From Verrucomicrobiota bacterium (GTDB taxonomy: Bacteria > Verrucomicrobiota > Verrucomicrobiia > Chthoniobacterales > UBA10450): a stretch of 37,427 nt of DNA. The stretch spans positions 1 to 37,427 of the forward strand of contig QHOX01000065.1 in assembly GCA_003219465.1 (NCBI GenBank). The letters are read 5' to 3'. A program made the translations under genes and the position numbers. Positions 1 through 37,427 of this stretch are shown here, piece by piece. Below the pieces are notes generated by a model that saw only the letters and a list, made by a program, of their open reading frames with translations, ran no database searches and was not told where the DNA came from. Within the stretch, counting starts at the first letter, position 1, and each line of letters begins with the position of its first letter.

Positions 1-520
1 CTAGCCAATGGCAAGGTGCTCGTGGCGGGGGGACGTGATTCCCGTTTGGTGGAACTCGCGAGTGCCGACCTTTACAATCGAGCCACGGGGACTTGGTCAG
101 CAACCGGCAGCCTCAACACCGCGCGATACGACCATACGGCAACTCTCCTGCGCAACGGCATGGTGCTCGTGGCGGGGGGAAACCCCGGTGAACTCGACAG
201 TGCCGAACTCTACGATCCGGCGACCGGCACCTGGTCACCCACAGGTAGCCTCAACGACGGGCGAGCGGACGATGTCGAAACTCTGTTGCCCAACGGCATG
301 GTGCTCGTGGCGGGGGGAACCAACTTCGAGATCGACACTGCCGAACTCTACGATCCGGCGACCGGCACCTGGTCATTCACCGGTAGCCTCAACACCATGC
401 GAAAGGACCATGCCGCAACTCTCCTGCTCAACGGGATGGTGCTCGTCTCAGGGGGAGCACTTGCCCACAAGGGTGCTCTCGCGAGCGCGGAACTTTATGA
501 TCCGGGAATCGTGGTATCTG
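1..520 (+). repeat. Tandem kelch-coding DNA repeats
   Basis: The core segment encoding NGMVLVAGG recurs at about 6, 153, 291 and 429. Spacings are 147, 138 and 138 bases, all multiples of three. The second and third copies are almost identical at the DNA level (CAACGGCATGGTGCTCGTGG in both), including synonymous positions. This suggests recent unit duplication or gene conversion rather than old divergence. Confidence 0.8.
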
Positions 521-849
521 GCCAAGGCTCGATCCATGGCCAAGGCGACGAAGCTACTTTCAAATTTGACGCGAAGCAGTCGGATAATCGGCCGACCGGC
601 TCGCTCTCTTTCAGCGATCCTGCGGCTGGTATCTCGATAACTAAAGCGGAAGTTCGGACTCTGACATTCAATGGGAACAGCGCCGACATGGGTGGCACAG
701 CGCGTCTGGGCAGCGGAACGAGAGTCACCTACAGCGTCACCGTAACCGATAACAGCAGCGACGGAAGCACGGATACCTTTTCCATTACTCTAAGTAACGG
801 TTATTCCGCCGGCGGCACCCTCATCACTGGCGACATCCGAATCCACTAA
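1..849 (+). CDS. Kelch-repeat surface/secreted protein, 5'-truncated by the window edge
   Basis: The reading frame is open from base 1, where it already encodes a repeat core (LANGKVLVAGG), so the true start lies upstream. At least four kelch-type units of about 46-49 residues are visible. Each has a hydrophobic strand ending in VLVAGG, then a SAELYDPATGTWS(P/F)TGSLN strand. This is the galactose-oxidase-like beta-propeller signature, one unit per blade. After the last unit (about residue 165) comes a roughly 110-residue beta-rich tail without repeats, containing a GQGSIHGQGDEATFKFDAK stretch. It resembles the C-terminal module found after such propellers in soil bacteria (sometimes named post-COAP-1). 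Role is not determinable: probably extracellular binding or carbohydrate-related. No catalytic residues of galactose oxidase can be assigned. Confidence 0.8.
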   Translation, partial: LANGKVLVAGGRDSRLVELASADLYNRATGTWSATGSLNTARYDHTATLLRNGMVLVAGGNPGELDSAELYDPATGTWSPTGSLNDGRADDVETLLPNGMVLVAGGTNFEIDTAELYDPATGTWSFTGSLNTMRKDHAATLLLNGMVLVSGGALAHKGALASAELYDPGIVVSGQGSIHGQGDEATFKFDAKQSDNRPTGSLSFSDPAAGISITKAEVRTLTFNGNSADMGGTARLGSGTRVTYSVTVTDNSSDGSTDTFSITLSNGYSAGGTLITGDIRIH

Positions 850-1048
850 AGGAACTCAGGATGGTGTCATTGATCGGCCTAGCTGACCGCCGACAGGGGA
901 AGGCCATCTCGTGGAAGGGTCCGATGGGCAGTAACGTTCGATGATTCCACGGGATTAAAAGCACGGCCTCCCGAATTTCGTCCGCTGCGTTACAGCCGCA
1001 ACTTGGGCCGGAATAACGATTTCTTACCGCGTTTCAACTGTTCAAAAC

Positions 1049-2101
1049 GTGATTACCGGAAATCCCGATCTCATTCGGTTTATTCGAGCGGAGCTTGAAA
1101 AACAAGGCCCGCAATCTTTCGCCTGGTTCATGCAACAGGCGCTTTATCATCCCGAGCATGGTTACTATTCGTCCGGTCGTTGCGTAATTGGACGTGAAGG
1201 CGACTACTTCACAAACGTGAGCGTCGGGCCGTTGTTCGGACAACTGCTGGCCGCGCAGTTCGCCCAAATGTGGGAGCGACTCGGAAAGATGAACAATTTC
1301 GTAATCGTCGAACAAGGCGCACACCACGGGCAGTTCGCGCGGGATGTTCTCGACTTCATCCAAAAGCGCGTGCCGGAATTCTTCGATGCCTTGCGCTATC
1401 TGATCGTCGAGCCTTTTCCCATTTTACAAGAGCTACAAGACCACACTCTGAAAGCATTCCAACGCAAGCTCGGCTGGTGTTCTTCGATGCAACCATTCAA
1501 GGGAGTTCATTTTTCCAACGAACTGTTGGATGCGATGCCGGTGCGATTGGTGAGTGACGGAGTCGAGAAATTTGTTGCTCTCGACGGAGACAGGTTTGTG
1601 TTTGTCGAGCGGCATGTTGACGAGGCGATTTTCAATCAAGCTGCACTTCAGTGCATCGACGACGTCGCAGCGAACTTGCAGCGTGGCTATGTGATTGCCA
1701 TTGATTACGGTCTCTCCGAGGAGAAATCTCACGATTGCGCTCAAGTCCGCGCTCGACATCGCAACCTCGATTCGCCTTTCGACCGAATCGGAGAGGCCGA
1801 CATCACGATGAACGTCGATTGGAGGAGCATCGTCGAGCGTGCGCAGGCAAACGGCTTGCGCATCGCTGGCCTTACCGATCAACATCATTTTTTGACGGGA
1901 CTCATCTGCCGGTTTGCCAATGATGACTTGGGTCAATCGCTACTGACTGATTCGCCCAAGACAAAACGCGAATTGCAGACACTGCTCCATCCGGAAATGC
2001 TCGGCCGTGCTTTTCAGGTGCTGGCGCTTGCAAAGAATGTCGGTCCCGAGACTAATCCGTTAGCGGGTTTCAAATTCGCGCGCGAGCCGCGCCTTACGTA
2101 A
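1049..2101 (+). CDS. MidA/NDUFAF7-family (DUF185) SAM-dependent methyltransferase
   Basis: A 350-residue protein with the typical DUF185 N-terminus: a segment around residues 26-41 (FMQQALYHPEHGYYS), then GREGDYFTNVSVGPLFGQLLA at 48-68. Motif I for S-adenosylmethionine reads VEQGAHHGQFA (residues 87-97). The usual ExGxGxG is therefore partly replaced by histidines, though the acidic residue and glycines are kept. Eukaryotic NDUFAF7 methylates an arginine of complex I; bacterial substrates are unknown. The start is a GTG at 1049. No ATG exists in frame before the conserved region, and homology begins within five residues. It stands alone, with about 200 bases upstream in which I see no gene. 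Confidence 0.82.
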   Translation: MITGNPDLIRFIRAELEKQGPQSFAWFMQQALYHPEHGYYSSGRCVIGREGDYFTNVSVGPLFGQLLAAQFAQMWERLGKMNNFVIVEQGAHHGQFARDVLDFIQKRVPEFFDALRYLIVEPFPILQELQDHTLKAFQRKLGWCSSMQPFKGVHFSNELLDAMPVRLVSDGVEKFVALDGDRFVFVERHVDEAIFNQAALQCIDDVAANLQRGYVIAIDYGLSEEKSHDCAQVRARHRNLDSPFDRIGEADITMNVDWRSIVERAQANGLRIAGLTDQHHFLTGLICRFANDDLGQSLLTDSPKTKRELQTLLHPEMLGRAFQVLALAKNVGPETNPLAGFKFAREPRLT

Positions 2102-2208
2102 GTCGATGTCAGAGAAGACGCGCGCGATTCGTGCGCGGACCGACCGCAACGGAGCCAAGACGTACAAGTTGCCGGCAAGAGCCGCTTATGATTGTCTAGC
2201 GACGAGCC

Positions 2209-2545
2209 ATGGCCAGAGAATTCGAGCCGGTGCGTTTCTTTGTGTTGATGGGACTGGCAGCGTTCTTGGTGTGTGGCGTTGCGGTGTTCTGCACTCATCG
2301 CGCAGCTCATGGCCGAACGGCGGAAGAACGGGCTGCATATGAAATTGGGGAGAAGGCGGGAGAGCAAGCGCCGCGGGACGCAAAGTTGCCGACAGATGCT
2401 GAGTTGAACTCAAAAGTATTTTGAGCAGCAGGGGTCCGGCGATGAGCTCCAAAATCTTTCGCCAGCAGCTGGGCTGCAGGTTCGGAAGCAGGCTTTCGAA
2501 AAGGGGTACACCGACGGGTTCAAGAAAACGCATCCCGGGCAGTGA
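2209..2545 (+). pseudogene. Small single-pass membrane protein, apparently frameshifted
   Basis: The in-frame ORF 2209-2424 gives 71 residues. It has a hydrophobic segment (residues 9-27, FFVLMGLAAFLVCGVAVFC), then a charged tail ending NSKVF-stop at 2422. In the frame one base over, the same style of sequence continues from 2420 to a TGA at 2543-2545: FEQQGSGDELQNLS and later RKQAFEKGYTDGFKK. Removing one T from the TTTT run at 2419-2422 fuses the two into a protein of about 111 residues. A recent frameshift, a sequencing error or programmed slippage could explain it. I do not recognise the family. The topology suggests an inner-membrane anchor with a polar C-terminal domain. Confidence 0.5.
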
Positions 2546-2628
2546 AGCCACCGCCTTTACCGGCTCGCAAGTTTCCCCCCTGGATTCTTTATTGGATCGG
2601 AATGCGTTTTTGCCTCGCGGAAGTTAAG

Positions 2629-3432
2629 TTACAAAATCACGCGCTCGATGTGCGAGTATATATTGAACGAGGGCGGGCGGAGGAATGAGATGAGCGTTTG
2701 ATTATTCGTACGAGCGAAATCGACTGCGAGAGTCGAAGGGGCGGATACCGCAGCAACAATTGGAATAGCCGCAGCGAGCGCTTTTTGCACGATTTCGAAC
2801 GATGCGCGACCGCTCACCACAAGAAGGTTGCAATCCAACGGTAGTAATCGGTCTAGAAACGCACGGCCGATTGCCTTATCCACCGCATTGTGGCGTCCGA
2901 TATCCTCGCGCACAATTTTCAATTCACCTCTCAAATCAAAAATCCCCGCGGCGTGAATTCCTCCGGTTCGCGCGAAATCGCGCTGTGCGCTTCGCAATTT
3001 TTCCGGGAGCGAAAGTAACGTGTCGATGTGAATTCGGACATTTGCCGATTTGATCGCGGGAAAATTTTGCCGGACAGCATCGATGCTCGTTTTCCCGCAA
3101 AGTCCGCAACTGCTCGAGATCGTGCCGAAACGTTGTGCCGAAATCAGTTTCACTTTTACCCCCGACACAACCTCGACTGTTACAACATTGTCGACCCCGG
3201 CGGAGATCTTCGCGATTTGATCGCGGTCCCGAATAATTGCTTCTGAAACCAGAAAACCCGCGGCGAGCTCGTCGTCATGGCCCGGTGTCCGCATGGTTGT
3301 GGCGAGGGTTTTGCTGCCGATTCGAATTTCGAGCGGCTCTTCGATCGTCAGGTCGTCGCGCAGATACTCGAGTGACCCGTCGTCTTTTCGGCGGATGATG
3401 CTCCCCGGACCGATGCTGTGCGCGTCTTTCAT
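2629..3432 (-). CDS. fdhD: Formate dehydrogenase accessory sulfurtransferase FdhD
   Basis: From the ATG at 3432 the product is 267 residues, normal for FdhD. The frame is open further upstream, but that part is antisense to the MOSC gene and shows no homology. The hallmark redox motif SSCGLCGKTSI places two cysteines at about 109 and 112. They accept sulfur from the cysteine desulfurase IscS and pass it to the Mo-bis-MGD cofactor of formate dehydrogenase. Other family segments are GHDDELAAGFL (51-61) and REDIGRHNAVDKAIG. It is divergent from MOSC-mobA with about 30 bases between proposed starts, so a shared control region is likely. No molybdoenzyme lies in the window. Confidence 0.93.
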   Translation of the reverse strand: MKDAHSIGPGSIIRRKDDGSLEYLRDDLTIEEPLEIRIGSKTLATTMRTPGHDDELAAGFLVSEAIIRDRDQIAKISAGVDNVVTVEVVSGVKVKLISAQRFGTISSSCGLCGKTSIDAVRQNFPAIKSANVRIHIDTLLSLPEKLRSAQRDFARTGGIHAAGIFDLRGELKIVREDIGRHNAVDKAIGRAFLDRLLPLDCNLLVVSGRASFEIVQKALAAAIPIVAAVSAPSTLAVDFARTNNQTLISFLRPPSFNIYSHIERVIL

Positions 3433-3462
3433 CTGCAACGATTTCAGGTATTGTTGCCGCCG

Positions 3463-3942
3463 GTGGAAATCTGTCACTTGTACATTTCGCCGGGCCACAA
3501 TTTTGTCGGTCACCACGGGCGCGAGCCGGACACGCATCCGATGATTGAAACGTCCGAAATAGAATGCGTGGCGGGCCGTGGTATTCGCGGTGATCGGTAC
3601 TTCGATTTTAAGGACGATTACAAAGGTCAGATCACTTTCTTTTCGATGGAAGTTTTCGATGAACTTTGCAACGCGATGCAACTTCAGGGCTGCTCACCTG
3701 CTCTCGCTCGACGGAACGTGATCACGCGCGGCGTTGATCTAAATGATTTGATTGGACAGGAGTTCGAGGTGCAAGGCGGTCGTTTTCTCGGAATGGAGGA
3801 GTGCCGGCCATGTTACTGGATGGACGGCGCATTCGCGCCGGGTGCGCAGGAGTTTCTAAAAGGCCGTGGTGGTTTGCGCGCGAAGATTTTAACTGATGGA
3901 TCCTTGCACTTGACCGCCCACGTGCTCGCCGCCACACAATGA
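3463..3942 (+). CDS. MOSC-domain protein
   Basis: Core sequence: HLYISPGHNF, then IECVAGRGIRGDRYFDF, then NVITRGVDLNDLIGQEF, then FLGMEECRPCYWMD. This is the MOSC fold found in molybdenum-cofactor sulfurases and YiiM/YuaD proteins. The cysteines in EECRPCYWMD correspond to the conserved Cys region expected to handle sulfur or bind the cofactor. The start is uncertain. GTG 3463 puts the homology at residue 2; the open frame begins at GTG 3418, but that would overlap the divergent fdhD start. The stop overlaps the mobA ATG by four bases (ATGA), so translational coupling with mobA is likely. Role inferred: maturation or trafficking of sulfurated Moco. Confidence 0.8.
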   Translation: MEICHLYISPGHNFVGHHGREPDTHPMIETSEIECVAGRGIRGDRYFDFKDDYKGQITFFSMEVFDELCNAMQLQGCSPALARRNVITRGVDLNDLIGQEFEVQGGRFLGMEECRPCYWMDGAFAPGAQEFLKGRGGLRAKILTDGSLHLTAHVLAATQ

Positions 3943-4508
3943 CCTTTAGTGCGGTGCTGCTTGCCGGCGGCGAATCTCGTCGGATGGGCAGAGACAAAGC
4001 AAACGTTCTCTTTCGCGGAAAACCGCTCTGGCAAGTTCAACTGGAAACACTTCAGAAACTAGAGGCGAGAGAAATTTTTGTTTCAGCGCCCATCGATCCG
4101 CCGTGGCGGCCTGACGGTGTCCCTTTCGTGGGGGATGTTGCACCATCACGCGGCCCGCTCAGCGGTCTCGCTGCATCTGTGGATCGAATGAGCACGAGTC
4201 ATCTGCTAGCGCTCGCAATCGATATGCCGTTCATGACAGAAAATTACCTTCACTGTCTTTGCGATCAGATCGAGCCGGGGCGCGGCGTCGTTCCGAAAAT
4301 CGGCAGCCGCTTTGAACCCCTGGCGGCGGCTTATCCCCGGGAAGCAGAAATCGATTTTCGCAGCGCACTGGCAGGCGCCGATTATTCACTGCAAACGGTT
4401 GTCGGCGATCTGGTCGAGAGTGGAAAGTTGCGAGAGTTACTCGTTACAGCAGAAGACAAGCGATTGTTCATGAATGTGAACGCACTGAGTGATCTGCAAT
4501 CTGCGTGA
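3939..4508 (+). CDS. mobA: Molybdenum cofactor guanylyltransferase MobA
   Basis: A 189-residue nucleotidyltransferase. The N-terminal signature LLAGGESRRMGRDKA (residues 7-21) is the GTP-binding loop. The metal-binding aspartate is in LALAIDMPFM (D95). The family attaches GMP to Mo-molybdopterin, giving the MGD cofactor used by formate dehydrogenases and other DMSO-reductase-type enzymes. Length matches the family (about 190-200). The ATG overlaps the stop of the MOSC gene. With fdhD next door, the three genes form a compact cofactor-maturation locus. Confidence 0.92.
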   Translation: MTFSAVLLAGGESRRMGRDKANVLFRGKPLWQVQLETLQKLEAREIFVSAPIDPPWRPDGVPFVGDVAPSRGPLSGLAASVDRMSTSHLLALAIDMPFMTENYLHCLCDQIEPGRGVVPKIGSRFEPLAAAYPREAEIDFRSALAGADYSLQTVVGDLVESGKLRELLVTAEDKRLFMNVNALSDLQSA

Positions 4509-4668
4509 AGTTTGCAAGGCGCATCGGCTTCTCCGAAGACGATGTCCATCGCCCGCAGCGCGCCGGACAAAATCATCAACGCTGCTAGCCGGCTTGCTCA
4601 GCGTCACAAAGCTGCTCTTGCAAAAATGCCACAACTGCCCGATCTATCCGTCGCGATTTGGGCACCGT

Positions 4669-5484
4669 ATGAAGAGGTCTCTTTCGAAGGGCATAGCTTT
4701 ATTTTTTTTAGCTCCTGCGTGCGCGTTTGCCGGGATTCACGTGCTGAACCTTTCACACTACGACATGATGCGGCCGGATTTCGCTGCCATGAAACGCCAG
4801 GGCATCGTCGGTGTGATTCATGAAGCCACGTTTCCTTCGTTCCAACGCGATGCGAAATATTTCGATCGGCAAATGTCGGCACTGCAGGCAGGCCTGCTCT
4901 GGGGCGCGTATCATTACGCGAATGCAAGCGATCCCATTCGCCAAGCCGATCATTTCCTAAGCGTTGTTTCGAATGCCTGGGCGCACGCTAATCCCGCCCT
5001 GCGCCCAAGTGCCGGCGTGTTGCTCGTACTGGATTTTGAGAAAAACGGTCATTATCCCGGCGGAACGATGCGCCCGGACCAGGCAGTCGCCTTCGTTGAA
5101 CGAATTCGCGAGCGCACGGGTGTTTATCCTGGCATTTATTCCGGTGAATATCATCTGGGGCAGGCTCTGAATAGTTCTAAAGTGACCAACGCGCAGAGGA
5201 AAACGCTGGCGAATTGCTGGTTGTGGGTTGCCAACTATCAGAAGCAGCCGCGCTCGACAGCTCCATGGAGCTACTGGGCTCTCTGGCAATACACCGGCGA
5301 CGGTAGATGCGGTCTTCCGCGCTCTTCGTATCCAATCAGCATCGCTAATATGCGCAAGGCGGAACTGAACGTTTTCCGCGGAAGCCGATCTGATCTGGAA
5401 GAATTCTGGCAGCGACGTGCGTGGAATCCCGCAGGAGGAAAGCCTCGCCCCGAATCGGAGCGGACGCTCACGGCCGAGTTGTAA
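4669..5484 (+). CDS. Secreted GH25-like (lysozyme family) protein with substituted active-site positions
   Basis: The ATG at 4669 gives 271 residues with a signal peptide (MKRSLSKGIALFFLAPACAFA, cleavage near residue 21). The body follows the GH25 muramidase pattern: a LNLSHYD strand, GVIHEATF, WGAYHYANASDPIRQADHF, LLVLDFEKN (the DxE strand with the catalytic glutamate), GVYPGIYSGEYHL and YWALWQYTGDGRC. Two positions usually aspartate in the family differ. The first strand, normally of the type IDVSHY, reads LNLSHY. The last, normally of the type DLNVF, reads ELNVF. It may be an altered or weak muramidase. The longer open frame upstream (from 4489) lacks coding character. Confidence 0.82.
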   Translation: MKRSLSKGIALFFLAPACAFAGIHVLNLSHYDMMRPDFAAMKRQGIVGVIHEATFPSFQRDAKYFDRQMSALQAGLLWGAYHYANASDPIRQADHFLSVVSNAWAHANPALRPSAGVLLVLDFEKNGHYPGGTMRPDQAVAFVERIRERTGVYPGIYSGEYHLGQALNSSKVTNAQRKTLANCWLWVANYQKQPRSTAPWSYWALWQYTGDGRCGLPRSSYPISIANMRKAELNVFRGSRSDLEEFWQRRAWNPAGGKPRPESERTLTAEL

Positions 5485-5533
5485 ATCGAAGGCGTTTTTC
5501 CGATCGCCGTAGCGGTTGGAGAGCCAGCGCTCC

Positions 5534-6685
5534 TCATTTTTGGATGCCGCGCTTTGTCGTAAGGTAGACCGCAAAACTCCCGAGCCAATGGCCGCCTTCG
5601 TAATGCGCACCGGTCACTGCTGCCAGTCCCGCGCGCCTATGCGCTTCTGCAGCCGCTTCGAGCGCGGGTCGGCGTGAGTCCTCGTTAGGCAAAACCGAGG
5701 CGATTCCCTCCAGCATCCACGCGCGGCTCAGGTTTAGCCCATCCAGATGCGCGAGCTTCGGGTCGCTCGGATCGGGCGAAACTGTGACGGGCAGCCAATT
5801 CGCAGTCGCCGTTCTCGGAATTTGAGGCAGAAATTCCGTGAGCCATTTTGCGAACTCAGCTTTCGTCAAGACGCGACGCATCACGTCGGCTTCGCCTAGG
5901 CAGGGCGAAAGAAAATCTTCTCCCGACGGTTCGTACGCGAGCGGGCAATTCTTGTCCGCCGAGAAAAATTTTCGTGCTGAATCAGCGGCAAGTTTAACTA
6001 CTCCTTCATCATTTTTGCCGTGTGCATAATCGAGAATAAGCCCGAGCGCGAAGGCGGTTTGATCGTGCTCGCCGATACGCACCGGATGCGAGAGTTTTGG
6101 CAGCCACGTTCTCAGTCGCTCAACAGCGACGTCTTCGAGCGGCTTCAAATCTGCCAACATCTCTTGCGCCTGCGGATCATCCCATTCACGCAGCTCAGCG
6201 CAGAGTTGCAACAGCCACGCTAATCCGTATGGCCGTTCGAAACTCGCGCGGCCGTCTCCTCGTAAATATGCCGCTTCAGCCTTCAGATTTTCAGCGGTGA
6301 GGCTTTCCTTCAAAGCGTCGCGCGCGGCTTTTGCGAATGACGCGTCTGGAAACGTGCGCAATAACCGCACCAGCAGCCACTGTCCATGCACCGACGAGTG
6401 CCAATCGTAACACCCGCAAAAGGCAGGCGTCAGTTTCCGTGGCGGTGCCACATCGGCGTCGCTGTTCAGAACGTGACTGATCTTGTTCGGGTATTCCTTG
6501 TGCACACACGCCAGCGCCAACTTTGCAAATCGTTCGGCCGCGGAAACATCAAATCCTCCGGCCGACGGATTCGCGTCGGCGATTTTCTGAAGAGCAGCGT
6601 CTTCAGCCGCGACGCCCATCAGCGGGGCTGCCAGTAAGGCGCACACAAGATTCTTCAAACGTGGAGGATGAAGCGTGACGGCCAC
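5534..6685 (-). CDS. DUF2891 family exported protein
   Basis: About 383 residues with an N-terminal hydrophobic stretch (LKNLVCALLAAPLMGVAAEDA) that looks like a signal peptide. The body is helix-rich. It contains FCGCYDWHSSVHGQWLLVRLLR, the characteristic DUF2891 segment with Cys-Tyr-Asp-Trp-His-Ser, and ends TGAHYEGGHWLGSFAVYLTT. Homologues resemble alpha/alpha-barrel proteins and have no established reaction. The start is uncertain: the open frame reaches TTG 6772, but GTG 6685 or 6700 place the signal peptide near the N-terminus. It is convergent with the GH25-like gene and divergent from the acyl-CoA dehydrogenase. Confidence 0.8.
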   Translation of the reverse strand: MAVTLHPPRLKNLVCALLAAPLMGVAAEDAALQKIADANPSAGGFDVSAAERFAKLALACVHKEYPNKISHVLNSDADVAPPRKLTPAFCGCYDWHSSVHGQWLLVRLLRTFPDASFAKAARDALKESLTAENLKAEAAYLRGDGRASFERPYGLAWLLQLCAELREWDDPQAQEMLADLKPLEDVAVERLRTWLPKLSHPVRIGEHDQTAFALGLILDYAHGKNDEGVVKLAADSARKFFSADKNCPLAYEPSGEDFLSPCLGEADVMRRVLTKAEFAKWLTEFLPQIPRTATANWLPVTVSPDPSDPKLAHLDGLNLSRAWMLEGIASVLPNEDSRRPALEAAAEAHRRAGLAAVTGAHYEGGHWLGSFAVYLTTKRGIQK

Positions 6686-6808
6686 AGCGGCTACAATCAC
6701 GCTATCGCTTCGCTTCGTAAAGATAGAAGGATTTTCCACGGATCGCGCGACCGTTGTATTCGCGTAGGGCAACCGCTAGAGTGGCGCGCATTAGCCAGGT
6801 CGCATGCC

Positions 6809-7972
6809 ATGGATTCGCTCGATTACTATAAAATCGAAGAACTTCTGACGGACGAGGAGCGCATCGTTCGTGACCGGGCGGCGCAGTTTGTGCAGGAGGA
6901 AGTATTGTCCGAAGTCGTTCCGTGCCATCGCGCTGCCAAATTCCCGGAACATCTTATTCCGCGCATGGGCGCGTTGCGCTTTTACGCTCCGTACCTGAAA
7001 GAGCACGGCTGCGCCGGTCTGAGCTATACGGCGTACGGACTCATCATGCAGGAACTGGAACGCGCCGACTCCGGCGTTCGCTCATTGGTGTCGGTGCAGG
7101 GCGCGCTCGCAATTCAGGCGATCCATTCATTCGGCTCGCCGGAGCAACACACGCGATGGTTGCCCGGATTGGTGTCGGGGGAGCGCGTGGGTTGCTTCGC
7201 GTTAACGGAACATGGACACGGCTCAGACCCGGGCGGCATGGAAACGCGCGCCACACGCGACGGTGATCATTACATTTTGAACGGCAGCAAACGCTGGATC
7301 GGCAATGCATCTATCGCGGACGTCAAAGTTGTTTGGGCGAAGGATGACGACGGCCGTGTCGGCGGATTCATAGTAGAAAAGGACGCGCCGGGATTTCGCG
7401 CGCGAGATATCGAGGGAAAGTTCAGTCTGCGCATGTCGCGCACGTCGGAGTGCTGGTTCGAGAATTGCCGGATACCTGTGGAGAACCGCCTGCCGAACGC
7501 GTCGGGGCTTCGCGCGCCCTTGTCGTGCCTTTCGTATGCGCGTGTTGGAATTGCGTGGGGCGTCATTGGCGCGGCGATTGATTGCTACGAAACAGCGCTG
7601 GCTTACGCCAAATCGCGAGAACAATTCGGCCGGCCGATTGCCAGCTTCCAACTCGTGCAGCAAAAACTTGTCTGGATGGCGCAGGAAATTACCAAGGCGC
7701 AGTTACTGGCGCTGCGTCTTACGCGCCTGATGGAGGCGGGCTCGTCACGTAGTGCGCAGATCTCGATGGCGAAACGCAACAATGTTTGGGTGGCGCTGCA
7801 ATGTGCCCGCAAGGCGCGGGACATTCTTGGCGCTGCTGGCATTACCGATCAATATTCCCCTATTAGGCATCTCATGAATCTAGAGAGCGTCTCAACCTAC
7901 GAAGGCACGCATGACATTCACACACTGATCGTCGGGCGCGATCTTACGGGGTTGGACGCGTTTGTCGGGTGA
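6809..7972 (+). CDS. gcdH: Glutaryl-CoA dehydrogenase-type acyl-CoA dehydrogenase
   Basis: The ATG at 6809 gives 387 residues; the frame upstream (from 6668) shows no homology. The sequence follows the glutaryl-CoA dehydrogenase pattern closely: QELERADSGVRSLVSVQGAL, then GCFALTEHGHGSDPGGMETRA (FAD and substrate loop), then GKFSLRMSRT, ARVGIAWGVIGAA, FGRPIASFQLVQQKL, and the C-terminal STYEGTHDIHTLIVGRDLTG. The glutamate in YEGT is the catalytic base. The family oxidatively decarboxylates glutaryl-CoA to crotonyl-CoA in lysine and tryptophan degradation, passing electrons to ETF. A thiolase follows on the same strand. Confidence 0.88.
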   Translation: MDSLDYYKIEELLTDEERIVRDRAAQFVQEEVLSEVVPCHRAAKFPEHLIPRMGALRFYAPYLKEHGCAGLSYTAYGLIMQELERADSGVRSLVSVQGALAIQAIHSFGSPEQHTRWLPGLVSGERVGCFALTEHGHGSDPGGMETRATRDGDHYILNGSKRWIGNASIADVKVVWAKDDDGRVGGFIVEKDAPGFRARDIEGKFSLRMSRTSECWFENCRIPVENRLPNASGLRAPLSCLSYARVGIAWGVIGAAIDCYETALAYAKSREQFGRPIASFQLVQQKLVWMAQEITKAQLLALRLTRLMEAGSSRSAQISMAKRNNVWVALQCARKARDILGAAGITDQYSPIRHLMNLESVSTYEGTHDIHTLIVGRDLTGLDAFVG

Positions 7973-8007
7973 CCTAAATTCGATCGCGAGCCCGGGGGGC
8001 ATGATGC

Positions 8008-8035
8008 GAGGTCTCTCGCTTCGCTCGGGATGACA
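8008..8035. repeat. Single arm of the dispersed 28-bp repeat
   Basis: This matches the right-hand arm of the family seen at 15499 and 26709: a CGCTTCGCTC core, then GGGATGACA where other arms have AGAATGACA or AGCATGACA. Only one arm is present here, in the gap between gcdH and the thiolase gene. It may be a solo relic or half of a decayed pair. Confidence 0.7.
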
Positions 8036-8062
8036 GCGCAGATAGATTGGTTAAGCTAAAGC

Positions 8063-9295
8063 ATGAGCGAGTCAGTTTACATTCTCGGCGGCGGTCGGAC
8101 CGATTTTAAGCGCAACCTGAAGAAGGAAGGCAAAACCATCCGGCATGTCATTATCGAGGCCGGCAAAAAGGCGATCGACGATGCGAAGATCGATCCGAGC
8201 GAGATTCAGGCGGGCGCGGTTGGCAATTTCAACGCTGGCCAGTTCACGAAGCAATTGCAACTCGGCGCGTTTATTCCGGAGATCGATCCGAAATTGCGCG
8301 GCATCCCGACAATGCACACGGAAGCAGCGTGCGCGTCCGGAGCACTGTCGGTGTTGTTAGGCGCGGAATGGATCATCGGCGGATTTTATGACGTCGTGCT
8401 CGTCGTTGGCGCGGAGCAGCAGAAAACGATGTCGGCGCTCGACGGTTCTGATGTGCTCGGCGCGGCTGCCGACTATCACAATGAAAAGCCGGAGTACGGA
8501 GATTTCATGTTCCCGAAGTTGTTCGGGCGGATCGCGCAGATTTACATAGAGAAATACGGCGCAACCGAAGCGGACTTGGCGCTTGTGGCGTGGAAAAACT
8601 ATGCGCACGCGAAACTGAATCCCCTGGCGCAAATGCGCGACGCTGACCTCACTCTCGATTCCGCATCGCAAGTTTCCGATAAGAACCCGCACGTAGCGCC
8701 GCCGCTGAAAGTTTCCGATTGCTCGCAGATCACCGACGGAGCGGCATCGATAGTGCTCGTCTCCGGGAGATATCTGGACAAGATCGGCCGTGACAAAAAC
8801 AAAACCGTCCGGCTGTTCGGCTATGGCCACACCACCGATTATCTGCCGCTCGACAAAAAAGATGCGCCAACTTTTTCCACTGCACGCAAAGCTGCGGAGA
8901 AAGCTTTCGGAATGGCGAACCTGACGCCGCGCGATCTCCACGGCGCCGACGTTCACGATTGTTTTTCCATCACAGAAATTGTCGCCTACGAAATTCTCGG
9001 GTTCGCGGAGCCTGGCAAGGGCGTCGACCTTGTGAAAAGCGGGGCGACGACGCTGCCGGCGGTGCGTCCGGAAAAATCCAAAGCGCCGTTCCAAATTCCA
9101 GTGAACGCAGGAGGCGGCCTGATCGGTGACGGCCATCCTGTGGGCGCGACGGGCGTTCGCCAGGTGTTCGAAGCTTATCAACAGCTGACCAAACAAGCCG
9201 GCGCGCGCCAGATCGAAAACGCGAAGCGGTTTCTCACGTTCAATATGGGCGGGAGCCTAACGACTTCGGTCGCCATGCTCTGGGGCCGCGATTGA
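8063..9295 (+). CDS. SCP2-type thiolase / acetyl-CoA acetyltransferase-like protein
   Basis: A 410-residue thiolase-superfamily enzyme. The nucleophilic cysteine is in HTEAACASGAL (C90). The second histidine motif is VHDCFSITE, and the C-terminal active-site block GGGLIGDGHPVGATG has the GHP pattern. The latter two motifs resemble the sterol-carrier-protein-2 type rather than classical FadA/AtoB enzymes, which carry a C-terminal CGG cysteine; here the equivalent region reads FNMGGSLTTS. Such enzymes do acyl-CoA thiolysis or lipid and branched-chain acyl transfers. It lies about 90 bases after gcdH on the same strand, so it could act on downstream acetoacetyl-CoA-type intermediates (inference). 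Confidence 0.85.
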   Translation: MSESVYILGGGRTDFKRNLKKEGKTIRHVIIEAGKKAIDDAKIDPSEIQAGAVGNFNAGQFTKQLQLGAFIPEIDPKLRGIPTMHTEAACASGALSVLLGAEWIIGGFYDVVLVVGAEQQKTMSALDGSDVLGAAADYHNEKPEYGDFMFPKLFGRIAQIYIEKYGATEADLALVAWKNYAHAKLNPLAQMRDADLTLDSASQVSDKNPHVAPPLKVSDCSQITDGAASIVLVSGRYLDKIGRDKNKTVRLFGYGHTTDYLPLDKKDAPTFSTARKAAEKAFGMANLTPRDLHGADVHDCFSITEIVAYEILGFAEPGKGVDLVKSGATTLPAVRPEKSKAPFQIPVNAGGGLIGDGHPVGATGVRQVFEAYQQLTKQAGARQIENAKRFLTFNMGGSLTTSVAMLWGRD

Positions 9296-9356
9296 TCGCG
9301 TACTGAAAGATTGAAACGATTCCGAGCAGGAGTAGGCCACGGACCTGGCGATCCAA

Positions 9357-9743
9357 ATGAAGGTTCCATTTACACTTGGAGAAGTCGGCCACTTTGGACT
9401 GGCTGTGCGCGATCCGAAGAAGAGCGCCAAATGGTTCGAGCGCGCTTTGGGATTGCGGAAGGAATTCGAATTCGAAAACGGTGTGGCGGTTGGAAACGAC
9501 TATGTCACGATCGCGTTGTTTAAAGGAAAGCCGTCACCGGAAACGATTGATCACATGTCATTTCATCTACCGGACATGGCGACGCTGCGAAAAGCGTTGG
9601 CTCATCTGAAGAGCATCGGCGTCGATATTGAAGATCCGGGCAACGAAATCGGTCCGGAAGCCTGGGGGTCGAAAAACATGGGCCTGTGGTTTCATGATCC
9701 CGATGGCTATCGATGGGAGCTGAGCGTGCTCGGCGGCGAATAG
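9357..9743 (+). CDS. VOC-family (glyoxalase/dioxygenase fold) protein
   Basis: A 128-residue single VOC domain made of two beta-alpha-beta-beta-beta halves: GHFGLAVRDPKKSAKWFERALG and IDHMSFHLPDMATLRKALAHL. The usual metal-ligand positions are filled by H12, H66 and E121 (in FHDPDGYRWELSV), so metal binding is likely. Substrate cannot be told from sequence. The family includes glyoxalase I, methylmalonyl-CoA epimerase and extradiol dioxygenases. The ATG at 9357 is preferred because homology begins within ten residues. Confidence 0.85.
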   Translation: MKVPFTLGEVGHFGLAVRDPKKSAKWFERALGLRKEFEFENGVAVGNDYVTIALFKGKPSPETIDHMSFHLPDMATLRKALAHLKSIGVDIEDPGNEIGPEAWGSKNMGLWFHDPDGYRWELSVLGGE

Positions 9744-9795
9744 GTTCCTTGAAGAGTGATCGCGGATTGCTCACGTTGCGTCAACGTCACCGTGA

Positions 9796-11025
9796 ATGAA
9801 CAGCTCCACGACCACCGTTGCTGAGAGTAATGCGTTCGTAACGACTTTCGATCTGTCGCCCACCTGTAGCGGCCCACTGCATGGACTGCGCTTTGCTGTT
9901 AAAGACACAATTGATGTGGCCGGCTTCAAAACAGGTTGTGGTAATCCGACCTGGCGTGATTCCCACCCCGCCGCAGTAGTCCACGCGGTGTGCGTAGAGC
10001 AACTTTTGCGTGCGGGCGCCCACTGCGTTGGCAAAACCATTTCGGACGAACTGGCTTTCAGCCTTTCGGGTGAGAATCACTTTTACGGCACGCCTCTCAA
10101 CGCGCACGCGCCGGATCGTGTGCCGGGTGGGTCATCGAGCGGATCGGCTTCCGCCGTTGCGTGCGGTTTAGTGGATTTCGCGTTGGGAACGGATACGGGC
10201 GGCTCTATCCGCGTTCCAGCAAGCAATTGCGGAATCTGGGGCTTCCGGCCGTCGCATGGCTTCGCATCGGTTGCTGGGGTGAATCCACTGGCGCCATCGT
10301 TCGACACCGTCGGCGTCCTCGCGCAGAGCGCTGACGTGCTGGCAAAGGTTGGACTCGTTTTGTTGGCTTCCGCACCGGCTTCTCCCAAAAAGCAACCGAC
10401 GATTCATTTGATCCGAGAGGCGTTCGCTCTTGCCGACGCCGACGTTCAGGAAGCTTTGTCGGAGCCGCTGCGGCGGCTACGCGAAATATTCGGCGGTGCC
10501 GTGCGGGAGTCGTCGCTGAGAGAGCTGGTCGCTGATGACGCTGGACATAGTTTCGCGACATGGGTCGACACCTTTTGCGTGATCCAATGGGCGGAGATCG
10601 AGAGTTGCCTTGGCGCGTGGATCGCTAGCGCCGGGCCGGAGTTTGGCTCCGAAATAGCTGCCAGTTTTCAATTGATGGAGCAACTCGATCGGCGACGCGT
10701 CGCGGAGGCGGTGCAACGACGTGAACAATATTTTCGAAGTCTGGACCAGTTTGTCGGACCGGACGATCTTTTGTGCATCCCCACAACACCCGTGCTCGCT
10801 CCTCACAAGGGCGATCCACCCAGACGGAGTTCGAGTGGAAGCGGCTATTATCCTCGCACATTATCGCTGACGAGTATTGCAGGGATCGGACGCCTGCCGC
10901 AAGTGTCGCTCCCAATCGCCGACGCGGACGGCGTACCAGTTGGCTTGTCGTTACTCGCAAGGCATGGACAGGATTCACTCTTGTTGGAAGCAGCGAAGAG
11001 GACCGAAAAACAAGTCTGCAGTTGA
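9796..11025 (+). CDS. Amidase-signature family hydrolase (AMI1-like)
   Basis: A 409-residue amidase-signature enzyme with the full Ser-cisSer-Lys triad: K36 in FAVKDTIDVAG, the cis-serine in PGGSSSGSASAV (S113), and the nucleophile S137 in GTDTGGSIRVPAS. The GGSSSGSA variant and the short N-terminus resemble the AMI1 indole-acetamide-hydrolase-like branch more than GatA. GatA is longer (about 480 residues) and normally neighbours gatB and gatC. The reaction is probably hydrolysis of a small carboxamide to acid and ammonia. It sits 52 bases after the VOC gene, consistent with co-transcription in the catabolic run. Confidence 0.87.
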   Translation: MNSSTTTVAESNAFVTTFDLSPTCSGPLHGLRFAVKDTIDVAGFKTGCGNPTWRDSHPAAVVHAVCVEQLLRAGAHCVGKTISDELAFSLSGENHFYGTPLNAHAPDRVPGGSSSGSASAVACGLVDFALGTDTGGSIRVPASNCGIWGFRPSHGFASVAGVNPLAPSFDTVGVLAQSADVLAKVGLVLLASAPASPKKQPTIHLIREAFALADADVQEALSEPLRRLREIFGGAVRESSLRELVADDAGHSFATWVDTFCVIQWAEIESCLGAWIASAGPEFGSEIAASFQLMEQLDRRRVAEAVQRREQYFRSLDQFVGPDDLLCIPTTPVLAPHKGDPPRRSSSGSGYYPRTLSLTSIAGIGRLPQVSLPIADADGVPVGLSLLARHGQDSLLLEAAKRTEKQVCS

Positions 11026-11148
11026 ACGACTTCTAGGCGGCCTCGTCACATCGCCCTTCCCGAACCGTTCATCAACGTGCGTAGCGCACGACCAGGTGCC
11101 TGCGTTGACACGGTATTCGAGGGTCTTAACTTTTTTGTCCACCACAAA

Positions 11149-12354
11149 ATGAACACTTTTGCCTCTGAGAGTGGGGACGGAAAAGACTTCGTTTCGCATG
11201 CGCCTGGCTATTGGTCGGACACGGTTCCGGAACTCTGGAACGATTGGAAATGGCAGCTCAAAAACAGGGTTACCACCCTGGCGCAACTCGAGAAACATCT
11301 GGAACTGAGCGCCGAGGAGCGCAGCGGCGTTTTGCTGTCCGGCGACAAACTCGCGCTGGCCGTTACGCCACACTTTTTTAATCTTCTGCCCGCAAACAAT
11401 CCGGATGACCCGATCAGGCGTCAGGTCGTTCCGCGGATCGAGGAAACTTGGACGTCTCCTTACGACATGGCCGATCCATGCGGCGAAGATTCGCACATGC
11501 CTGTGCCCGGTTTAGTGCATCGATATCCAGATCGTGTCCTATTCCTGGTGACGGATCGTTGTGCGAGTTACTGCCGCTATTGCACTCGGAGTCGAGTGGT
11601 TAGCGGAGTTGGCGAACAGGAATTGCACACGAATTTTGAGGCGGCGTTCCGTTATCTTGAAGCACACACCGAAGTGCGTGACGTGCTGTTGAGTGGCGGC
11701 GACGCTTTGATTTTTAGCGATGACAGGCTCGAGAAGCTGTTGTCGCGGTTGCGCGCGATCAGGCACATCGAATTTCTCCGCATCGGTACGCGGGTGCCGA
11801 TTTTCCTTCCGCAACGAATCACGCCTGAGTTGTGTGCAATGCTGGCGAAATATCATCCGCTCTGGATGAGCGTGCACGTAAATCATCCGCGTGAGCTCAC
11901 CATCGAGGTAAAACACGCGTTGGAGCGTCTCGCCAACGCCGGCATTCCGCTGGGCAACCAGAGTGTGTTACTCGCAGGCGTCAATGATGACGTTGAGACC
12001 ATGAAGACTCTCGTGCACAAGCTGCTGATGTGCCGCGTCCGCCCCTATTACATTTACCAGTGCGACCTGATCAATGGCTCCTCACACCTGCGCACGTCGG
12101 TTGCTAAAGGCATTGAGATCATTGAGGGGCTGCGTGGCCACACCACAGGTTACGCTGTGCCTCAGTTCGTCATCGACGCTCCCGGCGGCGGCGGCAAAGT
12201 GCCGATCAATCCCGGTTACATTCTCTATCACGACAACGAAAAAATCGTGATCCGGAATTACGAAGGGAAAATTTTCGAGTACCCCGAGACCGGGAACGAG
12301 AACCTGCAGTTCGCGCCGCAGCGCGAGTACCACGACGAGTATCTCTACTCGTAG
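11149..12354 (+). CDS. kamA: Lysine 2,3-aminomutase family radical SAM/PLP enzyme
   Basis: A 401-residue protein from the ATG at 11149. The radical-SAM cluster motif is CASYCRYC (C138, C142, C145). The PLP lysine is K350 in DAPGGGGKVPINPGY. Aspartates at LLAGVND (D280) and VIDAPGG (D343) match the pair that bind the lysine side-chain amine in characterised enzymes, supporting L-lysine as substrate. Length suits KamA/AblA rather than the shorter EF-P modifying EpmB. Beta-lysine can be a catabolic intermediate or the precursor of the osmolyte N-acetyl-beta-lysine. No acetyltransferase (ablB) is adjacent, so the role here is open. Confidence 0.88.
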   Translation: MNTFASESGDGKDFVSHAPGYWSDTVPELWNDWKWQLKNRVTTLAQLEKHLELSAEERSGVLLSGDKLALAVTPHFFNLLPANNPDDPIRRQVVPRIEETWTSPYDMADPCGEDSHMPVPGLVHRYPDRVLFLVTDRCASYCRYCTRSRVVSGVGEQELHTNFEAAFRYLEAHTEVRDVLLSGGDALIFSDDRLEKLLSRLRAIRHIEFLRIGTRVPIFLPQRITPELCAMLAKYHPLWMSVHVNHPRELTIEVKHALERLANAGIPLGNQSVLLAGVNDDVETMKTLVHKLLMCRVRPYYIYQCDLINGSSHLRTSVAKGIEIIEGLRGHTTGYAVPQFVIDAPGGGGKVPINPGYILYHDNEKIVIRNYEGKIFEYPETGNENLQFAPQREYHDEYLYS

Positions 12355-12555
12355 GTGGTTGTCATTCCGACCGGAAGTCGAGAATGGAGCGGCCGGGGAA
12401 GGCCGTGACATGGACGGGAAAGGCGACAACCTGAGTGAGCGGGAACTGAGGGAATCAAATCTCTGGATTACCGGGGCCCGTTGCGCCTTCTGTAGGTGCT
12501 CTTGGCGCCGGGCGTCACAGGGCTCTTCTTTTGTAATTTCTTTTGTGCTCGACTG

Positions 12556-12583
12556 TTGTGTAAATTTTAGGCTTGCGTATTAA
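12556..12583 (+). promoter_or_regulatory. Candidate sigma70-type promoter before the regulator gene
   Basis: TTGTGT (12556-12561) and TATTAA (12578-12583) are separated by 16 bases, in a locally AT-rich part of the 284-base gap between kamA and the regulator. The start codon is about 55 bases downstream. The match is fair, not strong. The rest of that gap (12355-12555) holds only a degenerate copy of the dispersed repeat near 12363 and nothing else I can support. Confidence 0.35.
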
Positions 12584-12638
12584 AGATCGCGGCGTGTAAA
12601 GTCCCGCATTTTCGTTCCACTCCAACCATTTCAGTCAT

Positions 12639-13283
12639 ATGAACCAACGCTTAATTTCGGAAATCGGCCGCACCCAGCGGCTTGACATTATCAACTCCCT
12701 CAAGCGCACCAAGGGCATGTCTGTCAACGAGCTCGTGGAAAAGATGGGCATGAGCTACATGGGTATCAAACAGCATTGCATCACCCTGCATCGCGACGGG
12801 TATCTGGATACCTGGCGACGACCGCAAAAAATGGGCCGACCGGAGATGGTCTATCGTCTTACGCGCCGCACGCATGATCTTTTTCATGCCGACAGCCACC
12901 AGTTTACGCTGGACTTATTGAAGGCAGCCGAGGACATCTACGGACCGAACGCGCCGGAGAAGTTGCTTTACAGCGTATTCAAAAAGAAGACGGCGGCGCT
13001 GAAAGCCAAGGCGAAGGGAGAGACCGTCGCGGAACGCGCGAAATGGCTTGCGCACGTCCGTGACGCGGAAGGCTACATGTCGCAGTTCATCAACAACAAC
13101 GACAAAGATGGCGGTCCTCATATTCTGGAATGTCATTCGCCAATCCTGAACGTGCTGGAGCAGTACCCGATCATTGGCCGGTTCGAGCAGGACATGTTCG
13201 AAGCAGTCCTGGGCACGCGTGTGCGCCGGGAGGTGATTCGGAACTCCGGCCTGTACGAGTGCGCGTTTCAATTCGCGGCATAG
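12639..13283 (+). CDS. Winged-helix transcriptional regulator, SufR/ArsR-like
   Basis: A 214-residue protein. An N-terminal helix-turn-helix spans about residues 10-75 (RLDIINSLKRTKGMSVNELVEKMGMSYMGIKQHCITLHRDGYL) with a GRPEMVYRLT wing. The C-terminal half resembles the SufR/iron-sulfur regulator sensor domain (PILNVLEQYPIIGRFEQDMFEAVLG). However, only two of the expected cysteines remain, in ILECHSP and LYECAF. The position usually cysteine after the internal proline segment is isoleucine or glycine here. It may therefore sense something other than a [4Fe-4S] cluster. It stands between kamA and glgE; its targets are unknown. Confidence 0.78.
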   Translation: MNQRLISEIGRTQRLDIINSLKRTKGMSVNELVEKMGMSYMGIKQHCITLHRDGYLDTWRRPQKMGRPEMVYRLTRRTHDLFHADSHQFTLDLLKAAEDIYGPNAPEKLLYSVFKKKTAALKAKAKGETVAERAKWLAHVRDAEGYMSQFINNNDKDGGPHILECHSPILNVLEQYPIIGRFEQDMFEAVLGTRVRREVIRNSGLYECAFQFAA

Positions 13284-13426
13284 ACGGCGTCAGAACTATG
13301 TCTCTGGCATAGTTAGTCTCGTAAGCCGCGCGGCTGCGGTCACCGAGAGGACAAATCGCAGCGCGAAGTCCGCGCCAACCGGATTTGTTCTTTCGCTCGA
13401 TGTGAATCTCGGTTGATTGGTGGCGC

Positions 13427-15373
13427 ATGGCCCGGGCTTTTCCATCGGTTGTGATCGACAACGTGCAGCCGCTAATTGATAGCGGCCGTTACCCGATCAA
13501 GCGGGTAGTGGGCGAAGATCTGGTTGTCGGAGCCGACATTTTCAAGGATGGCCACGACGTGGTTGCGGCAGTTCTGAAGTGGCGTGTTGTTGGGCAGCGG
13601 GCGTGGCGTGAAACGCCGATGGTTTTTGTTGATAACGATCGCTGGCGCGGCGTGTGCACCCTCTACGATCAGGCCATTCACGAATACACAGTCGAAGCTT
13701 GGACTGACACATTCCGCAGTTGGCAGCAAGAGTTCGTAAAGAAATTTGCAGGCGGGGTCTCCGATCTGCGAAGCGAAGCGTTGGAAGGCGCGGCAATTGT
13801 AAAAGCGGCCGCCAGCCGGGCGCGAGACCAAGCGGACTCCGCGCGCCTGCGGGAATTTGCCGAGCAAATCGTTACCGGCGCGAATTCAGAAATTCACGCC
13901 ATCGCGCAGTCAGGAGAACTGGAAGTGCTAATGGCGACCTATCCGGATCGCGCCGATGCGACGCAATACGAACCGGCTCCCCGCGTTGTAGCTGATCGGC
14001 TGGCGGCGTTGTTCGGCGCGTGGTATGAATTTTTCCCGCGCTCGGCAGAAGGCCACGGTGATCGCAGATCGACTTTCCGCGACAGCCTGACGCGCGTGGA
14101 CGACGCGAAAGCGATGGGGTTCGACGTCATTTATTTTCCACCGATTCATCCCATCGGTCGCACGAACCGCAAAGGTGCAAATAACTCCACGACTTGCGAA
14201 CCAGGAGATCCGGGAGTGCCATGGGCCATCGGCAGTGAGGCCGGCGGACACAAGGCCGTGGAACCTTCGTTAGGCACGCTCGAGGATTTTGACTGGCTCC
14301 AAAAAGAAGTTCGCAAGCGCGGAATGGAAATCGCCCTCGATTTCGCGATCAATTGCTCGCCCGATCATCCGTACGTCAAAGAGCATCCGGAGTGGTTCTA
14401 TAAACGGCCGGACGGCACGATCAAATACGCGGAGAACCCGCCAAAGAAATATGAGGACATCTATCCGCTAAACTTTCGATGCGAAAACTGGCGCGAGCTC
14501 TGGGCCGAGATGAACAGCATCGTGCTGTTTTGGGCCGAGCGCGGTGTACGGATCTTTCGCGTTGACAACCCGCACACCAAGCCGGTCGCCTTCTGGGAGT
14601 ATTTGATCGAAGGCGTTCGCGAGAAATATCCCGACACGATCTTTCTCTCCGAAGCGTTCACCAGGCCAAAGATGATGAAAGCGCTGGCCAGAGCCGGGTT
14701 TAACCAGAGCTACACCTATTTCACGTGGCGAAATTCGAAGCAGGAGCTGATCGACTATTTCACGGAGCTTACGCAGACTGAGATGAGCGAATATTTTCGA
14801 CCGAACCTCTGGCCGAACACGCCCGACATCCTCCCGTTTGTGCTTCAAGAGGGCGGCCGCCCTGCGTTCATGATTCGGGTGCTTATGGCGGCAACGCTTT
14901 CGCCGCTTTACGGAATCTACAGCGGATACGAGCTATGCGAGAACGAGGCGTTGCCGGGTCGTGAGGAGTATCTCGATTCCGAGAAGTACCAATTCAAGGA
15001 GCGCGATTGGAATGCGCCCGGAAACATCAAGGACTGGATCACGCGCATAAACCGAATCCGGAAGCAGAACCGCGCGCTTCAGATGTACACGAACCTGCGC
15101 TTCTATCCCGCCGATAACGATGCGATCTTGTTCTACGGCAAGATGACTCCCGCGCGGGACAACATCATCCTTGTAGTGGTGAATCTTGATCCGTTTCGCA
15201 AGCAAAATTCGTTTGTCCACGTGCCGATTGAGGAATTTGGGCAGATGACAAGCGATGAGTATCAGGTGCACGATTTGTTGAATGGTGTGCGTTACACCTG
15301 GCGCGGCCGGCAAAATTACGTTGAACTGGATCCCGAAATTCAACCCGCGCATGTTTTTCTGGTGCGTCGCTGA
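13427..15373 (+). CDS. glgE: Alpha-1,4-glucan:maltose-1-phosphate maltosyltransferase GlgE
   Basis: A 648-residue GH13 subfamily-3 enzyme. The N-terminal beta domain (about 1-110) begins FPSVVIDNVQPLIDSGRYPIKR, a GlgE hallmark. The catalytic barrel has DVIYFPPIHPIGRTNRKG, ALDFAINCSPDHPYVKEHPEWF, the nucleophile D380 in IFRVDNPHTKP, and the acid/base E409 in FLSEAFTRPK. The enzyme extends alpha-glucan by adding maltose units from maltose-1-phosphate. Its usual partners for making or branching the product (treS, mak/pep2, glgB) are not in the window. It begins 143 bases after the regulator gene. Confidence 0.95.
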   Translation: MARAFPSVVIDNVQPLIDSGRYPIKRVVGEDLVVGADIFKDGHDVVAAVLKWRVVGQRAWRETPMVFVDNDRWRGVCTLYDQAIHEYTVEAWTDTFRSWQQEFVKKFAGGVSDLRSEALEGAAIVKAAASRARDQADSARLREFAEQIVTGANSEIHAIAQSGELEVLMATYPDRADATQYEPAPRVVADRLAALFGAWYEFFPRSAEGHGDRRSTFRDSLTRVDDAKAMGFDVIYFPPIHPIGRTNRKGANNSTTCEPGDPGVPWAIGSEAGGHKAVEPSLGTLEDFDWLQKEVRKRGMEIALDFAINCSPDHPYVKEHPEWFYKRPDGTIKYAENPPKKYEDIYPLNFRCENWRELWAEMNSIVLFWAERGVRIFRVDNPHTKPVAFWEYLIEGVREKYPDTIFLSEAFTRPKMMKALARAGFNQSYTYFTWRNSKQELIDYFTELTQTEMSEYFRPNLWPNTPDILPFVLQEGGRPAFMIRVLMAATLSPLYGIYSGYELCENEALPGREEYLDSEKYQFKERDWNAPGNIKDWITRINRIRKQNRALQMYTNLRFYPADNDAILFYGKMTPARDNIILVVVNLDPFRKQNSFVHVPIEEFGQMTSDEYQVHDLLNGVRYTWRGRQNYVELDPEIQPAHVFLVRR

Positions 15374-15429
15374 GATGCGCCAGTCCGGAACGAAACCGCA
15401 ATTGGTTTAAACGAATCTCATCAGATTGC

Positions 15430-15526
15430 TGTCATGTTGAGCGAAGCGAAACATCTCTGGTCTATTTCCCTCATGAAGGATGCGTCGAATATTGATCCGA
15501 GATTCTTCGCTTCGCTCAGAATGACA
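15430..15526. repeat. Paired inverted arms of the dispersed 28-bp repeat
   Basis: The left arm 15430-15457 (TGTCATGTTGAGCGAAGCGA then AACATCTC) and right arm 15499-15526 are inverted copies. They share the GAGCGAAGCGAA core and differ at a few bases on either side of it. About 41 bases separate them. The whole would fold as a long hairpin between glgE and exbB. The same family occurs at 26643-26736 and, as single arms, at 8008 and 37327. Confidence 0.85.
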
Positions 15527-15622
15527 AGTACGAGATGGTCTCTAGGCTTCCTCTGCCTTTGACCTGTCCGTCGCGCATTTGCATCGGTGAATCGCTCCGC
15601 ATATCGTTACAAAATTTCCGGC

Positions 15623-16387
15623 ATGAAGATTTGGGTTGTGCTCGTTGTCGCGCTGGGGAGCGCGTCGCCTCTGCTCGCGCAGGAACCTACGCCGCCGCTG
15701 GTGCCCCAGCATTCGCAGACGGTGCTGGAGACGCTTGTCAAAGCGGGTCCGGTGATGATTCCGCTGGTTTTATTGTCGATCTTTTTCGTCGCCCTTGTGG
15801 TCGTTTACTTCTTGACGATCCGGCGCGGGGCCGTGGTCTCGAGCGGGTACATGGCAACGGCGGATGCGCTCCTGCGTAAACGCGATTATCTCGGGCTGCT
15901 CGCGGTTTCCAACCGGCACGGGGAAGCGGTCGCCCGCGTCGTGCAAAAGATGCTGGATTTCACGACTAAAAATCCCCACGCAGATTTCCAGCATGTCCGC
16001 GAAATCGCCGAGACGGAAGGAACACGCGTGGCGGCCAGTTTGAACAATCGGGTCATTTACCTTGCCGACATAGGAATGATTGCGCCGTTGCTCGGTTTGC
16101 TGGGCACAGTTTTCGGAATCATCCACTCTTTCGGAGCGCTCGGAGCCGATGTCGGGTCGGCGCGTTATGTGGCGCTCTCGCGCGGGATTAGCGAGGCGCT
16201 TGTCAACACTGCCGCGGGCCTGGCGATCGGTATTCCGGCCATGATTTTTTACGCTTTCTTCCGGGGCAGGGCGCAAAAGTTGATCTCGGAACTAGAGGCT
16301 GCTTCGACGCACGTGCTGGCGTTGCTTTCATTGCAGTATGGCAAACGCGGGGAACGAATGCCTGCGCTGATCGAGGACGAATTGTGA
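15623..16387 (+). CDS. exbB: ExbB/TolQ/MotA-family proton channel subunit
   Basis: The ATG at 15623 gives 254 residues with an extra N-terminal signal-like segment (MKIWVVLVVALGSASPLLAQ). Three membrane spans follow: about 43-64, 148-170 (LADIGMIAPLLGLLGTVFGII) and 190-213 (ISEALVNTAAGLAIGIPAMIFYAFF). A cytoplasmic loop lies between spans 1 and 2. The GLLGTVFGII and NTAAGLAIGIPA motifs are the family pore helices. With ExbD it forms a channel that turns proton motive force into work on an envelope partner. No TonB or energising carboxylase gene is adjacent; the operon partner is a TPR protein. Confidence 0.93.
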   Translation: MKIWVVLVVALGSASPLLAQEPTPPLVPQHSQTVLETLVKAGPVMIPLVLLSIFFVALVVVYFLTIRRGAVVSSGYMATADALLRKRDYLGLLAVSNRHGEAVARVVQKMLDFTTKNPHADFQHVREIAETEGTRVAASLNNRVIYLADIGMIAPLLGLLGTVFGIIHSFGALGADVGSARYVALSRGISEALVNTAAGLAIGIPAMIFYAFFRGRAQKLISELEAASTHVLALLSLQYGKRGERMPALIEDEL

Positions 16388-16392
16388 CGCGC

Positions 16393-16847
16393 GATGCGCG
16401 ATTCGGGATCCGAGATGCAGGATGCGAGAAGCGGTATGAGCTATCGAGATCTTGAGATTTGGAAGCTAGCGCGAGAAGTAGCGATTACTGTGCATCACAT
16501 GACAGTTCAGAACTTGCCGAAATTCGAGATGTACGAGGAAGGCGGCCAGATTCGCCGCTCCGCGAAATCCATTTCCGCGAACATTGTCGAGGGCTATGGC
16601 CGTCGTCGTTACAAGCAGGAGTTCATTCGTTTTCTTGTGTTCGCTCACGCTTCCTGCGATGAGACTATCGATCATTTGGAAGTGCTTTTTGAAACGAAAT
16701 CGCTAACGAACGAAGTCGTGTATCGTGATTTAAGTACCCAACTCGATCTGCTTGGACGAAAGCTGAACGTTTTCATCGCCAGCGTCGAACGTTCTCATCA
16801 TATCGATCGCAGAGATATCCCGAATCCCGAATCCCGAATCGCGCATC
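16393..16847. repeat. Perfect 17-bp inverted repeat bracketing the four-helix-bundle gene
   Basis: The left arm GATGCGCGATTCGGGAT (16393-16409) is exactly complementary-inverted to the right arm ATCCCGAATCGCGCATC (16831-16847). The arms lie just inside the end of exbB and the start of exbD. Joining the flanks would leave exbB and exbD 12 bases apart, the sort of spacing expected in a normal operon. The right arm overlaps a three-unit 7-bp tandem (TCCCGAA, 16818-16838). No clear target-site duplication is visible. Confidence 0.85.
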
Positions 16848-16858
16848 TCGCCTCATGA
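16436..16858 (+). CDS. Four-helix-bundle protein (23S rRNA intervening-sequence protein family)
   Basis: From ATG 16436 the product is 140 residues. It begins with the family signature [15 protein letters not shown], then [28 protein letters not shown] and [23 protein letters not shown], all typical of the S23/IVP four-helix family (usually about 120 residues). Function is unknown. Genes of this family occur inside 23S rRNA intervening sequences and scattered next to repeats. Here the gene is wedged between exbB and exbD. Its C-terminus ([11 protein letters not shown]) is encoded by the right arm of the 17-bp inverted repeat, and its stop overlaps the exbD start (ATGA). A start at 16394 is possible but would be encoded by the left arm. 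Confidence 0.9.
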
Positions 16859-17262
16859 ATCTTCGTGGTCACGCGCCTTTGCATCATCCTGGCATTCAGC
16901 TTGCGCCGCTGGTCGACGTGCTGCTGCTGCTTTTGATCTTTTTCCTGTTGACGTGGAACGCGGCGCGCACTGAGAACGAACTCGACGTGAAGGTGCCGAA
17001 AGCTTCGGCCGCAAAGGAGAAGACGGCGCCTATTGGAGACGTTATTGTGAATGTTAAGGCGGACGGCAACGTGGTTGTCAACCGCCGCACCTTGACCGGT
17101 CCCGAGCTCCAGGAATTATTGCAGAGCCTGGTTCAAATGAATCCCGAACAAGCGGTGGTGATTCGCGGCGACGAAGCCGGCGCCTACAAAAACATCGTTG
17201 AGGTGCTGAACGTTTGCACCGAAGCAGGGGTAACCAACGTCGCTTTCGCCACTGCAAAATGA
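16855..17262 (+). CDS. exbD: ExbD/TolR-family biopolymer transport protein
   Basis: A 135-residue single-span protein: a short cytoplasmic N-terminus, a membrane helix at about 17-34 with the essential proton-carrying aspartate D21 in [17 protein letters not shown], then a periplasmic ExbD/TolR domain ([18 protein letters not shown] and the terminal [18 protein letters not shown]). It works with the ExbB-like protein upstream. Its start overlaps the stop of the four-helix-bundle gene, and its own stop overlaps the start of the TPR gene (ATGA). The operon is therefore translationally linked through these three genes. Confidence 0.93.
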
Positions 17263-19721
17263 AAATCAGATGCAGCGCAGCCGGTCTTTGCGGACTGGCG
17301 ATGCTGCTTTGCACCACGAGCGTCGGCAGCGCTCAATCACAGCCCGAAATACGCCGGGCGCGCCCGGTTGATGAGACGCCCGTCCCGCGCGCTATCCCGA
17401 TTGAACCTACCGACCGAAGCACGCGCTCCTTAATTGATGAATTTTCGCAGTCACCAGCGCGCGAAGCTGAAGGGGCTGATCAGCGTCAGCTCGAGTACGC
17501 CAACGGCCTATTTGCCCGCAAATTGTATGACTTGGCTATTCCGGAATATCAAAAATATCTCGACAACTACCCAGGGCGCACGGGTCGGGCGAACGCGTAT
17601 TTCTCGCTCGGCGAATGCTACCGAAATCTCCATCGCGACGGGAATGCTCGCACCAACTTGCAGAAGGTGCTCAACGATTACGGCGACAGTGAATTCGCCG
17701 GACCAGCGGCATTCGCCCTTGCCGAGATGGCGTTCACAGACAAAGACTACGCAACCGCGCTCCCGCTTTTTCATCGTTCCGCCGGCAAGTCGAAGGAACC
17801 AGCGGTAGCGCTTTCAGCGCGTTATTTCGAAGCGCGCTGCCTTGAAGCTCTCGGCAGGAAAGACGAGGCCGCTGATATTTACGCGCAGGTCGCTGAGGCG
17901 GGGAATCCAAACCCATATCGCGAAGATGCGCGAGTGACTGCGGCATCTATCTTTGACGCAAGGGGAAAAAAACTCGATGCGCTTAAGCAGTACGAAGCGC
18001 TGGCTAACGAAGCACAGAAACCGGCGTTGAAAGCAGAGTGTGCAGTGCGCGGAGGCTTGATCGCGCTCGAACTTGTCCAAGCCGACAGAGGCAAAATGGA
18101 CAAGGCCATGGCCGACCGAGCCACCACGTTGTTCCAAAAGGGGCGCACTCTGCCTGACGCGGGAAAGTTCCGTGCGCTCGCGCAAGTCGGTTTTCGCCGA
18201 TTGCAATACCAAACTGGTCAGTATACGCAGTTGCTGGCCGACTATAAAAAGGAATTGGACAAGCTGCCTGAGGCTGCGCAGGCGGAAGTGTTGTTGCTGG
18301 CAGCAAACAGTGAACGCCAACTTGGCCATCCCAAGGAAGCGGAGACACTCTATCACCAGATCATCCAAAAGTACCCCGATCGCGAGGAAGCAAAGGACGC
18401 CGCTTACCAGCAGCTGATCAACGTTTACAACTCCGATCCGTCGGCGCTCTCCGCCGCGGTGGACCAGTTCCTCGCAACGAACCCCACAAACGAGCGTGCC
18501 GATCAGGCGAAGCTGTTGAAAGCCGAGGCGCTTTACAACCAGCAGAATTACACAGAGGCAGCGTCAATATACGGCGAACTGCGCGCGTCTGAGCTTTCTC
18601 CACGACTCCGCGCCGAAGCGGCGTACAAACTCGGCTTGTGTCACATCCAGACGAAGAACATTCCCGGCGTGATCGAAGCGTTTACGTACTTCCTGCAGAC
18701 ATTTCCGGACAACCCGCAGATACCCGCTGTTCTGGCTCAGCGCGCTTTGGCATACGAACAAGACAAGAATTACAACTCTGCGCTTACGGATTTAAACATC
18801 ATCCTGGCCAAGTACCCGAAGGCGCACGAGCGCGAGGCGGCATTGCAGTTGAAGGCTTTGATTCTCGGGCAACAGGACAATACCAAAAGGATGGTCGACA
18901 CTTTTCGGCAGCTCCTGAAGGAATTCCCCAAGAGTTCTGTCGCGGCGCAGGCGCAGTACTATATCGGCAAAACGGCGTTCGAAGGAAAGGATTACAAGAC
19001 TGCGTTGACCGCGCTGAATACGGCCCGTCAACTCAACAAGGAGGATTACTACAATCTCGCGTCGGTTCGGATCATCCTTTGCCACTTCTATTTAAAGGAT
19101 CGGCCTGCGCTCACCAAGGAGGTGAACGCTTTCATGGCTAACAGTCCAGCCGCTAGCGTGCCGCCCGAGGTTTTGGAGTGGCTGGGCATCGAGTATTACA
19201 ACGAGAAAAATTTCCAGGCGGCGGAAAAATATCTGAGCGCACTTCGAAAAGTCGATAACGCAGGCAAGGTTAAACCGGACTACTTATTTTATCTCGGCGA
19301 CGCGGCCACGAAACTGAAAAACTTGCCGGAAGCCGAGGAGGCGTTCGCGAGGTATCTCCAGACTGGCAAAGATCCGGCGGGGAAAGCGAAGGTGTTACTG
19401 ACCCTCGGCGCAGTTAAGATCAGCGCACATAAACCTGACGAGGCGCAGAAGATCGCCGAAGAAATCATGGCGCTTCAACCCGAAGGCCGCGTAAACGCGG
19501 AAGCGCGCCTGCTCGCGGGCGAAGTCCAGTTGGAGCGCGGAAATTTCGCTGACGCCGGCAAAGCTTTCAAAGGCGTCGCTCTGCTTTACGACGATCCAGC
19601 GATAACTCCGCGCGCGCTCGACAAAGCCGCGCTGGCATTCCGCCAAGCTGGTAACACCGAAGAAGCCGATCGCCTCTCGCACGAATTGCGCGAGCGCTAC
19701 CCGAATTACGCCGGCGGGTGA
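17259..19721 (+). CDS. Exported TPR-repeat protein of the ExbBD operon
   Basis: An 820-residue protein starting at ATG 17259, with a signal peptide ([26 protein letters not shown]). The rest is a chain of tetratricopeptide-type helical repeats. Examples are YANGLFARKLYDLAIPEYQKYL, AYFSLGECYRNLHRDGNARTNL and LLLAANSERQLGHPKEAETLYHQ; others recur to the C-terminus. This resembles the periplasmic YbgF/CpoB and gliding-type TPR proteins that pair with Tol/Exb machines, but is much longer. It probably sits in the periplasm as a scaffold or as the coupling partner of ExbB/ExbD (inference from operon overlap). No enzymatic domain is seen. Confidence 0.87.
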   Translation: MKIRCSAAGLCGLAMLLCTTSVGSAQSQPEIRRARPVDETPVPRAIPIEPTDRSTRSLIDEFSQSPAREAEGADQRQLEYANGLFARKLYDLAIPEYQKYLDNYPGRTGRANAYFSLGECYRNLHRDGNARTNLQKVLNDYGDSEFAGPAAFALAEMAFTDKDYATALPLFHRSAGKSKEPAVALSARYFEARCLEALGRKDEAADIYAQVAEAGNPNPYREDARVTAASIFDARGKKLDALKQYEALANEAQKPALKAECAVRGGLIALELVQADRGKMDKAMADRATTLFQKGRTLPDAGKFRALAQVGFRRLQYQTGQYTQLLADYKKELDKLPEAAQAEVLLLAANSERQLGHPKEAETLYHQIIQKYPDREEAKDAAYQQLINVYNSDPSALSAAVDQFLATNPTNERADQAKLLKAEALYNQQNYTEAASIYGELRASELSPRLRAEAAYKLGLCHIQTKNIPGVIEAFTYFLQTFPDNPQIPAVLAQRALAYEQDKNYNSALTDLNIILAKYPKAHEREAALQLKALILGQQDNTKRMVDTFRQLLKEFPKSSVAAQAQYYIGKTAFEGKDYKTALTALNTARQLNKEDYYNLASVRIILCHFYLKDRPALTKEVNAFMANSPAASVPPEVLEWLGIEYYNEKNFQAAEKYLSALRKVDNAGKVKPDYLFYLGDAATKLKNLPEAEEAFARYLQTGKDPAGKAKVLLTLGAVKISAHKPDEAQKIAEEIMALQPEGRVNAEARLLAGEVQLERGNFADAGKAFKGVALLYDDPAITPRALDKAALAFRQAGNTEEADRLSHELRERYPNYAGG

Positions 19722-19754
19722 ACAATTCTAAATGTGCGTGAAGCGCTCGTAGTA

Positions 19755-20150
19755 TTAAGATCCTCGGCGGAATCGCTGATCTGCTAAAGTCGCAGCCTCG
19801 ACAATATCGCGCTTGATCGAAGGTCGGAGGTCACCGCGTTCGTGTCTATAGTCAACGTCCAGAAGCAACAACCTTGGGCGGACGAAATAGTCGAATCGGT
19901 TGGAAATCTCCGCCCGCGCGATGTAACGAACATGTTGTTGTATTCGTTGCAGTAGCTCCGGAGATGTAAGCGCCAGGTCATCTAGGATGGACTTTACGTC
20001 GGCGGCAACACGATCGCGGTATTTCGATTCTGTGCTAGTCACATCACAAATAACTATATTCAAGTGGTCGGTTTTTCGGGCAAGCAAGATGGCTAACCTC
20101 CACGCGAGGATAACTGGTAGCTGGTGAAGGCGCCGCAATAGATTGCGCAT
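19755..20150 (-). CDS. Hypothetical protein, 131 residues
   Basis: From the ATG at 20150 the product is 131 residues, basic, with a mildly hydrophobic N-terminal stretch (LPVILAWRLAILLA), then a mixed alpha/beta sequence (LNIVICDVTSTESKYRDRVAADVKSILDD and FDYFVRPRLLLLDVDY). I do not recognise a family. It lies convergent to the TPR gene and next to the propeller gene fragment. It could be genuine or a decaying remnant. Confidence 0.45.
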   Translation of the reverse strand: MRNLLRRLHQLPVILAWRLAILLARKTDHLNIVICDVTSTESKYRDRVAADVKSILDDLALTSPELLQRIQQHVRYIARAEISNRFDYFVRPRLLLLDVDYRHERGDLRPSIKRDIVEAATLADQRFRRGS

Positions 20151-20191
20151 TGTGTTTGATCAGAGTCAGACAGGCGGTTTCTCGTTTTCTT

Positions 20192-20338
20192 CTATTTCGC
20201 GGCGTTCACAACCGCAATGCCCCAAGGTCCGTCGCCCACTTTGATGCGACGCAGTTCTTTGCGCGATTTTAGATCGACAACGGAGACGTTCTTTGATGCG
20301 CCATTGTCGGTGTAACGCTTGGAACCGCTAGGGGTGAA
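20192..20338 (-). pseudogene. 3' fragment of a YVTN beta-propeller gene
   Basis: The last 48 codons before the stop read GSKRYTDNGASKNVSVVD, then KSRKELRRIKVGDGPWGIAVV. They match almost residue for residue the C-terminus of the intact propeller at 22755-23789 (LYAANGASNDVSVVD, then KSRKELRRIKVGDGPWGIAIV). DNA identity is also high: the 22-base stretch CGCAGTTCTTTGCGCGATTTTA is shared on the plus strand, with substitutions elsewhere. Upstream of this point the open frame continues into sequence with no propeller character. It is a duplicated tail, not a functional gene. Confidence 0.85.
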
Positions 20339-20474
20339 ACTCGGAAGAAACATTGTTGGGCGGCAGATTTCGGCGGCTGATTTTGAGTGATCTGAAAAAA
20401 GAAGCATCCGGTCGGGCCGAAATTTTCGAATTGTCAGCGACAGTCTCCACTGCAGCGAACAAAAGGAAATCTCC

Positions 20475-22703
20475 ATGAAAAAAAATTCCACTTCACAGTC
20501 CGGTCTTTTTAATCCACGCGCCTTCGTGGCTCTTACTCTCTGTTCCGCTGGCGCTTTGCTGGCTATGGTCAGTTTCGGGGCAGACAGAGCAGACAGACCC
20601 AGGCCCACCAATCCCACCTTCGGGCATCCGATCATCAGCGGAATTGGCGGGGTTGGTTTCGAGCAGGGCCTGCGGGTAGATCCTTCAAATCCGAGTCGTC
20701 TCTACACCAGCGTGCCCGGTTCGCTCTCGTCGGACACGAGTTGGGTCTGGCATTCCCTCGACGGCGGTAAGACTTTCAAATGGGTAGTCGCCGCCACCGC
20801 TCTTGAAGGGAAGTACACCACTTGCTTCGGCGGCGGTGATACCGAAACTGGCGTGGACTTGGCGGGGCATCTCTATTTTGCCGACCTGACGCTCGCAAAC
20901 TTTAGTACCTCGCGCTCGGATGACCAGGGGGCGACGGTTACTTGCAGCAACACCGGGGTCCCAGACGCAGTCGTTGACCGGCAATGGTACACGTTCGACG
21001 GCGACCCGACCAACGGCGGCAGCATCTATCTGGCGAATGACGAATTCGCACAAGCCCCCGCACAGTGCGGCTCACCGACGAACTTCGGTCAGAACATCCT
21101 CGTCATGTATCGTTCGCCGCTGCCAGGCGGGCAGGCGCTCGCCGGGATCCAATTCGGTCCAGCAAACAAAGTGAGTAACCCCCTTGGTTGCGACGAAGGC
21201 ATTATGGGCAACAACGAGGTGAGCCCTGTGGCAACCACACTGGGTCAGCCCGACGGCTCCGGCGGATATGTCACGCTCCCGACACCGGTTAAGCATGTTT
21301 TCGTTATCCACGATGATGCGCTCCTGAACAGGATTTTGATCGGCCGCTGCTTCCCGGTGGCGTTTGGCCCGCCTGTCCCCAATGTAAGCGATCCGAGCGG
21401 CTTGAATTGCGTTGACCTGCCGGTGGCGGACCTTGGCTCGACGAACAAGACCGGCGGGAACTTTCCAACGATGGCAATTGATAATGCTGGCAATCTCTAC
21501 GCGGTGTGGGAGCAAGCACCTATCGATGACAGCGGTCAGGTGATCGGCGACACCGTGCTGAAGTACTCGTTCTCGACCGATCAAGGCAATACCTGGGCCG
21601 CTCCGATTCAAATTGACATATCGGGTTCACCCGTGGGCACGCTCCACAACAACGTGTTTGCGTGGACCGTCGCTGGAGACGATGGACGTGTGGACATCGC
21701 CTGGTACGGCACGCCCGGCGTCGCACCGAATCCTTCTAACGGCCCCGACTCCTGCACGGGCTGCGATTGGAGCTTGTGGATGGTGCAGACATTAAACGGG
21801 CACGCTGCCACTCCGACCTTTACCGCGCCAATTCTGGCGAGTGAGCACTTTATCCATCGTGGGAGCATGTTCACTCTCATTGGCGGTCAGAACGGCGACC
21901 GTACCCTCGGCGATTTTCTGCAACTGCGGATGGGTCCAAATGGTGAGGCGGAAATTGCTTACGCCGATTCAAATAACGTTGACGAAGGCTTTGCTCCGCA
22001 CGGCATGTTCGTCCGGCAGAACCGCGGCAACGGCTTGCTAGCGGCGAGCTCGCCCGTGAGTATTCCGGGACTGGTACCCTTCAACACCGTGTCCGACCCA
22101 AGTGGCGACGGCAAATATGAAGTAAACGGTCTGAGCAGCGCCAACATGCCCCAGCTCGACATCACTAATTCGCGCGTCAGTCTGCTCACCACGGCGCCTT
22201 GTTCGGCCGCCGCACCCTGTTATCAGGTGGTGATGAAGCTTAAGAATCTGTCTCTCGCGCCGACAACCGCTCAGGATCCGGACCTTGATTTGGTTTGGCT
22301 GACCCAATGGTTCGTTCCATCCACGACGGATCCGAATGGTGGAAAGAATTTCTTCGTCTATGGCGAGTCGTTCAACGGCGCCCCGCTACAGTGCTTTGCT
22401 GGTGAAAACGCCGCGCAGGCAGTCGGCGGCGGGGTGACCCTGACATATCCCGGTGTCACCCAACTGGCTGCCGCGAACTGCCAAACGATTACCGGCCGCA
22501 ACGGCACGATCACGATTGACGTGCCACTCTCCAATGTGAACGAGCCCGATGCGATTGATAACCGGCTGCACGAAGTCACCGCCAGTACGATGACGCTTCA
22601 GCAGCCTGCCAACACCGTCCCCCCCGTTTCTGGCATTGGCGGCTCGCTGTTCAACCTGATTGACGTGGCCCAGGGATACACATTCGATCCCACGATGCAC
22701 TGA
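20475..22703 (+). CDS. Secreted Asp-box (sialidase/BNR-like) beta-propeller protein
   Basis: A 742-residue protein. A ribosome-binding site (AAGGA) lies about seven bases before the ATG. The N-terminal basic and hydrophobic segment (residues 16-36) is a signal peptide ending near GAD. Asp-box motifs of the S-x-D-x-G-x-T-W type are visible: HSLDGGKTFKW (about residue 92), SRSDDQGATVT and FSTDQGNTWAAPI. These mark a sialidase-type propeller, although the arginine triad and other neuraminidase residues are not obvious. Cysteines are frequent (CTGCDW, PCSAAAPCYQ), suggesting disulfides and an extracellular location. The last 200 residues form a separate beta-rich domain. Substrate unknown. Confidence 0.82.
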   Translation: MKKNSTSQSGLFNPRAFVALTLCSAGALLAMVSFGADRADRPRPTNPTFGHPIISGIGGVGFEQGLRVDPSNPSRLYTSVPGSLSSDTSWVWHSLDGGKTFKWVVAATALEGKYTTCFGGGDTETGVDLAGHLYFADLTLANFSTSRSDDQGATVTCSNTGVPDAVVDRQWYTFDGDPTNGGSIYLANDEFAQAPAQCGSPTNFGQNILVMYRSPLPGGQALAGIQFGPANKVSNPLGCDEGIMGNNEVSPVATTLGQPDGSGGYVTLPTPVKHVFVIHDDALLNRILIGRCFPVAFGPPVPNVSDPSGLNCVDLPVADLGSTNKTGGNFPTMAIDNAGNLYAVWEQAPIDDSGQVIGDTVLKYSFSTDQGNTWAAPIQIDISGSPVGTLHNNVFAWTVAGDDGRVDIAWYGTPGVAPNPSNGPDSCTGCDWSLWMVQTLNGHAATPTFTAPILASEHFIHRGSMFTLIGGQNGDRTLGDFLQLRMGPNGEAEIAYADSNNVDEGFAPHGMFVRQNRGNGLLAASSPVSIPGLVPFNTVSDPSGDGKYEVNGLSSANMPQLDITNSRVSLLTTAPCSAAAPCYQVVMKLKNLSLAPTTAQDPDLDLVWLTQWFVPSTTDPNGGKNFFVYGESFNGAPLQCFAGENAAQAVGGGVTLTYPGVTQLAAANCQTITGRNGTITIDVPLSNVNEPDAIDNRLHEVTASTMTLQQPANTVPPVSGIGGSLFNLIDVAQGYTFDPTMH

Positions 22704-22754
22704 AGGAGGTAACCACACTGCGTCTTGAGTTGGCGGCAGTCGCGCCGCTTGTCG

Positions 22755-23789
22755 CTACTTCGCAGCGCCTACGATCGCGATTCCCCATGGGCCGTCGCCG
22801 ACTTTGATTCGGCGCAGTTCTTTGCGCGATTTTACGTCCACAACTGAAACGTCGTTGGACGCGCCATTGGCAGCGTAAAGTTTTGTGCCGCCGGGATCGA
22901 GTGCAATTCCCCAGACGCGGTTTCCGACGGGAATTGTGGTCGCTACTTCATTCTTTTCCGTATCGATGATCGCAATTGCGTTGCCGCGGCCCGTCGAGAC
23001 GTAAAGCTCTTTTCCGTCAGGCGGGACGGCGGTGCCCATCGGCAGCGAGCCTGTCGGTAGTTGGATCTTTGAGATCAGGTCGTGCAACCTCGCATCTATC
23101 ACCGCGACGTAGCCGCCATTCTCACAGGCAACGTACGCGCGCGAGCCGTCCGGTGAAAACGCGACGGAACGCGGTCGTCCGCCGGTTTCAATTTTTGCGA
23201 TCACACGCTGTTGATCGGGATCAATGGCGAACACTTCGCCTTTTTCTTCGCAGGTCACATATACTTCGCCGTTTGCTGGATTGACGCCGACGCCTTCCGG
23301 TTCTTCCGAGACTTTTACTCTGCCGCGCGCTTGCCCTGAGTCGAGATCGATAATCGATGCGCTGGCGTCGTCTTCGTTCGCGATGAAGGCGAATTTTCCG
23401 TCTTTGCTGATTGCGAATTGCTCAGGGTCCGACCCAACATGCCAGCGGTCAATTAACTTGCGCGCTGCTGGATCTATCACGCCAAGACCATCGGCGCGTT
23501 TGTCCGCGGGCGCGCGATTTTCATCCAAGCCGGGCGCCATTCGCGGCGAACCGCTCAACGTAACAAAGACTCGCCGGCCATCGGGCGTCGCGTGAATGCC
23601 GCGCGGCCGTTTGCCTACTGGAAAAATTCCGACCACGCTATCTGTGGCTCCATCAATGACCGTGACATCGCCTGAGCGTTCGTTGCTTACGAAAAGGAGG
23701 TAGCTTGGCGATTCGGCGCGGAACACGCCAGCCGCAACGACACAAGAGAAGCAAATGGCAAAGAAACAACGCGTGTCTGACGCGTACAT
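22755..23789 (-). CDS. YVTN-family seven-bladed beta-propeller protein
   Basis: A 344-residue exported protein with a signal peptide (about residues 8-25, FFAICFSCVVAAGVFRA), then repeated blades of about 42 residues: LFVSNERSGDVTVIDGATDSVVGIFPVGKRPRG, FAFIANEDDASASIIDLDSGQ, VYVTCEEKGEVFAIDPDQQ, AYVACENGGYVAVIDARL, LYVSTGRGNAIAIIDTEKNE and LYAANGASNDVSVVDVKSRK. This is the surface-layer-like YVTN/PQQ-lookalike propeller. It is probably a binding or scaffold protein, with no enzymatic residues evident. It is convergent with the Asp-box protein. A duplicated copy of its C-terminal blade lies on the far side of that gene, at 20192. Confidence 0.88.
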   Translation of the reverse strand: MYASDTRCFFAICFSCVVAAGVFRAESPSYLLFVSNERSGDVTVIDGATDSVVGIFPVGKRPRGIHATPDGRRVFVTLSGSPRMAPGLDENRAPADKRADGLGVIDPAARKLIDRWHVGSDPEQFAISKDGKFAFIANEDDASASIIDLDSGQARGRVKVSEEPEGVGVNPANGEVYVTCEEKGEVFAIDPDQQRVIAKIETGGRPRSVAFSPDGSRAYVACENGGYVAVIDARLHDLISKIQLPTGSLPMGTAVPPDGKELYVSTGRGNAIAIIDTEKNEVATTIPVGNRVWGIALDPGGTKLYAANGASNDVSVVDVKSRKELRRIKVGDGPWGIAIVGAAK

Positions 23790-23830
23790 CTCGATGCGAC
23801 ATTGATCAAGCCACGCCGACGAGCGGTAGC

Positions 23831-23859
23831 GTTGTAGCCGGGATCAGTGATCCCGGCCG
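23831..23859. repeat. Left REP palindrome flanking the RAYT gene
   Basis: A 29-base element starting GTTGTAGCCGGGATCA with an internal perfect hairpin (CGGGATCA, one base, TGATCCCG). It is the inverted copy, with one mismatch, of the element at 24435-24463. It lies about 50 bases beyond the 3' end of the transposase gene, the arrangement expected for REP sequences mobilised by RAYT enzymes. Confidence 0.88.
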
Positions 23860-23908
23860 CGCAGGGCTCGATTAGATATTCGAATTGGCCGCACATTACC
23901 AATTCTGA

Positions 23909-24478
23909 CTACAACATTAGCCACTCAATCTCACCTTGGAACGGCCAGTCATCAGAATTCTTAACCAATCCGGCACGGACCGGATTCTCTTTCACGTAGT
24001 CCCACTTCTGGTTGTAGCTCTCGCTGGAGCGCAAAACGTGGTCGAAGAACTCCTCCTGCCAGACGCTTCCGGCAACCTTTAGCTCGCGTGCCATTCGTTT
24101 ACTGCTCCATTGCTTCCATTTTTGCATGAAGATTGGCAGCGATTTCGCGTCCAGCTCTGCACGACAAAAGAAATGCACATGGTCCGGCATGATGACATAG
24201 CGCCCGATCGCCCAGCCGTGGCGATCATCCGCATCGCGCCATTCGTCGCTCAGTAGAGTTGCAATTTGATTTGTAGCCAAGACGGCTCGTCGTCCGAACG
24301 TGCAGGTGGTGATGAAATAAATCGGCTGATCGATCCAGACGCGTTCAAGCCCACGCAAACGCTTGTGCACTTGGTTATCTGTAGCGGCATCCGTGATGCG
24401 GACGAGCTGGAATTTGTGATCAGGCGCGCGCGCCCGGCCGGGATCACCGATCCCGGCTACAACAGCTTGCTCGCTCAT
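23909..24478 (-). CDS. REP-associated tyrosine transposase (RAYT, IS200-like Y1 family)
   Basis: About 189 residues from ATG 24478. The Y1 transposase core shows PIYFITTCTFGRR, then VIMPDHVHFF with the metal-binding HxH pair (100 and 102), a helical segment FMQKWKQWSSKRMARELK, then WQEEFFDHVLRSSESY and KWDYVKENPVRAGLV. The tyrosine at 161 is the likely nucleophile. RAYT proteins process single-stranded REP hairpins. Residues 6-15 (VVAGIGDPGR) are encoded by the REP palindrome itself, so translation may instead start downstream, for instance at a GTG near codon 37 just before the conserved region. The gene is single-copy here and looks intact. Confidence 0.9.
   Translation of the reverse strand: MSEQAVVAGIGDPGRARAPDHKFQLVRITDAATDNQVHKRLRGLERVWIDQPIYFITTCTFGRRAVLATNQIATLLSDEWRDADDRHGWAIGRYVIMPDHVHFFCRAELDAKSLPIFMQKWKQWSSKRMARELKVAGSVWQEEFFDHVLRSSESYNQKWDYVKENPVRAGLVKNSDDWPFQGEIEWLML
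24435..24463. repeat. Right REP palindrome overlapping the RAYT 5' end
   Basis: The inverted partner of 23831-23859, with a GCCGGGATC / GATCCCGGC stem around ACC. It lies inside the 5' part of the transposase frame, about 15 bases from the proposed start, and 38 bases before the start of the divergent aminotransferase. A hairpin there could affect translation of the transposase mRNA. Confidence 0.88.
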
Positions 24479-24500
24479 GACAAGCGTTGGACGTTGCCCC

Positions 24501-25571
24501 ATGCATCCGCACGACAAGCTTTTCATTCCCGGTCCAGTTGAAGTGTCCGAAAAAACCTGGGCGGCGTTTTCGCGTCCGTTGATTGGCCATCGCGGCGAAG
24601 ATTTCAAGAATCTGTACCGCAGGATTCATCCAAAGCTTCAGACATTGTTCGGAACAAAGCAGCCGGTGTTTCTTTCCACGTCGTCGGCATGGGGCGTGAT
24701 GGAAGCATCTATTCGGAACGTAGTCGATCGCGGCGTGCTTTGCTGCATGTGCGGCGCGTTTTCTGACAAATGGTTCGATGTCGCCAAGCGGTGCGGGAAA
24801 AAAGCCGAGCCCCTTCAGGTCGAATGGGGAAAGCATATCGACCAGAAAGATGTCGATCGAAAACTGGCCAGTGGAAAATTCGATACTGTCACGTTGACCC
24901 ACAGTGAAACATCGACCGGCTTGATGAATCCGCTTCCGGAAATTTGCTGCGTCCGGGCCAAATATCCTGACGTCGTGCTCATCGTCGATACTGTGTCCTC
25001 TTTCTCGGCGGTGAAGATCGAGATGGACGCGTTGGGCATCGATGTGATGCTCACCGGAGCGCAAAAAGCGCTCGCACTGCCCCCAGGCTTTTCGTTGTTC
25101 TCCGTTTCGGAAAAGGCGTGTGCACGCGCCGGGAAAGTTCCTAATCGCGGATTTTATTTCGATTTTCTGGAGTTCAAGAGCGAGCAGGCGCAATGGATGA
25201 CGCCGAGTACGCCGAGCATCGGGCACATTCACGCGCTCGAGTTCAAGCTCGATGAAATTTTCCAGGAAGGTCTCGAAGCGCGTTACGCCCGTCACGCACG
25301 TACCAATGCGCTCGTGCACGATTGGGTGCGCCGTGCGGGATTCGATTTTTTTGCCGAGGAAGGGTTCCGCACGAAGACGCTGACCTGCGTGAAAAACAAC
25401 AAAGGCATCGACGTGCTGGAGCTGGCGAGAAGGCTGCGGGAAAAACATCATTTGGTGATCGATCCTGGTTACGGCAAGATCCGCGGCCAAACTTTTCGTC
25501 TATCGAATATGGGGGACGAAACAGAGCAAACTGTTTCGCATTTGCTGGCGTGCCTCGACGATGTTCTGTAG
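24501..25571 (+). CDS. Class V aminotransferase (serine/alanine-glyoxylate type)
   Basis: The ATG at 24501 gives 356 residues. The start HDKLFIPGPVEVSEKTW is the typical beginning of the alanine/serine-glyoxylate aminotransferase group. The PLP lysine is K189 in TGAQKALALPPG, and the PLP-nitrogen aspartate is D163 in IVDTVSSFSA. The C-terminal GYGKIRGQTFRLSNMGD holds the substrate arginine. The family transfers the amino group of serine or alanine to glyoxylate, or splits phosphonates and related amino acids; the exact substrate is not fixed by sequence. The gene starts 22 bases from the divergent RAYT start. The next gene on the strand is an ABC ATPase 33 bases on. Confidence 0.88.
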   Translation: MHPHDKLFIPGPVEVSEKTWAAFSRPLIGHRGEDFKNLYRRIHPKLQTLFGTKQPVFLSTSSAWGVMEASIRNVVDRGVLCCMCGAFSDKWFDVAKRCGKKAEPLQVEWGKHIDQKDVDRKLASGKFDTVTLTHSETSTGLMNPLPEICCVRAKYPDVVLIVDTVSSFSAVKIEMDALGIDVMLTGAQKALALPPGFSLFSVSEKACARAGKVPNRGFYFDFLEFKSEQAQWMTPSTPSIGHIHALEFKLDEIFQEGLEARYARHARTNALVHDWVRRAGFDFFAEEGFRTKTLTCVKNNKGIDVLELARRLREKHHLVIDPGYGKIRGQTFRLSNMGDETEQTVSHLLACLDDVL

Positions 25572-25604
25572 GGGAAGCTGATAGCTTCTTCTCCAAAGCT
25601 CGCT

Positions 25605-26627
25605 ATGCCGGCAATTGAAACCTCCAAACTAACAAAGATTTATCGCACTTACCGCAAAGAGCGCGGTCTCTGGGGCGCGGTGAAAGGTCTCGCGTGGCGG
25701 CGGTACGACGAAACGCGAGCGGCTGATCAGGTCACATTTCAAATCGAGGAAGGCGAGTTTGTCGGATTCCTCGGGCCGAACGGCGCTGGCAAAACGACTG
25801 TGCTCAAAATGCTTTCTGGCTTGCTGAACCCGACTGCAGGCGACGCGCGCGTGCTCGGCTTTGTGCCCTGGGAAAGGCGCAACGAAATGAAACGGCAGTT
25901 CAGTTTGCTGATGGGACAGAAGAATGCGCTCTGGTGGGACCTCCCAGCGCAGGAATCGCTCGAGCTGAACCGCGCGATTTATGGCATCGACCGCGAGCGG
26001 TTTAAGAAAGTCGTGGACGGTTTATCGGACCTTTTGGAGGTGCGGGACAAAATGAACGTGATGGTGCGCGAGCTTTCGTTAGGCGAACGAATGAAAATGG
26101 AGCTGATCGCGGCGCTCATTCATGAGCCGCGTGTGTTATTTCTTGATGAGCCGACAATCGGGCTGGATGTGGTTAGCCAAAAACGAGTCCGCGAATTCTT
26201 GCGCATCTACAATCAGGAACATCGAATCGTCACACTGCTCACCAGCCATTACATGCAGGACATCGAGGAGTTGTGTCATCGAGTGTTGGTAATCGATCAC
26301 GGCAAAATCTTTTTCGATGGCCCGCTGGCAGAAATCGTCGATCGTTTTTCGGGCTATAAAATTCTGAGTCTTACTTTCGAAAAGGCAGGAACACGCGATC
26401 TGTCCGCGTTTGGCGAAATCACCGAACAAACACCTGTCTCGGTGCAACTGAAGGTTCCACGCGCAAAGGTTACCGAAACCTGCCGGCAACTTCTCGAGGC
26501 CTGCGACGTTAGCGACATAAACGTGCAGGAAGTGCCGGTAGAGGACGTCATTCGCCAGCTGTTCGGCGAACGCCACGAAGAACATGCCGCCAACGTTGTG
26601 GCCGCGGAAACCGCACACGTAGGCTAA
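25605..26627 (+). CDS. ABC-2-type transporter ATP-binding protein
   Basis: A 340-residue ATPase. Walker A is FLGPNGAGKTT (55-65), Q-loop LLMGQKNALWW, signature LSLGERMKME (157-166), Walker B VLFLDEPTIGLD (177-188), and H-loop TLLTSHYMQD (H215). The C-terminal 100 residues form the extra domain common in drug- or polysaccharide-export ABC-2 ATPases. Such ATPases are usually followed by one or two six-span permease genes. Here the gene is followed directly by the repeat pair and a convergent SDR gene, so the permease is absent from its usual place. Confidence 0.92.
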   Translation: MPAIETSKLTKIYRTYRKERGLWGAVKGLAWRRYDETRAADQVTFQIEEGEFVGFLGPNGAGKTTVLKMLSGLLNPTAGDARVLGFVPWERRNEMKRQFSLLMGQKNALWWDLPAQESLELNRAIYGIDRERFKKVVDGLSDLLEVRDKMNVMVRELSLGERMKMELIAALIHEPRVLFLDEPTIGLDVVSQKRVREFLRIYNQEHRIVTLLTSHYMQDIEELCHRVLVIDHGKIFFDGPLAEIVDRFSGYKILSLTFEKAGTRDLSAFGEITEQTPVSVQLKVPRAKVTETCRQLLEACDVSDINVQEVPVEDVIRQLFGERHEEHAANVVAAETAHVG

Positions 26628-26642
26628 CGCAGCCGCGGAACT

Positions 26643-26736
26643 TGTCATTCTGAGCGAAGCGAAGAATCTCAGATCATTTCTCTCTATGCGTCCTCAACCC
26701 GATGCCCCGAGATGTTTCGGTGCGCTCAGCATGACA
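26643..26736. repeat. Paired inverted repeat between convergent genes, likely bidirectional terminator
   Basis: The left arm 26643-26670 (TGTCATTCTGAGCGAAGCGA then AGAATCTC) pairs with the right arm 26709-26736. The right arm also carries the stop codon and last codons of the SDR gene (stop at 26726-26728). The two arms carry related but not identical sequences. The long hairpin sits between the ABC ATPase and the SDR gene, where a two-way terminator would be expected. Confidence 0.82.
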
Positions 26737-27601
26737 GTTCATTGATAGCCTTGGCAAAACTGGGCACGATACTTTTTTCCATTGCGTCTGCGAACGTCGG
26801 ATACTGCGGTGACCAGCCCGAGTGGCGCAATTTGGCGTTGCTTACACGTTTATTGGTGTCGCCGCGTTTTCGGGATTGCTCGGATGGTCTGATCGACGGA
26901 AGAGGTCGGTTCAGCCTCCGCGCAAGCCAGCCGTAGCATTCGCTTTGCAAAAGCGGCTGGTCGTCAACCACGTTGTAAATCTGTGTGGACTCCTCTGCTT
27001 CTCGGTTTAACAAAAGAAAAAGCGCGGACGCGATGTCGTCCCGATGTACTTGATTAACAAACCGGTCGTTTTGGGGATCAATGGTGGCTATGCCGTTTAG
27101 GAATTTGCTCAACAGCGCCGAACGTCGCGGTCCATAGATCCCGGCGAGCCGCACTACGGTACCGCCTTTTTCGAGGATTAACCTTTCCACTTCCAAAAGG
27201 ATCCGGCTGGTCTCCCGGACTGGTGTTGTCGCGCTTTCTTCCGTTACCCACGAGCCGTCGCGCTGCGCATAAACGCTGGTGCTGCTGGTGAAAAGGATCT
27301 TCGTTTCGGCGAGAGCTTTGAGAAGGTTGCGAGCGCCGTTCAGGTAAATCCGGCGATAAGCTTCGGCATCACCGCCTCGAGAGCTGACACAATGAATTAC
27401 CGCATCGAATGCTCCTGCGCGTTTAGCAACGTCACCGTGTTGTGAGACGTCGATTACGCGGATGGAATACGGCTTTACTGAAAGCCGAGCTGCCGATTCT
27501 TTCGAGTGCACCCAACCTTCGACGTTCCAGCCGGCGAAATGAAACAAATCGGCCGTCGCCTCTCCGACGTAACCACACCCGGCGATTAAAATTCGCGGCA
27601 T
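26726..27601 (-). CDS. Atypical SDR / NAD(P)-dependent epimerase-like protein (YeeZ type)
   Basis: A 291-residue protein from the ATG at 27601. The upstream open frame begins at 27673 but lacks homology. The Rossmann motif is MPRILIAGCGYVGEATADLF (GxGxxG). A serine/tyrosine strand SSTSVYAQRDGSW matches extended SDR active sites (the lysine is less clear), followed by VVRLAGIYGPRRS. It resembles the YeeZ-type atypical SDR group, whose substrates are mostly unknown; bound nucleotide-sugar or redox sensing has been suggested. It lies 90 bases after scpA on the same strand. Its last residues (LSC) and stop are encoded by the dispersed repeat. Confidence 0.85.
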   Translation of the reverse strand: MPRILIAGCGYVGEATADLFHFAGWNVEGWVHSKESAARLSVKPYSIRVIDVSQHGDVAKRAGAFDAVIHCVSSRGGDAEAYRRIYLNGARNLLKALAETKILFTSSTSVYAQRDGSWVTEESATTPVRETSRILLEVERLILEKGGTVVRLAGIYGPRRSALLSKFLNGIATIDPQNDRFVNQVHRDDIASALFLLLNREAEESTQIYNVVDDQPLLQSECYGWLARRLNRPLPSIRPSEQSRKRGDTNKRVSNAKLRHSGWSPQYPTFADAMEKSIVPSFAKAINELSC

Positions 27602-27691
27602 GACTCCTGTAGAGTCCGCTGTCCTCATCGGAGAATCCAATACGCGATGCCCGATGCGCTGAGGACGGCGCACCCTACAGCAGCTTCCGCC

Positions 27692-28417
27692 TTAAGTCGT
27701 GGCCGCCGTGATTTCAATCTCGTCAAACACGTTTTTCTGAAGGGCCCGGACTTGCTTCAGCCTGATTAGTTCGAGGAGCGCGAGAAAGGTGACCACTACT
27801 TCGATTCTGGATACAGCGGCCCCAAACAAATCAGAAAAACGGAGGTAAGTGCCAGTCGCGACACGCTGCAAAATCGAATCGATCTTTTCTGAGACACTAA
27901 AACGTTCACTGAAGATTTCCTGCACGTCCTGGCGCGCTTCCATTCTTTTCATCACCGTTTGAAAGGCACTGATCAGCTGGAAAATCCCAACTTCGCCCAG
28001 GCGCAAAGGTTCCTGCAGAGATGGCGACGAGCCGGCTTCCCGGATGAATATCCTCTCTTGTTCCAGTGCACGTAGATTAAGTTCTGCGGCGGCTTCCTTG
28101 AATTTTTTGTACTCGATCAGTTGCCGAATTAATTCCCAACGGGGGTCCTCCTCCGCGGCATCTTCTTCGGGTGGCTGTTGATCGCGGGGCAGCAGGCTTC
28201 GGCTCTTTAGGTAAATGAGGTTCGCCGCCATCACGATAAATTCGCCCGCCAGATCAATGTTCAGTTCTTTGAATGCCTGAAGATACTCGAGGTATTGGCT
28301 GGTGATCCGCTCGAGAGAAATATCGTAGATGTCGATTTCGTCCTGTTTGATGAGGTACAGCAACAGGTCGAGCGGCCCCTCGAAGACCTCGAGTTTAACC
28401 TTGTAATCGGCATCCAT
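27692..28417 (-). CDS. scpA: Segregation and condensation protein ScpA
   Basis: A 241-residue kleisin. The N-terminus YKVKLEVFEGPLDLLLYLIKQDEIDIYDISLERIT is diagnostic, followed by GEFIVMAANLIYLKSRSLLP. The C-terminal winged helix ends near VVVTFLALLELIRLKQV. It bridges the SMC ATPase heads with ScpB in chromosome condensation. scpB, normally adjacent, is not here. The ATG at 28417 is preferred; a TTG at 28432 would add five residues. It is transcribed downstream of rodA with about 100 bases between. Confidence 0.95.
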   Translation of the reverse strand: MDADYKVKLEVFEGPLDLLLYLIKQDEIDIYDISLERITSQYLEYLQAFKELNIDLAGEFIVMAANLIYLKSRSLLPRDQQPPEEDAAEEDPRWELIRQLIEYKKFKEAAAELNLRALEQERIFIREAGSSPSLQEPLRLGEVGIFQLISAFQTVMKRMEARQDVQEIFSERFSVSEKIDSILQRVATGTYLRFSDLFGAAVSRIEVVVTFLALLELIRLKQVRALQKNVFDEIEITAATT

Positions 28418-28525
28418 CTCTGCGCGGCCCAACTCTACAGGGAAGCACTCGTCAAAGTAAATCGTTTCGGCACGACTAGGCCGCCAAGACGACGCGTTCG
28501 GGAGGTCGCACCCTAATCAGTCTCG

Positions 28526-29638
28526 TTACACTGGAACGTTGCGATGGATCCAGACGCTGTTCACGAGGCCCAGGCCGAACATGATCGTCAGCACGAACGA
28601 GCCGCTGTAGCTGATTAACGGCAATGGCACACCGGTGATTGGCAGCATTGCGATCGTCATTCCTACGTTTTGGAAGATGTGCGTGAAAATGAGCGCAGTC
28701 ACGCCTATGACGAGAAGAAGACCCAATTGGTCCCCGGCGAAAAAAGCGACGAAAAGACACGTTATTAGGAGCAAGGCAAACGCGCCGATCACAATGATTC
28801 CGCCGACAAATCCCCATTGCTCCCCAATCGCCGAGAAAATGTAGTCATTATGCACAGCTGTCGCTGGCAGAAACCCAAGCTCGATCTGAGTATTCGGCGC
28901 CTTGAATCCTTTTCCGGACCAGCCGCCTGAGCCGATTGCGATCAACGATTGGTTAATCGCCCACGCCGAACCCTGCTTGTCGATGTCGGGATGGGTAAAG
29001 GCGGTAATCCGCTGTTGCTGGTACGGTTTAAGGCCGAAATTAATGGCAATCGGGATGAACGCGATTGCGATGAGGATGATGCAAATTAAATAGCGCAACG
29101 GCAGGCCGGCGACGAACCACAATGCAAACATCACTGGGACCCAAATAATAACTTCGCCCAAGTCCGGCTGCATCAGGATCAAAAGACATGGCGCGCCCGC
29201 AATCGCTCCGGAGAGGAGTAATCGTAGTGCCGGATGCATTTCGCGAAACTGAGTCAGGAACAGCGCCAACACCATGATGCCCGCGACTACCGCAAGCTGC
29301 GCGGGCTGAAAATTGATTGGTCCCAGATGCAGCCAGCTGCGCGCTCCGTAAACTTTGACCCCTATAAACTTCGTCATAATCAGAAACACAATGCCGGCCA
29401 GGTACATCGGCAGGGCGCCCCAGCGAATCCAACGGTAGTGGACCAAACTGGTCAGCATGAACGCAAAGACACCGACGACGACCCAGTTCGCTTGTTTCCG
29501 CCAGAAATCAGCGGCATACGGGTCGCTGCGCGTGGACGTCGCGCTGTAGATTGCCACGACGCCAAAAACAGCGAGAGCCAGCATGATCAGTAACAGAAGC
29601 CAGTTTTGGCCGAGCAATTTTCGGAGAAAAGGTGTCAT
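28526..29638 (-). CDS. rodA: RodA peptidoglycan glycosyltransferase (SEDS family)
   Basis: A 370-residue, about ten-span SEDS protein. Motifs: IYSATSTRS, GARSWLHLGPINFQPAQLA, LLILMQPDLGEVIIW, GKGFKAPNTQIELGFLPATAVHNDYIFSAIGEQWGFVGG (the aspartate in HNDYIF fits the catalytic position of the large loop), and GVPLPLISYSGSFVLTIMFGLGLVNS. Length and the FLPATAVHNDYIF loop favour RodA over FtsW. It polymerises lipid II in the elongation machine with a class B PBP; the PBP2 and mreBCD genes are not here. The usual LISYGGS reads LISYSGS. Confidence 0.94.
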   Translation of the reverse strand: MTPFLRKLLGQNWLLLLIMLALAVFGVVAIYSATSTRSDPYAADFWRKQANWVVVGVFAFMLTSLVHYRWIRWGALPMYLAGIVFLIMTKFIGVKVYGARSWLHLGPINFQPAQLAVVAGIMVLALFLTQFREMHPALRLLLSGAIAGAPCLLILMQPDLGEVIIWVPVMFALWFVAGLPLRYLICIILIAIAFIPIAINFGLKPYQQQRITAFTHPDIDKQGSAWAINQSLIAIGSGGWSGKGFKAPNTQIELGFLPATAVHNDYIFSAIGEQWGFVGGIIVIGAFALLLITCLFVAFFAGDQLGLLLVIGVTALIFTHIFQNVGMTIAMLPITGVPLPLISYSGSFVLTIMFGLGLVNSVWIHRNVPV

Positions 29639-29949
29639 TTGCTGTCCTTAATCGCTTTCGGTCATCTTTCCGGAAACTTGGAACGATTATACGCAGTTTG
29701 TATTTGCCGCAAAACGTAACTCTCGAAAAGCGCGAGGCCCGGCGGAACCGTTCCGCGGAAGAGGTAAATTTCGCTCGTAGTCAGGGGTTTAGTGAAGAAG
29801 CTCGGCTCGTTCGGCGCTTTACCCTCGTCTAAAGACAACAGGTTCAGTATCAAACACTTATAACAATTTTGCGGTAAAAAGACTGCTTCGCTTGTCACTA
29901 GATTAGAGGCCACTACATTACTTTGCCGCGTTTATTTTGGAGCTTGGAA
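29639..29949. other. 311-base intergenic region between rodA and the SprT-like gene
   Basis: The divergent genes rodA (minus) and the SprT-like gene (plus) face away from each other, so promoters for both should lie here. It is AT-richer than its surroundings. A short minus-strand frame (29662-29913) and a plus-strand frame overlap it, but neither has coding character or a ribosome-binding site. I find no RNA gene. A candidate promoter is listed separately. Confidence 0.6.
29892..29919 (+). promoter_or_regulatory. Candidate sigma70-type promoter for the SprT-like gene
   Basis: TTGTCA (29892-29897) and TACATT (29914-29919) with a 16-base spacer; the start codon lies 30 bases downstream of the -10 box. 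A GGAG ribosome-binding site (29938-29941) precedes the ATG at 29950 by about eight bases. The -35 matches five of six consensus bases and the -10 is weaker. Confidence 0.4.
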
Positions 29950-30411
29950 ATGGGTAGGAAGAAAAAAACAACCAAACGAAAACTCGCGCACCCGAAGCTG
30001 CCCATGCAGCGGCAGTTAAATTTGCAACACGAGGGGACGCATTTCGATCTGCGCGCGATTTTTGATGATTTAAACCAGCGGCACTTTCGCAAACGTCTTC
30101 GCGGCTACAAAGTGGTCTGGGGACGTCGGCGAAAGCATCAACCCAGAGAACAATTCGTTTTTGGCACAATCCAGGAAGAAGATCGGGTGATTCGGATCAA
30201 TCCTGCGCTGGACCAGCCGTTCGTGCCGCTGTGGTTTTTGCGATACGTGCTTTATCACGAGATGCTGCATTCAGTTGTGCCGGACGAAACGCTCTCGCGA
30301 AATCGCCGGCGCGTTCACACGGAAGAATTCAATCGTCGTGAGCGCCAATTTCCCGATTATCGGCGAGCCCACCGCTGGGAAGACGAAAATCTGTCGCGAT
30401 TTCTGCGGTAA
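29950..30411 (+). CDS. SprT-like zinc metalloprotein
   Basis: A 153-residue basic protein. The zinc motif HEMLH (residues 103-107, in VLYHEMLHSVV) and a following histidine in RVHTEEFNRRE form the expected ligands of the SprT/M48-like group. FDLRAIFDDLNQRHFRKRL matches the SprT domain start, with GTIQEEDRVIRINPALDQ in the middle. The lysine-rich N-terminus (GRKKKTTKRK) suggests nucleic-acid contact. SPRTN-type relatives cut protein-DNA crosslinks, but the bacterial role is not established. ATG 29950 is chosen over 29923 because of the well-placed GGAG. Confidence 0.84.
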   Translation: MGRKKKTTKRKLAHPKLPMQRQLNLQHEGTHFDLRAIFDDLNQRHFRKRLRGYKVVWGRRRKHQPREQFVFGTIQEEDRVIRINPALDQPFVPLWFLRYVLYHEMLHSVVPDETLSRNRRRVHTEEFNRRERQFPDYRRAHRWEDENLSRFLR

Positions 30412-30425
30412 ACTCAGCAGCAGAG

Positions 30426-30575
30426 CTAGCGCGTTTGCGTAATCGGCGCCTGATACGGTCTTTCAGACGGTGACAGCGTCGTCGCTACGTTCTTTTTGAT
30501 CAGGTACCAAAGCGTCGTCGCGAGCAGGAGCGAGATCAACTTCGCGCGCCAGTTTTTCAGAATCAGTCTCTTCAT
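30426..30575 (-). CDS. Small CdaR/YbbR-like membrane-anchor protein overlapping cdaA
   Basis: From ATG 30575, 49 residues: MKRLILKNWRAKLISLLLATTLWYLI then a short polar tail. This matches the N-terminal membrane anchor that begins YbbR/CdaR proteins (K/R-rich start, NW-x-x-K-L-x-SLLLA-x-x-LW). The anchor is present, but the YbbR repeats that normally follow are absent. Its 5' part overlaps the 3' end of cdaA by 113 bases in another frame, and cdaR normally follows cdaA. A shortened CdaR, or a remnant kept as a small protein, is the best reading. Experimental evidence is lacking. Confidence 0.6.
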   Translation of the reverse strand: MKRLILKNWRAKLISLLLATTLWYLIKKNVATTLSPSERPYQAPITQTR

Positions 30576-31338
30576 ACTTGCTGTGCAACAAAATTTCGGC
30601 AATGCGCTGTCGGAACGTCTCCGGGGTGAAATTGCGCTCAATTCGGCGCCGGTGACAAATGGAAATAGCGCCTGTCTCTTCCGATACGACGACAGCCACG
30701 GCGTCCGATTCCTCGGTGATTCCGAGCCCGGCGCGGTGACGTAATCCAAGGCTGCGGTCCAATGTTTCTCGCTGACTCACGGGAAAGATGCAGGCAGCGG
30801 CCGCGATTCGTCCGTTCCGAATAATCACTCCGCCGTCATGCAGTGCGGCCTTTGGATGAAAGACGGTGAGGATCAGTTCGACAGAAAACTCGCCGTCGAT
30901 GATCACACCTGTTTCCTCGTAAACGCGAATCGACGTGTCGCGCTCGATTGCGATCAGTGCGCCGAACTGTTTGTTTGCCAACTGCGTCAGCGCTTCTGCC
31001 AGATCATGAACGGTTTCTCGTCTCTCACTAGTCAGCGAGAAAATCGGATGTCCCCCAAGCGCCGCCAAGCCACGTCGCAGCTCCGGCTGAAAAATCACCA
31101 CTAGCGCGATGGCGAGAAAGACCGAGAAACTCCGCACGATCCAGCCAATCACCACCAAATTAAGCAGCGTGGAGATCAGGGTCAGCGTGAGAAAAACAAT
31201 CGCCAATCCTGTCAACACTTTCGCCCCGCGTGTGCCGCGGAAATAGAGGTAGCCGTAATAGATGGCCACCCACAGCAGAAGGATTTCCACCAGGCTTCGC
31301 CAGCCTCTGAGCCACAGATCGATGAGTTGATGAATCAT
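30463..31338 (-). CDS. cdaA: Membrane diadenylate cyclase CdaA (DisA_N domain)
   Basis: A 291-residue protein with three N-terminal membrane segments (about 16-35, 40-62, 66-84), then the DisA_N cyclase domain starting HDLAEALTQLANKQFGALIAIER. The active-site motifs are ALHDGGVIIRNGRI (D168; the usual DGA is DGG here) and GLRHRAGLGITEESDAV (RHR at 200-202). It condenses two ATP into c-di-AMP, controlling potassium, osmotic and wall balance. Its ATG overlaps the folP stop (ATGA), and the CdaR-like ORF follows. A glmM gene, frequent in other cdaA operons, is not here. Confidence 0.93.
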   Translation of the reverse strand: MIHQLIDLWLRGWRSLVEILLLWVAIYYGYLYFRGTRGAKVLTGLAIVFLTLTLISTLLNLVVIGWIVRSFSVFLAIALVVIFQPELRRGLAALGGHPIFSLTSERRETVHDLAEALTQLANKQFGALIAIERDTSIRVYEETGVIIDGEFSVELILTVFHPKAALHDGGVIIRNGRIAAAACIFPVSQRETLDRSLGLRHRAGLGITEESDAVAVVVSEETGAISICHRRRIERNFTPETFRQRIAEILLHSKYEETDSEKLAREVDLAPARDDALVPDQKERSDDAVTV

Positions 31339-32186
31339 TTGTCCCTCTGCAAAATCGCTTCAGTTACACGCAACGCATAAACATTCTCCTTCACTTCATG
31401 AACGCGGAACACGTCCGCGCCCCGCACGCGCAGGAGCGCAGTCAGCGCGAGGCCAGGTGCGAGCCGGTCCTTGATCTCCTGCGATTCAATCAACTTGCCG
31501 AGGAACGATTTGCGGGAAACGCCAACCACCAGGACTCGATCATGCACGCGCAGCCGCTCCAACTGCGCGAGCAATTCGAGGTTGTGTTCGAGCGTTTTCC
31601 CGAAACCAAAGCCCGGATCAAACGCAATCGCCATGGGATCAATATTTAAACCTATGGCGCGCGCATATTGTTGTCGAAAAAATTCCGAAATTTCTGCAAC
31701 GACGTCTGTGTATCGCGGCTCGATCTGCATCGTGCGAGGTTTTCCCTGCATGTGCATGATGATGAAGGCCGATTTGGTTTCGGCAACGAGCGTTAGCATT
31801 TGGTCATCTCCTCGCCCGCCGGTGACATCGTTCACAATCGAAGCGCCCGCCTGAATCGCCGCGCGCGCGACCTCCGCTTTCGACGTATCGATTGAAATGG
31901 GGACATCAAGCTTTCGGCGTAAGTTTTCGATCACTGGCATCACGCGACGCAGTTCTTCGTCAACAGTGACAGGTTCCGATCCGGGACGCGTCGATTCGCC
32001 GCCGACGTCGATGATGTGAGCGCCTTCCGCTGCCATTTCTAGGCCCCGCTGTATTGCTTTGTCCGCTGAAAAAAATTCACCGTGATCGGAGAATGAATCC
32101 GGAGTGACGTTTAGCGCCCCCATGATTAGCCCGCGGCGCGAGACGTCGAAGACGCACTCACCGATTTTCCAGATCCTCTCGCGCAT
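31335..32186 (-). CDS. folP: Dihydropteroate synthase FolP
   Basis: A 283-residue TIM-barrel enzyme. Signature segments are LIMGALNVTPDSFSDHG, HIIDVGGESTRPGS, ISIDTSKAEVARAA, SIVNDVTGG, IAFDPGFGFGKTLEHN and VGVSRKSFLG. It joins p-aminobenzoate to 6-hydroxymethyl-dihydropterin pyrophosphate, making dihydropteroate for folate. Sulfonamides act here. folP immediately before cdaA, with overlapping ends, is a conserved pairing in several phyla and supports joint transcription. Confidence 0.96.
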   Translation of the reverse strand: MRERIWKIGECVFDVSRRGLIMGALNVTPDSFSDHGEFFSADKAIQRGLEMAAEGAHIIDVGGESTRPGSEPVTVDEELRRVMPVIENLRRKLDVPISIDTSKAEVARAAIQAGASIVNDVTGGRGDDQMLTLVAETKSAFIIMHMQGKPRTMQIEPRYTDVVAEISEFFRQQYARAIGLNIDPMAIAFDPGFGFGKTLEHNLELLAQLERLRVHDRVLVVGVSRKSFLGKLIESQEIKDRLAPGLALTALLRVRGADVFRVHEVKENVYALRVTEAILQRDK

Positions 32187-32261
32187 TACGAATCAGACTA
32201 ACGCAGACGCGCGATTATTCGAACTCGTTGTAGCGGCGCTGTGTGAGGACCGCCGATACAG

Positions 32262-32780
32262 TTATTTTTTTCTTGAGTAGCGTCCGACCAACTCGCCCTG
32301 TGCGATGACATGACCTTTCATCGCTGCATCCACTTGGCTCCGCTTTGCACCAGAGCGCGAATCCAGTTCGCGATCGAGAGCGAAAATCTTGAACGAATAC
32401 CGATGCGTACCGGACGGCGGACATGGACCGCCGTAACCTGATTTGCCGAAATCATTTGTGCCTTGCACGCCTTTTGGTGCAGCGCCTTCCGGAATTGAAT
32501 TGGTCTGCGGCGGGATGTTCCAGACCAGCCAATGAGTAAACAATCCGCCGGGCGCATCCGGATCATCGGCAATCAAGACAAGACTTTTCGCTTCTGAAGG
32601 AACACCGGTTATCTGCAAAGGCGGGCTGGTGTCCGACCCGTCACATGTGAATTTTGATGGAATGGTGCCACCTTCCGGGAAAGCAGAGCTTGTGATCTTC
32701 ATTCTCGCTGCTCCTGCCGCAAATGAAATGATCGCAGCGAGTAGAATCACGACTGCGCCACTGCTGATTGGCTTTCGCAT
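32262..32780 (-). CDS. YbhB/YbcL-family PEBP-like protein, exported
   Basis: A 172-residue phosphatidylethanolamine-binding-protein fold with a signal peptide (about residues 8-24, GAVVILLAAIISFAAGA). Motifs: FTCDGSDTSPPLQITG, LVLIADDPDAPGG, FTHWLVWNIPP, and YGGPCPPSGTHRYSFKIFALD. The family is called Raf-kinase-inhibitor-like, but bacterial members have no proven target; the anion-binding pocket residues are conserved. It stands alone, divergent from rnr, with 60 bases between starts. Confidence 0.92.
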   Translation of the reverse strand: MRKPISSGAVVILLAAIISFAAGAARMKITSSAFPEGGTIPSKFTCDGSDTSPPLQITGVPSEAKSLVLIADDPDAPGGLFTHWLVWNIPPQTNSIPEGAAPKGVQGTNDFGKSGYGGPCPPSGTHRYSFKIFALDRELDSRSGAKRSQVDAAMKGHVIAQGELVGRYSRKK

Positions 32781-32840
32781 TTTAGACCTCCAATTGAAAT
32801 CGCGCTAAATCGACAAACCTGACCATATTGTTTCGCCGAA

Positions 32841-35108
32841 ATGACCGCAAACGGACGTAAGATGACAGAGCAAATTCTCGCGCTGCTGTCCAGGAAAGAC
32901 TACCGCCCGCTGAACAAGACCGAGATCGCTCGGAAAATTGGTGTGAGCGGCAGGGCACGAGTCACGTTGCGCGGAATGTTACGCGACCTCGAACGCGCTG
33001 GTGAGATCGCGCGCATCCGGAAGGATCGATACGTCCTGCCGGCTGAGGCCGACTTGGTAACCGGGAAGTTATCCATCCATCCAGCTGGTTATGGGTTTCT
33101 CACATTGGAAAAGCCAGGCGAGTCCGACGTTTTCATTGCGGCGGAAAACGTCGGCACAGCGATGCATGCAGATCGTGTCGTTGTGCGCATATCACCTGAA
33201 CCGCCTGCCGGGCGGATAAAAGGCCGGCGCGAAGGGCGCGTGATCCGAATCCTTGAACGTGCTCACGATACACTCGTGGGGACGCTGCAGCGGTCACGGA
33301 ATTTTTATTACGTGGTGCCGGATGATCCGCGTTTCGTGCACGATATTTACGTACGCCCCGTGGCGGCGGTTCAGGATGATCGGCGGCCGGAGACCGCCGC
33401 AACAGTCGGCGACAAAGTCGTGGTGCGTCTCGACGACTGGCAATCGCGCCATGTGAATCCCGAGGGCGAAATCATCGAAGTGCTCGGGCCCGCATCGGCG
33501 CCAGGCGTGGACGTGCTTTCGATTGTTCGGAAGTATCATCTGCCGACTGAATTTCCGCGCGAAGTTCTGCAACAGGCGGAGCGGATTCCGGAAACAATCG
33601 ACGCACTGCAACTCGCCGGACGCGACGATTTGCGCGACCAATTCATCGTCACTATTGACCCCGATGACGCGCGGGATTTCGACGACGCCATTCACGTGGA
33701 GAAGCTTTCAAACGGCGGTTGGCAGCTCGGCGTTCACATCGCCGATGTTGCCGCATACGTGGAGCCAGGCAGCGCGTTAGACCGGGAGGCGCGGCGGCGC
33801 GGCAACAGCGTTTATCTGCCCGACCGCGTGATCCCGATGTTGCCGGAGCGGTTGAGCAACGGTGTTTGCAGCCTCAAGCCGGAAGTCGATCGGCTGACGC
33901 ACTCGGTTTTTATTCAGTTCGACAAACGTGGCGCGGCTAAGAGCGCGCGCTTTACGCGGACCGTGATTCGCAGTGCGCACCGCCTTACGTACAAAGAAGC
34001 GTACGCCATTTTGATGTCGCCGCCCAGTGACCGATTGGGCGAACGGCTTCATCTCGCCTGGGAACTTGCGGCGTTATTGCGGCGAAAACGATTCGAACAC
34101 GGCGCGCTGGACCTTGATTTTCCAGAGGTAAAAGTCTGGGTCGATACACACGGCCAACCCACACGATTGGAGCGTGTTGAGAACGATGAATCGCATCAGT
34201 TAATCGAAGAATTCATGCTGGCAGCAAACGAAGCGGTGGCGCGGGAACTGAAAAAGCGCGCAATTCCAACCATCTACCGCGTTCACGAGAATCCAGATTC
34301 GGAAAAGCTCGGAGAGTACCGTGAGTTCGCGCTCAGTTTTGGTTACCAAGTTGGCGATCTGACGAACCGCGCCGAATTACAACGATTGCTCGCAGAAATC
34401 GGCGGAAAACCCGAAGAGCAGGCGCTGAAGGTCGGTTTGCTGAAAAGTCTTAAACGCGCGCGCTACGATCCCCAGCCGCTCGGGCACTACGGTTTGGCAA
34501 AGACGAATTACCTGCATTTTACCAGTCCGATCCGGCGTTATGCCGATCTGGTCGTGCACCGCGTGTTAGGTAGGGACGGCACTCCGTTGCCGTCCGCCGC
34601 CTCTCGAACTACCGAACGGCGGTCACGGAGCGACACGCCCCACCACATGGGCGTGGCCGAGGTCACTTCTATCGCCGAACACATTTCAACAACCGAGCGA
34701 AATGCAGCCGACGCGGAGATCGATGCCGCGCAGATGAAAAAGCTCGAATTCTTTCAACGGCAACTCGATCAACGCAATCCACAGATTTTCCGCGCGGCCA
34801 TTGTCGATGTCCGCAACTATGGATTGATGGTGGAATTGCCGGATGCTCTTCTTACTGGCCTTGTCCATGTCTCTTCGCTGACGGACGACTTTTATTTGTT
34901 TGAACCCGCCCGGCGGCAGCTCATCGGCAGACGCTCGCGCAAACGATTTGGCGTCGGCGACGACGTATCCGTTTTTGTCGCCCGGGTTGATGCATTCAAA
35001 CGGCAAGTGGATTTCGCGATTGCGTCAGAGGCGCCGATGAAGACCAGCCGCCACAAAGGCCAGCCGCGTTTTGCTTCTTCCTCTGGCGGGAAACGTCGGC
35101 GGCTGTAG
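32841..35108 (+). CDS. rnr: Ribonuclease R (RNB-family 3'-5' exoribonuclease)
   Basis: A 755-residue protein. An N-terminal winged helix (about 10-65) is followed by cold-shock domains (about 75-230). The RNB core begins with TIDPDDARDFDDAIHVE, the aspartates being at about 273-282, and ends HFTSPIRRYADLVVHRVL. A C-terminal S1 domain follows (about 650-727, VRNYGLMVELPDALLTGLVHVSSL) and a basic tail. It degrades structured RNA processively. An unusual 27-residue stretch (about 577-603), rich in S, R, T and P and encoded by hairpin DNA, interrupts the sequence between VLGRDG and MGVAEVTSIAEHIS. The ATG at 32841 is used; an ATG seven codons later is possible. Confidence 0.95.
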   Translation: MTANGRKMTEQILALLSRKDYRPLNKTEIARKIGVSGRARVTLRGMLRDLERAGEIARIRKDRYVLPAEADLVTGKLSIHPAGYGFLTLEKPGESDVFIAAENVGTAMHADRVVVRISPEPPAGRIKGRREGRVIRILERAHDTLVGTLQRSRNFYYVVPDDPRFVHDIYVRPVAAVQDDRRPETAATVGDKVVVRLDDWQSRHVNPEGEIIEVLGPASAPGVDVLSIVRKYHLPTEFPREVLQQAERIPETIDALQLAGRDDLRDQFIVTIDPDDARDFDDAIHVEKLSNGGWQLGVHIADVAAYVEPGSALDREARRRGNSVYLPDRVIPMLPERLSNGVCSLKPEVDRLTHSVFIQFDKRGAAKSARFTRTVIRSAHRLTYKEAYAILMSPPSDRLGERLHLAWELAALLRRKRFEHGALDLDFPEVKVWVDTHGQPTRLERVENDESHQLIEEFMLAANEAVARELKKRAIPTIYRVHENPDSEKLGEYREFALSFGYQVGDLTNRAELQRLLAEIGGKPEEQALKVGLLKSLKRARYDPQPLGHYGLAKTNYLHFTSPIRRYADLVVHRVLGRDGTPLPSAASRTTERRSRSDTPHHMGVAEVTSIAEHISTTERNAADAEIDAAQMKKLEFFQRQLDQRNPQIFRAAIVDVRNYGLMVELPDALLTGLVHVSSLTDDFYLFEPARRQLIGRRSRKRFGVGDDVSVFVARVDAFKRQVDFAIASEAPMKTSRHKGQPRFASSSGGKRRRL
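34569..34650. repeat. Hairpin repeat embedded in the rnr coding sequence
   Basis: Two neighbouring hairpin-like parts. The first has perfect 8-bp arms (GGACGGCA at 34574-34581, TGCCGTCC at 34588-34595). The second, around 34617-34640 (GGCGGTCACGGAGCG, then ACGCCC), is imperfect. The CTCCG in the first loop is complementary to CGGAG in the second. The element keeps the frame and adds about 27 residues at a position where RNase R homologues vary in length. Confidence 0.65.
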
Positions 35109-35312
35109 CAGCCGTGTTTCTTCACCGCACCAAAAAACGTCTGTATCGCAAAGTAGATTTCTTGTTTGATCAAATTCGGAGGCGCTTTGTAGACGGCTGT
35201 GCCCGCGTAAGACGCGTTGCAATTGTCTGGCGTCACCAGCACCGGCAAACTCCTGTAGAGGCAGCCGTGTCGGCTGCGAACGAGGAAATGCAGGCGACAC
35301 GCCTGCCACCAC
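35109..35312. repeat. Repeat-rich intergenic DNA with two short palindromes
   Basis: No gene is seen here. Two perfect hairpins lie close together: 35261-35277 (GCAGCCG, TGT, CGGCTGC) and 35290-35306 (GCAGGCG, ACA, CGCCTGC). Both are 7-bp stems with three-base loops that are complements of each other (TGT and ACA). They resemble REP-type units of a different family from the RAYT-flanking one. Related GCAGCCGTGT occurs just after rnr at 35106-35115. Confidence 0.6.
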
Positions 35313-35356
35313 AGTCAAAACGAAAAGCCGCCACGCGTTTCAAAGCGTGACGGCTT
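35313..35356 (-). terminator. Rho-independent terminator, minus strand
   Basis: On the minus strand, a stem of AAGCCG-T-CACGC with GCGTG-G-CGGCTT (one mismatch, about eight-base loop, 35325-35356) is followed by TTTTCGTTTT. It lies about 40 bases beyond the stop of the PxKF fragment at 35396, so the terminator of the ancestral gene has survived. Confidence 0.65.
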
Positions 35357-35395
35357 ATTGCAAGTTGCTGCTGTTTGTGGGCAACAGCAAAAGGC

Positions 35396-35671
35396 TTACT
35401 TAAGCTGGAAGATAGCGTTGCCTATGACAGTACCGTTGATCTTGATGTCGGCACGATAGGTACCGACTCCGAGTGCGCTCGCGCTCAGATTGTATACGTA
35501 CTGACAGCTAGCAATTCTGAAGTTTGAGCCGTTGTCAGCGGCCATCACGTAGACGGACTCGTCGATGGCTCCGGTCGTACCCCCGGACGTTCGGGTCACA
35601 GCGATAGTTGCAGCCGGCAACGCGCATGTCGCAACACCGTCTTGGGTCAAAGTGAACTTCACGGGAACGAC
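35396..35671 (-). pseudogene. C-terminal remnant of a PxKF-domain exported protein
   Basis: The last 91 residues, from VVPVKFTLTQDGVATC to ADIKINGTVIGNAIFQLK, match a PxKF-type C-terminal beta domain. This module closes long secreted proteins and starts with P-x-K-F. It keeps its cysteines (ATCALP and ASCQYVY). The frame continues upstream to 35755, but the added residues (MAYRFRATRRSEGRLG...) are basic, unrelated, and encoded by palindromic repeat DNA. There is no credible signal peptide or body. I read it as the 3' end of a gene whose front was lost at the repeat junction. Confidence 0.75.
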
Positions 35672-35678
35672 GCCGCGC

Positions 35679-35864
35679 CTACACCAAGGCGAACACCGCG
35701 AGGCTCGGCCGAGCCTGCCTTCGCTTCGCCGGGTCGCCCTGAAGCGATACGCCATAAAATTCGCTGTTTTTCATCGCGTACCGAAGGCGACGGACTGTTT
35801 CCAAACCTTTCGGCATCTTTTCAAACTCAAGAAGCAAATCGGACAAGACTTTGTCCCTCGCCAT
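35679..35864 (-). CDS. Doubtful 61-residue ORF, partly repeat-encoded
   Basis: It has an ATG at 35864 and a plausible helical N-terminal half (DKVLSDLLLEFEKMPKGLETVRRLRYAMKN). The second half (YGVSLQGDPAKRRQARPSL) is encoded by the palindromic repeat. It could be a small protein truncated or extended by the repeat, or chance. I do not recognise a family. It diverges from the ferredoxin gene, 17 bases away. Confidence 0.25.
   Translation of the reverse strand: MARDKVLSDLLLEFEKMPKGLETVRRLRYAMKNSEFYGVSLQGDPAKRRQARPSLAVFALV
35680..35735. repeat. Palindromic repeat at the truncation point of the PxKF remnant
   Basis: It contains a perfect 16-base palindrome, AGGCTCGGCCGAGCCT (35701-35716), inside wider inverted arms GGCGAA (about 35689) and TTCGCC (about 35725). 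It begins within about ten bases of where PxKF homology stops. Confidence 0.65.
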
Positions 35865-35880
35865 GCGTTTATTTCAAAAC

Positions 35881-36111
35881 ATGGCGGACAAACTGAGCAA
35901 ACAGCCCGAGAATGCGCAGGGCCCGTGGTATGTGGACACGAGTTGCGCATTGTGCCGGATGTGTTTGGAGGAAGCGCCGAATCTGATCACCTACATTCGC
36001 GACGAGACGGCAGTTTATTTCTTCAAACAACCGGAAACACCGGAAGAAATAGACGCTGCGCAGCGCGCAATGGAAGTTTGCCCGACGCTCGCGATCGGAA
36101 ATGACGGGTGA
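35881..36111 (+). CDS. Small single-cluster ferredoxin
   Basis: A 76-residue protein from ATG 35881. Cysteines at C22, C25 and C28 (DTSCALCRMCLEEAP) and C67 (MEVCPTLAIG) give the ligand set of one [4Fe-4S] cluster in a monocluster ferredoxin. The N-terminus (MADKLSKQPENAQGPWYVD) is the lineage-type beginning. An upstream start at 35851 is possible but has no extra homology. The stop overlaps a GTG of the next frame, so it is closely linked to the reductase gene and probably acts as its electron acceptor or donor. Confidence 0.88.
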   Translation: MADKLSKQPENAQGPWYVDTSCALCRMCLEEAPNLITYIRDETAVYFFKQPETPEEIDAAQRAMEVCPTLAIGNDG

Positions 36112-36149
36112 ACATTTGCGGCAATCGTAATTCGCCGCTAAATGCTGCT

Positions 36150-37319
36150 ATGACTGAAGCTACCGCTACTTTAGCCGCTCCACCCACTGCGCCGTACTCG
36201 CGGACGAACCCATTCCCGGCCATAATGCTGGTCAATCGCCGGCTGAGTGGGCCGGAATCGGAGAAGGACACGCGCCATTTCGAGCTCGATCTCAGTGGGT
36301 GGGGATTGAGCTTCGAGGTGGGCGATTCTGTCGGCGTGTATCCCACGAATGATCCTGATCTCGCGGATGGAATTATTCGTGCGTTAGGCGCCACCGGCGA
36401 TGAAAAGGTCCCGCGGCTGAAAGGCGAGCCAACAACGTTGCGAGACGCGTTACTGCGCGATTACAGCATCACCCAGCCAACGCCAAAGTTTTTGAAGGCC
36501 ATAGCCCAGCGCGCCGACGCTGCGCCAACGCTGAGTTATCTTCTCGCTCCGGACCGCAAACAAGATCTCCAGACTTATCTCTGGGGCATGGAAGTCGTTG
36601 ATTTTCTGATAGAGCACCCGTCCGTCCGCTTCACGCCGGAGGAATTTGTCGGCCTGCTGTCGAAACTCCAGCCACGACTTTATTCAGTGGCTTCCAGCCT
36701 CAAGGCGTTTCCCGACGAAGTGCACCTGATCGTGGATGTCGTTCGTTACGAGAGTAACGGCCGCCTGCGCAAAGGTGTGGCCTCGTCATTCCTCGCTGAG
36801 CGCGCCGACGACGTGCCCGTGCCGGTTTTCCCGAGCAACGCGAAACATTTTCATCTGCCGGAAAATCCCGACACGCCGATCATCATGGTTGGACCCGGCA
36901 CAGGTATTGCCCCGTTTCGAGCTTACTTGCAGGAACGCCAGGTCACCGGCGCGAAGGGAAAAAACTGGCTCTTTTTCGGAGCGCAGCACGTGAAATGCGA
37001 CTTCGCTTATGAGGAGGATTTCGATGTGTTCATGAAAAAGGGAATTCTCACGCGGCTAGATTGCGCGTGGTCGCGTGATCAGGCTCAGAAAATCTACGTC
37101 CAGCACAAGATGGCGGAAAACGCGGCCGAGATCTGGAAATGGATCGACGCCGAGGGCGCGCAGTTTTTCGTGTGCGGTGACGCGCGCCGCATGGCCAAGG
37201 ACGTGGATGCCACTCTGCGAAAAATCGTGCAGGAGCAAGGTGGCAAGAGTGTCGATCAAGCGAACGAATACGTCGAGAAGCTGAAGAGCGACAAGCGTTA
37301 CAAGCGGGATGTGTATTAG
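36150..37319 (+). CDS. FAD/NADPH reductase of the CPR/sulfite-reductase-alpha type, without flavodoxin domain
   Basis: A 389-residue protein from ATG 36150; the frame is open to GTG 36108, which overlaps the ferredoxin stop. FAD-binding motifs are RLYSVASSL (176-184) and GVASSFL (209-215). The NADPH motif is MVGPGTGIAPFRAYLQER, then FFGAQH and FFVCGDARRMAKDV. The C-terminus is DVY, with tyrosine where many relatives carry the stacking aromatic. The N-terminal FMN (flavodoxin) domain of CPR and CysJ is absent, so electrons probably go directly to the adjacent ferredoxin. The direction (NADPH to ferredoxin or reverse) is unknown. Confidence 0.9.
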   Translation: MTEATATLAAPPTAPYSRTNPFPAIMLVNRRLSGPESEKDTRHFELDLSGWGLSFEVGDSVGVYPTNDPDLADGIIRALGATGDEKVPRLKGEPTTLRDALLRDYSITQPTPKFLKAIAQRADAAPTLSYLLAPDRKQDLQTYLWGMEVVDFLIEHPSVRFTPEEFVGLLSKLQPRLYSVASSLKAFPDEVHLIVDVVRYESNGRLRKGVASSFLAERADDVPVPVFPSNAKHFHLPENPDTPIIMVGPGTGIAPFRAYLQERQVTGAKGKNWLFFGAQHVKCDFAYEEDFDVFMKKGILTRLDCAWSRDQAQKIYVQHKMAENAAEIWKWIDAEGAQFFVCGDARRMAKDVDATLRKIVQEQGGKSVDQANEYVEKLKSDKRYKRDVY

Positions 37320-37326
37320 TGAGTCT

Positions 37327-37365
37327 TGTCATTCCGAGCGCAGCGCAACGGAGTCGAGGAATCTC
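37327..37365. repeat. Arm of the dispersed repeat, variant form
   Basis: TGTCATTCCGAGCGCAGCGC, then AACGGAGTCGAGGAATCTC. It shares both ends (TGTCATTC and GAATCTC) with the 26643 arm but carries an 11-base longer middle. It follows the reductase gene directly, so it may act as part of a terminator. The partner arm, if any, lies beyond the window. Confidence 0.7.
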
Positions 37366-37427
37366 TCGAATTAACTCTTCAACGGTTTAACCGCGGCATC
37401 GGTTCGTCATTTTCTCCATTTGTGGCA

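What the first reader, a model, noticed from the sequence alone, without database searches (positions are those of the whole stretch)
30426..30575. Miniature CdaR-like anchor overlapping the end of cdaA
cdaR usually follows cdaA and carries several YbbR domains. Here only the N-terminal anchor (about 26 residues) and a short tail remain, out of frame and overlapping cdaA by 113 bases. If translated, it could regulate CdaA through the membrane anchor alone; that would be a reduced form of the c-di-AMP control module.
Basis: partly seen in the sequence, partly recalled or inferred. Interest (0 to 1): 0.6.

Follow-up and report, generated by a model that had tools for sequence, protein, structure and literature searches.

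The report
Anchor-only CdaR beside diadenylate cyclase
A 49-residue gene that overlaps the end of the c-di-AMP synthase gene is a real, strongly selected, stripped-down form of the cyclase partner protein CdaR: only its membrane anchor is left, and most of a bacterial class, apparently including the gut bacterium Akkermansia, keeps it this way, which suggests the anchor is the working core of CdaR.

Summary
The 49-aa ORF (30426-30575, minus strand) is a real gene, not a chance frame or a decaying remnant. Among 29 species of the same genus (Candidatus Udaeobacter), third-position divergence of cdaA drops from 0.35-0.50 to 0.05 exactly where the ORF begins. Mini-protein identity in the overlap is 93%, against 36% when CdaA residues are kept and synonymous codons redrawn. 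Where the genes overlap little or not at all, pN/pS is 0.07-0.31. The ORF is homologous to the N-terminal membrane anchor of CdaR (hhalign 97%). In my count, 74 of 75 class genomes with a CdaA-type cyclase carry the anchor, and 0 of 61 with only a distant DAC protein do. Pfam YbbR matches are absent from the window's genome and flag only two class genomes. In two lineages the anchor is fused in frame to CdaA. The conserved residues (W9, K12, L16, A19, W23, I26) lie on one helix face (p=0.0006). Best explanation: a single-pass, N-in subunit that packs against the CdaA membrane helices and supports or tunes the cyclase without the external YbbR sensor. Gene, descent and selection are shown; the biochemical effect is inferred.

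The parts
30426..30575 (-). anchor-only cdaR (mini-cdaR), 49 aa: positively charged N-terminus, helix about residues 9-33, about 16-residue tail
30463..31338 (-). cdaA, membrane diadenylate cyclase, 291 aa
   Evidence: TIGR00159 213 bits over cut-off; PF02457, PF19293
30463..30575 (-). 113-nt overlap, read in two frames; the mini-cdaR frame is dominant (cdaA third positions nearly frozen, cdaA first positions = mini wobble freed)
31335..32186 (-). folP-like dihydropteroate synthase gene upstream, its stop overlaps the cdaA start by 4 nt: probable operon folP-cdaA-mini-cdaR
   Evidence: ORF table; family by inspection of the sequence only
29923..30411 (+). convergent SprT-like metalloprotease gene (HEMLH motif) that ends 14 nt beyond the mini-cdaR stop
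   Evidence: ORF table; family by inspection of the sequence only

Best explanation
The ORF is a functional gene for an anchor-only CdaR. In the ancestor of most of the class, CdaR lost its extracytoplasmic YbbR domains and kept the N-terminal membrane helix, encoded directly behind or overlapping cdaA. The protein sits in the membrane as a single helix, N-terminus inside, and packs one conserved face (W9, K12, L16, A19, W23, I26) against the transmembrane helices of CdaA, as full-length CdaR is reported to do through its TM domain. It acts as a constitutive subunit that stabilises, assembles or tunes CdaA without an external sensor. Shown here: gene, selection, descent, tight link to CdaA, fusions, helix-face conservation. 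Inferred: topology, direct binding, effect on cyclase activity and its sign.
For: Selection: cdaA third-position divergence 0.35-0.50 in upstream windows against 0.052 in the overlap, while first positions (mini wobble) are at 0.147; the switch falls at the ATG: codon 254 third position 0.65, codons 255-256 TAT GAA invariant 29/29. pN/pS where the genes overlap little or not at all: 0.07 (G433 lineage, taken as Methylacidiphilum), 0.31 (Akkermansia lineage), 0.28 (Prosthecobacter/Verrucomicrobium family). Homology: the mini profile hits the N-termini of 308-329 aa CdaR next to cdaA; hhalign 97.4%, E 1.3e-11 over 34 columns. Position between cdaA and glmM in many relatives. Co-occurrence with CdaA 74/75 against 0/61 (hand count). 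In-frame CdaA-anchor fusions in Verrucomicrobium sp. BvORR106 (L256) and in an Akkermansia-genus genome (L133), and DAC+anchor+YbbR-like region in L159/L160. Conservation moment at 100 degrees, p=0.0006. Literature: CdaR binds CdaA through their TMDs (PMC10243994; PMC6368335).
Against: No expression, binding or c-di-AMP data. No clear Shine-Dalgarno before the ATG. The hydrophobic stretch is short and followed by KK. The tail after residue 33 varies. The sign of CdaR regulation differs between species in the literature, so the direction of the effect cannot be predicted. AlphaFold gave a helix but no usable contact evidence.
Confidence: 0.75

Rival explanations
1. Relic: a decaying remnant of a lost cdaR, open only because cdaA is conserved across it.
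For: YbbR domains are gone and the tail is variable.
Against: Constraint in the overlap follows the mini frame, not the cdaA frame; purifying selection persists in lineages with little or no overlap; kept throughout one strongly supported branch of 41 sampled sequences.
Confidence: 0.03
2. It is made mainly as a C-terminal extension of CdaA by programmed frameshifting, not as a separate protein.
For: Natural in-frame fusions exist, and nearly all overlaps share the +1 phase (87 of 93).
Against: Constraint starts sharply at a conserved ATG; the distance to cdaA varies and some relatives have no overlap or a 4-nt ATGA overlap; no slippery site was noticed. A fixed phase is also expected from shared ancestry of the overlap.
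Confidence: 0.05
3. It is a membrane small protein whose partner is not CdaA (for example GlmM or a transporter), co-encoded for dosage.
For: glmM follows in many relatives; second copies without cdaA exist in the genus.
Against: It tracks CdaA presence closely, is fused to CdaA in two lineages and keeps the helix-face residues of CdaR anchors. In the window no glmM is next to it.
Confidence: 0.12
4. The overlap region is conserved as an RNA or DNA element rather than as protein.
For: High nucleotide conservation in the overlap.
Against: Variation is concentrated at the third position of mini codons (27 of 51 distinct changes are synonymous in mini and nonsynonymous in cdaA), and across the class the protein pattern is kept while position and overlap change.
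Confidence: 0.02

Closest known systems
CdaR / YbbR (CdaA regulator of Bacillota; cdaA-cdaR-glmM operon)
   Same: Place behind cdaA (and before glmM in many relatives), N-terminal single-helix anchor with the K-x6-A-x3-W-x2-I pattern, expected N-in topology.
   Different: No YbbR domain at all; typical CdaR has three or four on the outer face (PMC10243994). 41-111 aa (median 49) against 308-329 aa in relatives outside the class.
CdaA-CdaR fusion proteins of some streptococci (PMC10243994)
   Same: Anchor joined to CdaA in one chain, as in L256 and L133.
   Different: Here the fused part is the anchor alone, without YbbR domains (except L159/L160, with a YbbR-like region). In the window the two proteins are separate.
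Single-YbbR CdaR variants found here (L149, L161; also L269 by length and place in the tree; 134-137 aa)
   Same: Same locus position and anchor.
   Different: Keep one YbbR domain; they branch outside the anchor-only clade in the CdaA tree.

Membership tests
CdaR / YbbR family | One or more YbbR domains (PF07949) | tested here: not met
   Pfam scan of the ORF is empty; 0 matches in the own genome and in the order; in the class only G343 and G404 are flagged
CdaR / YbbR family | N-terminal membrane anchor homologous to CdaR anchors | tested here: met
CdaR / YbbR family | Gene directly downstream of, or overlapping, cdaA | tested here: met
CdaR / YbbR family | glmM next in the operon | tested here: not met
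   Not in the window (a convergent SprT-like gene follows); met in many relatives. The own genome gives only a sub-threshold GlmM match
CdaR / YbbR family | Binds CdaA through its TM helix | not testable with these tools
   Supported indirectly by fusions and a conserved helix face
CdaR / YbbR family | Alters the c-di-AMP level | not testable with these tools
   Needs an experiment
CdaA (TIGR00159), the partner gene | Score over the curated cut-off, DAC domain and TM domain | tested here: met
   213.4 bits, cut-off 188.8; PF02457 and PF19293

The most novel reading that the evidence does not exclude
The essential core of CdaR is its membrane helix, not the YbbR sensor: throughout most of a bacterial class, and independently in another lineage of the phylum, a YbbR-free CdaR of about 50 residues is an obligatory intramembrane subunit of CdaA that sets c-di-AMP output; extra copies of it in some Udaeobacter genomes have become separate regulators.
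Probability: 0.4. Interest if true: 0.75.

Novelty: new variant of a known kind. Interest (0 to 1): 0.63.

Why it matters
The function of CdaR is described as not known (PMC10243994), and its YbbR domains are regarded as sensors of an unknown signal (PMC9259658). A clade that dropped all YbbR domains yet keeps the anchor under strong selection separates anchor function from sensor function and makes the question directly testable in cultured organisms. Akkermansia muciniphila, whose released c-di-AMP is reported to matter for cancer immunotherapy (cited in PMC10243994), appears to carry such a protein. No Pfam or NCBIfam model matched the window's protein, so the gene is easily missed.

Tried and rejected
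Relic and chance-frame explanations (rejected). Fixed programmed frameshift (disfavoured by variable spacing). RNA element (disfavoured by the codon-position pattern). Structure prediction of the mini protein and of the L256 fusion gave helices but the tool returns no contacts, so no interface claim is made from it. An alignment mixing CdaA and mini rows (A3) appeared to place the mini rows on the CdaA N-terminus and was dropped. Literature searches for YbbR in Verrucomicrobia, for CdaR/CdaA and for c-di-AMP in Akkermansia found nothing that describes an anchor-only CdaR; the library lacks most subscription papers.

Full report
Observation. The ORF at 30426-30575 (-) encodes MKRLILKNWRAKLISLLLATTLWYLIKKNVATTLSPSERPYQAPITQTR and overlaps cdaA (30463-31338) by 113 nt in the +1 phase. 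cdaA is a bona fide CdaA. Pfam and NCBIfam have no match for the small protein.

Is it a gene. 33 of 35 genus genomes carry it (G031 only as a second copy away from cdaA); of the two without it, G010 has no cdaA match and the G019 contig ends inside cdaA. Because mini third positions are cdaA first positions, the two frames can be separated. Over 29 species, upstream 36-codon windows of cdaA show third-position divergence 0.352-0.497 and first-position divergence 0.016-0.157; in the overlap the third position falls to 0.052 and the first is 0.147, a ratio of 0.35 against a minimum of 2.24 upstream. The change happens at the ATG: codon 254 has third-position divergence 0.65, while codons 255-256 (TAT GAA, which hold the start codon) are invariant in 29 of 29. 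Of 51 distinct changes, 27 are silent in mini and replace a CdaA residue, against 14 the other way round, with 80 and 72 possible. Redrawing synonymous codons while keeping CdaA residues gives 36% mini identity (sd 0.8%) against 93% observed, and never leaves all frames open (0 of 300). In lineages with little or no overlap pN/pS is 0.07 (bootstrap 0.02-0.13), 0.28 and 0.31.

What it is. A profile from 21 order members (A1) was searched in 383 genomes of the phylum. In the class it finds short frames beside cdaA; outside the class it finds, as a rule, the first residues of 300-430 aa frames that also hold YbbR domains. hhalign of the two sets gives probability 97.4%, E 1.3e-11 over 34 columns. 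Within the class, my hand count from the tables gives 74 of 75 genomes with a strong CdaA (E below 1e-38) carrying the anchor, and 0 of 61 with only a distant DAC protein. No YbbR domain is found in the window's own genome. In the class, Pfam YbbR flags only G343 and G404 (short CdaRs of 134 and 136 aa with one YbbR). G277 and G353 carry a DAC-anchor fusion followed by a YbbR-like region; that last reading rests on inspection, as Pfam did not flag it.

Names. The window's genus holds G006, whose contig and coordinates are those of Candidatus Udaeobacter sp. AEW3 (L208). G168 is a single contig of 2,664,102 bases, the published size of Akkermansia muciniphila ATCC BAA-835, and G433 one of 2,287,145 bases, that of Methylacidiphilum infernorum V4 (PMC3048395); these two identifications are inferences from exact length. 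Named loci with the anchor include Rubritalea marina DSM 17716, Prosthecobacter sp., Roseibacillus sp. and Chthoniobacter-labelled genomes.

History. A CdaA tree (74 rows) puts 38 anchor-only and 3 fused rows in one well supported branch (99/95). The f47 rows (48-69 aa, ATGA overlap) form a separate branch among full-length relatives, and L268 is another isolated case, so the reduction seems to have happened more than once. Fusion of the anchor to CdaA arose in Verrucomicrobium (L130 and L256 are the same or nearly the same genome) and in a genome of the genus taken as Akkermansia (L133). The 113-nt overlap is one state among many: -155 to +33 nt in order and class, leaving out fusions and a few loci where the automatic stop finding was unreliable (136, 138, 744).

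How it likely works. Residues 9-33 are predicted as a helix. The best hydrophobic 15-mer averages 2.1 on the Kyte-Doolittle scale; net charge is +3.4 before and 0 after it, so N-in is expected. The most conserved residues W9, K12, L16, A19, W23, I26 lie within 100 degrees of one face (moment 0.544, null 0.202, p=0.0006), and full-length CdaR anchors show the same K, A, W, I spacing. CdaR is reported to bind CdaA through their TM domains (PMC10243994), and YbbR to bind the CdaA TM region in two-hybrid tests (PMC6368335). The simplest mechanism is an intramembrane subunit of CdaA that works without the outer sensor. Binding and effect are not shown; reports on the sign of CdaR action conflict (PMC9259658; PMC8316131).

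Second copies. At least eight loci in other genomes of the genus (L056-L063) carry a further copy with a duplicated N-terminal segment and, in most, debris of the cdaA 3' end upstream; their pN/pS is 0.35-0.38. The window's genome has one copy.

Membership. As YbbR domains are absent, the protein does not meet the present definition of the CdaR/YbbR family; it is filed as a derived, anchor-only variant of CdaR.

Noticed in passing
L056-L063 (for example L059 around 1711-1893, L060 around 1582-1763): Second, cdaA-free copies of the mini gene in about eight Udaeobacter genomes, with an internal N-terminal duplication (KNWRTKLISIL...LENWRAKLISL) and decayed cdaA 3' debris upstream; several lie near a small FHA-domain gene; pN/pS about 0.35-0.38.
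   Followed up: partly
L159 and L160 (G353, G277): A very divergent DAC protein of about 402 aa that continues in one frame into a CdaR-like anchor and a YbbR-like region: a DAC-anchor-YbbR fusion in a family that otherwise shows only distant DAC matches.
   Followed up: partly
L164-L171 (family f47, another class of the phylum): Apparently independent anchor-only CdaR, 48-69 aa, always with a 4-nt ATGA overlap with cdaA.
   Followed up: partly
L120-L138 (Akkermansia lineage): The mini protein ends in a conserved EIRRSHP tail, also kept in the CdaA fusion L133; a possible periplasmic contact motif.
   Followed up: no
own genome G000:C23:34745-35425: Only a sub-threshold GlmM match (58 bits, cut-off 447) in the window's genome; glmM is not next to cdaA in this genus, unlike other families of the order. 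The assembly is incomplete.
   Followed up: partly
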